Both the position numbers and the translations under genes were made by a program. From Bdellovibrionales bacterium (GTDB lineage Bacteria > Bdellovibrionota > Bdellovibrionia > Bdellovibrionales > UBA1609): a DNA stretch of 50,986 nt. Shown piece by piece: positions 1 through 50,986 of this stretch (position 1 is its first letter; each line of letters opens with the position of its first letter). The notes below the pieces were generated by a model, which was given only the letters and a program-made list of their open reading frames with translations, made no database searches and was not told the origin of the DNA. The stretch covers positions 1 through 50,986 of the forward strand of contig SKLV01000030.1 of NCBI GenBank assembly GCA_007121385.1, in the 5' to 3' direction.

Positions 1-1208
1 AAGAGAGGCTCGCCCTGGCTGTAGGCCTCTCCCAAGCGGCAGTGGACTTCAATCCCTGCCGAGGGGTCAATGGGATCTTCAGCTTTAAGGCGTCCGGCAC
101 CAAGAAGGAGAGAGGCCAAGCCCACCCTTTCGCAGTCCATGCCCACTAAATAGCCGGATCGGGGGGCGGCCACTTCGGCAAAGGCTTTGAGCTGAGCCGC
201 CTCTTTGCGGAATTGGTCCAGGTCTCCCCCTTGCGCTTCACAGAGAGAGGCAAAAGCCTTCAAAGCTCGCCCGTCAGTTAAGGCCTTCTCAGCCAAAAGG
301 CGACCTTCCTTGGGCGAAGGGGCTTGGTCGGCTAAACTTAGCATGTGGCCCGCCAGCTCCAGGGTAAGCTCTCGGCAAGAGGAGTAGTAGTCCACCCCCC
401 TGTGGACACAGCTTTTTCCCTCAAGGATATCCAAGCACTCTTTGACCTCTAGAGAGTTGCCAATAAAGCGTCCCAGGGGTTGGTTCATGTCGGTGAGGAG
501 AGCAGAGACCTTCACACCCTGGCTCTGCCCAGTGATCTGGAGCAACTGGGCCAAGTCTCGGGCCTGCTCTAGAGTTTTCATAAAGGCACCACTGCCAAAT
601 TTCACATCCAGGACCAGGCCGGAAAGCCCTTCGGCCAACTTCTTGGACATAATACTGCCGCAGATCAGGGGCAGGGACTCCACGGTTCCTGTGACATCTC
701 TCAGGGCGTAGAGTTTTCGGTCGGCAGGGCAGATCTCTGGAGTTTGCCCAATAATGGCATAGCCCAGACCCTCCACTTGCCTTTGAAAGTCTTCTAAAGA
801 GAGGTCCACGCGGAAGCCCTTAAGACTTTCCAGCTTGTCCAGTGTGCCCCCGGTGTGTCCCAGGCCTCGCCCGGCAATCATGGGGACCTTCACACCGAAA
901 AGTCCTACAAGGGGTGCTAAGATCAAGCTGGTCTTATCTCCCACTCCACCAGTGCTATGCTTGTCCACACAGGGTGAATTCAGATGAGAAAAGTCGAGCA
1001 CCCTTCCTGAATCTCTCATCACCTGAGTGAGATGGGAGATTTCCTTAAGACTCATGCCCTTGAAAAATACCGCCATCAGCCAGGCGGCCATCTGGTAGTC
1101 TGGAAGCTGGTTGGTGACAAAAGCATTCATCCAAGCTTGTAGTTCAGTGAGGCTGTGTTCTTCACCGCGGCGCTTTTGCTTAATAAATTCGGCGGGGACC
1201 AGATTCAT
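1..1208 (-). CDS. deoA: thymidine / pyrimidine-nucleoside phosphorylase, partial (C-terminus beyond window)
   Basis: Catalyses phosphorolysis of thymidine (or pyrimidine nucleosides) to base plus deoxyribose-1-phosphate in the cytoplasm. Translating the minus strand from the ATG at 1208 gives an uninterrupted frame to the window edge, about 402 residues. It begins MNLVPAEFIKQKRRGEEHS and carries the family phosphate-binding signature KHSTGGVGDKTSL, the GRGLGHTGGTLDKLES segment and the MSKKLAEGL / LVLDVKFGSGAFMK block, all collinear with DeoA/Pdp proteins. The ATG overlaps the deoC stop (ATGA), so translation is probably coupled to deoC. Only a few tens of residues should be missing from the family's usual 430-440. 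Whether it is thymidine-specific or a broader pyrimidine phosphorylase cannot be told by eye. Confidence 0.93.
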   Translation of the reverse strand, partial: MNLVPAEFIKQKRRGEEHSLTELQAWMNAFVTNQLPDYQMAAWLMAVFFKGMSLKEISHLTQVMRDSGRVLDFSHLNSPCVDKHSTGGVGDKTSLILAPLVGLFGVKVPMIAGRGLGHTGGTLDKLESLKGFRVDLSLEDFQRQVEGLGYAIIGQTPEICPADRKLYALRDVTGTVESLPLICGSIMSKKLAEGLSGLVLDVKFGSGAFMKTLEQARDLAQLLQITGQSQGVKVSALLTDMNQPLGRFIGNSLEVKECLDILEGKSCVHRGVDYYSSCRELTLELAGHMLSLADQAPSPKEGRLLAEKALTDGRALKAFASLCEAQGGDLDQFRKEAAQLKAFAEVAAPRSGYLVGMDCERVGLASLLLGAGRLKAEDPIDPSAGIEVHCRLGEAYSQGEPL

Positions 1209-1864
1209 CCCTTAAGAATAGCAATTCCGTGACTGGTGCCAAGGCGGGTTGCGCCAGCTTGGATCATCTCTAAGGCCTGATGCTGGTTGCGGATCCCCCC
1301 ACTGGCCTTTACCCCCATTTGAGGTCCTACAGATTGTCGCATCAGGCGAATATCCTCCACCTTGGCCCCCTCAGCGGCAAAGCCAGTGGAGGTCTTAACA
1401 AATTGGGCCCCGGCTCTTTCGGCAATACGACAGGCTTGGACTTTCTCGGAGTCGCTGAGCAGACAGGTCTCTAGGATCACCTTGAGGTGGCGTCCCTGAG
1501 CCGCCTCCACCACAGCCGCAATATCCGTATAGACCAGCTCCAACTTTTCAGACTTAAGAGCGCCGAGATTTAAAACCATATCCAATTCATCCGCCCCTTC
1601 ACTGGCCGCCACCTTGGCCTCAAAGGCCTTCACTTGGGTTTCATTAGCACCTAGGGGAAAGCCGACAACGGTGCAGATCTTAACTCCGCTGTCTCCCAAC
1701 ACAGACTGAGCCAGGGAGACAAAGGAGGGCTGAATACAGACTGAATAGAAACCATATTTTTTGGCCTCTTCACAGAGTTGCTGAACCTCCTCGGCTCTGG
1801 CCTCGGCTTTGAGCAAGGTGTGGTCAATAAGTTGAGCGAGGTTGGCAACAGGATTTTTTTGCAT
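1205..1864 (-). CDS. deoC: deoxyribose-phosphate aldolase
   Basis: Cleaves 2-deoxyribose-5-phosphate to glyceraldehyde-3-phosphate and acetaldehyde, the last step of deoxynucleoside use. The 219-residue protein matches the short DeoC form. Visible motifs are the N-terminal IDHTLLK, the acidic ADELDMV segment (Asp95), the Schiff-base lysine in VKTSTGF (Lys157) and the second active-site lysine in VKASGG (Lys186). It is first in a deoC-deoA operon with a 4-base ATGA overlap. A phosphopentomutase (deoB) would be needed to link the two steps and is not in the window. There is no clear Shine-Dalgarno; a promoter-like pair ends 8 nt before the ATG, suggesting a leaderless message. Confidence 0.95.
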   Translation of the reverse strand: MQKNPVANLAQLIDHTLLKAEARAEEVQQLCEEAKKYGFYSVCIQPSFVSLAQSVLGDSGVKICTVVGFPLGANETQVKAFEAKVAASEGADELDMVLNLGALKSEKLELVYTDIAAVVEAAQGRHLKVILETCLLSDSEKVQACRIAERAGAQFVKTSTGFAAEGAKVEDIRLMRQSVGPQMGVKASGGIRNQHQALEMIQAGATRLGTSHGIAILKG

Positions 1865-1872
1865 TGCCCAAA

Positions 1873-1901
1873 AGTTTATTCACTGTGGTCTTAAAGGCCA
1901 A
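1873..1901 (-). promoter_or_regulatory. putative deoC promoter, leaderless layout
   Basis: On the minus strand, TTGGCC (1901-1896, 4/6 to TTGACA) is followed after exactly 17 bp by TAAACT (1878-1873, 4/6 to TATAAT). The deoC ATG lies 8 nt further on, so transcription would start at or next to the start codon. The boxes are imperfect; the call rests on spacing and on the same layout at other genes here. Confidence 0.4.
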
Positions 1902-1909
1902 TTAAAATT

Positions 1910-1938
1910 TTGCCAAAAGAGCCCAAGCCTCCTATTTT
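1910..1938 (+). promoter_or_regulatory. acyP: putative acyP promoter, leaderless layout
   Basis: TTGCCA (1910-1915, 5/6) and TATTTT (1933-1938, 4/6) are separated by exactly 17 bp. The -10 box ends 6 nt before the acyP ATG and no Shine-Dalgarno is present. It sits back to back with the deoC promoter, the two -35 boxes 8 bp apart. Confidence 0.45.
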
Positions 1939-1944
1939 AAAGAC

Positions 1945-2250
1945 ATGAAGAGTTTGAGCCTGCAGTTTTTTGTCTCGGGCCGGGTTCAGAAGGTGGGCTA
2001 TAGGGCCTTTGTGCACAAGCAAGCTCTCAAATTGGAGCTCAAGGGCTTTGTGCGCAACTTAAAGGATGGTCGGGTGGAAGTGGTGGCCCGAGGAAGTCAG
2101 GATAAGCTCAGTGTTTTTGAGGACCTACTCAGGGCAGGTCCACCCCGAGCTGAGGTCGAAGAGGTGACCTTAACTGAGGTTGAGTGGGACTGTTTGGGCT
2201 GTCATTTTGAAGTGGAGCCAGATGGAGAGGATATATGGCCAAAATACTAA
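1945..2250 (+). CDS. acyP: acylphosphatase
   Basis: Small cytoplasmic enzyme hydrolysing carboxyl-phosphate bonds of acylphosphates. The 101-residue product has the family's usual size and both signatures: VSGRVQKVGYR near the N-terminus with the phosphate-binding Arg20, and KGFVRNLKDGRVEV with the catalytic Asn38. It diverges from deoC across an 80-bp gap. The last 16 nt overlap the next gene, whose start lies inside the acyP 3' end, so the two are probably co-transcribed. Confidence 0.93.
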   Translation: MKSLSLQFFVSGRVQKVGYRAFVHKQALKLELKGFVRNLKDGRVEVVARGSQDKLSVFEDLLRAGPPRAEVEEVTLTEVEWDCLGCHFEVEPDGEDIWPKY

Positions 2251-2663
2251 TTTGCACTTTGATCAGCTTGAGTATGATCTTTCCTCCCCAGCTTTGGGCG
2301 CAGCAGAGGTCGAGTGCTTCCTCAGTGAGTCCCAGAAAGCAGATGGCCACAATTATCTATTCTGGCCTAGGGGGGTTGGTCCTGGGCTTAAGCACCTTAA
2401 GTTTTTATGGTCGCCCCCAAGATCATATGGAGAATATTGGAGTGGGCTTTGCGGTGGGAGTGATTGTTGGCGCCGCGTACACCACTTATAGGGCCGCTTC
2501 GACCCCTCACGCCTCCAGTCAGCGCTACAGTTTGATGGACTTTGACCAGGCTCATTCCCAACCTTGGGCAAAAGCAGGAGCTTTCAATGGGGATTTGTTG
2601 GGCAGTCGACTTCGGCAGAAGCCGGAGCCGGTCACAGCTTTAGCCTGGACCTTTCACTTTTAA
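2235..2663 (+). CDS. small exported/membrane protein of unknown function
   Basis: A 142-residue protein I do not recognise. Residues 1-22 look like a Sec signal peptide ending in QLWAQ. A second, glycine-rich hydrophobic stretch (about residues 40-85, containing SGLGGLVLG and GVGFAVGVIVGAA) looks like one or two membrane helices, followed by a polar tail ending in aromatic residues (ALAWTFHF). The final Phe could suit an outer-membrane protein, but the length is short for a barrel. It starts inside the acyP 3' end and runs tail-to-tail into the LRR lipoprotein gene with only 4 bp between stops. Gene reality is supported by the overlap and by protein-like composition. Confidence 0.6.
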   Translation: MAKILICTLISLSMIFPPQLWAQQRSSASSVSPRKQMATIIYSGLGGLVLGLSTLSFYGRPQDHMENIGVGFAVGVIVGAAYTTYRAASTPHASSQRYSLMDFDQAHSQPWAKAGAFNGDLLGSRLRQKPEPVTALAWTFHF

Positions 2664-2667
2664 AAAT

Positions 2668-3675
2668 CTATGGGTGAACTCTGTGGTTGCTGGGCCCTAT
2701 ACGAATATGGGCATAGGGAAGCCGGCCCTCTAAGGAGGCTTTGAGCTCCTGTTGTCGGCTCTCCTCCAGAGGAACCCAGCGAGTGACCCAGGGGGTTAAA
2801 ACCCTTCGCTTCTCTCTCAACTGCCCTCTCAGATCTAAAAACTCTATGGAAGGGTTCTGGTTTCGATTGCTCCAGAGCGGCCAGGAGGGATGAGACCATA
2901 GGCCCACATAGGACTCCATGGAGGAGAGAAGGTTGTGGGCTAGGCGCAATTCAGTCACCGAGCGAGGAATAAAGGGAAGGCTTTCCATTTCGTTGTCGGA
3001 CAGATCGAGACTTTCCAACTGATAGAAACGATCTAAGGTCATTTCGGTAGGATCCATCAGGCCCAATCTGTTTTGGGCCAAGTTTAAGTGTCGGAGGTCG
3101 GGACGATGCCGACTCAGGCCACGAATGCTGAAAAGATTGTTGTTGGACAGATCCAAAGACTCCAGCTGATGGAGTTTAAAGAGAGGTAGAAAAAGAGCGG
3201 CCACAGAGGATTGGGGGAGGCTGGACCAGTCATTGCCAGAGATTTTTAGAGATTTGAGCTGGCTGAGAGAACCTATTGGCCACAAGTCTTGAAGAGACTC
3301 CAACTCCCAATCTGTCATATCGATTTCCAGCTCTTCCATGAGGCTCAGCTCTAGAGCCCCTTGTTCGCAGCTTTCGGGAGTGGAGGTGAGGTCCAGCAGA
3401 ATTTGTAGGCTGTAGCGAGCTTCAAGAGAGAGGTAAGAAGTCCCCCGACACCAGTTATCAATAAACTCCTGGGCTACAGGGTTGAGGGCGGGAACATCCT
3501 CCTTCAGGTCGGCGGGAGGCAGTTCTCCAGTGGGTGCCGAAACCTCACGGTCAGTGGGTGACTGGAGCCAGATAGACTGGCTTTGATGACGCCCCTCTTC
3601 GCAAGCCGAGAGAGCCAATAGGGCGGGGAGCCCAAGACTGAGTTTTAAAATATGACGAAAATTCCATTTCCTCAT
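2668..3675 (-). CDS. leucine-rich-repeat lipoprotein
   Basis: A 335-residue predicted lipoprotein. Residues 1-25 form a signal peptide with lipobox LSAC (Cys25). A linker and an alpha-rich region (about 65-130) precede several leucine-rich repeats (about 125-270) with clear units such as LESLDLSNNNL, LRHLNLAQNRL, LESLDLSDNEM and VTELRLAHNLL. LRR surfaces usually bind protein ligands; the partner here is unknown. The C-terminal 60 residues are basic and not repeat-like. The gene lies downstream of pilT on the same strand but 165 bp away, with its own promoter-like sequence, so it is probably a separate unit. Confidence 0.85.
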   Translation of the reverse strand: MRKWNFRHILKLSLGLPALLALSACEEGRHQSQSIWLQSPTDREVSAPTGELPPADLKEDVPALNPVAQEFIDNWCRGTSYLSLEARYSLQILLDLTSTPESCEQGALELSLMEELEIDMTDWELESLQDLWPIGSLSQLKSLKISGNDWSSLPQSSVAALFLPLFKLHQLESLDLSNNNLFSIRGLSRHRPDLRHLNLAQNRLGLMDPTEMTLDRFYQLESLDLSDNEMESLPFIPRSVTELRLAHNLLSSMESYVGLWSHPSWPLWSNRNQNPSIEFLDLRGQLREKRRVLTPWVTRWVPLEESRQQELKASLEGRLPYAHIRIGPSNHRVHP

Positions 3676-3683
3676 AGGGCGAC

Positions 3684-3713
3684 AGGCTAACTCACAAAAA
3701 TCTGAGAGGTCAA
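3684..3713 (-). promoter_or_regulatory. putative promoter of the LRR lipoprotein gene, leaderless layout
   Basis: Minus-strand TTGACC (3713-3708, 5/6) and TAGCCT (3689-3684, 3/6) are 18 bp apart. The -10 box ends 8 nt before the ATG at 3675, and no Shine-Dalgarno precedes that ATG. The weak -10 keeps confidence low. Confidence 0.35.
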
Positions 3714-3784
3714 AGGGGCTTTTGTCTTTTCAGCGCACAGGGTTTAATTCTGAAATAACAGCTCTTTAGCCATGCGCGGCATAG

Positions 3785-3811
3785 AAAAATGTAAGAATTT
3801 ATTACATTTTT
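3785..3811 (-). terminator. perfect AT-rich inverted repeat downstream of pilT
   Basis: AAAAATGTAA (3785-3794) is perfectly inverted at 3802-3811 around a 7-nt loop, beginning 30 bp after the pilT stop. In the pilT direction the right arm ends in five T, so an intrinsic terminator is possible, although the stem is AT-rich. An operator upstream of the LRR gene is the alternative. Confidence 0.4.
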
Positions 3812-3840
3812 ACAGGGGAAAAGGCCCCGCCTCTCGGGTC

Positions 3841-5070
3841 TCAGCCCGCTTTTTTGCCAAAGCCAAAGCTTTTCAGCAGGCTTGAAGAGGTGCCCTCACT
3901 TTCCTCAGAGGTAAAGCGAATTCCCGAGTCTCCAGCTGGTGGCTTGGCTGCGCCTCCAGGTCGTGGAGCTCCGGGGCGAGCTCCAGCCGAACTGGCTGGT
4001 TTGGGGCTGGGTTTCCCCTGTTCCCCTGAGGGGGCGGTCGATTTCTTCCCCAAAAAGTTGTCCCCAAGGCTCTTCTCCAGTTTGCCCTCTTGGATCAACT
4101 TGGTGATGGACTGATCAAAAGTCAGCATGCCGTAGTTGCTGCCTGTCTGCATGGCCGAGGGAATTTGAAAGGTCTTACCCTCCCGGATCAGGTTGGCAGT
4201 GGCGTGATTGTTAACGAGGACCTCTAGGGCTGCCACTCGGCCGGGTTTGTCCAAGCGAGGAAAGAGGGTTTGCGCGATCACTCCCCTTAAGCTTTCCGCC
4301 AACATGGTTCGCACCTGGGCCTGCTGGGCCTCAGGAAAGGCATCAATAATCCGGTCCACGGTTTTGGCGGCGCTGTTGGTGTGAAGGGTTCCAAAAACCA
4401 AGTGACCGGTTTCAGCAGCTGTCATGGCCAAGTGGATGGTCTCCAAATCCCTCATCTCACCCACCAGAATAATATCCGGGTCCTCCCGCAGAGCAGCTTT
4501 TAGAGCATTGGCAAAGGATTTGGTGTGTGAGGAGACCTCCCTCTGATTGATCAGAGACTGGCGGTTTTGGTGCACAAATTCAATGGGGTCTTCGATAGTA
4601 ATAATATGCTCTTTGCGCTCACAGTTAATTGTGTGAAGGAGGGCGGCCAAAGTGGTCGACTTGCCGGAGCCTGTGGGGCCTGTGACCAGAACCAGTCCTC
4701 GCGGCACCTTGATCAAATCCACCACATTCTGAGGCAGACCCAGCTGCTGAGCGGTTTTGATATCTTCAGGGATCACCCGAAATACAGCTCCCAAACCTCG
4801 TCTTTGCATAAACACGTTCACCCGGAAGCGAGCCACCTGATCAAGGTGATAGCTACAGTCCAGCTCCCAGTTCTCAATAAACTGTTTTTTCTGCTTGTCG
4901 GATAAAATTTCAAAGATGAGAGCTTGCACGGCTTCATTGTTGAGGGGGGGGTGGTCTAAGGGAACCATTTCTCCATGAAGTCTTAAAATGGGCTTGGCCC
5001 CGGCAGAAAGATGCAAGTCCGAAGCATTCTGCGACACCATTACACGAAAGAGTTTATCAATCTCAGCCAT
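3841..5070 (-). CDS. pilT: type IV pilus retraction ATPase PilT
   Basis: Hexameric cytoplasmic ATPase that powers type IV pilus retraction. The N-terminal PAS-like domain (SDLHLSAGAKP) is followed by Walker A GPTGSGKST (131-139), an Asp box IEDPIEF, a Walker B region ILVGEMRD, the His box TGHLVFGTLHT and the PilT-type ANLIREGK segment around residue 292. At 409 residues it is about 55 longer than typical PilT: a Pro/Ala/Gly-rich linker (about 345-385) ends in a short motif SLLKSFGFGKK. The ATG at 5070 is preceded by GGGAGG with 9-nt spacing. No other pilus gene is adjacent, so its partners lie elsewhere. Confidence 0.95.
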   Translation of the reverse strand: MAEIDKLFRVMVSQNASDLHLSAGAKPILRLHGEMVPLDHPPLNNEAVQALIFEILSDKQKKQFIENWELDCSYHLDQVARFRVNVFMQRRGLGAVFRVIPEDIKTAQQLGLPQNVVDLIKVPRGLVLVTGPTGSGKSTTLAALLHTINCERKEHIITIEDPIEFVHQNRQSLINQREVSSHTKSFANALKAALREDPDIILVGEMRDLETIHLAMTAAETGHLVFGTLHTNSAAKTVDRIIDAFPEAQQAQVRTMLAESLRGVIAQTLFPRLDKPGRVAALEVLVNNHATANLIREGKTFQIPSAMQTGSNYGMLTFDQSITKLIQEGKLEKSLGDNFLGKKSTAPSGEQGKPSPKPASSAGARPGAPRPGGAAKPPAGDSGIRFTSEESEGTSSSLLKSFGFGKKAG

Positions 5071-5208
5071 AGATCAAAGCCTCCCAAATCTATAGACTTT
5101 CTATCGGAAGCCCTTGGGGGAAACTTGAGTTGGGTTGGCTCATAACGCGTTAAGACAAGGACTTTAGTCCTTTGCCTTGGCTCGAGCCCCGGCTAAAGTG
5201 CAGGAGTG

Positions 5209-5214
5209 AGGAGG
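5209..5214 (+). promoter_or_regulatory. rng: strong ribosome binding site deciding the rng start
   Basis: A perfect AGGAGG lies 9 nt before GTG 5224. A GTG at 5206 also opens the frame but would encode this Shine-Dalgarno as codons 2-3 and adds six residues with no family similarity, so 5224 is preferred. Confidence 0.8.
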
Positions 5215-5223
5215 TGCACTCCC

Positions 5224-6771
5224 GTGCCCGCAGAGATTCTGATCAATGTGAGACCCAATTCGACTCGAGTGGCCTATGTCGAGGACAAGGTTTTGTCTGA
5301 CTTTAAAGTGGAGAGAAAAACTGCTCCCACCCTGGTGGGTTCGGTCTATCGGGGGGAGGTCTTGAGAGTTCTACCTGGAATGCAGGCCGCCTTTGTCGAT
5401 ATCGGTCTAGATCGAGCTGCCTTTCTCTATGTGGGGGATGTGCGAGGAGATATTGACTCCAATAAGGAATTTTTTATGGATGAAGAGGCCGGGAGTGGGG
5501 CCAAGGAGGGAGCCGACACTCTCTTGGACTCTGGGGATTCTGAAGCTTCAGCCGCCCTCCCGCCTAAGCCTATGATTCAAGACCTTTTACACGAAGGTCA
5601 GAAGATCATGGTTCAGGTGGCCAAGGACCCCCTGGGAACCAAAGGGGCCCGGATCACCACCCATGTTTCTTTGGCGGGCCGACACCTGGTGTTCATGCCC
5701 ACCTTGGAGCACTTAGGGGTTTCCCGCCGGATCGAGGATGAGGCTGAAAAAGAGCGGTTGCGTTTGGCGGTGGAGGCTCTCTCTCCCCAAGGGGGGGTGA
5801 TCGTTCGTACCGCAGGAGAAGGGGCCAGTCCGGAGAGTTTAAAAGCTGATTTAGACTACCTTTGGCGGCTGTGGCGAGAGATTGAGCGCAACTACGAGAA
5901 GAAAAAGAACCCTGGTCTGGTTCATTCTGAGATGGATGTGGAGTTGAGGGTTTTGCGCGACATGCTCACTGAAAACGTGGAAAAGGTCATCGTGGATGAT
6001 CCCAAGGCCTTTAAAAAAATTGTGAGTTTTGTTGGCCAGTTTATGCCCAAGTTTAAGAACACTGTTCAGCTCTATACGGAGTCCCAGCCGCTCTTTGATC
6101 TGTATGAGATTGACTTGGAGGTCTCTCGCTCTTTGGATCGGAAAATTTGGCTAAAATCAGGTGGTTATATAGTTATTGATGAAGCCGAGGCCCTGGTGGT
6201 GATCGATGTGAACACGGGCCGTTATGTGGGCAAAAAGGATTTAGAGGACACCATTTTAAAGACCAATTTAGAGGCGGCTAAAGAGATTGCCCATCAACTG
6301 AGGATTCGCAATTGCGGGGGCATTATCATCATTGACTTTATCGATATGGAAAAAGAGGCTCACCGGGAAAAGGTCATGCACCTGCTCACCGAGGAGTTGG
6401 AAAGGGACTCGTCTCGGACCACTCTGACCCCCATGTCCGAGCTCGGCCTAGTGGAGATGACGCGCAAGCGAAACCGGCCCAGCTTGGTCTCTACTCTGTG
6501 TCAGCCCTGTACCTACTGCGACGGAAAGGGATATATAAAGAGAAAGTCCACCGTGGCGGCAGAGATTTTTAGGGCCCTGGAGAGGGAGGGCCCGCGGAGG
6601 GCCTCCCCAGGGGCTTCGATGGTGGTTCACTGCCACAGTGATGTAGCTGACTGGATTTACGCTGAAGAGACAGAGACTCTGGAGCTGGTGGAGGAAAAGT
6701 TGGGGGCTCGGGTGGTGCTTAAGGTGGAGCCTAACTATCACCTAGAGCAGCTTGAAATATATTCAGTCTAA
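5224..6771 (+). CDS. rng: ribonuclease G/E family endoribonuclease
   Basis: Endoribonuclease acting in 16S rRNA 5' maturation and mRNA decay. From GTG 5224 the product is 515 residues and begins MPAEILINVRPNSTRVAYVED, matching RNase G. The order is an S1 domain split by an acidic, low-complexity insertion (about 75-117), the RNase H-like and DNase I-like catalytic core with metal-binding Asp328 (VVIDVNTGRY) and Asp371 (IIIDFIDM), then the zinc-link CQPCTYC and a short C-terminal domain. The long RNase E scaffold tail is absent, so this is the RNase G length class. It sits just upstream of rplU-rpmA but with a separate promoter between. Confidence 0.94.
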   Translation: MPAEILINVRPNSTRVAYVEDKVLSDFKVERKTAPTLVGSVYRGEVLRVLPGMQAAFVDIGLDRAAFLYVGDVRGDIDSNKEFFMDEEAGSGAKEGADTLLDSGDSEASAALPPKPMIQDLLHEGQKIMVQVAKDPLGTKGARITTHVSLAGRHLVFMPTLEHLGVSRRIEDEAEKERLRLAVEALSPQGGVIVRTAGEGASPESLKADLDYLWRLWREIERNYEKKKNPGLVHSEMDVELRVLRDMLTENVEKVIVDDPKAFKKIVSFVGQFMPKFKNTVQLYTESQPLFDLYEIDLEVSRSLDRKIWLKSGGYIVIDEAEALVVIDVNTGRYVGKKDLEDTILKTNLEAAKEIAHQLRIRNCGGIIIIDFIDMEKEAHREKVMHLLTEELERDSSRTTLTPMSELGLVEMTRKRNRPSLVSTLCQPCTYCDGKGYIKRKSTVAAEIFRALEREGPRRASPGASMVVHCHSDVADWIYAEETETLELVEEKLGARVVLKVEPNYHLEQLEIYSV

Positions 6772-6807
6772 GCCGAATTTATCGCGTTGCTTCGTCTGCA
6801 CAAAAAG

Positions 6808-6838
6808 TTGACAGTGCTATTGCGCCGTGGCAGATACT
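6808..6838 (+). promoter_or_regulatory. putative rplU promoter
   Basis: A consensus TTGACA (6808-6813) and GATACT (6833-6838, 4/6) are separated by 19 bp, long but workable. They lie about 35 bp upstream of rplU, giving a short leader that contains a GGAGG ribosome binding site at 6861-6865. Confidence 0.5.
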
Positions 6839-6872
6839 TTGGGCTTGTCGAAAAGTCGTTGGAGGTTATGAA

Positions 6873-7448
6873 ATGTACGCCATTGTCCGCACAGGTGGAA
6901 AACAGTATCGAGTCCAAGCCGGAGACACTCTTCGAGTTGAGACTCTAGAGGCCGAGTTGGGATCTGAGCTGGAACTTAAAGATGTTCTTGTTGTGGGTGG
7001 AGAAAAGATTTTTGTGGGAGAGCCCACTCTCAATGATGCCAAGGTCACTGTGGTGGTGACTCGTCAGGCCCGTGCTCCTAAGATCATTGTCTTTAAAAAG
7101 AAGCGCCGTCAGGGCTACCGTCGAATGCAGGGGCATCGACAGATGTTTACCGAGCTCTTTGTGAAGTCCATCACCTCACCTGAGGGGCAGGTGGCCACAG
7201 CTCAGGAAGACGCCAGAGTGTACAACCCTGAAAAAAAGCTGGAGAAGCAGGCCAAGTCAGAGGAAATTCGCCAAGCGAAGAAGAAGTCTGCGGGGCCCAA
7301 AGCTGAGCGTCAAGAAGTCCGTCGTAAACAAGCAGCTCCAAAAAAGAAGACGGCGGCTAAAAAGTCTACGGCCAAGAAAAAAGCCGTGACGAAGAAGGCC
7401 ACCAAGAAGGTGGCCAAGAAAAAAGCCACTAAGAAGAAGAGTTCATAG
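6873..7448 (+). CDS. rplU: 50S ribosomal protein L21 with long basic C-terminal tail
   Basis: Primary 23S rRNA-binding protein of the large subunit. Residues 1 to about 105 are canonical L21 (MYAIVRTGGKQYRVQ at the start, then FKKKRRQGYRRMQGHRQ). The remaining 80 or so residues are an extension, first mixed charge and then almost pure Lys/Ala/Thr with AAKKSTAKK-type repeats like histone H1 tails. Family members are usually 100-110 residues. GGAGG with 7-nt spacing supports the ATG. It is followed by rpmA after 30 bp, the usual rplU-rpmA operon. The reading frame is intact, so the tail is not a frameshift product. Confidence 0.95.
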   Translation: MYAIVRTGGKQYRVQAGDTLRVETLEAELGSELELKDVLVVGGEKIFVGEPTLNDAKVTVVVTRQARAPKIIVFKKKRRQGYRRMQGHRQMFTELFVKSITSPEGQVATAQEDARVYNPEKKLEKQAKSEEIRQAKKKSAGPKAERQEVRRKQAAPKKKTAAKKSTAKKKAVTKKATKKVAKKKATKKKSS

Positions 7449-7478
7449 AGTTTTTTGATCAAAGTATTGAGGTGAGTT

Positions 7479-7745
7479 ATGGCATCGAAAAAAGCGGCAG
7501 GAAGTACAAGAAACGGAAGAGACAGTCAGAGTAAAAGATTGGGCGTGAAGCGTTTTGGTGGTCAGTCTGTAAAACCTGGCACCATTCTCGTGCGGCAAAG
7601 AGGAACGAAATTTTTTGCCGGAAATAATGTGCGCTTAGGTCGTGACTTTACCATCTACTCTTTGATTGAGGGCCTGGTGAAGTTTGAGCGCCTCAACAAA
7701 AGTCGTTTTAAGATCAGCGTTTATCCCAGGCCCAATGCAGCTTAA
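7479..7745 (+). CDS. rpmA: 50S ribosomal protein L27
   Basis: Large-subunit protein whose N-terminus reaches the peptidyl-transferase centre. The 88-residue product has the L27 pattern [28 protein letters not shown] and [12 protein letters not shown], with normal length. It begins directly at the mature-type sequence, without the cleavable extension known from Firmicutes. It lies 30 bp after rplU and is followed by a strong intrinsic terminator. Confidence 0.96.
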
Positions 7746-7771
7746 TAGAGAGAGTGCTGATAGGTTATGTG

Positions 7772-7805
7772 AGGCCGCGCCAATGGTTGCGGCCTTTGCT
7801 TTTTG
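7772..7805 (+). terminator. intrinsic terminator after rplU-rpmA
   Basis: A perfect 7-bp GC-rich stem, AGGCCGC (7772-7778) with GCGGCCT (7789-7795), 10-nt loop, is followed by TTGCTTTTT. It ends the ribosomal protein operon 27 bp after the rpmA stop and precedes obgE. Confidence 0.75.
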
Positions 7806-7821
7806 GGCTCAGATTCGTTAA

Positions 7822-8871
7822 ATGAAATTTATTGATGAAGTCACTATCTCAGTCGCCTCAGGAAATGGAGGGCCCGGCTGTGTCAGTTTTCGTCGGGAGT
7901 CTGGTGTACCCCGAGGAGGCCCTGATGGGGGCGATGGGGGTAAAGGCGGGGATGTGATTTTCAGGGTCAATCCCCAAGTCAGCTCACTCCTCGATTTGCG
8001 CTATAAGTCTAAGTATCGAGCGGGCAATGGCCTCCCTGGTCAGGGGGCCAATCGCAGTGGCCAGAATGGAGACAATTTAGTCATTGAGGTCCCTCCGGGG
8101 ACTCTTGTCCGCTCGATGGAGGGAGGCTTGCTTGAGGACTTGGGGGGCGAGCCAAGAGATTTTTTATTCCTCAAGGGCGGTTTGGGCGGAAAGGGTAACA
8201 CTTTTTACAAAACAAGTGTGAACCAGGCCCCCACTGTGGCGCAAAAGGGTCTTCCCGGCGAAGAAGTACAAATTCATCTGGAGCTTAAGCTTTTGGCCGA
8301 TGTGGGTATTATCGGCTTTCCCAATGCCGGAAAGTCCACCTTGATCTCGGTGATTTCTGCAGCCAAACCAAAAATAGCCGACTACCCATTCACCACGTTG
8401 ATTCCCAACCTGGGGGTCGTCAAATATGGAGAAGATCACAGCTTCGTTGTAGCGGACATTCCCGGTCTGGTGCCTGGCGCCCATCGGGGGGTGGGCTTAG
8501 GTATTCAGTTTTTGAAACATGTGGAGAGAACTCGTCTCTTTGTTCATCTCATTGATGGAAGCTCCATGGCTCAGATCAGCCCCCTTCAGGCCTATCAGGA
8601 GATCAACAGGGAGCTTGAGCTCTATGATGAAGCTCACCGAGATCAGGAGGATTTTTGTCCACTGCAAGATCGGCCACAACTGGTGGTGATTAATAAAGTT
8701 GAGACTCTTAGTCAGGAAGAAATCACCCAGCTCACCGAAGACTTTCTCGAGCAGACAGGGGAGAAAATCTTTTGCATTTCTGCAGCAACGGGTAAAAATC
8801 TGAAGGATCTGGTCTTTGCAATGGGTCAAGGGGTCTTTAAGTCGCAATCTCTAGTGGAGGATAGAACGTGA
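7822..8871 (+). CDS. obgE: Obg family GTPase (ribosome assembly)
   Basis: Essential GTPase acting in large-subunit assembly and stress control. The 349-residue protein has the glycine-rich Obg fold (1-158, e.g. GGPDGGDGGKGGDV), P-loop GFPNAGKS (165-172), switch region YPFTTLIPNLGVV, DIPGLVPGAHRGVGLG, and the G4 motif NKVE. A C-terminal extension is minimal. The gene follows the rpmA terminator, lacks a clear Shine-Dalgarno, and its last four bases overlap the nadD start (GTGA), so NadD-RsfS translation is likely coupled to it. Confidence 0.96.
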   Translation: MKFIDEVTISVASGNGGPGCVSFRRESGVPRGGPDGGDGGKGGDVIFRVNPQVSSLLDLRYKSKYRAGNGLPGQGANRSGQNGDNLVIEVPPGTLVRSMEGGLLEDLGGEPRDFLFLKGGLGGKGNTFYKTSVNQAPTVAQKGLPGEEVQIHLELKLLADVGIIGFPNAGKSTLISVISAAKPKIADYPFTTLIPNLGVVKYGEDHSFVVADIPGLVPGAHRGVGLGIQFLKHVERTRLFVHLIDGSSMAQISPLQAYQEINRELELYDEAHRDQEDFCPLQDRPQLVVINKVETLSQEEITQLTEDFLEQTGEKIFCISAATGKNLKDLVFAMGQGVFKSQSLVEDRT

Positions 8872-9887
8872 TTGGAATTTTTGGCGGATCTTTTGATCCC
8901 CTTCATCGTGGACATATCAATAGCATGGTCACTGTGGCCAACAAATTGGGGCTGAGCCAAGTTGTTTGTATTCCAGCTCACCAGAGTCCACACCGCCCCA
9001 TGACTGAGGGGCCCTCAGCGGAACAGCGTTTGGCCATGGTGCAGACCGGACTCAAACCCCTCAGTCATTTAATCACTGTGGATGATCGAGAAATTCGCCG
9101 AGGAGGCTTAAGCTACACTGTGGAGACTTTGAAATCTCTCCGTGAAGACTATCCAGAGGAAGAGCTCTTTTTGATTATGGGGATGGATCAGTTTTTGAAT
9201 TTTCCTCAGTGGAAGGATTTCGGACAGATTCTGGAATTGACTCATTTGGTGGTCACCAGCCGGCCCGATATTGAACTCCCTCTCAGTCTAGAGGATTTCC
9301 CCAAAGCTCTTCAGGCATTGGTGGAGGCCTTTGATGGGGAGGAGGCCTTGCTCCAGAATGGTCATAAGATCTTATTGGTCCAACTTAAAGATGTGTTGGT
9401 TTCTGCAACGGAAATTCGCCGCCGTTACCGCCAGAATCAACCTGCAGCCAAGCTGGTCACTCCAGAAGTGGACGCCTTTATTCGAGAACAGGGCCTGTAT
9501 CAGGCTGACCCCAGTCGAGTGGGAGACTTTGAAGTCTTTACAAAGTTCTGTGCTCAGGCCTTGGAAAGAAAAAATGGCATCAATATTTTGGGGTTTGACT
9601 TGCGTGAGCTTCAGGGCCCCAGCGAATTCACTCTCGTCTGCTCAGGGACCAGCACCCGTCACGCCATATCTCTGTCTGAAGAGGCTGTTAAGTCGGTGAA
9701 GGAGGAGTATGGTCTCTGGCCTTTGAATATTGAGGGGCAAAGGGAGGGGCGTTGGGTGGTCATTGACTATGGTTCTCTGATTATCCACATATTCTATGAC
9801 TTTGTCCGCTTGGAGTATCGTTTGGAAGAGCTGTGGCGTGAGGCCCCGCCCATAAAGGACCTCCTTTCTTCAGAGAGGCGAGATTGA
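8868..9887 (+). CDS. nadD-rsfS: fusion of nicotinate-mononucleotide adenylyltransferase (NadD) and ribosomal silencing factor (RsfS)
   Basis: The N-terminal 210 or so residues are NadD, which adenylates nicotinate mononucleotide in NAD synthesis: GIFGGSFDPLHRGH with the catalytic HxGH-type motif, MGMDQFLNFPQWK, and the SATEIRRR motif near residue 180. From about residue 218 to 339 the chain is an RsfS/DUF143 domain, the factor that binds L14 and blocks subunit joining; GRWVVIDYGSLIIHIF and YRLEELWREA are its signature. In most bacteria these are two adjacent genes. Here they form one 339-residue frame with a short linker and no internal stop. The start is GTG overlapping the obgE stop. Expression of RsfS as a separate internal product is possible but no strong internal start was noted. 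Confidence 0.92.
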   Translation: MIGIFGGSFDPLHRGHINSMVTVANKLGLSQVVCIPAHQSPHRPMTEGPSAEQRLAMVQTGLKPLSHLITVDDREIRRGGLSYTVETLKSLREDYPEEELFLIMGMDQFLNFPQWKDFGQILELTHLVVTSRPDIELPLSLEDFPKALQALVEAFDGEEALLQNGHKILLVQLKDVLVSATEIRRRYRQNQPAAKLVTPEVDAFIREQGLYQADPSRVGDFEVFTKFCAQALERKNGINILGFDLRELQGPSEFTLVCSGTSTRHAISLSEEAVKSVKEEYGLWPLNIEGQREGRWVVIDYGSLIIHIFYDFVRLEYRLEELWREAPPIKDLLSSERRD

Positions 9888-9912
9888 GGGCTTCTTAAGA
9901 TCCAGTTCCCTA

Positions 9913-9941
9913 TTGCTGGCCTTCAGAGCTTCTGTTATAAC
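9913..9941 (+). promoter_or_regulatory. putative lolA promoter, leaderless layout
   Basis: TTGCTG (9913-9918, 3/6) and a strong TATAAC (9936-9941, 5/6) lie 17 bp apart. The -10 box ends 6 nt before the ATG at 9948, and no Shine-Dalgarno is present. Confidence 0.5.
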
Positions 9942-9947
9942 GCAGCG

Positions 9948-10643
9948 ATGAAATACTTGGCCCCCTTGATCATTTTAAGCATTTGGTTTTTGCCTGGACC
10001 GATCTCCGGAGGGGGAGTCCAAGAGGAGCAAGAATCCCTAGCTCGGGCGCAAAAAGAGGCCTTAAAGCCCCTCGAGACAATCTTGAGTCGCTATCGAAGG
10101 CGATCTCCAGTGCAGATACAGTTGACCAAGGAAGTGCATCAGGAGCTGCTCAATCGCACTCAGTCCAGTGAGGGCCATTTGACCCTGGGTTCGGGGCGCT
10201 TACGGCTGGAGTTGGGTGCTCCTGACAATAGCTTACTGGTTCACGATGGGAGCCTGATCTGGTTGGCGCAAGAAATCGATGGCTTTTCTGGACCCATAAC
10301 CCAGGTGACCAAGATTCGTCCTGACCGCTTAGGGCCAGCGGCCACCCTTTTAAGTGCTCTATTTGAACGGCCCGATTTAGGTCAGGACTTTGAACTGGTC
10401 GAAAAATCCGAGATTGAGGGGGGAGAAAAAGCTTTTTCCCTAAGACCGAGGACCCAGACTGATGTCGTCTCTTTGCGACTTGTGTTGAACCCTGAGAAGA
10501 AGTTGATCACTCAGGTGAGCTTTAAGGACGATTTAAATAATGAGACCCGTTATCTTTTCGGACGGACTCAGTTTTCAGCCAGAGTCAAGCGAGGTCACTT
10601 TGAGTACAAGCCTCCTGAAGGGGCTGAAGTTACGGAGTATTAA
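9948..10643 (+). CDS. lolA: LolA-like periplasmic outer-membrane lipoprotein carrier
   Basis: Predicted to shuttle lipoproteins from the LolCDE complex to the outer membrane. The 231-residue product begins with a hydrophobic signal peptide (1-21), has the LolA-type pattern of a leading helix (ETILSRYRRRSPVQIQ), a beta-rich body (GRLRLELG, LLVHDGSLIWLAQ) and the typical C-terminal strand with PPEGAEVTEY. Sequence identity to LolA is modest by eye, so function rests on fold pattern. It precedes rimO by 6 bp and is likely the first gene of a lolA-rimO unit. Confidence 0.75.
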   Translation: MKYLAPLIILSIWFLPGPISGGGVQEEQESLARAQKEALKPLETILSRYRRRSPVQIQLTKEVHQELLNRTQSSEGHLTLGSGRLRLELGAPDNSLLVHDGSLIWLAQEIDGFSGPITQVTKIRPDRLGPAATLLSALFERPDLGQDFELVEKSEIEGGEKAFSLRPRTQTDVVSLRLVLNPEKKLITQVSFKDDLNNETRYLFGRTQFSARVKRGHFEYKPPEGAEVTEY

Positions 10644-10649
10644 TATTCA

Positions 10650-12005
10650 ATGAGCCAAAATAATACAGTTCATTTTGTCAGCTTAGGCTGTCCCAAAAAC
10701 CTGGTCGATACGGAAATCATGTTGGGCTCTCTTATGAAAGAGGGCTATTCCGTGGTGGACCAGCCGGAGCAGGCCGACACCGTGATTATTAATACCTGTG
10801 GTTTCATTGAGGAGTCTAAAAAGGAGTCCATTGATAAAGTTTTGGAGATGGCCCAGTTAAAAACCAAGGGTCAGCTTCAGAAACTGGTTGTGGCCGGCTG
10901 TTTGACCCAGCGCTACAAGGAGGATTTGGTTGAGGGCTTACCTGAGGCCGATCTCTTTGTCGGCTCTGGAGAGTTCCAGAACATAGCTGGTATTTTAAAA
11001 TCCTCCCGAGAGGGCTCAACAGAAAAAAAGTTTTTCCACCTTCCGACCTATTTGCAGGAAGAAACTTCCCCTCGGGTCAACTCTCAGCCGGGCTATCGCG
11101 CTTACCTAAAAATTTCTGAGGGCTGTAAAAAGCGATGTGCTTTTTGTGCCATTCCGCTTATTCGCGGCAATCTTCAGTCAAGAAAGCTTAAAAATATCTT
11201 GAGTGAGGCTCAGCTCTTGGTGGCCGGAGGAGTGAAAGAGTTAATTATTATCTCTCATGACTTTACGGATTTTGGTTGGGACTTGAAGAAGAGAGATCCT
11301 GAGGCCACTGAGTCGCCCTATGAGCTCTTAAAAACCCTTGCCGATGAGTCCGGGGCTGAGTGGATTAGGGTTCTTTATCTCTATCCAGATGGGGTGACCC
11401 CTGAATTGGTGGAGCTGATCCGGAGTCGTAAAAATCTGGTGAAGTATTTTGATATGCCACTTCAGCACATCAACAATGAAATGCTCAAGAAGATGAATCG
11501 AAGAATGACGAGGGAGCAAGTAGAGAGGGTCATCCAAAACATCCGCTCTCAAATCCCAGAGGCAGTCATTCGCACTCAATTCATCGTGGGATTTCCAGGA
11601 GAAACTGAGGAGCACTTCCAAGAGCTCTTGGAATTTGTAGCCCGCAATCGTTTTGATCGAGTGGGCTGTTTTATGTACAGCCAAGAAGAGGGAACCAAGG
11701 CGGGCCACTTGCCAGACCAGGTGGATGAAGCCACCAAACAGCGTCGCCATGACCAGCTGATGGAATTGCAGAGGCAAATCAGTGCTGAGAGTCAGTCAAA
11801 GATGGTTGGCCAGATTTTGCCAGTGCTGGTGGAAGGTCTCAGCGAAGAGACCGAACTGCTGCTGCAGGGAAGGAACTCTCAACAAGCTCCTGAAATTGAT
11901 GGGGTCACCTATATCAATGCCGGCCAGGCCCAAGTGGGGCAAATTGTGCCAGTGCGGATCACTGGCCACCACGACTATGATCTAGTTGGAGAGATTGTAG
12001 AGTAA
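10650..12005 (+). CDS. rimO: ribosomal protein S12 methylthiotransferase RimO
   Basis: Radical-SAM enzyme that methylthiolates the conserved aspartate of ribosomal protein S12. The 451-residue protein has the N-terminal MTTase domain with three cluster cysteines (Cys14 in SLGCPKN, Cys50 in INTCGF, Cys84 in VAGCLTQ), the radical-SAM CxxxCxxC at Cys159/163/166 in EGCKKRCAFC, the PLQHINNEMLKKMNR segment, and a C-terminal TRAM domain. The SLGCPKN start and MFYSQEEGT-like MYSQEEGTKA region favour RimO over MiaB. Length is normal. Confidence 0.95.
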   Translation: MSQNNTVHFVSLGCPKNLVDTEIMLGSLMKEGYSVVDQPEQADTVIINTCGFIEESKKESIDKVLEMAQLKTKGQLQKLVVAGCLTQRYKEDLVEGLPEADLFVGSGEFQNIAGILKSSREGSTEKKFFHLPTYLQEETSPRVNSQPGYRAYLKISEGCKKRCAFCAIPLIRGNLQSRKLKNILSEAQLLVAGGVKELIIISHDFTDFGWDLKKRDPEATESPYELLKTLADESGAEWIRVLYLYPDGVTPELVELIRSRKNLVKYFDMPLQHINNEMLKKMNRRMTREQVERVIQNIRSQIPEAVIRTQFIVGFPGETEEHFQELLEFVARNRFDRVGCFMYSQEEGTKAGHLPDQVDEATKQRRHDQLMELQRQISAESQSKMVGQILPVLVEGLSEETELLLQGRNSQQAPEIDGVTYINAGQAQVGQIVPVRITGHHDYDLVGEIVE

Positions 12006-12083
12006 AAACGAGGAGTTAATTATTGACAAGTCTCGTCAGCCAGGTTTCCATAAATTAGGGCTTGAGTCCTGAGGGGAGGGAAT

Positions 12084-12158
12084 ATGGCTGGACAGTTTGT
12101 GATGCTCTTTGTCTACTCCGTGGTTATTCTTTTTGTTGTCAATGTCCTGGTGAACTAA
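12084..12158 (+). CDS. 24-residue single-pass membrane microprotein (sORF)
   Basis: An ATG at 12084 opens a 24-codon frame ending in TAA. The product is almost entirely hydrophobic (MAGQFVMLFVYSVVILFVVN, then VLVN), one transmembrane helix. The GGAGG at 12075-12079 lies 4 nt before the ATG, within a GGGGAGGG run. A consensus TTGACA lies at 12023-12028, but no convincing -10 follows at normal spacing. The frame ends 9 bp before the convergent hpt stop. Reality rests on the ribosome site and the coherent helix; I know no homologue. Confidence 0.45.
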   Translation: MAGQFVMLFVYSVVILFVVNVLVN

Positions 12159-12167
12159 AGATCTTTT

Positions 12168-12683
12168 CTACTGGGCATAATTGTAGATGTCTCGGTAATT
12201 TCGGCCCACCTGATCCAGGTCCATTCCATAGCCAATCACAAAGCGGTCATCGATGGTTCGGCCTACATAGTCTGGTTTGATCGGCAACTCTCTCCGGGCC
12301 GGCTTGTCCAATAAAGTCACCACTTTCAGAGAAGCCGGAGAAGATGCCAATATTCGCGTTTTTAGAAAACTCAAAGTTCTTCCCGCATCGATAATTTCCT
12401 CAACAATGAGAATATGTCTGTTGGTGATATCTACGGTGAGATCCTGAAGAATGCGCACAGCCTCCCCTTTTGGAGAAGTTAAATAGACAAAGTCATGGGT
12501 CTGAGGAAGTTGGAGTTGCCTGGTGAGATCAGAGAAAAAGGGAACTGAACCTTTGAGAGGGCAAACCATAACTAGGTCTTTCCCCGTGTAATCTCTTTCG
12601 ATCTCTCTGGCCAACTGGGTCACCATTTCATTAATTTCTTCGGCGGTAATAAAGGGAACCATTCCTGCATGTGCTTGTGTCAT
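12168..12683 (-). CDS. hpt: hypoxanthine phosphoribosyltransferase
   Basis: Purine salvage enzyme converting hypoxanthine (and often guanine) plus PRPP to IMP or GMP. The 171-residue protein matches HPRT length and carries CPLKGSVPFFSDL, the PRPP-binding stretch ILIVEEIIDAGRTL (the usual D-T-G has Ala in the middle), and the C-terminal IDDRFVIGYGMDLDQVGRN typical of HPRTs. It is last in a minus-strand run after bamD and a TPR gene (22-bp gap). GAGG lies upstream of its ATG. Confidence 0.93.
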   Translation of the reverse strand: MTQAHAGMVPFITAEEINEMVTQLAREIERDYTGKDLVMVCPLKGSVPFFSDLTRQLQLPQTHDFVYLTSPKGEAVRILQDLTVDITNRHILIVEEIIDAGRTLSFLKTRILASSPASLKVVTLLDKPARRELPIKPDYVGRTIDDRFVIGYGMDLDQVGRNYRDIYNYAQ

Positions 12684-12705
12684 GAATTCAGCCTCTCGTT
12701 TCCTC

Positions 12706-13461
12706 TTAGAGTTGGGGTTGACGACCTTCGGGCATCATCATAGTGACCTCGATGGATTGAGCTTGCCTCAACAAACGATGGGCCTCAGGATGATGAGAGT
12801 CTAATTGCAAAACAGCTTCCCATTGGTCAATAGCCTCTGGCACTTGTCCATCCTCATAAAAAGCCTGGCCCAGCTTAATGCGGGCATTTAAAAACTGGGG
12901 CTCTTCTTTCACCAAGTCCCTCAGCTCCTGAATGGCTTTATCGGCCTCAGAAGTTCGCAAAAAACACTCGGCCACCTTCATGGTGAGCTCGGCTCTGCGT
13001 TGTGAAAGATGGCGAGCCCGAGTGTACTGTTCAAGGGCCTCAGAAAACATTTTATATTGAAAATAAAGTTCGCCGAGCTCATCGTGTTTCAGTGCCAACT
13101 TCTCTTTAATGTAAGGGTCATCTTGAGAGGAATTCTTTTTGAGCATCACTTGAGCTTCTTCAAAGATTTTTCGCCCCTCTTCATAGCGGCCAAGGTCATT
13201 CAAGATAATACTCAGTCCCACACTGGCATCAGTAAAGGAGGGGTCAATCTCTAGAGCTCGCCGAAAAGACCGAATCGCTTTATTGAATTTTCCCTGGTCA
13301 TAATAAATTGTTCCCAACATGTGGAAGATTTCGGGCGGCTTATAATTTTGCAGAATCAGTTGATTGAGGATAGGTTCTGCGGCTGAATACCTGGACTCGC
13401 GAAAGTGCTCTTTGGCCTTTTCAAGTAGTTCTTTGTTGATTTCCGAATCTAGGTTCTTCAA
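12706..13461 (-). CDS. tetratricopeptide-repeat protein
   Basis: A 251-residue soluble protein composed of TPR helices from about residue 10 to 235. Units such as AEPILNQLILQNYKPPEIFHM, GKFNKAIRSFRRALEIDPSF and EDGQVPEAIDQWEAVLQLD are visible; it has no signal peptide. The start is TTG at 13461, supported by GGGAGG seven to eight nt upstream and by its position 2 nt after the bamD stop. It lies in a bamD-TPR-hpt run. A scaffold role is likely from the repeat type; the partner is unknown. Confidence 0.8.
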   Translation of the reverse strand: MKNLDSEINKELLEKAKEHFRESRYSAAEPILNQLILQNYKPPEIFHMLGTIYYDQGKFNKAIRSFRRALEIDPSFTDASVGLSIILNDLGRYEEGRKIFEEAQVMLKKNSSQDDPYIKEKLALKHDELGELYFQYKMFSEALEQYTRARHLSQRRAELTMKVAECFLRTSEADKAIQELRDLVKEEPQFLNARIKLGQAFYEDGQVPEAIDQWEAVLQLDSHHPEAHRLLRQAQSIEVTMMMPEGRQPQL

Positions 13462-13463
13462 GC

Positions 13464-14204
13464 TTATCCCTCCCCCCGAATCTCTTGTTGGGCTCTGAGA
13501 GTTTCTGGCTCCTCGGGAAAGCCCTCGGTGAGCAGCTTGAGATACTTCCTGGCCTGATCCAGATTTTGGCTGCGATAGGCGCTGATACTGGCCCCATAAA
13601 GAGCTTTTAGGTCAAATCCCAAACCTCTATGGTCTGTCCAAAGACTCTCAAAACGACCCAAGGCACTTCTATAATGATTTCGAATAAAATAAAAATGCGC
13701 GATGTAGTGCTCCTTTTCGGCCAGCATTTTAAGAACCTCTTGACGACGTTCAGCGGCCAAAGCGGCATACTCACTCTCGGGATAGGAGCGTAAAACCTCT
13801 TCAAAAAACAACAGGGCTGGTTGGCTCAGGGACAGGTCCCGGTCGATGGTGGAGGGCAACTGCTTAAAGTAGGATAAAGCGAGCTGATAGGTCACATAAT
13901 CACTGCGCGGATGGCGAGGGTAGAGCTCTTTAAAAACCTGATAGGAGGCTTGGGCTTCTGGGAAGCTCTTGCGCCGAAAGTGGATGTCAGCCACCCTCAA
14001 GCGGGCCTCTACGGCCAGACGGCTGTAAGGGTGTTGATTGCGCACACTATTAAACTGGTTGATAGCTTCTTCAAATCGACCATCAGACTCAAACTTCTCA
14101 GCCAGGGCAAAGCTCCCCTCGGGGGTACTGGTATCAAAGCGTTGGCCTGAGGAGCAGGCCCCAAAAAACACCAGGATCAGGGGCAGAAGGAGAACAATTT
14201 TCAT
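13464..14204 (-). CDS. bamD: outer-membrane assembly lipoprotein BamD
   Basis: Lipoprotein subunit of the beta-barrel assembly machine at the inner leaflet of the outer membrane. The 246-residue protein has a signal peptide with lipobox FGAC followed by SSGQRF, then BamD-type TPRs: AEKFESDGRFEEAINQFNSV, YSRLAVEARLRVADIHFRRKSF, and a helix pair containing HYIAHFYFIRNHYRSAL, which is characteristic of the YfiO/BamD family. Length matches the family. The following TPR gene starts 2 nt downstream of the stop. Confidence 0.9.
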   Translation of the reverse strand: MKIVLLLPLILVFFGACSSGQRFDTSTPEGSFALAEKFESDGRFEEAINQFNSVRNQHPYSRLAVEARLRVADIHFRRKSFPEAQASYQVFKELYPRHPRSDYVTYQLALSYFKQLPSTIDRDLSLSQPALLFFEEVLRSYPESEYAALAAERRQEVLKMLAEKEHYIAHFYFIRNHYRSALGRFESLWTDHRGLGFDLKALYGASISAYRSQNLDQARKYLKLLTEGFPEEPETLRAQQEIRGEG

Positions 14205-14256
14205 AGAGGGAGTCTAATGTTCGCCCTCTGGAAAAGTCAACTGGAGGCGAAGGCGT

Positions 14257-15063
14257 TTAAGGGGCAGGAAGGCGTCGTCCAGAAGTCTGAAACAGGTGGA
14301 TTTTCTCTACCCACCCAGTGACGCTTCCCGGAAAGGTCACCTGGGCCCAGTCCTCTCGTCTCTGATGCAAAATGACTTCCATGCCTTCATTCAAATTAAA
14401 CAAATTGGAGCTCTCTGGCAGGGGAGCACTGTGCACAGAAACCACCTGGGAGATCAAGGTGGCCCTGGGTTGTCTGTAATCATAGGCTTTAGCCCCTAAG
14501 AGAGCCAAAGCTAAAACTAATCCGATAGCGGAGACTCCCGCTGGCCAGGAGAGCTGGGGTCGAGGCAGATCCAGCTCTTGGGCCTCCTGGTGGCGAGCCC
14601 AAAAACGGAGCCCCAGGCTCCCACCTAAGGCCAAGAACAGAGCCACCAGTGCCAGTAGGCTATTCCAACTGAAGTAAGATAGGACTCGGCTGCGAAAAGT
14701 CTCCCAAGTCGATGGGGAAGAGAGCCAAAGGCGTCCCTGCCACTCCTGCAAGGCAAAACTCAAGGCCTGCCGCGCCGGAAAAAACAGAGGAGCTTGATTT
14801 ATTGCTCTGCGCCAGGCAGCCAGGGCCAGCCCCTTATTGCCCAGCTCATACTCCACCAGCCCCCAGTTGAAGAGGGCAAACTTATTGTCAGGTTGGTCCT
14901 GCACCAGCTTCATAAAATACTGCTGAGCTGAGTTGAGGTCCCCGGCTTGGTGACTGCGGATCCCTGCGTGATAGAGAGCTTCAGCGCTTTGCAATTGAGC
15001 GGACTCCGCCTTGAGCTCAAAGCCGAACAAAAGAATAACGAGGAGTGTTCCAAGAACTCTCAT
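14257..15063 (-). CDS. membrane protein with TPR and SH3-like domains (BatE-like)
   Basis: A 268-residue protein with signal peptide (1-19), periplasmic TPR region (about 25-115; AEALYHAGIRSHQAGDLNSA, then a FALFNWGLVEYELGNKG unit), two hydrophobic segments (about 130-155 and 175-192), and a C-terminal bacterial SH3-like domain (MEVILHQRREDWAQVTFPG, GWVEKIHLF). This arrangement resembles BatE-type proteins, but no batABCD genes are near. It heads the minus-strand run toward bamD, with a 52-bp gap, and diverges from the aminotransferase operon. Confidence 0.75.
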   Translation of the reverse strand: MRVLGTLLVILLFGFELKAESAQLQSAEALYHAGIRSHQAGDLNSAQQYFMKLVQDQPDNKFALFNWGLVEYELGNKGLALAAWRRAINQAPLFFPARQALSFALQEWQGRLWLSSPSTWETFRSRVLSYFSWNSLLALVALFLALGGSLGLRFWARHQEAQELDLPRPQLSWPAGVSAIGLVLALALLGAKAYDYRQPRATLISQVVSVHSAPLPESSNLFNLNEGMEVILHQRREDWAQVTFPGSVTGWVEKIHLFQTSGRRLPAP

Positions 15064-15099
15064 CCCCCCATTCTAAGGGACCCCCTTTAGGCTGTCCAT

Positions 15100-15133
15100 G
15101 ACAATTCAAGGCCGGGCTGTGGCCTGACTTGTC
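15100..15133. promoter_or_regulatory. imperfect dyad overlapping the -35 of the ast-like operon (candidate operator)
   Basis: GACAATTCAAGGCC (15100-15113) is inverted as GGCCTGACTTGTC (15121-15133) around a 7-nt spacer, with one mismatch and one extra A. The right arm covers the putative -35 box at 15129, a classical repressor position. Confidence 0.4.
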
Positions 15134-15157
15134 TTGCCTCATCAGAGGGGGTAAATT
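15129..15157 (+). promoter_or_regulatory. putative promoter of the ast-like operon
   Basis: TTGTCT (15129-15134, 4/6) and TAAATT (15152-15157, 4/6) are 17 bp apart, upstream of the aminotransferase start at 15186. That start has AAGGAG 8 nt upstream, so this message would carry a normal leader. Confidence 0.45.
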
Positions 15158-15185
15158 TGGGGATCTTTACCAAGGAGAATAGGGG

Positions 15186-16562
15186 ATGAAATTGTTGGGA
15201 CACCAGATGTTGCAGGACGCAGAACTTGAGAATTTGATTGTAGCTTTGGGTCAAAGAGCCCAGCACTTCCATCAGCAAGTTGGCAACACACAATCCCCTC
15301 GAGCGGAGCATGAAGAGAGTGCAAGGTCTTTGGAGAGTCAGATTCATCGGGGCCGAGGTCGGCCTTTGTTTTACCCTTATGTGGGCACCGGGGCTGGACA
15401 TGGGGTCTATGTGGAATTGGAAGATGGTTCAGTAAAGATGGACCTGATCAATGGCATTGGCATTCACATTTTGGGCCATGGCCACCCGGCTTTAATTGCA
15501 GCGGCCCTAAAGGGGGCCCTCGCCGATATTGTGATGCAGGGTAATTTACAGCCTAATCGTGAGTATGTGGAGTTCACCAACAAAATGGTGGACCTGGCCT
15601 CTCGTTCAAGTCGGCTTCGGCACGCCTGGTTGGCCACATGTGGCACTATGGCCAACGAGAACGCTCTGAAGATATGCCGTCAAAAAGTCACCCCGGCTCG
15701 TAAAATTGTGGCCATGAAGAATGCTTTTGCAGGCCGTTCCACTCTCATGGCGGAGGTGACGGACAACCCGGCTTTTAAAGAGGGACTCCCTGAGTATGAT
15801 GAAGTTTTACGTCTGCCCTTTTATGACAAAAGAGACCCTCAGAGCGGAAAAAAAGCTTTGGAGTTAATGCGCTCTTATGTGGAGAGACACCCCAAGGATA
15901 TTTGCTGCTTTACTTTTGAGCCCATGCAGGGAGAGGGGGGCTATAAGGTGGCACCGCGGGAATACTTTATCCCCCTGCTGGAGCTGTGCCGCCGGGAGGG
16001 CATTCCAGTTTGGGCGGACGAGGTTCAGACCTTCTGTCGTACGGGACGGTTCTTTGCCTATGAGACATTGGAAATAGGGGAGTTTGTGGATGTTTGCACC
16101 GTGGCCAAGACCGCACAAAATGGAGTGACTTTGTACACAGAGGAGTTCAACCCCAAGCCCGGACTTATTGCTGGGACTTTTTCCGGCTCCACCGTCTCTT
16201 TGGCGGCCGGACTCAAGGTGCTCAACATCCTGGATCAGGAAAATTATATGGGGCCTGGCGGCCGGATTGAAAAAATCCATCAGGGCTTTATCAAAATGCT
16301 GAATGACCTCAATCAGGGCTCCTGCAAAGGCCTTCTCCAAGATGCAGAAGGTCTGGGGCTGATGATTGCAGTGACCCCCTTTGATGGAACTAAGGAAAAG
16401 CAGCTAGAGCTGCTGAAAGCTCTCTTTAAGAATGGGCTCATGGCCTTTGGCTGTGGTCGTGATCCCTATCGTCTAAGATTTCTGCTCCCAGCGGTGACCA
16501 CTGAGCAAGATATTCGCCGAGCTAGTGAAATTCTGGAAAAGTCTGTATTGGAGTTGCTTTGA
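15186..16562 (+). CDS. class III PLP-dependent aminotransferase (ornithine/succinylornithine type)
   Basis: Predicted to transfer the delta-amino group of ornithine, N-succinylornithine or a similar diamine to 2-oxoglutarate. The fold-type I class III pattern is clear: GHGHPALIAAAL, CGTMANENALK (phosphate site), FEPMQGEGGY, VWADEVQTFCRTGRFF with cofactor Asp278, and the PLP lysine in VAKTAQNG (Lys308). The 458-residue chain has about 60 extra N-terminal residues compared with ArgD/AstC. Followed by astA and astD, it most likely plays the AstC role; lysine aminotransferase is an alternative. Its stop overlaps the TTG start of the next gene. Confidence 0.85.
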   Translation: MKLLGHQMLQDAELENLIVALGQRAQHFHQQVGNTQSPRAEHEESARSLESQIHRGRGRPLFYPYVGTGAGHGVYVELEDGSVKMDLINGIGIHILGHGHPALIAAALKGALADIVMQGNLQPNREYVEFTNKMVDLASRSSRLRHAWLATCGTMANENALKICRQKVTPARKIVAMKNAFAGRSTLMAEVTDNPAFKEGLPEYDEVLRLPFYDKRDPQSGKKALELMRSYVERHPKDICCFTFEPMQGEGGYKVAPREYFIPLLELCRREGIPVWADEVQTFCRTGRFFAYETLEIGEFVDVCTVAKTAQNGVTLYTEEFNPKPGLIAGTFSGSTVSLAAGLKVLNILDQENYMGPGGRIEKIHQGFIKMLNDLNQGSCKGLLQDAEGLGLMIAVTPFDGTKEKQLELLKALFKNGLMAFGCGRDPYRLRFLLPAVTTEQDIRRASEILEKSVLELL

Positions 16563-17914
16563 AGTTTGTTGAGGATTGTCGCAGACTCATCTCTCTGGAA
16601 AGCACGCCAGATCAGGGCAATCGAAGGGTGGCAGAGACCTTGGCAGAAATGGCTCGGCAGGCGGGCCTTGATGTCCAACTGCAGCAGGAAACTCTTAAAG
16701 GCTTAGAGCAGGCTAATGTGATTATAAGACCTCCTGGGGCCAAGACTCTTTTGGGATCTTGTAAAGAGTTTTTGCTGCAAACCCATTTGGACACAGCAGA
16801 GCCGGGCAGCTTTGCTCTGTGGACACAAACGGAGCACAACCCCTTCAATGCGAGCATCTACGGAGACACGCTTTATGGCTTGGGGGCTGCGGACACCAAG
16901 CTGGACTTTCTTTGTAAATTAGAGGCTTTAAAGTCTCTGGCTGGAGAGAACTTTAAAAAGCCACCTGTGATTGTAGGGACCTTTGGAGCGCAAACGGGGA
17001 TGACTGGCGCAAGCAAACTACTGCGGCGTCAACTGATTGATCCCGATCTGGCTTTGGTGGGGGAGCCAACGGATTTTGCCTTAAGCACAAAAGGTATAGG
17101 CTTAGCTGTGGTGGAAATATCCATTCCCTTTTCGCCCCAGGAGCGGGACTACCGACGCAACCACGACCTTGTGGAGAGCAGCTTTTCGCAGAGTAAAATT
17201 TTTTTTGGTAAGCCAGCTCACGGAAGCGTCCCTGAAATGGGTGAAAATGCCATTCTCAAGATGCTGGACTATCTCTCTCAGCTTCCTCAGGGGCTTGCTG
17301 TGATGGACCTCGATGGGGGGATCAGCCACAATTCGGTTCCTGCCAGTGCAGTCTTAGAGGTGGATCTTGTCGGCGGTATGCAGGATCCCCTGGCGGCCAA
17401 GATTCGAGATCTATTGGCGGAGTTAAGAGGCCTGGAGCAGGAGTTTCGCCTCTATCAAGACGATAACTTTTACCCCAAGCACCCCACGATGAACCTAGGC
17501 ATGATCCGCACAAGTGAGGATCAGGTACAGCTCACCGGCAGTTGCCGTATTCTGCCAATGGTGGAGCAGGCCACCTATGAGGGCTGGATGGAGAGCTTAG
17601 ATCAGTTTTGCCGGAAGCAAAATGCTCAATTTCGCGTTCTTGACTACAAACCCTCTTTCTCCACGGATCCGCAGCTTCCTTTTGTTCAGGCCTGCAGCCA
17701 TATTTTGGAGGAAATGGGGCTCTCTGCCCTTCCTCGTGGACTTGCGGCGGCCACAGAAGCCAGCGTCTTTTCAAGGATGGGGATCTCCTGTGTGGCTTTT
17801 GGTCCTGGGAAAAGTGCGGGCAACTCTCATCAGCCCAATGAAAGTATTAGTTTGGACAGCTTACAAAAAGCCACTCAGTTCTATCGAAGAATTATTCAGA
17901 GGATGTGTTTATGA
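16559..17914 (+). CDS. M20-family peptidase/deacylase homologue lacking the catalytic Glu pair
   Basis: Homologue of ArgE/DapE zinc amidohydrolases. Seen: His76-x-Asp78 in THLDTAEPG, Asp112 in LGAADTK, Glu169 in LVGEPTDF, a dimerisation-domain GKPAHGSVPEMGENAI, and His424 in GNSHQPNE. The usual DEE motif, carrying the general base and a bridging metal ligand, reads G-A-Q (Gly143, Ala144, Gln145, in TFGAQTGMTGA). By family knowledge this should abolish or alter hydrolysis. Start is TTG 16559 overlapping the previous stop; the end overlaps astA (ATGA). In an operon with astA and astD it could be a desuccinylase substitute, but the missing residues argue for a binding or altered function. The frame is intact over 451 residues. 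Confidence 0.8.
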   Translation: MKFVEDCRRLISLESTPDQGNRRVAETLAEMARQAGLDVQLQQETLKGLEQANVIIRPPGAKTLLGSCKEFLLQTHLDTAEPGSFALWTQTEHNPFNASIYGDTLYGLGAADTKLDFLCKLEALKSLAGENFKKPPVIVGTFGAQTGMTGASKLLRRQLIDPDLALVGEPTDFALSTKGIGLAVVEISIPFSPQERDYRRNHDLVESSFSQSKIFFGKPAHGSVPEMGENAILKMLDYLSQLPQGLAVMDLDGGISHNSVPASAVLEVDLVGGMQDPLAAKIRDLLAELRGLEQEFRLYQDDNFYPKHPTMNLGMIRTSEDQVQLTGSCRILPMVEQATYEGWMESLDQFCRKQNAQFRVLDYKPSFSTDPQLPFVQACSHILEEMGLSALPRGLAAATEASVFSRMGISCVAFGPGKSAGNSHQPNESISLDSLQKATQFYRRIIQRMCL

Positions 17915-18963
17915 GTTTCATTGTTCGTCCAGCTCGTCTTGACGACCTCCAGGAGCTATTTGATCTGGCTCGTCAGTTCACCCTGCTTAATCTGCCGGCA
18001 GATAAAAGCTTGTTGAGCAAGAAAATTGAGCTCAGTCAGGCCTCCTTTGCTGGGGAGCTTTCCAAGGCCCAGGCGGAGTACCTCTTTGTTGTGGAGGATC
18101 TTGAGGACCAGAGGGTGGCAGGGAGCAGCAGTGTTATTGCCAAGAGCGGAACTCCTGACTCTCCCAACTTTAGTTTTAAAGTGCTCAAGCGGGAGAGATT
18201 CTCCAAAGATTTGGGAGTGGGATTCATTCATCAAATTCTTCGCCTCCATGAGAATACAGATGGTCCTACAGAAGTGGGTGGCTTGGTGGTGGATAAAGGT
18301 TACCGAAGGCGTCCAGAGAAGTTGGGTCGCTTGATCAGCCTGTCCCGGTTTATCTACATCGGAATGTTCAGTGAGCGCTTTGAAGATCAACTTCATTCGG
18401 AGATGGCCCCGCCTCTCACGGACGAGGGACGTAGTGAGTTTTGGGAGGCTTTGGGGCGACGTTTCACGGGGATGCCCTATAAGGAGGCCGATGCCATCAG
18501 CCAGCAGAACAATCAATTTATTAAGTCCCTTTTTCCTGAGGAAGATATCTACCTTTGCCTCCTCGATTCGAAGGCCAGATTGGTTCTTGGACGAGTTGGA
18601 GAGGAGACTCAAGGGGCTTTACATCTCTTGTCAGGACTGGGCTTTCGCTACAAAGAAGAGGTAGATCCCTTTGATGGAGGCCCTCACTTGGGAGTGGCCA
18701 CTAAAGAGGTGACTTTAATTCAACAAGGTCGGTACTATAAGCCTATGACTCAGACAAAGCCCTCAGTCCCGTTTCAGGGAGAAGCTTTGGTGGGGCTCAG
18801 CCGGGAAGAGGACTTTCGCTGTATGGTCAGTTCCTACAGCTTGACGGGAGACCAGTTGAGCTTGCCAGAGTTGACTTGGTCTGGCTTGGAGCTGGAAGAG
18901 GGAGAAGAATTGTTTTTTTCTCCACTTCAATCCGGAAGAAAAAAGAATAAACTGCGAAAATAG
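17911..18963 (+). CDS. astA: arginine N-succinyltransferase
   Basis: First enzyme of the arginine succinyltransferase pathway: succinyl-CoA plus arginine (or ornithine) gives the N2-succinyl amino acid. Diagnostic stretches are IVRPARLDDL, VGGLVVDKGYRRRPEKLGRL, LISLSRFIYIGMFSERF, APPLTDEGRSEFWEALGRR and FTGMPYKEAD, all in AstA/AruG order. The ATG at 17911 is chosen over a GTG at 17905 because AGAGGA lies 7 nt upstream and it forms an ATGA overlap with the preceding stop. Product 350 residues, near the usual 340-345. astB (succinylarginine dihydrolase) and astE are not in the window. Confidence 0.92.
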   Translation: MSFIVRPARLDDLQELFDLARQFTLLNLPADKSLLSKKIELSQASFAGELSKAQAEYLFVVEDLEDQRVAGSSSVIAKSGTPDSPNFSFKVLKRERFSKDLGVGFIHQILRLHENTDGPTEVGGLVVDKGYRRRPEKLGRLISLSRFIYIGMFSERFEDQLHSEMAPPLTDEGRSEFWEALGRRFTGMPYKEADAISQQNNQFIKSLFPEEDIYLCLLDSKARLVLGRVGEETQGALHLLSGLGFRYKEEVDPFDGGPHLGVATKEVTLIQQGRYYKPMTQTKPSVPFQGEALVGLSREEDFRCMVSSYSLTGDQLSLPELTWSGLELEEGEELFFSPLQSGRKKNKLRK

Positions 18964-18972
18964 GAGAGAGAA

Positions 18973-20493
18973 ATGGAACAAAGGCAAGAGCTTGCATTTT
19001 TAGGAGACTATTTTCAAGGGCAGTTTATTTTAGCTGCTGATCCGGATGGAGAGTGGGAGATTTTAAGTCCGGGGGATCTCAGGGATAAAGTGACCCAAGC
19101 CAGTTTTTCTTACGACCATATTGATTCCGCCTGCCTTTCAGCTCGGGCAGCCTACTTGGATTGGGCCCGCCTTGGAGTTGAGGGACGAAGGCCTTATTTG
19201 CAAAGATTAAAGGAGATGTATTCTGTTCATTCTGAGGAGCTGGCAGAGTTGATCAGTCGGGAAACGGGAAAGCCTCTTTGGGAGTCTCGGACCGAAGCTA
19301 AGGCGATGATCTCCAAAATTGATATCACTCTTAATCATTCCTTGAAGTTGGTGGCTGAAGAGCGAGTGGAGAATGCCTTGCCTGGTGTGGATGGCTATAT
19401 CAGACATAAACCTCGCGGGGTCATGGCTGTGGTGGGCCCTTTTAACTTTCCCGGCCATCTGGCCAATGGACATATTATTCCGGCTCTGATTGCTGGAAAC
19501 ACGGTGGTGTTCAAGCCCTCCGACAAGGCTCCTATGGTGGGTCAGTGGATGGCCAGAATGTTTGACCAGGCCGAATTTCCTCCAGGGGTATTCAATTTAC
19601 TTCAGGGAAAGGCAGAAACGGGTAAGCGACTTTGCGTCAACCACTATGTGGATGGAATTCTCTTTACTGGGTCTTATGAAGTAGGACTCAAGATTCAACA
19701 GGACACTCTTCATCATCATTGGAAGATTTTGGCCCTTGAGATGGGGGGCAAGAACAGTACCATTATTTGGGAAGATGCAGACCTGGACAAGGCTATCTAT
19801 GAAACACTCATAGGCGCCTTTTTGACCACAGGACAGCGCTGTTCCTGCACGAGTAAAGTGATTGTCCACGAGAAAATAGCCGATGAATTTACAGAGCGTT
19901 TTTATCAGGCAGCAAAAAAAATAGCCATAGGTCACTGGACTGACGCAAAAGTTTTTATGGGCCCTTTGATCAGCTCAGAGGCTGTGGAGAAATACCTTCG
20001 CTTTCAGGAGATTGCAAAAAGGGAGGGAGCAGAGAGCTTGATGCGGGGTAAGGTCTTGGATCTGCCTGTTGAGGGTCACTATGTGACCCCTAGTATTAAC
20101 TTGGTGGACAAGTTTGATCCCAAATCAGTGTATCAAAAAAGCGAAATATTTGGCCCCAATGTGGCCATTCAAAAGGTCAGTGATTTTGATGAGGCCTTGA
20201 CCATCACTAATTCCACAGGCTTTGGCCTGGTCATGGCTCTCTTCAGTAAAGATCGAAGTCTCTATGAAAAGGCGCTCATTGAGGCGCGGGTGGGACTTTT
20301 GAATTGGAACCGCACCACCAATGGAGCGAGCTCCCGTCTTCCCTTTGGGGGCATGGGAAAGTCAGGTAACGACAGACCCTCAGCCCACTATGCCATCCAG
20401 TACTGCACAGTTCCGGTGGCCAGTCTGGAGGATGGGACTCCCTTTAACCCGGAGCAGAGCTTTCCCGGTCTGGAGTTTGAGCCTCAATCATGA
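18973..20493 (+). CDS. astD: N-succinylglutamate 5-semialdehyde dehydrogenase
   Basis: NAD-dependent aldehyde dehydrogenase oxidising succinylglutamate semialdehyde, downstream of the aminotransferase step. The 506-residue protein shows the ALDH active site: Asn158 in GPFNFPGHLANGHIIPAL (an AstD-typical stretch), Glu256 in LALEMGGKN and nucleophile Cys290 in TTGQRCSC. EIFGPNVAIQKV and the C-terminal RLPFGGMGKSGN complete the pattern. It begins 9 bp after astA with GGAGAGAG upstream, and overlaps mltG by ATGA, which couples a catabolic gene to a cell-wall gene. Confidence 0.92.
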   Translation: MEQRQELAFLGDYFQGQFILAADPDGEWEILSPGDLRDKVTQASFSYDHIDSACLSARAAYLDWARLGVEGRRPYLQRLKEMYSVHSEELAELISRETGKPLWESRTEAKAMISKIDITLNHSLKLVAEERVENALPGVDGYIRHKPRGVMAVVGPFNFPGHLANGHIIPALIAGNTVVFKPSDKAPMVGQWMARMFDQAEFPPGVFNLLQGKAETGKRLCVNHYVDGILFTGSYEVGLKIQQDTLHHHWKILALEMGGKNSTIIWEDADLDKAIYETLIGAFLTTGQRCSCTSKVIVHEKIADEFTERFYQAAKKIAIGHWTDAKVFMGPLISSEAVEKYLRFQEIAKREGAESLMRGKVLDLPVEGHYVTPSINLVDKFDPKSVYQKSEIFGPNVAIQKVSDFDEALTITNSTGFGLVMALFSKDRSLYEKALIEARVGLLNWNRTTNGASSRLPFGGMGKSGNDRPSAHYAIQYCTVPVASLEDGTPFNPEQSFPGLEFEPQS

Positions 20494-21590
20494 AAAAAGT
20501 TTTGGCCATTTTGATATCAATGGGATTTTTGTCCATTTTAGCTTTGGGCACCTTAGGCTTGCGGTTTTGGCTTCAGTCGCCGGGATCAGCGGACCAGGAG
20601 AGAATTTTTGAAGTGGCTCCTGGAACCCCTTTCAGGGCTATTGCCGAACGCCTAGAGCAGGAGGGCTTAGTCAGCAGCTCTCTACAGTTGAGGCTTCTGG
20701 CTCGTTGGACAGGTCATGACTCCAGAGCTCGTGTGGGGGAGTATTCTTTGAACATGGGAATGCGGCCGATTGAAATCTTAGAGATTATTTCTTCGGGGCG
20801 GAGTTTGGGTTATCCGATCACCATCACTGAGGGCATGAATATTCTGGACATTGCCCTTGAGTTAGAGGCGCGAGGCTATGCTCAACGCGATGAGTTTTTG
20901 CGATATGTTCGGGATCCTGCAGTGGTGGAGAGGCTTTTGGGAGAAAAGCTGTACAGTCTAGAGGGCTATCTTTTCCCTGAAACCTATATGCTGACTAGGT
21001 ACTCTCAAATGCCGGATATTGTGCAGATGATGGTCTCTCGCTTTTTGAGAGTTTGGTCAGAGATCGAAGAAGAGGCCAAGGCTAAGGGGATGAGTCGCCA
21101 TGAAGTGGTGACTTTTGCCAGTTTGATCGAAAAAGAGACGGGAGCTCCTTGGGAGAGGCCCCTGATTTCTTCGGTGTTTCACAATCGGCTTAAAAAGGGA
21201 ATGAGGCTTCAGAGTGATCCCACCATTCTCTATGGAATGTTTGATGAGACCGATGAAATGCCCCATCGGATTCGCCGGGTGGATATTCGCCGCTACAATC
21301 GCTTCAACACCTATACAGTGGATGGTTTGCCTTTTGGGCCTGTGGCTAATCCCGGAAGGGAGTCCTTGGCGGCGGTTCTGAGACCCCAGGAAAGCCCCTA
21401 TTTATTTTTTGTCAGCCAAAATGATGGCACCCATATTTTCTCAAGGACTTATGAAGAGCATAGAGCTGCGGTGCAGCGCTATCAGGTGGACCCCAAGGCC
21501 CGAGAGGGCCGTTCTTGGAGGGAGCTCTCACGTCGCCTTCAAGAGGAAGGTAGCCAGGATTTAGGGCCGGAGGAGGGGAGAGAGGACTAG
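20490..21590 (+). CDS. mltG: endolytic murein transglycosylase MltG
   Basis: Inner-membrane lytic transglycosylase thought to cut nascent glycan strands and set their length. The 366-residue YceG/MltG protein has an N-terminal transmembrane helix (6-24), a LysM-like region (GTPFRAIAERLEQEGLV), then the catalytic domain: TEGMNILDIALELE, LEGYLFPETYML, the catalytic Glu in ASLIEKETG, VFHNRLKKGMRLQSDPTILYG and GLPFGPVANPG. It overlaps the astD stop (ATGA), so it is the last gene of the ast-like operon; this link looks positional rather than functional. Confidence 0.94.
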   Translation: MKKVLAILISMGFLSILALGTLGLRFWLQSPGSADQERIFEVAPGTPFRAIAERLEQEGLVSSSLQLRLLARWTGHDSRARVGEYSLNMGMRPIEILEIISSGRSLGYPITITEGMNILDIALELEARGYAQRDEFLRYVRDPAVVERLLGEKLYSLEGYLFPETYMLTRYSQMPDIVQMMVSRFLRVWSEIEEEAKAKGMSRHEVVTFASLIEKETGAPWERPLISSVFHNRLKKGMRLQSDPTILYGMFDETDEMPHRIRRVDIRRYNRFNTYTVDGLPFGPVANPGRESLAAVLRPQESPYLFFVSQNDGTHIFSRTYEEHRAAVQRYQVDPKAREGRSWRELSRRLQEEGSQDLGPEEGRED

Positions 21591-21600
21591 CTCCTCTCTC
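21578..21600. terminator. stem-loop between convergent mltG and lipoprotein genes
   Basis: GAGAGAGGA (21578-21586) pairs perfectly with TCCTCTCTC (21592-21600) across a 5-nt loop containing the mltG stop. There is no T-tract on either side, so termination is only suggested by its place between converging genes. Confidence 0.3.
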
Positions 21601-21608
21601 TCCCAGGC

Positions 21609-22358
21609 TTAGTCTTCCAGGAGCCTCAAACGGGTTACCATATAGACATCTACGGCTTGCCCCAGATTCATTTTGGATCGGATCTCGTAATGGAGGACTT
21701 GTTCATCTTCCCCAGTGACGGAGAAGAAGCTCACATCAGTGCGCAAGCTGCCCTTTTGATAAACCTGAGCTGGGTGAGTCAATGAGGGAATGCTTTCCTC
21801 AACAGATTCTGTTGAAACATCAGCGTAGGTGGCCCTGATGGGTCCGCCATCATAGACAAAGCCGAATTCGCCCACGCGGATATTATGGAACAGTCCATCT
21901 TCATCCACTTCCATAGCGCGGACCCCCCAAAGGCCGAGGGACAAACCCATCATTTCGGGTTTGAGGTTGCGCACGCACCGGCTCTCTAGGCTCTCAGTGG
22001 AAACGGGTCGAGATCCTTGAGCTGAGGGAGTGGCAGTTTCAGGACTGGGCTGAAAAGCACCCTTAAAGTGAATCATCAGAGCTTCTTCACGGTCATTGAA
22101 AAACAAGTCGACAGAGACAAGCTCGTAGGCCCCAGAGGGAAGAAGCAGCTCCTCGTTCTCCCCAGGGGAGCCACTACTTTCACCGATTTTTTCGAAAGTC
22201 TGTTCGGAGCTACTTTCTGGGTTCATGGAGATGGGATCGTGATCTATAGGACAGCGCAAACCCCGATAACTGAGGCCACCGCCCCCACCTCCGCAGCCAC
22301 TGAGCCAAATCAGACCGAACAAACTTCCCAATCCCAGGCTGAGCTTTAAAAAAGACAT
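21609..22358 (-). CDS. predicted lipoprotein of unknown function
   Basis: A 249-residue protein with a signal peptide ending in lipobox LSGC, followed by an unusual run of six glycines. The rest is a beta-rich, acidic domain (VSVDLFFNDREEALMIHFKG, FGFVYDGGPIRATYADVS, LHYEIRSKMNLGQAVDVY). No family recognised. ATG 22358 has GGGAG 5 nt upstream. It is the last gene of the long minus-strand run, 51 bp after the FG-GAP-type gene, and converges with mltG. Confidence 0.75.
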   Translation of the reverse strand: MSFLKLSLGLGSLFGLIWLSGCGGGGGGLSYRGLRCPIDHDPISMNPESSSEQTFEKIGESSGSPGENEELLLPSGAYELVSVDLFFNDREEALMIHFKGAFQPSPETATPSAQGSRPVSTESLESRCVRNLKPEMMGLSLGLWGVRAMEVDEDGLFHNIRVGEFGFVYDGGPIRATYADVSTESVEESIPSLTHPAQVYQKGSLRTDVSFFSVTGEDEQVLHYEIRSKMNLGQAVDVYMVTRLRLLED

Positions 22359-22409
22359 GGCATCTCCCGCAAAAATAGAGGCTTGTTTATACTACGCGTC
22401 AGAAATTTG

Positions 22410-22904
22410 TCAAGGAAAAGATGGGGAGCTTTCTGGGCGTCGCAGGGGCTCAAAAACTTCCAAATCGGGGTTAAAGCGGTAGACATTGAGGTGAGCCGTT
22501 AAGCGCTCATCAAAGGTGGGGGCAATGATTTCCATTTGCCCATCCCCATTCACATCTTCCAAAGCCAAGTTCACACTTTGACCTCGAAAGTTAAAGTGCC
22601 CATCTCTTAAATCCGGGAGTCGAATGCGATCCACCAAGGGACTCCGGCCTCCATCCTCAATATGGCGACGATAGATTTCCAAAAAGAGCCCCTGAGAGCT
22701 CCTCACTTTGAGCACCTCAAAGAGTTGTCCATCCCGGAGAATATCTCCAGTCACGGAGGAAAGAATTTGCCTCTCCACAGGAGGTAAAAGACCACGCTGA
22801 ACCTGATCGCGCCAGGAGGGAATCAGTACAATCATGAGACTGGCGACAAAGGCCATGGCCAGCCCAGTGATCCAGAAAAGCTTCAATCTTTTTATGAATT
22901 TCAC
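22410..22904 (-). CDS. membrane-anchored protein with one FG-GAP/VCBS-type repeat
   Basis: A 164-residue protein with an N-terminal transmembrane segment or signal anchor (10-30) and a periplasmic domain. The stretch LALEDVNGDGQMEIIAPTFD is a typical calcium-binding DxNxDGxxE loop of FG-GAP repeats; only one unit is visible. The start is GTG 22904; no ATG is available, because an upstream ATG is followed at once by a stop. It follows rluD by 27 bp. Function unknown; an isolated repeat may be a remnant of, or resemble, integrin-like propellers. Confidence 0.7.
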   Translation of the reverse strand: MKFIKRLKLFWITGLAMAFVASLMIVLIPSWRDQVQRGLLPPVERQILSSVTGDILRDGQLFEVLKVRSSQGLFLEIYRRHIEDGGRSPLVDRIRLPDLRDGHFNFRGQSVNLALEDVNGDGQMEIIAPTFDERLTAHLNVYRFNPDLEVFEPLRRPESSPSFP

Positions 22905-22931
22905 TCTTTACATTTTCAATGAGGCCCCAAT

Positions 22932-23894
22932 TTAAGGCAAGCCCAGAGTGTGTATAAGCTCGGTGATGTCCTGGGGCCAGGAGCTGGTGAATTTTAACTC
23001 GGCCCCGGTTTTGGGATGAACAAAGCCGAGCTCAGCCGCATGCAGGGCCAAACGGTCCAGTGATTGAATGGACTCTCGCAAGGACTGAGATTTTAGACCC
23101 TTTGCCCGACGTAGCCCGCCATAGAGCCTATCCCCCAGAATGGGGTGACCCATTTCAGACATATGGATGCGGATTTGATGGGTTCTTCCTGTCTCCAATT
23201 GGCAGAGAAGGAGTGAAACTCCCTGAGGGCTCACCTTTAAAGTCTGGTAATGGGTGATGGCCAGCTTACCCTGAGGTAAAGAACAGAACCTTTTTCGGTC
23301 CTGGGGGTGGCGGCCCAAGAAGGACTCGATACGCCCTTTGGGTTTTTTTGGGACTCCAAAAACCAGGGCATAGTATATACGATGAATTTTTCTATCTTTA
23401 AACTGTTGAACCAAATGAGCTTGGCTGAGGTCGTTTTTGGCCACGACAAGTATTCCGCTGGTGTCTTTGTCCAGGCGGTGGACAATTCCCGGCCGTTGTT
23501 CAGCAAAGCCCATAGATAAATCCTTCACCTTATGGACTAGGGCGTTCACCAAAGTGTCAGCGGAGTGTCCTGCTGCCGGGTGAACCACAAGCCCCGCTGG
23601 CTTTTCCACCACAAGAAGATCTTCATCCTCATAGAGAATCTCTATGTCCAAGTCTAAGGCCTCAATATGGGAGGGGGAAGGAGGGGGCAAGCTCACCAGA
23701 TACTGATCTCCTGATTCCACCAAATGGGAGGCCTTGAGTTTGGCAGATTTCTTGGGCTCCATGATCTGCACTCGGCCCTGGGCAATTAGTTGGGCCGCCC
23801 GGCTGCGAGACCCCACCTGAGGATGGGTGGAGAGAGCCTTATCCAGTCGCTCTCCGGCGGGGAGATTGTCCACAAAAAGAATTTCAGACTTCAA
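22932..23894 (-). CDS. rluD: 23S rRNA pseudouridine synthase of the RluD type
   Basis: Isomerises uridines in 23S rRNA helix 69 if it is a true RluD. The order is an S4 RNA-binding domain (1-75; GERLDKALSTHPQVGSRSRA) and the RluA-family catalytic domain with HRLDKDTSGILVVAKN containing the catalytic Asp, VEKPAGLVVHPA, and LETGRTHQIRIHM. Length (320) fits RluC/RluD; the S4 domain plus overall pattern favours RluD. The start is TTG overlapping the preceding stop (TTGA), an uncommon coupling shared with the M20 gene here. Confidence 0.9.
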   Translation of the reverse strand: MKSEILFVDNLPAGERLDKALSTHPQVGSRSRAAQLIAQGRVQIMEPKKSAKLKASHLVESGDQYLVSLPPPSPSHIEALDLDIEILYEDEDLLVVEKPAGLVVHPAAGHSADTLVNALVHKVKDLSMGFAEQRPGIVHRLDKDTSGILVVAKNDLSQAHLVQQFKDRKIHRIYYALVFGVPKKPKGRIESFLGRHPQDRKRFCSLPQGKLAITHYQTLKVSPQGVSLLLCQLETGRTHQIRIHMSEMGHPILGDRLYGGLRRAKGLKSQSLRESIQSLDRLALHAAELGFVHPKTGAELKFTSSWPQDITELIHTLGLP

Positions 23895-24607
23895 TTTTTA
23901 TACTTCTTAAAATTTTTCATGTAGGAGTCGGCCACAAGCTTTTCGTCTAAACCCAAAAGTCGAGCCACCTGCACTACAAAGCCCCTCACAAAGACAGCCG
24001 CAGGCAGAGACTCGAAGTCATCTTTCTCTAAGGCCACCAAATAGCTCTTGCCGATTCGCGTCTCATCACAGATCTGGTCCACAGAAATCCGTTTATAGGA
24101 GCGGATCTTTTGCAGAGTAGGCCCATTGAACTCACGAGTCTGTTTTATCTCTTCTTCCATCTCAGAGTTCAGAGGATAGGTGCTTAGCCGAGTGCGAGCG
24201 TGCCCTTGAGGGAGTTGGGGCTCGCGGGCAAAGACAAAAGCTGGGGCAGTTTGGGGAGCCTCCCTGTGAGTTTCTGGCTGGCCTTGAAGTGGCCGCTCTG
24301 AGGAGAGCTCTTCATCTTGCTGGGGATCGGGGAAGTCGGGGAGCTCGCGCATGGCCTTCTCCCGCAATAGCTGTTCGTCGTAGGCTCGGCGACGCTCTTC
24401 ATGTCCCAGAACAGTAAAGGCCTCCTCCACCAACCGCAAAAGCTCTTTGGCCTCTTCGGGAGTGAACATGGTATAAAGGGCAGGGCTATCTGGAGAATAG
24501 GCCACTCGAGCCCTCTGATAGGCTCTGTGGATCTCTTGCAGAGGAGCCTGAGGTGAGACCTCCAAGATATCGTAATAGCTCTGACTGTGAATTCCCAAGT
24601 GCTTCAT
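23891..24607 (-). CDS. degenerate J-domain fused to RodZ-type helix-turn-helix
   Basis: A 238-residue cytoplasmic protein. Residues about 10-75 read as a J-domain (YYDILEVSPQAPLQEIHRAY, then LRLVEEAFTVLGHEERRRAYD), but the invariant HPD loop is S-P-D (AYSPDSP), so DnaK stimulation is doubtful. A charged, Pro/Gln-rich linker follows. Residues about 165-235 form an XRE/HTH_25 domain like that of RodZ (LQKIRSYKRISVDQICDETR, IGKSYLVALEKDDFESLPA, VFVRGFVVQVARLLGLD). No transmembrane helix follows, unlike RodZ. It is next to a MinD-like ATPase gene (32 bp) and overlaps rluD. Role unknown; polar localisation or transcription control are possibilities. Confidence 0.8.
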   Translation of the reverse strand: MKHLGIHSQSYYDILEVSPQAPLQEIHRAYQRARVAYSPDSPALYTMFTPEEAKELLRLVEEAFTVLGHEERRRAYDEQLLREKAMRELPDFPDPQQDEELSSERPLQGQPETHREAPQTAPAFVFAREPQLPQGHARTRLSTYPLNSEMEEEIKQTREFNGPTLQKIRSYKRISVDQICDETRIGKSYLVALEKDDFESLPAAVFVRGFVVQVARLLGLDEKLVADSYMKNFKKYKN

Positions 24608-24639
24608 GCTCTCCCGATCTTAGTCTGCTCTTTATAGTA

Positions 24640-25608
24640 TTACACAACTGCCCGTTTAAAAGGAACATTTGCAAATTCCTTGGATATGGCGAAGAGCTGA
24701 CTGTAAAGGCGGCTCTGAGGGTAATCAATCAGTAGGGGACGACGCTTCCTCAGTGCCTGCCATACGGCGTTATCATAGTCTAAATGTCCGAGGAGCTCAC
24801 AGGGGGTGCCAAAGTATTTCTTGCAAACGGCCTTCACTGAGGGGCCCAGTTCATTGTCATGCATACTGCGTGTTTGGTTTAAGACGATCTCAAATTTCAG
24901 AGCCTGCATAAAATGTTTCAGTTGAGCTCCACCTCTTGGCTCTTTGAGTGCCACCCATTGAAGTAAATCGGCAGGGGTGCGTATGCCCAGCTCCTGCCTT
25001 TGGGCCATGAGCTGGGCCAGTTGATCTGTGAGCCCTAATTGCGCCTCGTGGCGCTTGAGCTTGCGATAAAAAACGGCCTTCATAAAGCTATAGGCATTTT
25101 CCATGCTCGAGGGCTCAGGAGTCATCACTAGGACTTTTCGGTTGGCCATCAAAAAAAAGTCGAGGGTGGTATCATGGGCGCCTGCACTCAAGTCCATCAC
25201 CACAAAGTCAGCTGGGGTGTTAAAGAGAGCGGACATCAAACGGCTACGCTGAGGCTGAGTGAGTCCTGAGATATTGTGGCCTTCAGAGGCTCCACTTACA
25301 AAGCGAAGATTGGCATAGGGGGTAGGGCGAATCACCTCTTCAAAGCGCAGGCCTGGATTCAGCAGATACTCATTAATGCCCTTGCCTTCGATCTTCTCAC
25401 CCAGATAGGTGTGCAGATTCGCCGCACCCAAATCCAAATCGGCTAAAATGGTGTCAAAGCCCCTATGAGCCAAAAGGAGAGCGAGACTGGAGCTAAAAAA
25501 AGACTTACCCACCCCCCCTTTGCCCCCACCCACGGCAATAAGAACGGAGGCCGGCTGCTTGTACCCCCGCAAATAGCTAAAATCGTACTGCGTATTCTCA
25601 ATCCACAC
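24640..25608 (-). CDS. MinD/ParA-like (FlhG-type) ATPase
   Basis: Deviant Walker A ATPase used to position cellular machinery. The 322-residue chain has AVGGGKGGVGKSFFSSSLA with the signature lysine (about Lys30-Ser36), DLDLGAANLHTYLG, and switch II VVMDLSAGAHDTTLDFF. The C-terminal third is helical and has no obvious MinD membrane-targeting helix. Start is GTG, 11 bp after tsaB. No flagellar or min genes are near, so the cargo is unknown; the adjacent J-HTH gene is the most likely partner by context. Confidence 0.82.
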   Translation of the reverse strand: MWIENTQYDFSYLRGYKQPASVLIAVGGGKGGVGKSFFSSSLALLLAHRGFDTILADLDLGAANLHTYLGEKIEGKGINEYLLNPGLRFEEVIRPTPYANLRFVSGASEGHNISGLTQPQRSRLMSALFNTPADFVVMDLSAGAHDTTLDFFLMANRKVLVMTPEPSSMENAYSFMKAVFYRKLKRHEAQLGLTDQLAQLMAQRQELGIRTPADLLQWVALKEPRGGAQLKHFMQALKFEIVLNQTRSMHDNELGPSVKAVCKKYFGTPCELLGHLDYDNAVWQALRKRRPLLIDYPQSRLYSQLFAISKEFANVPFKRAVV

Positions 25609-25619
25609 TTCTAAAGCCC

Positions 25620-26372
25620 TTATTTGCCTTTAATTTTCAGCTTCTCTTCGGGTTCTGACGCGCGGATGTAAAGAGGTTTTGTATCTGACCAAGGCCCAAT
25701 TTTTCCATATTTGAGAGCCCACTGGGCCAAAGTTTGGGCCTGGGGAAAATTTTTTTCTGCCTGATCCAGGATATCAAGCCTCTCCATCAGGGCGGAAGGG
25801 AGTTGGCCGGCATAGGCCCCAAAGCCATTGCCCAGGCCTAAATAAGAGGAGGCAAAGGGAGATAAGAGAGAAGCTAATTCCTCCGGGCGACAAGCTCTAG
25901 GAGGGATCACCTCCACGAGGGGCTGATCAGTCTGGTCCCTCTGAACTTCATAGGTGGCAAAATACACCATATTCCGAAAGGCGTTCACCAAACAGAGAAC
26001 AGTCGGAGGTAGGCTCTCTTTTTGGAAACTTTGAAGCTCCGGCAGGGCATTTAAAGCTATTAAATTTAAAGAGTTCAAACTGACGATGGGGATATCCAGA
26101 GCGTAAGCAAGGCTGCGGACAAAATTAATGGCCACCCTAAGGCCTGTAAAACTGCCCGGTCCCAGTCCGCAGGCAACAGCTTGTACTTGACCCAACTCTA
26201 TCCCGTTACGCATTAAGATGGCCTGAACTTGAGAGGTCAATATGTCGCTATGATGACTGGACTCTGTCCAGGTCATTTGATCAATGACCTTCACAGATTT
26301 CTTGCTCTCACTCACCTGTGCCAAAGCTAAACTGCCCTGAGGCGAGCTGGTGTCCACCGCCAACACGATCAT
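25620..26372 (-). CDS. tsaB: tRNA threonylcarbamoyladenosine synthesis protein TsaB
   Basis: Partner of TsaD in the t6A37 tRNA modification. The 250-residue ASKHA-fold protein begins MIVLAVDTSSPQGSLALA and carries the TsaB signature GLGPGSFTGLRVAINFVRSLAYAL, then VSLNSL. The end of the chain is longer than in short forms and ends in a charged tail. It sits 10 bp after rseP and 11 bp before the MinD-like gene, in one minus-strand unit. Confidence 0.92.
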   Translation of the reverse strand: MIVLAVDTSSPQGSLALAQVSESKKSVKVIDQMTWTESSHHSDILTSQVQAILMRNGIELGQVQAVACGLGPGSFTGLRVAINFVRSLAYALDIPIVSLNSLNLIALNALPELQSFQKESLPPTVLCLVNAFRNMVYFATYEVQRDQTDQPLVEVIPPRACRPEELASLLSPFASSYLGLGNGFGAYAGQLPSALMERLDILDQAEKNFPQAQTLAQWALKYGKIGPWSDTKPLYIRASEPEEKLKIKGK

Positions 26373-26382
26373 GCCAAAGCCC

Positions 26383-28083
26383 TCACCAGGCGGCCGAGCT
26401 AAACCAATTGGTAATATCGTTAAATAGAGAAAAAATAAGAAGTCCCATCAGGATGAGAAGACCCACTTGCTGGGCAATTTCCATTTTTCTCAAGCTTACA
26501 GGAGCTCCCTTGATGGCCTCAATTCCAAAAAAGACCAAGTGTCCTCCATCGAGAATGGGGATGGGGAGCAAGTTAATGATAAATAAATTAATCGACAAAA
26601 TGGCCATCATTTTTAGAAAGGCCGACAGCCCGATCTCAAAGGTTTGGCTGGCAAATCGACCAATGGTGATCACTCCGGCAATGTTTTTTGTAGAGACCTC
26701 TCCCTGGATCAGTCGAATCACGCCCATAACCACCATTTTAGTCATGACCAGAGATTCAGAGGCCCCTAGGGAGGCCGCCTTTATGGGGTTTCGAGTTCGA
26801 AACAGGGCGGGGGGGGCGGTCACGTTAATATAGGCGGGGACAATGCCCACGGTAAAGCGACGATCATCCTGGCCCTGAGCGTTGAGGAGGCTGGTGAACT
26901 CAGGGACAGTATTTAGGGTGATTTTTTCTCCTTTGCGCAAGACTCCAAAAGCGAGACTCTCTTGGGAGTCTGGATCAAAGCCGGAGACCGCACCCACCAC
27001 TTCAGTCCACTGAGTGACAGGCTCCTCTCCCACCTGGACCAGCTTATCGCCTGGCAGGAGTCCTGCCCTTTCGGCTGGAGAGTCTCTACGCACCCTCAAG
27101 ATATAGAGTTCTGTGGACTCCAAACCCAATTGGGGGAGAAGAGGCTGGCTCAAATCCAATCCAGCCAAATCTAAGGTGATGGGGCGCTCAGGCTCTACCT
27201 GTTCAATTTGGTAGGCCTTGACCCTCAATTGGATGGGGGCTTCAGTCCCTCCCGTTTCGAGAGCCTTCTGCAGAGCGGGCTCCAGCTCTCGCCAATAGCC
27301 CACATCCTCATCGTTGATTCCCACGATCATATCAAAGGTCTTTATTCCGGCTAAAGCCGCCCGGCTCGAGGGATCGGGCACTCCCACAAGCGAACTTAAT
27401 GACTCCACACCCAAGCCTTCAATGCGACCCACTTTGGCCTGGGTGCTGAGGATGTTCTCGTTTTCAGCGAGTCGAGGTGTGGCAAGAACTTCAACCTCCC
27501 TCTCCTCTTGTTCTCTCTTTACTAGAAATCTCAGTTCTTCATTGGCAGAAGCTTGGATTTGGCTGGAGATCTCTCGCCAGAAAGAAGTGGGTTTGTCGTT
27601 GATCGCCAGAATGCGATCCCCTGACCGGAAGCCTGCTTCATGAGCCTGCGTGCCTTCCTGAATATCCCCCACTTGGTGGCTTAAAACCGGATCTCCAACC
27701 ATAGCAATAGCGGCAAATAAAAAAGCTGCGAAAAACAAATTCATCAGAGGTCCCGCCAAGACAATGGCAATTCGCTGACCGACCGGTTTGAGCAAAAAGG
27801 CCTGTTCCCTCTCTGAGGGGGGGACCTCGGCGGTGGGGTCATCCCCGTACATTTTCACATAGCCCCCAAGGGGGATCAGAGAGACGCAGTAAGTGGTGTC
27901 CCCTCTCTTATGTTGCAGGATCTTTTTACCAAATCCCAGAGAGAAGACTTCCACTCGGACGCGGTAATACTTGGCGACTAAAAAGTGGCCCAGCTCATGC
28001 ACAAAGACCAAAAGGCCAATCATGATAATAAAGGGAATAATTCCAGAGAGGCCCTGCTGGAGCCAAGAGAGAATAAGTTCCAT
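26383..28083 (-). CDS. rseP: site-2 intramembrane metalloprotease RseP with three PDZ-like domains
   Basis: Inner-membrane zinc protease for regulated intramembrane proteolysis. The first helix holds HELGHF (His29, Glu30, His33); the last membrane region holds the zinc-ligand motif LPIPILDGGHLVFF. Between them three PDZ-like blocks can be read: around 135-210 (AGFRSGDRILAINDKP), 225-315 (AALAGIKTFDMIVGINDEDV) and 325-425 (AERAGLLPGDKLVQVGEEPV). E. coli RseP has two and about 450 residues; this protein has 566. It follows cdsA by 52 bp with no dxr between. Its anti-sigma substrate is not in the window. Confidence 0.93.
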   Translation of the reverse strand: MELILSWLQQGLSGIIPFIIMIGLLVFVHELGHFLVAKYYRVRVEVFSLGFGKKILQHKRGDTTYCVSLIPLGGYVKMYGDDPTAEVPPSEREQAFLLKPVGQRIAIVLAGPLMNLFFAAFLFAAIAMVGDPVLSHQVGDIQEGTQAHEAGFRSGDRILAINDKPTSFWREISSQIQASANEELRFLVKREQEEREVEVLATPRLAENENILSTQAKVGRIEGLGVESLSSLVGVPDPSSRAALAGIKTFDMIVGINDEDVGYWRELEPALQKALETGGTEAPIQLRVKAYQIEQVEPERPITLDLAGLDLSQPLLPQLGLESTELYILRVRRDSPAERAGLLPGDKLVQVGEEPVTQWTEVVGAVSGFDPDSQESLAFGVLRKGEKITLNTVPEFTSLLNAQGQDDRRFTVGIVPAYINVTAPPALFRTRNPIKAASLGASESLVMTKMVVMGVIRLIQGEVSTKNIAGVITIGRFASQTFEIGLSAFLKMMAILSINLFIINLLPIPILDGGHLVFFGIEAIKGAPVSLRKMEIAQQVGLLILMGLLIFSLFNDITNWFSSAAW

Positions 28084-28135
28084 GCCACCATCTTAAAGAC
28101 CCTAGGGGTCTTCTTCCAGTGTTTTTACAAAAATT

Positions 28136-28963
28136 TTAGTGAGTCAGAGCCCAAAAATAGACTAAAGGCGCCGCAAAATAAACCCCATCGAGACGATCTA
28201 GAATTCCTCCGTGTCCCGGCATAAGTTTTCCTGAGTCTTTCACCTGGGCGACCCTCTTTAAAAGAGAGGCAAAGAGATCTCCAAATTGTGCAGAAATCGC
28301 CACAAAAAGCCCCAGAGTCAAAAGGCTGAGGAGGGAAAAATGGTGAAAATAAAAAAACCAAAATAGGCTGGCCATCATCAAAGAGCCCAGGACTCCTGAA
28401 AGAGAGCCCTCCATAGTCTTCTTAGGTGAAATGTCTGGCATCAAGGGGGTCTTCCCGGCCCACTTTCCCCCAAAGTAGGCAAAAGTGTCGCAGGCAAAGA
28501 CCATCAGGAGCATCATGGCAAACCAAGCTAAAGCTCCTTCCAGTTGAAGAAGAAAAATTGCATGCAAAGGGAGAATCACCGCATAGAGGAAGCCTGTCGC
28601 AGAGCGCGTCAAAGTTCGCAGCAGCTCCTCTAGGGGGGCTTGGTTGCGGGTGAGAGCTAAGCTGAGGGAGAGAAAGCTCACTATCACCAGAGCCAGACTG
28701 GACAAGAGAAATTGGGGATTAAAAATAAATGTGGTCACAATGATTAACACGCCCAGCAAAAACAGCCAGCGCAGGGGAGCTGGACACCTGGGAGAGGGAA
28801 AGACCAATTGGCTGTACTCCCAGGCTCCCACCAAGAGTACGAGAAGGCTCAAATCTGCCAGTCCTTGAGCCCCGGCCCAGTAGCCAGTGGCCACCAAGAG
28901 ACCTGCCGCTAGCAGAGCCGAGAGGACTCTTGTTTTAAGGGAGGGCTTGAAGAATTTGCTCAC
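28136..28963 (-). CDS. cdsA: phosphatidate cytidylyltransferase
   Basis: Makes CDP-diacylglycerol for phospholipid synthesis; integral membrane enzyme. Several hydrophobic helices are followed by the family signature DISPKKTMEGSLSGVLGS and the C-terminal GDLFASLLKRVAQVKDSGKL and PGHGGILDRLDG. The frame stays open upstream to 29068, but those residues lie inside uppS and look unlike the family; GTG 28963 gives MSKFFKPSLKTRVLSALL just before the first helix and a 275-residue product of normal size. It overlaps uppS by 29 nt. The start lacks a good Shine-Dalgarno and is the least certain part. Confidence 0.9.
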   Translation of the reverse strand: MSKFFKPSLKTRVLSALLAAGLLVATGYWAGAQGLADLSLLVLLVGAWEYSQLVFPSPRCPAPLRWLFLLGVLIIVTTFIFNPQFLLSSLALVIVSFLSLSLALTRNQAPLEELLRTLTRSATGFLYAVILPLHAIFLLQLEGALAWFAMMLLMVFACDTFAYFGGKWAGKTPLMPDISPKKTMEGSLSGVLGSLMMASLFWFFYFHHFSLLSLLTLGLFVAISAQFGDLFASLLKRVAQVKDSGKLMPGHGGILDRLDGVYFAAPLVYFWALTH

Positions 28964-29660
28964 TGGTTCGGCCAAAGCGACGCTCCCTTTGTGAGAAGTG
29001 ATGAAGAGCTTGGTGCAAGTCCTTAGCGCTGAATTCGGGCCAATTCCTTTGGCTGATGAAGATTTCACTGTAGGCTGCTTGCCACAGATAAAAATTAGAC
29101 AAGCGGTTCTCGCCGCTGGTGCGAATAATCAAATCTGGATCAGGAGCAAAAGAGGAGTCCAAATGGGAGTGGACCAAAGCCTCGGAGATATCGGCGGGTT
29201 CCAGCTCACCATTTTTCACTCTCTGACAGAGATGCCGAACAGCCTGGCAAATTTCCTGTCTTCCCCCATAATTGAGGGCAAAAATTAAATTGAGGCCAGT
29301 GTTCTGACGGGTTTCACGAATACAGTCTTTAATCTCAGTCTGTAAGTCTAAAGGAAGGCGACTTAAGTCCCCCACACAGTGGAGTTTGATATTGTTGTTT
29401 TGGAGAGTGTTTCTCTCCCGCCGCAGCCGATGGCGGAGAAGAGTCATCAGAAAATGAACCTCTTCTTTCGGGCGCATCCAGTTTTCTGTACTGAAAGTAA
29501 AGAGAGTGAGGTGGGGGATCTTGAGCCTTGCCACCTCCTCGATGATTTTTCGCGCCACTCGGGCTCCGCGAATATGGCCGTAATAACGACTGCGCCCCTT
29601 TGCCTGGGCCCAGCGTCCGTTACCATCCATAATAATGGCCAAATGCTTGGGGACTGCCAT
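28935..29660 (-). CDS. uppS: undecaprenyl diphosphate synthase (isoprenyl transferase)
   Basis: Cis-prenyltransferase producing the C55 lipid carrier for peptidoglycan and O-antigen. The 241-residue protein has the catalytic Asp12 in IMDGNGRWA, the HIRGA / FSTENW region (TLFTFSTENWMRPKEEV), and the C-terminal DLIIRTSGENRLSNFYLWQ and FSQRERRFG motifs. The start ATG overlaps the frr stop by one base (TAATG), which suggests coupled translation. Length is normal. Confidence 0.95.
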   Translation of the reverse strand: MAVPKHLAIIMDGNGRWAQAKGRSRYYGHIRGARVARKIIEEVARLKIPHLTLFTFSTENWMRPKEEVHFLMTLLRHRLRRERNTLQNNNIKLHCVGDLSRLPLDLQTEIKDCIRETRQNTGLNLIFALNYGGRQEICQAVRHLCQRVKNGELEPADISEALVHSHLDSSFAPDPDLIIRTSGENRLSNFYLWQAAYSEIFISQRNWPEFSAKDLHQALHHFSQRERRFGRTSEQILQALP

Positions 29661-30217
29661 TAGACTGTCATCAATTCCTTTTCTTTGTCCTCACCCATCT
29701 GGTCCAGCCTTGCAATAAAGCTGTCCGTGAGCTCTTGGATTTCATCGCTGAGTCGCTTTTGCTCATCTTCGCCAATCAGTTTGTCTTTCAGCGCTTTTTT
29801 AATCTCATCATTGGCATCTCGGCGGGCCATTCTCACAGCCACGCGTCCCTCTTCCACGATTTTCTTCACACTTTTAACTAGATCTTTCCGTCTTTCCTCT
29901 GTCAGCTCAGGGACCTTGAGGCGGATGACTTTGCCATCATTTTGCGGAGTCATTCCGATATCACTTTTGACCAAGGCGGACTCAATATCCTTTAAAACAG
30001 AGGTCTCCCAAGGAGCTATGAGGAAGGATTTGGCGTCAGGAGTGGACAGTGAGGCCACTTGGTTCAAAGGAGTGGGGGTGCCATAGTAATTGACCTTGAT
30101 TCCATCCAGCATGGACACTTGGGCCTTGCCAGTTCTCACCTTCTTGAGGTCAGTGGCCAGAGCGGCCAGAGCTTTTTCCATGCTGTCTTGGGTGGTTGCC
30201 TTTAAGTTTTCTATCAT
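29660..30217 (-). CDS. frr: ribosome recycling factor
   Basis: Splits post-termination ribosomes together with EF-G. At 185 residues it has the family's size and shows MEKALAALATDLKKVRTGKAQVSML-type helix 1 (RTGKA), YYGTPTPLNQVASLSTPDAK, TEERRKDLVKSVKKI and VRMARRDANDEIKK. GAGG lies 6 nt before its ATG. It follows pyrH by 17 bp in the conserved pyrH-frr-uppS order. Confidence 0.97.
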   Translation of the reverse strand: MIENLKATTQDSMEKALAALATDLKKVRTGKAQVSMLDGIKVNYYGTPTPLNQVASLSTPDAKSFLIAPWETSVLKDIESALVKSDIGMTPQNDGKVIRLKVPELTEERRKDLVKSVKKIVEEGRVAVRMARRDANDEIKKALKDKLIGEDEQKRLSDEIQELTDSFIARLDQMGEDKEKELMTV

Positions 30218-30234
30218 TTTAAACCTCTTTCTCT

Positions 30235-30987
<753 letters not shown>

Positions 30988-31638
30988 TTAGTTGCGGAGT
31001 TGGGCGGCCACTTCCTCGGCAAAGTTTTCCTGTTTTTTCTCGATGCCCTCGCCCAGCTCATAGCGAGTGAAGCGACGAATCACCAGATTTTCTCCAATCT
31101 TGGCGATGGTCTCCTGCAGGTACTGCTCGATGCTGACATCAGGATTCTTTACAAACTTTTGGTCCATCAGACAAATCTCAGAGGCCCATTTTTTGATTTG
31201 ACCTTCCAGAATCTTGTCTAAGAATTCAGCCTTTTTTCCCTCTTCCAGAGCTTTGGCCTTCAAGACCTCATACTCTCTTTGGCGCACTTCCTCGGGAATT
31301 TCATCCACTTTGACATACTGAGGCCCCATGGCTGCAATATGCATGGCAATGTCTCGAACAAAGTCCTGAAAGATTTCGTTGCGGGCGACAAAGTCGGTCT
31401 CTGAGTTGACCTCTAAAAGGACTCCAATTCGTCCTCCAGCATGAATGTAAGAAGTCACTAAACCCTCAGCGGCCACTCGCCCGGCCTTTTTAGCGGCCTT
31501 GCTTAAGCCTTTGGTGCGCAGCCAGTCCACGGCCTTGTCAAAATTGCCTTGGTTTTCCTCCAAAGCCTTTTTGCAATCCATCATTCCAGCTCCCGTTTTT
31601 TCCCTTAAGTCCTTCACCATACTTGCGCTGATAGACAT
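30988..31638 (-). CDS. tsf: elongation factor Ts
   Basis: Guanine-nucleotide exchange factor for EF-Tu. It has the UBA-like N-terminus with VKDLREKTGAGMMDCKKAL, the TDFVARN motif and a C-terminal dimerisation region (KFVKNPDVSIEQYL). The frame opens at 31662, overlapping the rpsB stop, but ATG 31638 is chosen: GAGG precedes it by 8 nt and the product starts like the family (MSISASMVKDLREKTGAG). At 216 residues it is of the shorter, single-core type rather than the roughly 280-residue E. coli form. Confidence 0.95.
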   Translation of the reverse strand: MSISASMVKDLREKTGAGMMDCKKALEENQGNFDKAVDWLRTKGLSKAAKKAGRVAAEGLVTSYIHAGGRIGVLLEVNSETDFVARNEIFQDFVRDIAMHIAAMGPQYVKVDEIPEEVRQREYEVLKAKALEEGKKAEFLDKILEGQIKKWASEICLMDQKFVKNPDVSIEQYLQETIAKIGENLVIRRFTRYELGEGIEKKQENFAEEVAAQLRN

Positions 31639-31658
31639 TCTCTCCACCTCTCTATTGA

Positions 31659-32630
31659 TCATTGTTTTTCGGCTTCGGCAGTTTCGCTGTCGGCGGCTTC
31701 GCTCTCTGCATCTTCAGAGGGAGCGGCACTTTCGCCACCCTCCAACTCCATGGCAATTTCCACGTCGTCGGCAGTTCCAGCAGCCACCAATTTGCGACCT
31801 TTGGAAACCTTCACCACTGCAGGCCCTGCAGCACCAGGAGCTGTAGGTTGAGCCTTGGCTTCCTCTTGAGCTTTGGCCGCTTCAGCAGCACGAGCCCGGC
31901 TCTCCTCTTCCTTTTGCTGTTGACCCATGGCCCGAACTTTCTCCTCCCAAAGCTTAGCCCCTTCCAGGTAGGCTTCGGCGGCCATATCTGCAAACAGCTT
32001 GATGGAGCGAATGGCGTCATCGTTGCCGGGGATGGGGAATTCAATGACTTCGGGATCGCTGTTAGTGTCAGCAATGCCCACCACAGGAATGCCTAAGCGA
32101 CGGGCCTCAGCCACGGCAATATGCTCCTTAGTCAAATCCACCACAAACAGAAGTTCTGGAGCCTCTTTCATCTCCCGGATTCCATCTAGATACTCGCTGA
32201 GCTTCCCATACTCCTTCTCCATGCTGGCCCGCTCTTTTTTGGAGAGGTAGTCCAACTCACCTTTTTCTCTCATTTGATCAATTTTCTTCAAACGATCTAT
32301 ACTGGATTTTACGGTTTGGAAGTTGGTGAGGGTCCCGCCCAGCCAGCGCTTTGTGACATAAAACTGACCGCATTTTGCGGACGCCTCTTTAATGGGCTCC
32401 ACAGCCTGTTTTTTTGTGCCCACAAAGATCATGCGGCCGCCTTGAGCTGCAACTTCCTTGACCTTTTCCGCAGCCCGACGGGCATGGACCACAGACTTTT
32501 GTAAATCGATGATGTGAATGCCACCTCGATCGGTGTAAACATAGGGTTTCATTTTGGGGTTCCAGCGCTGAGTCTGGTGACCGAAGTGAACTCCAGCGTC
32601 GAGCATTTCGCGCATGGTGATTTGAGCCAT
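31659..32630 (-). CDS. rpsB: 30S ribosomal protein S2 with long acidic C-terminal tail
   Basis: Small-subunit protein that recruits S1. The S2 core spans residues 1 to about 240 (MLDAGVHFGHQTQRWNPKM, IFVGTKKQA, KRWLGGTLTNFQT, VVGIADTNSDP). After it comes an 80-residue extension: a Glu/Ala/Lys helix, then a short basic stretch and a strongly acidic Ser/Ala/Glu tail. E. coli S2 has 241 residues; this has 323. The frame extends 12 codons upstream of 32630, but AGAGGA precedes the ATG at 32630 and the family starts there. First gene of the rpsB-tsf-pyrH-frr block. I saw no convincing promoter in the 111 bp upstream. Confidence 0.95.
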   Translation of the reverse strand: MAQITMREMLDAGVHFGHQTQRWNPKMKPYVYTDRGGIHIIDLQKSVVHARRAAEKVKEVAAQGGRMIFVGTKKQAVEPIKEASAKCGQFYVTKRWLGGTLTNFQTVKSSIDRLKKIDQMREKGELDYLSKKERASMEKEYGKLSEYLDGIREMKEAPELLFVVDLTKEHIAVAEARRLGIPVVGIADTNSDPEVIEFPIPGNDDAIRSIKLFADMAAEAYLEGAKLWEEKVRAMGQQQKEEESRARAAEAAKAQEEAKAQPTAPGAAGPAVVKVSKGRKLVAAGTADDVEIAMELEGGESAAPSEDAESEAADSETAEAEKQ

Positions 32631-32741
32631 GATTTCTTCCTCTCTGGTTAATCCGCCTTTCCGCATTCAGCCATACCCTTTTCGCCGACGGACCACAGTG
32701 GGTTGGACCAGGAGTTTGCAGAAAGTGTGTATTTGTTATTC

Positions 32742-33869
32742 TTAGCTCTGTTCCCTAACATGAAGATTTTCAGTGGGCAAGGACTCAGACTCAAGGCTCA
32801 GCTCCCTTTGCAGCCATTCAGTGGCTTTAAAGGCCATATCCAGGGCGGCCTCAAGGCCTTGGGCTGAGCTGAGAGTGGGGCTGGCCAGATAGAGATTTTT
32901 GATCTCGGGAAGTTGATTTTCCACTTTTGTCTTAAGCTGAATTCTGCCCTGAGTTTCGGGACTTAGGGTGATTTTTTCGCCGATAATGGCACCCTCATCC
33001 AGCTGAAAGGCCCGCCTCACCAGCTTTTTCATATGGCGGAGGGCCTCGCCCACAAACTCACTGTCCTCACTGAACTCACTGGGGACAAAGCCCAGCCAAG
33101 AGGAGCATTTCTCTTGGGGGAAAAAGCGGCCCACGCAGGGTTCGGGCTCAGTCTTGGTCCCCAACAGAAACAAAAGCCCCGGTTCAGTCATGGGGAAGGG
33201 CTCTTGATGCTGGAGGTGGAGGCTGATGGCTGTCCAGGCTTTGGCTTTGGCCAGCATCTGGCGACTGCGCTGGTTTAAGTCTTGGCCCAGAAAGAGCTCG
33301 TTGACCCCGCTGACAGGGGCGGTAAAGACAAAGCTCCTGGCCATGATCTTACGGTCCGCATTGATCACAGCCGCCTGGACCAGCCCCTCGCTCACCTCAA
33401 AGGAAGTGACCTCAGCCAAAGTCATGATTTGCGAGGAGAGGGGCTCCAGCAACTGCTCCACCCAATAATCCGGCTGACTCTTGAGCTCAATTGCCTGGCT
33501 CTGGTTAAAGTGAGAGAAGAGCTCCAGGGATTTGAGGTCCAAGTCCGCAAATCCCACAAAGGGTTTGAGTTCGCCACCCTTGGCAATTTGAGGAGCCTGT
33601 TCCAGACTCTCTCCGGCCAAACTGTCCTGGAGCAGGGTCCCCAATTGCTCCAGCCTTTCTCGGGCTAAGGGACTTTCTGGAATAAATCCCAGGGAAGAGG
33701 GAAGTCGGCCAAACTGGGTGATATTAGGGCGCAAACTGCCCCCCGCCACATCTCGGGCCTCTAAAACCAGAAACTTTAAGCCCAGTTGACGGCATTGGGC
33801 CCCCAGGCTGAGCCCGGTGAGTCCAGAGCCCACAATCACCACATCGTAAACTTCAGGATTTTTTGCCAT
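32742..33869 (-). CDS. FAD-dependent oxidoreductase of the amine-oxidase/protoporphyrinogen-oxidase fold
   Basis: A 375-residue flavoprotein-like enzyme. The N-terminus holds the dinucleotide-binding motif VVIVGSGLTGLSLGAQ, with acidic residue in LVLEARDVAGGSL, as in amine oxidases and phytoene-desaturase-like proteins. The C-terminal FAD-binding stretch is visible as LYLASPTLSSAQGLEAALDMAFKA (split here: ASPTLSS, GLEAAL). Substrate unknown; the protein is shorter than HemG/HemY (about 450). It is 23 bp downstream of the CFI-box gene. Confidence 0.8.
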   Translation of the reverse strand: MAKNPEVYDVVIVGSGLTGLSLGAQCRQLGLKFLVLEARDVAGGSLRPNITQFGRLPSSLGFIPESPLARERLEQLGTLLQDSLAGESLEQAPQIAKGGELKPFVGFADLDLKSLELFSHFNQSQAIELKSQPDYWVEQLLEPLSSQIMTLAEVTSFEVSEGLVQAAVINADRKIMARSFVFTAPVSGVNELFLGQDLNQRSRQMLAKAKAWTAISLHLQHQEPFPMTEPGLLFLLGTKTEPEPCVGRFFPQEKCSSWLGFVPSEFSEDSEFVGEALRHMKKLVRRAFQLDEGAIIGEKITLSPETQGRIQLKTKVENQLPEIKNLYLASPTLSSAQGLEAALDMAFKATEWLQRELSLESESLPTENLHVREQS

Positions 33870-33892
33870 AGTCTTAATGCTTTAACGGCTTT

Positions 33893-34783
33893 TTAAAGGG
33901 GATCAAGATGATTTTTTATGCGCTCCGCAGTATAGCTGAGGGCTTTCTTGAGGCTTCGGCGCAGAGGGCGGTTGAGGGAGTTTTCTCGACGCAAGCCTCG
34001 GGCTATGGGTGGAGAGACTCTTTCATACAAAAAGACCAGTCCTCTGCCTAAGGCATGGGAGCGCAGCTTTTCATCACGAAAGCGACGCAAGAGCAGTACC
34101 TCTGGGGCCTCTGAGTCGGCAAAGACCGCTGAGGCAATAAAGCAGCGGGCGATAGAAATTTTGGACTTACGCAAAAAATCTTTCACGATTTGGGGGTTTT
34201 TAGACTGGCGTAAAAAGCCCTCGGCCGCCTTGGAAACTTCATGTTGTATAGTGCTGAAGGGTAAAAACAAGCTGAGCTTTTCTGCCGACTCTGCCATGCG
34301 GGTTACATATCTTGGAGAGCTGTCATAGATGCGCATCAGATCCCACAGCACGGAAGTGATGACGGTGATTTCTTTGGAACGACGGGAGTTGTTAAAGATC
34401 TCTGGACTGAGCTGCCCCTTTTTTTTCTGAAAGACCACTTCCAGACTGCGCAAATATTTTTCGTAGGAGATGGCGGCCTGGGCGTAGTGGCGGTTCTTCA
34501 TATGTTCTTGGGCCTCTTTGATCAGGTGAACTCGATTTTTCCATAAAATCGCCCGGTTTTTATCCCGGTTCGCCTGCTCAATTCTCAATTTCATGCCCTG
34601 AGAAATCTTCCCGCTCAGCTCTTTAATACAGTTGCCACAGACGGCAGGAGGCATTTCACTCTCATCCACTCCGGTGGATTTAAGGGCCACCCGAGTTCCC
34701 GTATCCACGGGCTTGAGCTCAGTGGTCTGACTGTTACACCGCGGGCAGGTGATATTTTTTTGCAGTTGCTCGGACTCCGCCAT
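33893..34783 (-). CDS. zinc-ribbon and CFI-box C-terminal domain protein
   Basis: A 296-residue protein of unknown function. The N-terminus has paired cysteines for a zinc ribbon (CPRC at 13-16 and CGNC near 49-52). A helical middle part (about 85-200) resembles TPR-like helices (MKNRHYAQAAISYEKYLRSL). The C-terminal 80 residues match the CFI-box type domain: CFIASAVFADSEAPEVLLL, RRFRDEKLRSHALGRG, FLYERVSPPIA. This box is normally seen as CFIATAAYGS; here the core is shifted to CFIASAVFAD. It lies between priA and the FAD enzyme; gaps of 33 and 23 bp suggest one operon. Confidence 0.75.
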   Translation of the reverse strand: MAESEQLQKNITCPRCNSQTTELKPVDTGTRVALKSTGVDESEMPPAVCGNCIKELSGKISQGMKLRIEQANRDKNRAILWKNRVHLIKEAQEHMKNRHYAQAAISYEKYLRSLEVVFQKKKGQLSPEIFNNSRRSKEITVITSVLWDLMRIYDSSPRYVTRMAESAEKLSLFLPFSTIQHEVSKAAEGFLRQSKNPQIVKDFLRKSKISIARCFIASAVFADSEAPEVLLLRRFRDEKLRSHALGRGLVFLYERVSPPIARGLRRENSLNRPLRRSLKKALSYTAERIKNHLDPL

Positions 34784-34816
34784 GGTCTTTAATTTATCGG
34801 TTGGGCTAGGTCCTTC

Positions 34817-36874
34817 TTAGAGCATATTCATGGGATCAATATCAATCTGAACTTTGGTCCCAGGGGGTAGCCATTTTTGCCCCTCCAGCAGCTGCTGCAA
34901 AAACCCCCTGATGATCTGTGGCTGGGGAGCCTTGATCAACATTTGATGGCGGTATTTGTTGCGCAATTTAAGCAGAGGGGCAGGAGCAGGACCTAAAAAC
35001 TGCAGATCCGCATAGGCTTTATTCAGCTCTTTGAGCTTTTCCGCCCTCAGGTAAAGTCGGTCCGAGGCCTGGTCCAAAGCGACCAGACTTTGGGCTTGAA
35101 GGCGCAGCAGAGCCAAGCGGCCAAAAGGGGGGTAGGACAGGGCCTGTCTGGCCGCCAGCTCCTGCTCGGCAAAACCGGCGTAGTCGTTATTGAGACTGTA
35201 GAGGACACTGGGGTGAGAGGGGTTGTAAGTTTGAATGATCACTCGCCCCCTCTCTAAGCTGTGACGACCACTGCGCCCACTCACCTGGGTGAGAAGCTGA
35301 AAGCTGCGCTCGCTGGAGCGAAAGTCAGGGAGGTTAAATCCCACATCGGCCAAAATCAGTCCCACCAAGGTTAGGCCGGGAAAGTCTAAGCCCTTGGCAA
35401 TCATCTGGGTGCCGATCAGCACATCCACTTGCCTGTCCTCTACGGAGCGAATCAGCTCCTCCAGGTCCTGACGGGAGTGGATCTCGTCTCGGTCGGCTCG
35501 GGCCAATCGGGCTTCGGGAAAGAGTCGGGCGATATCGGCCTCAATCAACTCGGTGCCCATGCCCAGAGCCTTGACCTCTCCATCTGGACAGGAGGGGCAA
35601 TCCTCTTTCATCACCTGGGTGTAGTCGCAGTAGTGGCAAACCAGATCCTGTTTGCGGTGGAGGGTGAGGGAGATGGCGCAGTTGGGGCACTCATAGACAA
35701 AGCCGCAGGCCGAACATTGAGCCGTTTGGGCCACTCCTCGGCGATTGAGAAAAAGGGCCACCTGCTCCCTGCGCTCCAGGGTCTTTTCAATTTCCTCGTA
35801 GAGTTCAGAGCTCAGCCAAAAGGGCAGCTCCTCAGCCTCTGCGGCTCCCTCAGGATCTCTTCGCTGTCGCCGGGTTTCGCGGAGATCCACCACCCGAATC
35901 TGTGGCATTTGTCTTTCCGCCACTCGGTGCTGCATTTGGTGTAAGAGGTAGCGCCCCTCTTGGGCATTTTTCCAGGACTCCAAAGAGGGAGTGGCCGAAC
36001 CCAAAATAATGGGACAGTTGTGCATCTTTGCTAAGACAATGGCGGCATCCCGAGCGTGGTAGCGCAGCTTTTCGTCCTGTTTGAAGCTGGCCTCGTGCTC
36101 CTCATCCAAAATCACCAGGCCCCATCGCGGCAGGGGGCAAAACAGGGCTGAGCGGGCCCCGATCAGGATTTTCTTCTCCCCGTCCACCATCTCCCACCAC
36201 TGGTTGGTTTTTTCCCTTTCGGTCAGATGGGAGTGGATCACCGCCACTTGACCTGGAAAGCGAGCCGAAAAGCGAGCCACCAGCTGGGGAGTCAAAGAGA
36301 TCTCGGGCACTAGCACCAAGGCCGGCTCCCCCCGAGCTAAAGTGTCCTCAAGAAGTCTTAAATAGATTTCTGTCTTCCCCGAGCCGGTCACCCCATGCAG
36401 AAGATGAACCTGAAAGTCGGAGTGAGATTGAATGGCTTCAAGACAGGATTTTTGCTCTGAGGTCAGCTCGGGAGGCTTCTGAGGGCCCATGGGGGCCTGG
36501 GGCACCAGAGGAGCTGTTTCAGCTTTGCGGGCTCGTCCCCCCTTTTTTAAGGGAGGGAAAGCCAAAGAGGTCACCTGTCCAATCGGGTGCATGTAGTAGT
36601 CGCTCAGCCAATCGAGCCAGCGCAAAAAGCTCTCGGGCAATCGGGGGTGCTCATCAAGGGCTTCGGTGATCTTTTTGATTTCGTAGGGACCAGGTTCTGG
36701 GGAAGAGGAAAAAATCACACCTTGGGCGCTGCGGGAGCCCAAGGGGAGACGCACCGACTGACCCCGTTCAAAGCTCAGACCCTCAGGAGCTGAGTAGGTC
36801 AGAAGCCCCTTTAAGGGTGCGTTGACAGCCACTTGGTAGTAGGGGCCGGAGATCTGGCTCAGTGAGGAGTTCAT
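34817..36874 (-). CDS. priA: primosomal replication-restart helicase PriA
   Basis: 3'-5' DNA helicase that reloads the replisome at stalled forks. The 685-residue protein has the 3'-DNA-binding domain, Walker A HGVTGSGKTEIYLR (about 160-175), DEEHEASFKQ, GSATPSLES, then the zinc-binding region with paired cysteines (CSACGFVYECPNC and CHYCDY...CPSC), and helicase motifs GTQMIAKGLDFPG and QVSGRSGRHSLERG. Length is normal. It is followed by the CFI-box gene and preceded by galU (24 bp), all on the minus strand. Confidence 0.96.
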   Translation of the reverse strand: MNSSLSQISGPYYQVAVNAPLKGLLTYSAPEGLSFERGQSVRLPLGSRSAQGVIFSSSPEPGPYEIKKITEALDEHPRLPESFLRWLDWLSDYYMHPIGQVTSLAFPPLKKGGRARKAETAPLVPQAPMGPQKPPELTSEQKSCLEAIQSHSDFQVHLLHGVTGSGKTEIYLRLLEDTLARGEPALVLVPEISLTPQLVARFSARFPGQVAVIHSHLTEREKTNQWWEMVDGEKKILIGARSALFCPLPRWGLVILDEEHEASFKQDEKLRYHARDAAIVLAKMHNCPIILGSATPSLESWKNAQEGRYLLHQMQHRVAERQMPQIRVVDLRETRRQRRDPEGAAEAEELPFWLSSELYEEIEKTLERREQVALFLNRRGVAQTAQCSACGFVYECPNCAISLTLHRKQDLVCHYCDYTQVMKEDCPSCPDGEVKALGMGTELIEADIARLFPEARLARADRDEIHSRQDLEELIRSVEDRQVDVLIGTQMIAKGLDFPGLTLVGLILADVGFNLPDFRSSERSFQLLTQVSGRSGRHSLERGRVIIQTYNPSHPSVLYSLNNDYAGFAEQELAARQALSYPPFGRLALLRLQAQSLVALDQASDRLYLRAEKLKELNKAYADLQFLGPAPAPLLKLRNKYRHQMLIKAPQPQIIRGFLQQLLEGQKWLPPGTKVQIDIDPMNML

Positions 36875-36898
36875 AGGCAGGGGGTCCTCTTCCAGCTT

Positions 36899-38647
36899 TT
36901 AGCGAAAGCGGGAGTAAAAATCCCGAATTAGTTCATGATCAGTCATTCGCAAAGGCTCAGTGTTTTGAGCTTGGGTGCGTAGCTCTGCCGGATTGACCAG
37001 GCGCTGACTTTGGGCGTTTTGGGGCAGAGACCTGACCGAGGTCACCTGAACTCGCGCCTGACGCTGACCCCCGGCCCAGGAGATCTCGCGCAGACGGGGC
37101 ATCCACAGACTCCGAGCAAAGGCCTCATAGTCATTGGCCCGAATCAAAACCTCGGAGGGGAGTCTCAGCTTGCGGATCACAAACTGATCTTGCTCAATCC
37201 ACAGGCCTGGCAGCAGCTCAGGACTGTTGAGGGGGGTGGGGGTGCCAAAGGCGTAAGCCACCCCTCCTCCAGTTCGAGACAGGCGGACAAAACTCCCCGC
37301 CTCTTCCTCTGTCTCAGGGGGGAGAATATTGGCCTGGGCCAAAAGGGAGCGAATAGTACTTGAGCGCCGGTAGTGAAAGTAGGGCTCGTGCCAATCGCCC
37401 CCCAATCGGGAGCTGCGCACTTGCCCATCGCTGTCCACCAAATGGCGTTGGTGGGCATCATAGACCAGGGTCATCTTCACCAGGCCCTCCAAAAAGCCCC
37501 GGCCCTCCACCTCCACCCGCATCTGGTACTCATCGCGAATGGTCCAGCGCTCACGCAAGACCAGAGGTTCTGCCTCAGTTTGCAGAATCACATCCTGTTC
37601 AATCTGGTAAAAGCCATTGCCGTTGTTGAGGCCCGTGCGAGACAAAATCATACCAGGATCTGGAATATAGGCCGAGGCCTGGGGACTCCAGCCCCCAGTC
37701 ATCATCAAGAGACCTGTGGTCAAAGCCAGCAGCAGACTCTGAAACCAATTTTGATTTCGGCCCACAAAATCCTTTAAAAATTGGCGAAAGCCCTCCCCCA
37801 AATCCGGGTGTTCAGCCGCCAACTCCACATTGGCCTGCAGATAGCCCAGGCGATCGCCAGCATCAAAGCGGCGGGCTTCAAGAGTCGTGGCCAAAAGACC
37901 TTCATTCTGTGCTAGAGCTGTCATCCCATCGGTCAGTTGGATCTCTCCATTCACTCCGGGGCCCACCTCTTTCAAGTGAGAGAAAATGGCCGAGTCAAAG
38001 ACATAGCGTCCGGGCAGGGCCCACTGACTGGGGGCCTTTTCCGGTTGGGGTTTCTCCACCACCGAGCGAATGCGCAGCAGGCCCCCTGCCTCCTCTTGGG
38101 CCTCCACAATTCCGTACTTGGCGGTTTCGGCCAAAGGCACCTGCATGACGGCCACACAGGAGGTCTCTTGCTCTCCATGCACTTGGCAGAGCTGTTGGAT
38201 GGCCGAGGGCTGATCCGCAGGGGTGATCATCAGCTCGTCCCCCAAAAGCAGGGCAAAGGGCTCTTGCCCCACCACGGGTTCGGCACATAAGACAGCATGA
38301 CCCAGACCTTTGGCCTGCTTTTGCCGCAGACTGATCACTTCCACCATGTCCTTCACTCCAGAAATTCTCTCCAACAGGTCCTGTTTTCCGGCTTTTAGCA
38401 GCTGATCCTCCAGCTCATAGGAGGTGTCAAAAAAGTCCTCAATGGCGGTCTTGCCCCGGCCAGCAATCAGCACCACCTGCTCAATGCCGGCACGGGCAAT
38501 TTCCTCTACGATGTAAAGGAGCCCCGGTTTGTCCACGATGGGCAGCATCTCTTTAGGCACACTTTTACTGGCCGGCAAAAAGCGGGTACCCAGACCGGCT
38601 ACGGGAATAACAGCTTTGCGAATGGAGTGAGGTTTTTGACTTTTCAT
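36899..38647 (-). CDS. galU: GalU (UTP-glucose-1-phosphate uridylyltransferase) joined in frame to a signal-peptide-like segment and an exported domain
   Basis: Residues 1-294 are a complete GalU, which makes UDP-glucose from UTP and glucose-1-phosphate: IPVAGLGTRFLPASKSVPKEM, PIVDKPGLLYIVEEI, LLGDELM, YGIVEAQ, GVNGEIQLTDGM and RFDAGDRLGYLQA. The normal C-terminus should fall near 294, but there is no stop. Residues 301-325 are hydrophobic (WFQSLLLALTTGLLMM), followed by SPQASA/Y, a good signal-peptidase site, then a 256-residue beta-rich domain I do not recognise. A GTG at 37765 with AAAGGA 4-5 nt upstream could start the second protein separately (288 residues). Thus either a membrane-bound fusion or two overlapping products. 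Confidence 0.85.
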   Translation of the reverse strand: MKSQKPHSIRKAVIPVAGLGTRFLPASKSVPKEMLPIVDKPGLLYIVEEIARAGIEQVVLIAGRGKTAIEDFFDTSYELEDQLLKAGKQDLLERISGVKDMVEVISLRQKQAKGLGHAVLCAEPVVGQEPFALLLGDELMITPADQPSAIQQLCQVHGEQETSCVAVMQVPLAETAKYGIVEAQEEAGGLLRIRSVVEKPQPEKAPSQWALPGRYVFDSAIFSHLKEVGPGVNGEIQLTDGMTALAQNEGLLATTLEARRFDAGDRLGYLQANVELAAEHPDLGEGFRQFLKDFVGRNQNWFQSLLLALTTGLLMMTGGWSPQASAYIPDPGMILSRTGLNNGNGFYQIEQDVILQTEAEPLVLRERWTIRDEYQMRVEVEGRGFLEGLVKMTLVYDAHQRHLVDSDGQVRSSRLGGDWHEPYFHYRRSSTIRSLLAQANILPPETEEEAGSFVRLSRTGGGVAYAFGTPTPLNSPELLPGLWIEQDQFVIRKLRLPSEVLIRANDYEAFARSLWMPRLREISWAGGQRQARVQVTSVRSLPQNAQSQRLVNPAELRTQAQNTEPLRMTDHELIRDFYSRFR

Positions 38648-38687
38648 AGCTTAGCAGAAGACCATAAGGCGGCGGCCAAGGCAAGGA

Positions 38688-38702
38688 TCTGGGGCCCCCA
38701 GA
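38688..38702. promoter_or_regulatory. 15-bp perfect palindrome in the galU/lipoprotein divergent gap
   Basis: TCTGGGGCCCCCAGA is perfectly symmetric about its central C. It lies 41 bp upstream of the galU ATG. An operator is possible; it has no T-tract for a terminator. Confidence 0.35.
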
Positions 38703-38742
38703 CCCATTCCCAGCCTTTGTCCCAATTTGAGACAGGGAAGCA

Positions 38743-38757
38743 AAAAGTTTAACTTTT
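38743..38757. promoter_or_regulatory. 15-bp AT-rich palindrome upstream of the lipoprotein gene
   Basis: AAAAGTTTAACTTTT is perfectly symmetric about its central T and lies 27 bp before the ATG at 38785, over the place where a -35 box would be. Candidate operator. Confidence 0.35.
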
Positions 38758-38784
38758 AGCGTCAGCCCCTGCTACCATATAAAA

Positions 38785-39990
38785 ATGAGAAAAATTCCCA
38801 TTTCCAAACACAAGCTTATGGGTCTGGGGACAGCTCTTATTGTCTCAAGCCTTCTCCTCTTCCAAAACTGTGACCAGCCTCTCCCCGGCGAGGAAGAGCA
38901 TATGCAGAGCTTCTACCGGTCTCTGCCCTTTGCCTACGAGACCAAGGTGGACACAGTGGCCCATATGAGCTGTGTAAACAGAAGTCCGCAAAGTGAAGAG
39001 CAGCTAAGAAACCTCTTTACCTTTTATGTGGGAGCTCACAGGCCCGGAACCGGAGTGCGTCTCAGCCCAGACTACTTAGAGAAGACTAAATATCTGAGAG
39101 TGGATGAGCTCCTGGACTCCCTGCGCAGCAGCCCCATTAACAGTCAAGCTCAGCCTCAGCTGTGGATACGACCCACCGCGAATCTTCAGGGTGCCTTTAT
39201 TCCAGATATAGGCTCTCCCGCAGAGGGAATGGACTACGACAACATGACATTTAACACCTTGGACAGTTGGGAGATTGCCCCTCAGCTTGTGCAGAGCCCG
39301 GGCTCGTTTTTGCGCTTTTTTGAGAGCAACAGCATTTCTGGTAGTAGAAGATTTGAAGGGCGACTCCGCTTAATGGGAGATGGCGATGAAGCCAGAGAGA
39401 ATATGATTATAGGTCTTAGTGGAGAGTCAATAAATCGTAATGGACAGCGAGAGGACAGCTATCTCAGCTTAAGTTTTTTGCGGGGCCCCCAGGGTAGCAC
39501 TGGGGTTTGGGCTCCTGAATCGGGAAACCCTGAGAGGCAGATTTTTGGCCAGGGTTTTGCTTTGAATCTAGCTCCCGCCCCAGGCTCTACTAATGCGGTG
39601 TTAAACCGGCGAGTGTTAAGCCAAGTGAGGGAGCACAATCTGGAATTGCCGTCGGGCAGCCAAGCCGTCCCAAGAACCTGGACCTGCCCTGAAAATTTGC
39701 GGTTTATGATTTTGCGCCCAGAGGATGTCGGAAGCCAAAATGCACTCTGTACTGAAGAGGACAATGAGAACAATATCGACCCTCGGATCATACAAATTCT
39801 CGATCTCAATTACTGGGCTGTGAGCCCCAGTGGACGCTGTATCTATCCCAGGGTTAATTCGGAGGGCAGGGTTCCGCCTCAGTGCTATGCCTCTGAGATC
39901 CAGACAGTGAATTACTCCGGCAGTCCTTGCGACCCCAAGGGCCGTGAGAATGCCTGCCCCCATTATTTCTCCATCTGCTACGCCCTTTAG
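38785..39990 (+). CDS. large predicted lipoprotein, unknown function
   Basis: A 401-residue protein with an N-terminal signal ending in FQNC (Cys29), a lipobox form I associate with Bdellovibrio-type bacteria. The mature part contains a helical region (QSEEQLRNLFTFYVGAHRPGTG), a predicted beta-rich central domain and a cysteine-bearing C-terminus (eight or so Cys, e.g. SGRCIYPRV, CPHYFSICY) likely disulfide-bonded outside the cytoplasm. No family recognised. ATG 38785 lacks a Shine-Dalgarno; TACCAT 6 nt upstream could be a -10 for a leaderless message. An internal ATG at 38818 is the alternative but would shorten the signal. Confidence 0.75.
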   Translation: MRKIPISKHKLMGLGTALIVSSLLLFQNCDQPLPGEEEHMQSFYRSLPFAYETKVDTVAHMSCVNRSPQSEEQLRNLFTFYVGAHRPGTGVRLSPDYLEKTKYLRVDELLDSLRSSPINSQAQPQLWIRPTANLQGAFIPDIGSPAEGMDYDNMTFNTLDSWEIAPQLVQSPGSFLRFFESNSISGSRRFEGRLRLMGDGDEARENMIIGLSGESINRNGQREDSYLSLSFLRGPQGSTGVWAPESGNPERQIFGQGFALNLAPAPGSTNAVLNRRVLSQVREHNLELPSGSQAVPRTWTCPENLRFMILRPEDVGSQNALCTEEDNENNIDPRIIQILDLNYWAVSPSGRCIYPRVNSEGRVPPQCYASEIQTVNYSGSPCDPKGRENACPHYFSICYAL

Positions 39991-40013
39991 ACTTTCCTTC
40001 AGGCTGGGGTCTC

Positions 40014-40034
40014 GGGCCTCTCTCCCAGAGGCCC
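40014..40034 (+). terminator. GC-rich hairpin after the large lipoprotein gene
   Basis: GGGCCTCT (40014-40021) pairs perfectly with AGAGGCCC (40027-40034) over a 5-nt loop, 24 bp after the stop. No T-tract follows, so it may be a Rho-dependent end or an mRNA-stabilising hairpin. Confidence 0.4.
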
Positions 40035-40110
40035 TCAATCACCGGATGACGCTGCTGCCAAAATTGGTGGTTCTTGAACTCTTTTCCAGACTCCTCTATA
40101 GCTGGAGATC

Positions 40111-41016
40111 GTGAACTCCTGCAAAATTAAACTCCCTCTCTTCTTATTGGTTCTTCTCTCTTTTTGGCTGGCAAAGCCTCTTAAGGCCCAGGTCTTTGTG
40201 GGGCCGACAGCAGCGGCCATGGGCAGTGCGGGAAGGGCCGGGGCTGAGGCCGCAGAGGGGGTTTTCTTTAACCCCGCTGTTTTGTCCCATATCCCCATGG
40301 TGAAGATGGGGGCTTTCTATTCCTCGGGTCAGCCCCAGTCCGGAGAAAGCCAGCAGACTCTGGCCTTTTCGCTGATTGATGGCAATCCAGAGGCCATTAT
40401 TCCAGGGGCCGTCAATTACTTGCGGCGCTCGCGAGATTTTGAAGCCGGCCCGGCCTGGAAAGAAGAGTTGTGGCAGGTCAGTGTGGGTCAGTTTGTCTTG
40501 CCTCGCTGGGCTTTGGGGGCCTCCCTTTTTCGTTTTTCAGCCCAACCGGAAGAGGCTTGGGGCGGCAGCTTCTCCCCCCCGGAGAGCTCCGCTCAGTGGA
40601 ATGGCAACTTAGGTCTGCTCTACACTCCCCGAGCAGATCTGGGTCTGGCCCTCACCTATCACAACTTGCTTCCCTCTAGCTCTCGGGTGGCTGAGGAGTT
40701 TCGCCTGATTCCCCATATGGGGTTGGGGGCCAACTACTTGCTCAGCGATTTCTTTCGGCTGCGGATGGACTTGGTCAAGTATCTGGATCGGAACCCGGAT
40801 AGCCGAATGAATGTGGCCTTTGGTTTTGAGAGTCTTTTTTCCGAGTTTTTTGCCCTCCGCCTGGGCTCCCACTGGGATGAGTTTCGCAGCCGCCACAGCT
40901 GGACCGCCGGCTTGGGCTTTCGCGGCCCCCGTTTTTTGCTGGATTACAGCCTGGAAAGGCATAGAGAGGGTGGCGGCGCAGTGCATAGCGTTGACTTGCG
41001 TCTGCCCTTTTGGTAG
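40111..41016 (+). CDS. outer-membrane beta-barrel protein (PorV/FadL-like pattern)
   Basis: A 301-residue protein with signal peptide (1-26, ending KAQ) and the motif GPTAAAMGSAGRAGAEAAEGVFFNPAVL, given here as its halves GPTAAAMGSAGRAG and GVFFNPAVL, which resembles the plug-like N-terminus of PorV/FadL/UPF0164 outer-membrane proteins. The remainder shows alternating strands (LGASLFRFSAQ, LGLALTYHNL, FLLDYSLERH) and ends in Phe-Trp, as expected for a BAM-assembled barrel. The start is GTG; a GGAG lies only 3 nt upstream, and no better start exists. Substrate unknown. Confidence 0.78.
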   Translation: MNSCKIKLPLFLLVLLSFWLAKPLKAQVFVGPTAAAMGSAGRAGAEAAEGVFFNPAVLSHIPMVKMGAFYSSGQPQSGESQQTLAFSLIDGNPEAIIPGAVNYLRRSRDFEAGPAWKEELWQVSVGQFVLPRWALGASLFRFSAQPEEAWGGSFSPPESSAQWNGNLGLLYTPRADLGLALTYHNLLPSSSRVAEEFRLIPHMGLGANYLLSDFFRLRMDLVKYLDRNPDSRMNVAFGFESLFSEFFALRLGSHWDEFRSRHSWTAGLGFRGPRFLLDYSLERHREGGGAVHSVDLRLPFW

Positions 41017-41062
41017 CTCTGCTCCCTGATTTTAAGGGTTTTTATTTTTTGGAGGTGGCCCC

Positions 41063-41194
41063 ATGGCTTCAGCAACCCAACAGACGACAACTATCCGCAA
41101 ACGCAAGCGCGCCGGAAAAGGGGCCAAGCGCAAGGCCCAATTGCGCAGTCAGGGGAGTACCAAATCCCAAGCCGAGCTCTTTGGCGACGAATAG
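41063..41194 (+). CDS. 43-residue basic protein
   Basis: The ATG at 41063 is preceded by GGAGGTGG at normal spacing and opens 43 codons ending in TAG. The product starts MASATQQTTTIRKRKRAGKG, then AKRKAQLRSQGSTKSQ and an acidic AELFGDE tail. Rich in Lys/Arg, with no hydrophobic helix, it resembles small nucleic-acid-binding proteins; no family recognised. It follows the barrel gene by 46 bp and converges on the TonB-type gene. The good ribosome site and protein-like composition support it. Confidence 0.7.
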   Translation: MASATQQTTTIRKRKRAGKGAKRKAQLRSQGSTKSQAELFGDE

Positions 41195-41200
41195 ACCTTA

Positions 41201-42505
41201 CTATTTAGCCTCACCCACTCTCAGCCGAGCGGGTAGAGGTTCGGCCTCGCCCCGCAGAGAAAATACCACCGGATGACTTGTCCAGCCCTGTTGACCTGGG
41301 CGGTAGCGGTAGTTCTGAATGGCGGTTAAAGCCTCCCTGTCTAAAATGTCATGTCCCGAGGACTGCAGCAGTCTCAATCGATCCACTCGGCCCTCAGGGG
41401 TCACGTAGTAGGCCAAGAGCACTGTGCCCTGCCAGCCATTTTTGCGCGCCACTGTGGGGTAGTTGGGAGGACGATTTCCCGGAGCCTGAGTTAAATCCAA
41501 ATGGGAGCGGGTGCCCTCAGGCAGACCAAATGGCAAATCCGACTGAGCTCGGCCGGGGCCTTGCCCCTGAGCTCCTTGTTGTGCCTGTTGCCGGGCCTGT
41601 TTCTGTGCTGCCAATTGTTGCGCTCTCTGCTGAGCCTCTCGCTCAGCCTGCTCTCGCGCCCGTTGCTGAGCAGCCAACTCTTGGGCCTTCTCTTGAGCCT
41701 CTTGTTCAGCCTGCCTGCGCACCATTTGCTCCTGTTGCTGTCTTGCCAGTTCTTCGGCTTCTTGTTGGGCTATCTTCAATGCCGCCTGTTGTTCTTGCAA
41801 CTCCGCTTGTCTTTCTAGCTCGGCCTGTCTCTCCAGCTCGGCCTGTCTCTCCAGCTCGGCCTGTCTCTCCAGCTCGGCCTGCTGGCGGCGCTCCACCTCG
41901 GCAAACTCTCTCTCTGCTGCGGCCTGAGCCTGAAGGCGGGCCTCCTCTCTCTCTCTCGCTCTCTCTGCTGCCGCCTGCTCTCGCAGCTGTTGTCTTTCTC
42001 GGTGAGCCGCCTCCAAAGCCTCAATCTCTCTCAGTTCTCTCTCCCACTCTGCTTCCCCACTCATAGGAACCATCTTCTCTGGATCTGGAGACTCCTCGGC
42101 GACTTGCTGTTGGCGCTCAGACTCGGAAAACTCTCTCTCTGCTGCGGCCTGAGTCTGAATGTCGGCCTCTTGAGGGCTCACTTGAGCCACGGCCACCGCC
42201 GGTCGCAATCGAGGGGGAGGTAACTCCTCTCTTAATGAATGAGTCTCAACGTGCTCTGCTTTAAGGCCTCCCCCATCCATTGGCTTAGGGCCAATCTCCG
42301 GAGTTAAAGTCTGCAGCCCCTTAGGGGCCTCCAGAGCCGTGAACTCAATGGTCACAGTCTCACCGACAGGGAAACTCTCCTTGGGCAAAATGTCCAAATA
42401 GGGTAAGGCCACCAGGCCGGCCACCGCTGCCGAGTGCACCATCAAAGACAGGCTCAAGCCGTTAGAGAGCTTGCTAGGAATAAATTCTAAACCAGGGGAC
42501 AACAT
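41201..42505 (-). CDS. TonB/TolA-like energy transducer with long coiled coil
   Basis: A 434-residue protein. A single hydrophobic segment (about 20-45, LSLMVHSAAVAGLVALPYL) anchors it to the inner membrane, followed by a periplasmic linker and a very long Glu/Arg/Gln/Ala coiled coil (about 125-300) like TolA domain II. The C-terminal 90 residues form a TonB domain: PPNYPTVARKNGWQGTVLL, YYVTPEGRVDRLRLLQSSG, LDREALTAIQNYRYRPG. No exbB/exbD or tolQR gene is adjacent. The coil has tandem ERQAEL hexapeptides and a duplicated QAAAEREF block. TonB versus TolA role cannot be decided by sequence alone. Confidence 0.85.
   Translation of the reverse strand: MLSPGLEFIPSKLSNGLSLSLMVHSAAVAGLVALPYLDILPKESFPVGETVTIEFTALEAPKGLQTLTPEIGPKPMDGGGLKAEHVETHSLREELPPPRLRPAVAVAQVSPQEADIQTQAAAEREFSESERQQQVAEESPDPEKMVPMSGEAEWERELREIEALEAAHRERQQLREQAAAERAREREEARLQAQAAAEREFAEVERRQQAELERQAELERQAELERQAELERQAELQEQQAALKIAQQEAEELARQQQEQMVRRQAEQEAQEKAQELAAQQRAREQAEREAQQRAQQLAAQKQARQQAQQGAQGQGPGRAQSDLPFGLPEGTRSHLDLTQAPGNRPPNYPTVARKNGWQGTVLLAYYVTPEGRVDRLRLLQSSGHDILDREALTAIQNYRYRPGQQGWTSHPVVFSLRGEAEPLPARLRVGEAK
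41801..41881. repeat. 18-bp tandem repeat inside the TonB-like coiled coil
   Basis: CTCGGCCTGTCTCTCCAG occurs three times exactly (41819-41872), with a degenerate copy before (41801) and half a copy after. On the coding strand each unit encodes six residues (ERQAEL), so unit gain or loss keeps the frame. Confidence 0.9.
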
Positions 42506-42602
42506 AGTGCTCTCAACACTTCAAGAATCGTTCCACTAAGATTCCTCAACCAATCGAAGCTGAGCTCCTTAGCCACTGTATAATTTTCATTATCGCCCAA
42601 AA

Positions 42603-42615
42603 GCTGACAGTCAGC
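42603..42615. promoter_or_regulatory. 13-bp perfect palindrome upstream of the TonB-like gene
   Basis: GCTGACAGTCAGC is symmetric about its central A, 97 bp upstream of the TonB-like start. Possible operator; no promoter could be fixed next to it with confidence. Confidence 0.3.
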
Positions 42616-42670
42616 CCCTTCTGGCCGGGGTGGTGTGAGGGTGTCAGCCCAGTGCAAATTTGGGTCTGAC

Positions 42671-42746
42671 CCGTGCCTGGCTCAGTGCAGCCGTGCCTGC
42701 TCAGTGCTCAGTGCAGCCGTGCCTGCTCAGTGCTCAGTGCTCAGTG
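42671..42746. repeat. interleaved heptamer and nonamer repeats
   Basis: CTCAGTG occurs six times (42681, 42700, 42707, 42726, 42733, 42740) and CCGTGCCTG three times (42671, 42691, 42717). Two 19-bp composite units, CTCAGTGCAGCCGTGCCTG, lie 26 bp apart (42681, 42707). A 7-bp unit would break any reading frame, so the array is non-coding and probably grew by slippage. Confidence 0.9.
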
Positions 42747-42810
42747 CGAGCCACGGCCCAAGCCCGGGCTTAGGTTCGAGTGAGCTTGGAGCAAGTGGGC
42801 ACCTCGCGCC

Positions 42811-42839
42811 CTGACGGACCTTAATGGGTCCGAAATCAG
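42811..42839. other. bulged hairpin in the non-coding stretch
   Basis: CTGA-CGGACC is inverted as GGTCCG-AAA-TCAG around the loop TTAATG. The inner 6 bp and outer 4 bp are perfect with a 3-nt bulge. It could be a structured RNA or a cleavage/recombination site; nothing identifies it. Confidence 0.4.
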
Positions 42840-43341
42840 GGGGTAAGTTCAAGTTTCAAAATTGCTACCAGTAGCAGTGATTGCCACAGCGTCGGCAGCT
42901 CAGTGTCGGCGAAGCTCCGCATTAACCTTTATAGGCTAAGGTCCTCATCAGTCATTCTCATCCTCAGTCACGTCAGTGGGTCACATCTGTCAGTCAGACA
43001 CATCATTATAGGCTGTCGTGGTCACAGCTAGTTAGTCAGACCACATCTCATTTCCCAGCATAACCATTTTAATCACGCCCCTCTTCTCAGGGCCTGAATT
43101 GAATTAAAGGTCAATGGTCTCTAAGTGACAAATAGTATTAATTTATTTTAATGCATTAAATATTGACGAGTTTTTCGAGGCTCTAAAAGCCTCTGTGTGG
43201 GCTTATTCGGACCCTTCGATGCAAAAACGATATTCCCTCTAGAGATCACTTATCCAGGGGCCTTTTAAAAGCTTTAATAGTGGGGTTTTTGGGGGTGTCT
43301 GGGTATGCAGAAAGTCCGCTTAAAAAACCCATGGTAAGACA

Positions 43342-43369
43342 AACTGCAACTGCAACTGCAACTGCAACT
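43342..43369. repeat. hexamer microsatellite (AACTGC, 4.7 copies) before the HNH gene
   Basis: Four perfect AACTGC units and a partial AACT end 17 bp before the HNH start and 6 bp before its GGGAGG ribosome site. Unit loss or gain would change the 5' leader length by 6 nt. Confidence 0.95.
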
Positions 43370-43386
43370 CAATCGGGAGGTTTAAA

Positions 43387-44319
43387 ATGTCACCAAAAAA
43401 TTTAAGTGATCCAGAGCTGCTGCGCCAAACCCAAAATTTGGTACAAAAAGAGCGAGCTCTGCTCAGCGAGATTCTTCATCACCTCAAAGAGGTGGAGAGA
43501 CGCAAGCTTTACTCGGACTTGGGCTATGGCAGTCTCTTTGAATACTGCCTGCGGGAGCTGAAATACTCTGAGGGCCAGGCAGGGCGAAGAATTCAGGCCA
43601 TGAAACTCCTGCGTGATCTACCCCTAAGTGAACAGCAAAAGGTGGAGAAAAAAATTGAAAGTGGGGCTCTCAACTTGAGCCATATTTGTCAGGCGCAAAG
43701 CTTTTTCACCCAGGCGAGCAAAGTCGCGGATGGGGCAAAACTCGATCAAAAGGCCAAGCTTCAAGTTTTAAGTGAGCTGGAAAATAAATCCGCTCGCCAA
43801 AGTCAGGCCCTGCTGTTGGAGAAATCGGCACAGATTGGCGTGAGCCAGCTCCTGCCCCAGGAGAGGGAGAGGGTGCTGAGTGAAGAGCACTCGGAGTTGC
43901 GCCTAGTGATCAGTCGGGAGTTGCGGCAAAAGCTGGAGCAAGTGCGCTCTCTGCTGGGTCCAAAAGGATTGGGCATGAGTTGGGCGGAGTTGATGGCGGC
44001 CATGGCGGACCTGAGCCTTGAGTCTCTTCAGGACAAAAAATTTGGTAAGAGGAGAGAGATCATAGCGTCGGCGAAGCCCTGCGCAAAAGCACAAGCCAAG
44101 AAGCCGAGGTCCCTATCAAAAAGCCAAAAGTGGCGAGTTTGGAAAAGGGATGGGGATGCTTGCGTGAACTGTGGCAGTGATAGAAACCTTCAGTTAGACC
44201 ACAGGATGCCAGTGGCCAAAGGGGGAGGGGCGGAGGAGAGTAATTTGCGGCTCTTGTGCAGCAATTGCAATCTTCGCGAGGGTATCAAGAACTTTGGTCT
44301 AGCTAGCATGAGGCGATAG
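43387..44319 (+). CDS. HNH endonuclease family protein
   Basis: A 310-residue protein. The N-terminal helical part (YSDLGYGSLFEYCLRELKYS, then EGQAGRRIQAMKLLRDLP) is of a type I recall as repeated in Bdellovibrio-like genomes. A coiled-coil-like middle leads to a basic linker and a C-terminal HNH nuclease: CVNCGSDRNLQLDHRMPVA, then NLRLLCSNCN with two zinc-binding Cys pairs and the DH catalytic motif. GGGAGG at 43376 lies upstream of the ATG at suitable spacing. The flanking repeat-rich DNA and lack of an operon hint at mobility or paralogue expansion; no inverted termini were found. Confidence 0.88.
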   Translation: MSPKNLSDPELLRQTQNLVQKERALLSEILHHLKEVERRKLYSDLGYGSLFEYCLRELKYSEGQAGRRIQAMKLLRDLPLSEQQKVEKKIESGALNLSHICQAQSFFTQASKVADGAKLDQKAKLQVLSELENKSARQSQALLLEKSAQIGVSQLLPQERERVLSEEHSELRLVISRELRQKLEQVRSLLGPKGLGMSWAELMAAMADLSLESLQDKKFGKRREIIASAKPCAKAQAKKPRSLSKSQKWRVWKRDGDACVNCGSDRNLQLDHRMPVAKGGGAEESNLRLLCSNCNLREGIKNFGLASMRR

Positions 44320-44399
44320 ATCTTTAGAATCCTATTGGAGAGGTTGCTGGTTTAGGCGGCATAGAGCCTTCCAATTTGGCGAAGGGAATATTTTTCGAT

Positions 44400-44891
44400 T
44401 TAGGCGTTGTGGTAGGGGATACCCTTCCAAATGGTGGTGGTTCTGTAGATTTGCTCTAGAGCCACCAAAAATGCCATGTGATGGTTGAGGGTGAGGGGGC
44501 TTAAGCTCAGGCTCATTTGGGCGCGGGCTTTGACTTCGGAGCTAAGGCCAAAGGCTCCACCCACCACAAAAACCACCCGGCCCTTTCCCGACTCCCAAAC
44601 TTGAATGAGCTGTTGGGCCAGGTGTTCCGAAGATTTGAAGCTCAGTCCCTGTTCATCAAAGATCACCAAGTGATCTTCTGGTTTCAATTGGGCCAAAATC
44701 AGCTCGCCCTCCCTTTGCACTTTGAGCCGAGCCTGGTCACGGGCCAAGGCCTTGGACTTAAGGGCTCTAACTTCCAAAGGAACAATTCGTGAGATCTTTT
44801 CTCCATAGAGGCGGACGGCTTCCTCAAGCCAGGGTTCACGACCACTCTGAATGAACAAAAAATAATTTTTAATGCCTGCAGTTCGCTTCAT
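44400..44891 (-). CDS. rlmH: 23S rRNA pseudouridine-1915 N3-methyltransferase RlmH
   Basis: SPOUT methyltransferase acting on helix 69 of assembled 70S ribosomes; it needs the pseudouridine made by RluD, also in this window. The 163-residue protein has LVIFDEQGLSFKSSEHLAQ, the SAM-binding knot VVFVVGGAFGLSSEVKARA, and the C-terminal LSLSPLTLNHHMAFLVALEQ and IYRTTTIWKGIPYHN. Residues before ten are slightly longer than usual. GGAGGAGAACG precedes the ATG. It converges with the HNH gene. Confidence 0.94.
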   Translation of the reverse strand: MKRTAGIKNYFLFIQSGREPWLEEAVRLYGEKISRIVPLEVRALKSKALARDQARLKVQREGELILAQLKPEDHLVIFDEQGLSFKSSEHLAQQLIQVWESGKGRVVFVVGGAFGLSSEVKARAQMSLSLSPLTLNHHMAFLVALEQIYRTTTIWKGIPYHNA

Positions 44892-44913
44892 CGTTCTCCT
44901 CCGAGATAGGAAT

Positions 44914-45771
44914 CTAAGGAGCTTGGAGTTGACAATGCAACTCCAAGACGCGGACCTCAGGTGCAGGTGCAGGTGCAGGTGCAGGTGCAGGCGTCTGGAC
45001 TAAGGCTGAAGAGGTCGGGGGGGAGGTTGCGGAGATTTGGGGGAGAGGCTCACAGAGGGCTCGCCAGCGAAGGCTGAGATGCTTGGGCCCCAAGCTCAGC
45101 TCCAGTTGAGCTCCTTCAAGATTTAAAGACCAGTGAACGACAGAAGACTCTGATTTTGGGCTCTGCTCAGGAGTGCTCAGCTTGGAGGACTCAGTGATAT
45201 CAACCAGGTTTTCCGCTAACCCATCTGACTTATAGGAATCGTTTGAGCAGAGGGCTGCAGCCAGGGCCGGCTCCCAGGGCACTCGCTCATCCCCAACAGG
45301 AGCCAGAGCCTTTAGCCGCACCTGTTGACTGGGCTCAAGGGCATATCGCAATTCCCAAACTCTCTGTCCCGAGGAGAAGTCCTGGTGGATTTGATAACCC
45401 CCTTGAGGGTAAAAGCCAGGGAGTTCAAAGGCCGTGGGCACATTGATTTGGCTCCCCATAAAGTCCAACTCCAAAACTCTCTGGCCTTCTTGTGAGGGAG
45501 CTTGGCGAAAGACGCAAAGATCTTCTTCAATGTCCTCCCGCCAGAGCTCAGCGGACTCTATTGAGGCCTCTAGGGCCCAGCGATGCAGTTTGCCCCAGCC
45601 CAGTTCATCTTTCATATGGGGAGCCAGCTCCAATTGAGAGCCAAGTTCCAGATCGGGCCCGAGCTGCTCGAGCTGCAGGCCCGCAGTGGGCTCCAGAGCT
45701 TGCAGAGCCGCAAAGGGCCCCATAAGGACCCCAAAGGAAAAGAGGGCAATGAGAGCTGACTTTAAGCCCAC
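44914..45771 (-). CDS. exported protein with Ala-Pro repeat, unknown function
   Basis: A 285-residue protein with a signal peptide (1-25, ending ALQALE). The body is beta-rich and acidic (LELDFMGSQINVPTAF, VWELRYALEPSQQVRLKALA, LSLRWRALCEPL); near the end an Ala-Pro run of about five units precedes a short cysteine-containing end (VRVLELHCQLQ). No family recognised. The start is GTG 45771, whose first base is the last of the preceding stop (TAGTG), so translation is coupled to the upstream exported protein and the two probably work together. Confidence 0.72.
   Translation of the reverse strand: MGLKSALIALFSFGVLMGPFAALQALEPTAGLQLEQLGPDLELGSQLELAPHMKDELGWGKLHRWALEASIESAELWREDIEEDLCVFRQAPSQEGQRVLELDFMGSQINVPTAFELPGFYPQGGYQIHQDFSSGQRVWELRYALEPSQQVRLKALAPVGDERVPWEPALAAALCSNDSYKSDGLAENLVDITESSKLSTPEQSPKSESSVVHWSLNLEGAQLELSLGPKHLSLRWRALCEPLPQISATSPPTSSALVQTPAPAPAPAPAPEVRVLELHCQLQAP
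44961..44990. repeat. hexamer microsatellite (GTGCAG, 5 copies) encoding Ala-Pro
   Basis: Five perfect GTGCAG units on the plus strand encode alternating Ala and Pro on the minus strand near the C-terminus of the exported protein. A 6-bp unit keeps the frame. Confidence 0.92.
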
Positions 45772-46310
45772 TAGCGGATCAGGCCCTCACAGCCCAAGGG
45801 CATGGGCACTTGGGAGGGGCCGCGGACATAGGCAAAGCCGCTGTAGTCTCTTCCAGCGCGAAAGCCTATGGAGTCAGCCAGTTGGGCCTGAAGAAAGACC
45901 AGGCTCAATCCACTTTGATCTCCCCCTTTTCCTCGCCACAAATGGACTTTAAAGAGGGGCTCATAAAAGTTTCCAAAGTAAAGAAAGCTGCGCCCTGGAT
46001 GAGCGGTGTCGTAATGGATCTTCAAGACTTCATTGATTAGAACCTTGCTGCGACTGAGGCTGGAAATATCTTCCAGAACAAAGCGAGCTCGGCCCGCTGT
46101 ACTGCCGGGCTCACTCCCGGGCCAGTAGATGAGGGCCCTTAGCTCCGCATCTCGGTCCACAAACACGGACATTTCACCATTGCTGTGAAAGACCTGCTCT
46201 TCGGCCTTAGTTTGTGCCGTGGCCACTATTAGGCTGAGCCCTATAAGCCACAGCCAAGGGGTCTTAATTCTTAAAAATGCCGGTGTATTTTTTAGCTTAG
46301 AAATGGGCAT
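45771..46310 (-). CDS. exported protein of unknown function
   Basis: A 179-residue protein with a signal peptide (about 1-36, ending AQTKAE) and a compact beta-rich domain (EMSVFVDRDAELRALIYWPG, ARFVLEDISSL, SFLYFGNFYEPLFKVHLWRG). One cysteine lies near the C-terminus. No family recognised. GAGG lies 9 nt before the ATG. It has a plausible promoter (46338-46366) and is coupled by a 1-nt overlap to the next exported protein. Confidence 0.7.
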   Translation of the reverse strand: MPISKLKNTPAFLRIKTPWLWLIGLSLIVATAQTKAEEQVFHSNGEMSVFVDRDAELRALIYWPGSEPGSTAGRARFVLEDISSLSRSKVLINEVLKIHYDTAHPGRSFLYFGNFYEPLFKVHLWRGKGGDQSGLSLVFLQAQLADSIGFRAGRDYSGFAYVRGPSQVPMPLGCEGLIR

Positions 46311-46337
46311 CTTGGCTTACCTCTCTGGTTGACGCAG

Positions 46338-46366
46338 TATATAATTCTCAGATGGCTTTAGAGCAA
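46338..46366 (-). promoter_or_regulatory. putative promoter of the exported-protein pair
   Basis: Minus-strand TTGCTC (46366-46361, 3/6) and TATATA (46343-46338, 4/6) are 17 bp apart. The -35 is overlapped by a 12-bp palindrome AGCAAGCTTGCT (46362-46373), a possible operator. Confidence 0.4.
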
Positions 46367-46392
46367 GCTTGCTGAGCTCTTATGTAATAATT

Positions 46393-47490
46393 TTAGTAAG
46401 GCCGGCCAGCCAGTATATTGGCCACTGGCCTGGTGATGTAAAATTGATCTAAGACAAACTTGAGAATGGCGGTGATGGGGACGGCTAAAAACATCCCCGG
46501 AATACCCCATACAATCCCCCAAAAAACCAGAAAGAACAAAATGGCCACAGGGTGGAGGTCTAGGCTTTCCCCAAGCAGCTTAGGCTCCACAATATTACCC
46601 ACAGTGAACTGCACCACCCCTGGAACTAATAAAGTGGCCACAAATAGCCACCCCGGTCCAAATTGCAAAAGGGCCACGGGTATTGGCAAAACAGTGGCTA
46701 CAATGGAGCCCACACTGGGAATAAAGTTGAGCAAAAAGGCCATCACCCCAAACATAATGGCCAGGTCTAGGCCGACCATGTAGAGAAAAAGTCCCACACT
46801 CAGGCCAGTGGCAGCCGAAACCAAAAATTTAGTCCAGATGTATTTGGAAATTCGCGACTGAATCAGAGCGTAGACTTCTGGTACTTCCACTTTGTCAGTG
46901 GTGCTGACCTTTCCAATAAACAGAAAGATTAAAAAGATCACCATCAGGAAAAAGTTGCCCATAAAGCCCATAAATTCACCGGTAAAGGCTCGGGCCCAGT
47001 TGATCACTTGTACCGCCTGCAGCTCATGCTGGAGCTGGCGCAGCTCCACATTAAAACCCCAACTCCAGAGTAGGTCCTGCATCCAGTCCATGGTGGAAAG
47101 GACTTGAGTGTGGTACTGCTCGGCCCCCACCAAAAAACCCCGCAAGGACACGGAGATCAAATACACAAAGAGCACCATCACCAACACACTTAAAAACAGT
47201 GTGAAGGACATGGCCAATAAGCGAGGTAGGCGAAGGGACTTTTCCAGCCAGTTGACCGAGGGGTTGATCATAAAATACAGGAATACGGCAAAGACAAAGG
47301 GCACCATCACCGCCCTCAGGTGCATCAAAGTGGCCGTCACTGCGATTGCTGTCAGAATCAAAAGACAGATCAAAGAGATATCGAACTTCAAATCTTTTTT
47401 GAGCTCAGGGGTTTTGATCGGATCCTGGCCAGAGGGCTCTTGTGAGGGGGACGAGTTGTCTGTTAAGTCGTTTTTGGGTTCCTGTGACAT
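46393..47490 (-). CDS. AI-2E family (PerM/TqsA-like) inner-membrane permease
   Basis: A 365-residue polytopic membrane protein. Hydrophobic segments are visible near residues 35-75, 85-115, 170-195 and 215-345, with the family pattern FVFAVFLYFMINPSVNWLEK early and FIPSVGSIVATVLPIPVALL, NIVEPKLLGESLDLHPVAIL, GIPGMFLAVPITAILK late. A polar 35-residue N-terminal tail precedes the first helix. Substrate unknown: family members have been linked to autoinducer-2, sodium or other solutes. The start ATG lacks a Shine-Dalgarno; a promoter-like pair ends 8 nt upstream. Confidence 0.88.
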   Translation of the reverse strand: MSQEPKNDLTDNSSPSQEPSGQDPIKTPELKKDLKFDISLICLLILTAIAVTATLMHLRAVMVPFVFAVFLYFMINPSVNWLEKSLRLPRLLAMSFTLFLSVLVMVLFVYLISVSLRGFLVGAEQYHTQVLSTMDWMQDLLWSWGFNVELRQLQHELQAVQVINWARAFTGEFMGFMGNFFLMVIFLIFLFIGKVSTTDKVEVPEVYALIQSRISKYIWTKFLVSAATGLSVGLFLYMVGLDLAIMFGVMAFLLNFIPSVGSIVATVLPIPVALLQFGPGWLFVATLLVPGVVQFTVGNIVEPKLLGESLDLHPVAILFFLVFWGIVWGIPGMFLAVPITAILKFVLDQFYITRPVANILAGRPY

Positions 47491-47498
47491 AGGGCCCT

Positions 47499-47527
47499 AA
47501 GATAGCGGCGATTGAGACCAATTCCAA
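47499..47527 (-). promoter_or_regulatory. putative promoter of the AI-2E permease gene, leaderless layout
   Basis: Minus-strand TTGGAA (47527-47522, 4/6) and TATCTT (47504-47499, 4/6) are exactly 17 bp apart; the -10 ends 8 nt before the ATG. No Shine-Dalgarno precedes that ATG. Confidence 0.42.
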
Positions 47528-47545
47528 GTGAATATTCCTTAGAAC

Positions 47546-49639
47546 TCACCAGCCCTCTTCTGTGGGCGGCGGGTTTAAAATGGGTCCTCTATGAGTAGAG
47601 TTATAGCCTCCGCCAAAGGGGAGGTCGTCTCGTAGCAAAAAGTCCCGGGCCACCAGTTTGACTGAGTAGCCTGTGCGCCCCCCAAAGGTCAGACATTCCC
47701 CCGGCAAATGAAAATTATGATCTGGATCCACGGGTGTGTCACATTTTCCAAAGTGGGGGTCTTGATCTTGGAACCAGTTGTCCACCAAATTGGGCAGCCA
47801 AGCTGTCAGCACATGATAGATGTTGCGAATAAAGAAAAAGGCATGGTCCTGATGAAGATTGAAACTGCTGGTGCCCTCAAACTGACCCATCACAGTCAAG
47901 TCCTCGCTTCCCCTAGAGCCCAGATCTCCCCTCAAGGGCAAGTCTTGGGGTATGCCCAGTGCATTTCGATTGGCGCGCAGAAAAACCAAGTAGTTCGCTC
48001 GGTAGTTGGGCTCAATGGAGTAGTAGGTGATATCAAAGATGTCCGGTACAATGGCGCCGATCTCAAAGCTTCGCACCTCGGGGGCTCCATCGTTGATCCC
48101 ATCCCAGGCCAAGGTGTCGTTGGGCTGGCCTAGGGCAAAGGTGGCCGAGATATTGCGATAGTAGTCGTGGTGGGCCACTTGGGGGTTTCTGATGAAATTC
48201 CTTTGACTGTTCAAGGCCCCTTTGGACTTCAGGCCCAAAGGGTCGCCCGGAAAGCGGGAGTAATTGGGCAGACGGGCTGGATCCTGATCATCCTCCATAA
48301 AGCCATTTTCATTCACTCGTGGAGGCAGAAGACGATCCACTTGAGCCCCTTGGGAGCGAGAGCCTCCAGAAGGCCAAAAGGCTGAGTACCAGGGCCCTAT
48401 CCTGCCCCCAAAGGGCTTGGCATAGGCTCTGGCAGTCACAGTGATTCTGGGGCCAAAGGGGAAAAAGATCTGTCTTGGCTGACTGGTGGCCTTAACTCCC
48501 ACGTAGGCCATATACCAGGGGTTCTTCTCCACTCCTAGACTCATAAAAAAATCTGGGTTGAAGATCGAGTCATTTTTACCGCTTTCATACCATTGTCTTA
48601 GGACGCCACCATCATCCAACCTGCCTAGAACTGTTGGACTCCATAGGGTGTTCTGGGCATCAGTTCTCTCTGGTATCTCGCCTAGGGGCTTAATTATGGC
48701 GTTACAACCCGAAACTACATTCGGTACATCTGCTTCAACGTCCGTGTACCTGAGAGTGGGGTGAATAAATATGGGAACCAGCCAAGTGTCCTCTGAAGGG
48801 CGGCCACTGAGGCTGGGGTGGCCCAGAGAGTTGTACAGCTCGAAGGTGGGTGAGCCCTGGCGGTTGGTGTTGGTCAGGTTTTTGATAAAGGTGTTAAAAG
48901 CCCCCTCATAGGTGGACTCCCCCCGCAAGTCCACAATCTCATCCCTACTCGAGCTGAGCCCCTGGGCCAGGCTACGGATCAAAGCCCGGCGATTTCTCTG
49001 CTCCTCACGAAAGGCATGCAGAATGGTGGCGGCAAACCACCAATTGTAAGCACCGTGATTGCTGCACTGACTCTGAAAAACATCGACTAGTTGGTCCACT
49101 CTTTGGGCTGCGATGATATTAAAGGGAAAGCCAATGGCAATCTGCATACGGGGGAGGGGGGGAATTGCCAGGTCGGTGCGATTGCACACATTCTGCTGAG
49201 GGTCTACATTCCGCCAAATCACCGAGTGAGATACGCAGACCGGAGGGTCAGTGATCAAGCCTCCTCCGGAGGTGTCAAAGCCAGCCGTGTAGAGCTCCTC
49301 GGCGATTTCCCCTGTCAAGGCTGGGTGAGCGTAGGGTGCTTGTTGAATCCCCACCGCTCCCAGCACTCGGTAGCGCCAGGCCAGTAGCTTCCAGGACTGG
49401 CGAATTTGGTAGTTGTTGTGGGCAATGGCGTTGAGGAGTTCAGCCTGGCGTTGAGCCGCATAGTAAGCGGCCAGATCCACGGCATTTTGTAAGTTGATTT
49501 TATCGTGAACCACCAAGGCCACATTGATGGCCATGGCAAACAGGACAAAGAGCACCTGAAAGATCAGAGCGACAAAGATCGACAGCTGGCCCCGTTGACC
49601 TGAAAGTCGCTGGACCGGGTGAGAGTTTCTTCTGCGCAT
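47546..49639 (-). CDS. large TadE/G-like exported protein
   Basis: A 697-residue protein. The N-terminus is of the TadE/TadG type: a basic start, GQLSIFVALIFQVLFVLFAM, then NLQNAVDLAAYYAAQRQAE, a single membrane helix followed by the conserved LQNAVDLAA pattern. The remaining 620 residues are periplasmic, Asn/Pro/aromatic-rich and unassigned; they include several cysteines. In Tad systems such proteins are pilus-associated minor pseudopilins, but no tad gene is nearby. It is 55 bp upstream of the AI-2E gene on the same strand and diverges from the next gene. The ATG has no clear Shine-Dalgarno. Confidence 0.75.
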   Translation of the reverse strand: MRRRNSHPVQRLSGQRGQLSIFVALIFQVLFVLFAMAINVALVVHDKINLQNAVDLAAYYAAQRQAELLNAIAHNNYQIRQSWKLLAWRYRVLGAVGIQQAPYAHPALTGEIAEELYTAGFDTSGGGLITDPPVCVSHSVIWRNVDPQQNVCNRTDLAIPPLPRMQIAIGFPFNIIAAQRVDQLVDVFQSQCSNHGAYNWWFAATILHAFREEQRNRRALIRSLAQGLSSSRDEIVDLRGESTYEGAFNTFIKNLTNTNRQGSPTFELYNSLGHPSLSGRPSEDTWLVPIFIHPTLRYTDVEADVPNVVSGCNAIIKPLGEIPERTDAQNTLWSPTVLGRLDDGGVLRQWYESGKNDSIFNPDFFMSLGVEKNPWYMAYVGVKATSQPRQIFFPFGPRITVTARAYAKPFGGRIGPWYSAFWPSGGSRSQGAQVDRLLPPRVNENGFMEDDQDPARLPNYSRFPGDPLGLKSKGALNSQRNFIRNPQVAHHDYYRNISATFALGQPNDTLAWDGINDGAPEVRSFEIGAIVPDIFDITYYSIEPNYRANYLVFLRANRNALGIPQDLPLRGDLGSRGSEDLTVMGQFEGTSSFNLHQDHAFFFIRNIYHVLTAWLPNLVDNWFQDQDPHFGKCDTPVDPDHNFHLPGECLTFGGRTGYSVKLVARDFLLRDDLPFGGGYNSTHRGPILNPPPTEEGW

Positions 49640-49720
49640 ATCTAAATATGCTAGCAGAAAAATTTGACAGTTGCTGACTTAAAAGTTGAGACTGGAGTTT
49701 GCGAAGGAGGAGCCTCGACC

Positions 49721-50545
49721 ATGGTCCGACAGCTTTTGGTTTTTTTTGTGGCTCTTCTGGCTGGCGGCTTCAGCGGGGCTTCCACGCAGTCCCTGTCCGA
49801 TGGGCTCTATCGCATGACTTTGGACGGTGCCCATGTGGGCTATGTGATTCAGCGCTATGAGTACGATACAGAAAAAGGGGAGTTTATCTCCACTTTTTTT
49901 CGCCGCAGTGCTGAGCCGGGGGGAATTCTCACTGAAAGTCTAAAAGCCCGGGCCAACTCCCGCTTTGAGCCCTTGGCCTATGAGTACCGCTGGAGTTTGG
50001 GCTCAGCCCAGCGCCATATTCAGGCCCAGTTCACTGGTCGTCAAATGACCGCTCAGTTTCAAGAGCGAGGCCCAGAGTCGGAGCCCCCCGAGTCACAGCG
50101 GCAAGTCTCCCTTGAAATTCCAGAAAAGGCTTTCTTAAGCACCTTTCTCAGCTTGCTTATGCACCAACAGGGCCTGAGTTTAGAAAAGCTCTTCAATTAC
50201 CAGGTGGTCTTGGAGGAGGAGGCCCGCATCGCCAGTGGCCAAGCGCGGGTGGCGAGTCGGCAGGAGCAAAAGGGGCATAAGGGACAAACAGTTTTTGTAG
50301 TCGAGCACAATCTCAAGGTTAAAGGGCCAGAGGCCGCCAGTGCCCCCCTCTCCACCCCCTACCGCAGTCACATCACTCCTGAAGGCCTTTTGCTCAAGAC
50401 CGAATTGCCGGTGCAAAGGCTTGTTCTGGAGAAGGTGGAGCAAAAGCCCATGGCCTTGGGAAGTCTGGAGTTGCCGATAGAGCAAGTCCAAAACCTCTTT
50501 GGCTCCTTGCCCCAAAGCCTTCAAGGGGAGAGTGAGGAGCTGTGA
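49721..50545 (+). CDS. exported protein upstream of a peptide ABC permease
   Basis: A 274-residue protein starting at ATG 49721 with signal peptide MVRQLLVFFVALLAGGFSGAS. The body is beta-rich (GLYRMTLDGAHVGYVIQRYE, EYRWSLGSAQRHIQAQF) and ends in a helical, acidic tail. The frame is open from a TTG at 49664, but ATG 49721 is chosen because AAGGAGG lies 10 nt upstream and the signal peptide begins there. Its stop overlaps the GTG of the permease (GTGA), implying functional linkage, though it does not look like a canonical peptide-binding protein. Family not recognised. Confidence 0.75.
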   Translation: MVRQLLVFFVALLAGGFSGASTQSLSDGLYRMTLDGAHVGYVIQRYEYDTEKGEFISTFFRRSAEPGGILTESLKARANSRFEPLAYEYRWSLGSAQRHIQAQFTGRQMTAQFQERGPESEPPESQRQVSLEIPEKAFLSTFLSLLMHQQGLSLEKLFNYQVVLEEEARIASGQARVASRQEQKGHKGQTVFVVEHNLKVKGPEAASAPLSTPYRSHITPEGLLLKTELPVQRLVLEKVEQKPMALGSLELPIEQVQNLFGSLPQSLQGESEEL

Positions 50546-50986
50546 TCAAGTTCATCGCTCGCCGGATTCTGATCACTTTGCCTGTTGTGCTCGGTGTGTG
50601 CACTCTCACTTTTTTGCTGATTCATCTGGTGCCGGGAGATCCGGTGGACATTATGCTCGGGGATCAAGCTTCGGCTCAGGACAAAGCCCAATTGCGCCAG
50701 GAGCTGGGACTGGATCGGCCTCTCCTAGAACAATACGCCCAATTCTTAAAGGACCTAGCCCGTCTGGATATTGGCCAATCTCTTCATACTCGCCAGCCGG
50801 TGATGGACTATTTGCTGGAGAGATTGCCGGCCACAGCCGAGCTCACTCTGGCTGCCATGTTCCTCGCTTTGGCCTTTGGGATTCCCTTAGGAATTCTTGC
50901 GGCCGTGCGCCAGTACAGCTGGTGGGATCACTCAGCTGCTGTAGGGGGGCTATTGGGCATGTCCGTTCCCGGCTTTTTCCTTGGGC
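50542..50986 (+). CDS. dipeptide/oligopeptide ABC transporter permease (DppB/OppB type), partial
   Basis: The frame from GTG 50542 runs to the window edge (148 codons). It begins MIKFIARRILITLPVVLGVC, a first transmembrane helix, then the family pattern TFLLIHLVPGDPVDIMLG, LRQELGLDRPLLEQYAQFL and LDIGQSLHTRQPV, followed by the start of the permease core (LPATAELTLAAMFLAL). These are hallmarks of DppB/OppB/GsiC inner-membrane subunits. About half of the usual 310-340 residues is present; dppC and ATPase genes probably follow outside the window. GAGGAG precedes the start. Confidence 0.93.
   Translation, partial: MIKFIARRILITLPVVLGVCTLTFLLIHLVPGDPVDIMLGDQASAQDKAQLRQELGLDRPLLEQYAQFLKDLARLDIGQSLHTRQPVMDYLLERLPATAELTLAAMFLALAFGIPLGILAAVRQYSWWDHSAAVGGLLGMSVPGFFLG

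Follow-up and report, generated by a model that had tools for sequence, protein, structure and literature searches.

Known enzymes of the GalU family (UTP--glucose-1-phosphate uridylyltransferases) are soluble, cytoplasmic proteins that end near residue 290-300. Bacteria also make polyproteins with an internal signal peptide, such as the FbcH cytochrome b/c1 precursor of Bradyrhizobium, and they make ToxR/CadC-type proteins, which are transcription regulators with sensor domains. Our search of the literature on GalU fusions, on Bdellovibrio GalU and on the fbcH precedent found nothing usable.

The gene described here, galU-X, lies in a window of 50,986 nucleotides (the whole stretch of DNA analysed) from a Bdellovibrionales bacterium. 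A first-pass annotation of the window had read a single open frame of 582 codons at this place without naming its strand, and this frame is indeed present, running with its stop codon from 38647 to 36899 on the minus strand (36899..38647). The same unbroken frame occurs in a sister species (genome G001, locus L002), the only further member of the genus available for comparison. As in FbcH, two proteins would be made as one chain, the second of them exported by an internal cleavable signal, with cleavage in galU-X a prediction; the first part of FbcH is a membrane protein, whereas here it is a soluble enzyme. The arrangement of soluble enzyme, internal signal and exported domain is uncommon. 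The fused proteins of the two species share 77% identity (about 72% at the nucleotide level), with 83% in the GalU part, 76% in X and 40% in the junction between them, and the two genes differ at 51% of third codon positions, which is near saturation. The fusion is known from these two genomes, both of them draft assemblies of many contigs.

The GalU part and the X domain

Residues 1-294 (37766..38647, minus strand) are a full GalU, as had been proposed. They match PF00483 at residues 8-276 (E 1.4e-25 in the Pfam scan) and TIGR01099 over its whole length (profile positions 1-261 of 261, E 2e-97), the latter scoring 325.8 bits in the protein scan and 328.5 bits in the genome search against a cut-off of 326.8. 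The signature residues of the nucleotidyltransferase are invariant across the read-through alignment, and in a Foldseek search the modelled GalU part (AlphaFold2) aligned with solved structures of GalU (5i1f, TMt 0.87). In extent, signature residues and fold this part is thus like GalU (TIGR01099), and its activity is predicted; known GalUs end here, whereas in this chain a hydrophobic segment and then an exported domain follow. A paralogous soluble GalU elsewhere was considered and rejected, since a genome-wide search with the GalU model returned no second GalU and its other matches were two short fragments (E ~0.003). As the sole copy found, the fused frame would likely supply the cell's GalU.

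Mature X is placed at residues 327-582 (36902..37669, minus strand) and agrees in size with the 256-residue exported domain that the first reading predicted. It matches no Pfam or NCBIfam family, its 49 homologues have no such family in common, and a sequence search of X against the PDB gave nothing significant. The AlphaFold2 model of mature X, built from 49 aligned sequences (pLDDT 93.8, pTM 0.90), is a helix with a half-barrel, an incomplete beta-barrel. Foldseek aligned it to 64 PDB chains at E <= 0.001, and nearly all of the best 50 of these 64 are of LolA/LolB/RseB/LprG type or DUF1329; the top matches are 3bk5, 9tp6, 3buu and 1iwm, and P. gingivalis LolA3, LolB, LolA and RseB are included. 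The likeness to the LolA superfamily is given a Foldseek probability of 1.0 with E down to 2e-9, but TM-scores are moderate (~0.3-0.6) and identity low (~4-15%), so that X shares the LolA fold rather than membership of the LolA carrier family. By its model, then, X is of the LolA/LolB/RseB fold class, and on the strength of this fold a lipid- or lipoprotein-binding role is plausible. The modelled fold is what X has in common with this superfamily (3bk5, 3buu, 1iwm, 2v42), whereas PF03548 and other Pfam matches are absent from X and the genome has a separate canonical LolA. That gene (9948-10643, plus strand; PF03548, E 5e-10) is the only PF03548 match in the genome, and we rejected on this ground the idea that X is the genome's own LolA. 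The sister species likewise carries its LolA on the contig of galU.

The genomes that we surveyed number 47 in the family, 141 in the order and 369 in the phylum. The X family is nearly confined to the Bdellovibrionales-like order; weak profile matches outside it (E 1e-10 to 1e-3, in genomes of family f26 such as G352 and G334) suggest distant X homologues in another lineage of the phylum. In most genomes of the order X has priA as its neighbour, and where a locus extends far enough to tell, priA nearly always follows X. Here priA (34817..36874, minus strand; TIGR00595, synteny) lies 24 nt downstream of galU-X. The pairing persists in five genomes with no detected galU (G002, G014, G018, G029 and G066, 83-95% complete), where X sits between the divergent neighbour described below and priA, and in a genome of another genus (G042) a long distance on the same contig separates X from galU, yet X still adjoins priA. 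An earlier suggestion that the outside domain senses or uses UDP-glucose is left unsupported by this distribution: the constant partner of X is priA, also where galU is missing, which argues against a UDP-glucose sensor.

Several neighbouring genes are conserved or distinctive in their own right. Divergent from galU is a gene for a 401-residue protein (38785-39990, plus strand) whose N-terminus (LLFQNC) is possibly lipoprotein-like and which matches neither Pfam nor NCBIfam; it stands beside galU-X in many relatives, at ~20-39% identity, and also occurs in galU-less genomes. Downstream of priA is a gene for a protein with a CFI-box C-terminal domain (NF041770; 33893-34783, minus strand), whose place is conserved across the order and which follows priA in the longer loci of relatives. 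Beyond the 401-residue protein lie a probable outer-membrane protein (40111-41016, plus strand) with weak similarity to PorV/PorQ (NF033709, below cut-off) and a protein with a TonB C-terminal domain (41201-42505, minus strand), the long centre of which is rich in Glu, Gln, Ala and Arg and carries tandem QAELER-like repeats.

Signal peptide, anchor or internal start at the junction

The junction (residues 295-326; 37670..37765, minus strand) consists of a short polar linker, a hydrophobic segment of ~18 residues and a signal-peptidase-like A-S-A site. The first-pass annotation was right that a signal-like segment ending in A-S-A is present, and its limits of 301-325 were off by one, the hydrophobic stretch covering ~302-321 and A-S-A falling at 324-326. 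A hydrophobic h-region and an A-x-A motif precede the mature start, which reads ASA/YIP here and AWA/YIP in the sister species, and YIP is common to the relatives. That A-x-A is kept before YIP in both fused proteins, in a segment that has diverged to 40% identity around it, makes it our preferred outcome that signal peptidase I cuts the chain and sets X free. We favour, with moderate confidence, a GalU-signal-X polyprotein that arose by stop loss, is oriented N-in/C-out and probably has X released by signal peptidase. The last common ancestor of the genus would have lost the galU stop, and a single polypeptide would now be made. GalU would fold in the cytoplasm; the former X signal peptide, emerging next, would direct X through the Sec translocon in an N-in/C-out orientation, and X would take up its LolA-like fold in the periplasm. 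Signal peptidase I would most likely still cut behind A-S-A (in the sister, A-W-A); X would thereby be freed, and GalU would keep a hydrophobic tail at the inner membrane.

Permanent tethering is unlikely, yet the TM-like segment of the sister species makes an uncleaved chain a serious rival, and it is the main one. The whole protein would then be a type II membrane protein with GalU inside, one transmembrane helix and the LolA-fold domain outside, and UDP-glucose synthesis would be anchored at the inner membrane. The fused frame has been kept in two divergent species, the model runs the C-terminal helix of GalU (H284-297) almost directly into a transmembrane helix (H299-318), and the segment of the sister is strongly hydrophobic (KD mean 2.4 over 19 residues). 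Its summed insertion score on a simple scale is -0.7, against +3.6 in the source species and a median of +3.0 among relatives; on this scale, the segment is signal-like rather than anchor-like in the source species and more TM-like in the sister. Against a tether, both fused proteins retain A-x-A ahead of YIP, the segment here is no more anchor-like than the ordinary signal peptides of relatives, and in those relatives X and GalU are not linked in function. Proteins of the ToxR/CadC type offer the architecture that a tether needs, with a soluble cytoplasmic domain, one transmembrane helix and a C-terminal periplasmic domain, but they are regulators with sensor domains, and evidence of sensing is lacking for galU-X. 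A further step, in which the helix ties UDP-glucose synthesis to a periplasmic domain that binds lipid or lipoprotein through its LolA fold, is quite improbable; if true, envelope glycolipid or lipoprotein traffic would be coupled to UDP-glucose supply within one protein.

We give similarly little credence to the proposal that X is made separately from a nested GTG at 37765 (codon 295; 37763..37765, minus strand), with readthrough from galU incidental. The GTG has AAGGA 4 nt upstream, the n-region that it would yield contains one Arg, and in relatives X has a coupled start at this position. The codon is not conserved, however: the sister species has GTC. No ribosome-binding site precedes the in-frame ATGs of the sister (duplex energy +0.9 to +1.5 kcal/mol), and they supply no basic n-region residue. 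Across all in-frame starts before mature X in the sister, duplex energies run from +0.6 to +1.5 kcal/mol with no anti-Shine-Dalgarno pairing, and the signal peptide read from the first ATG has neither Lys nor Arg. Relatives with separate genes show start pairing in nearly all cases (duplex mostly -4 to -10.7 kcal/mol; L037 is the exception), and most have a basic n-region of MK- or MKK-type; in both fused proteins the end of GalU provides the basic residues that membrane orientation requires. Nor is AAGGA specific, as it falls in conserved GalU codons for Leu-Lys-Asp/Glu, and 23.5% of random sites in the window have a duplex at least as strong as -5.4. Over 37 long frames of the window the median is -3.3, hardly better than the random value of -2.7, which makes ribosome-binding-site strength weak evidence within the source species; it is better evidence when compared with relatives. 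Use of the GTG would not prevent synthesis of the fusion too, since the galU frame lacks a stop. The GTG with its AAGGA could give some additional separate X in the source species, and for the genus one polypeptide is the simplest and most likely reading. Loss of the galU stop through an error of sequencing or assembly, as the first-pass annotation had allowed, is hardly credible, because although the source genome is a draft assembly of 178 contigs, the sister sequence comes from a separate assembly, is 28% diverged with different junction codons, and is likewise free of a stop, so that a sequencing mistake is no explanation.

Origin and meaning of the fusion

The stop-free frame of the sister species bears out the first of the two alternatives originally offered, a real fusion of GalU with an exported domain, and the sequences compared show it to be true, inherited and genus-specific. 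The expectation that relatives consistently keep two genes holds outside the genus and fails within it: galU and X are separate, and galU has its own stop, in 49 of the 49 other junctions read in the same family and order. In nearly all of these pairs the two genes adjoin each other, closely coupled, in a conserved galU-X-priA cluster; most X starts are no farther than ~55 nt from the stop of galU, with which many share an ATGA overlap. The gene order of this cluster, and an exported X directly behind galU, are shared with the fused gene; the cluster has a galU stop and a start for X of its own, whereas the fused gene has neither. X already lies in the galU frame in 26 of the 49 separate pairs, so that one stop loss suffices to fuse the two. 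Among the matches listed, frames longer than 359 residues with an X match are found in G000 and G001 only, and a second galU fusion reported in G116 (open frame 504) was rejected, there being two genes with a stop between them.

In a tree of GalU and X the two fused proteins form one clade (support 100/100) within family members that have separate genes, which points to a single origin of the fusion through loss of the galU stop. Separate neighbours in the outgroups and one frame in a single clade are what we observe; the fusion is derived, is known in this genus only, and most likely arose once. Around the former X start the closest relative (L003) reads W-F-M, the source species W-F-Q and the sister A-M-F, so that the ancestral ATG of X can be located only approximately. 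The persistence of X without galU suggests tight translational coupling as the source of the fusion. Coupling of adjacent genes is discussed elsewhere (PMC3711429), in a paper that does not cover the galU-X case.

In function, the result would be the old coupled pair, now produced as a polyprotein, and little would be new about what it does. Rather than a new sensor, galU-X is most likely a minor evolutionary modification of an old operon of two genes. It is a clear natural example of a cytoplasmic housekeeping enzyme joined to an exported protein through a former signal peptide. As such it may serve as a test case for whether signal peptidase can process an internal signal that follows a folded domain of 294 residues, and for whether a gene fusion needs a functional link beyond translational coupling. 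The fusion also draws attention to X itself, an exported family with a predicted LolA fold that has no Pfam family.
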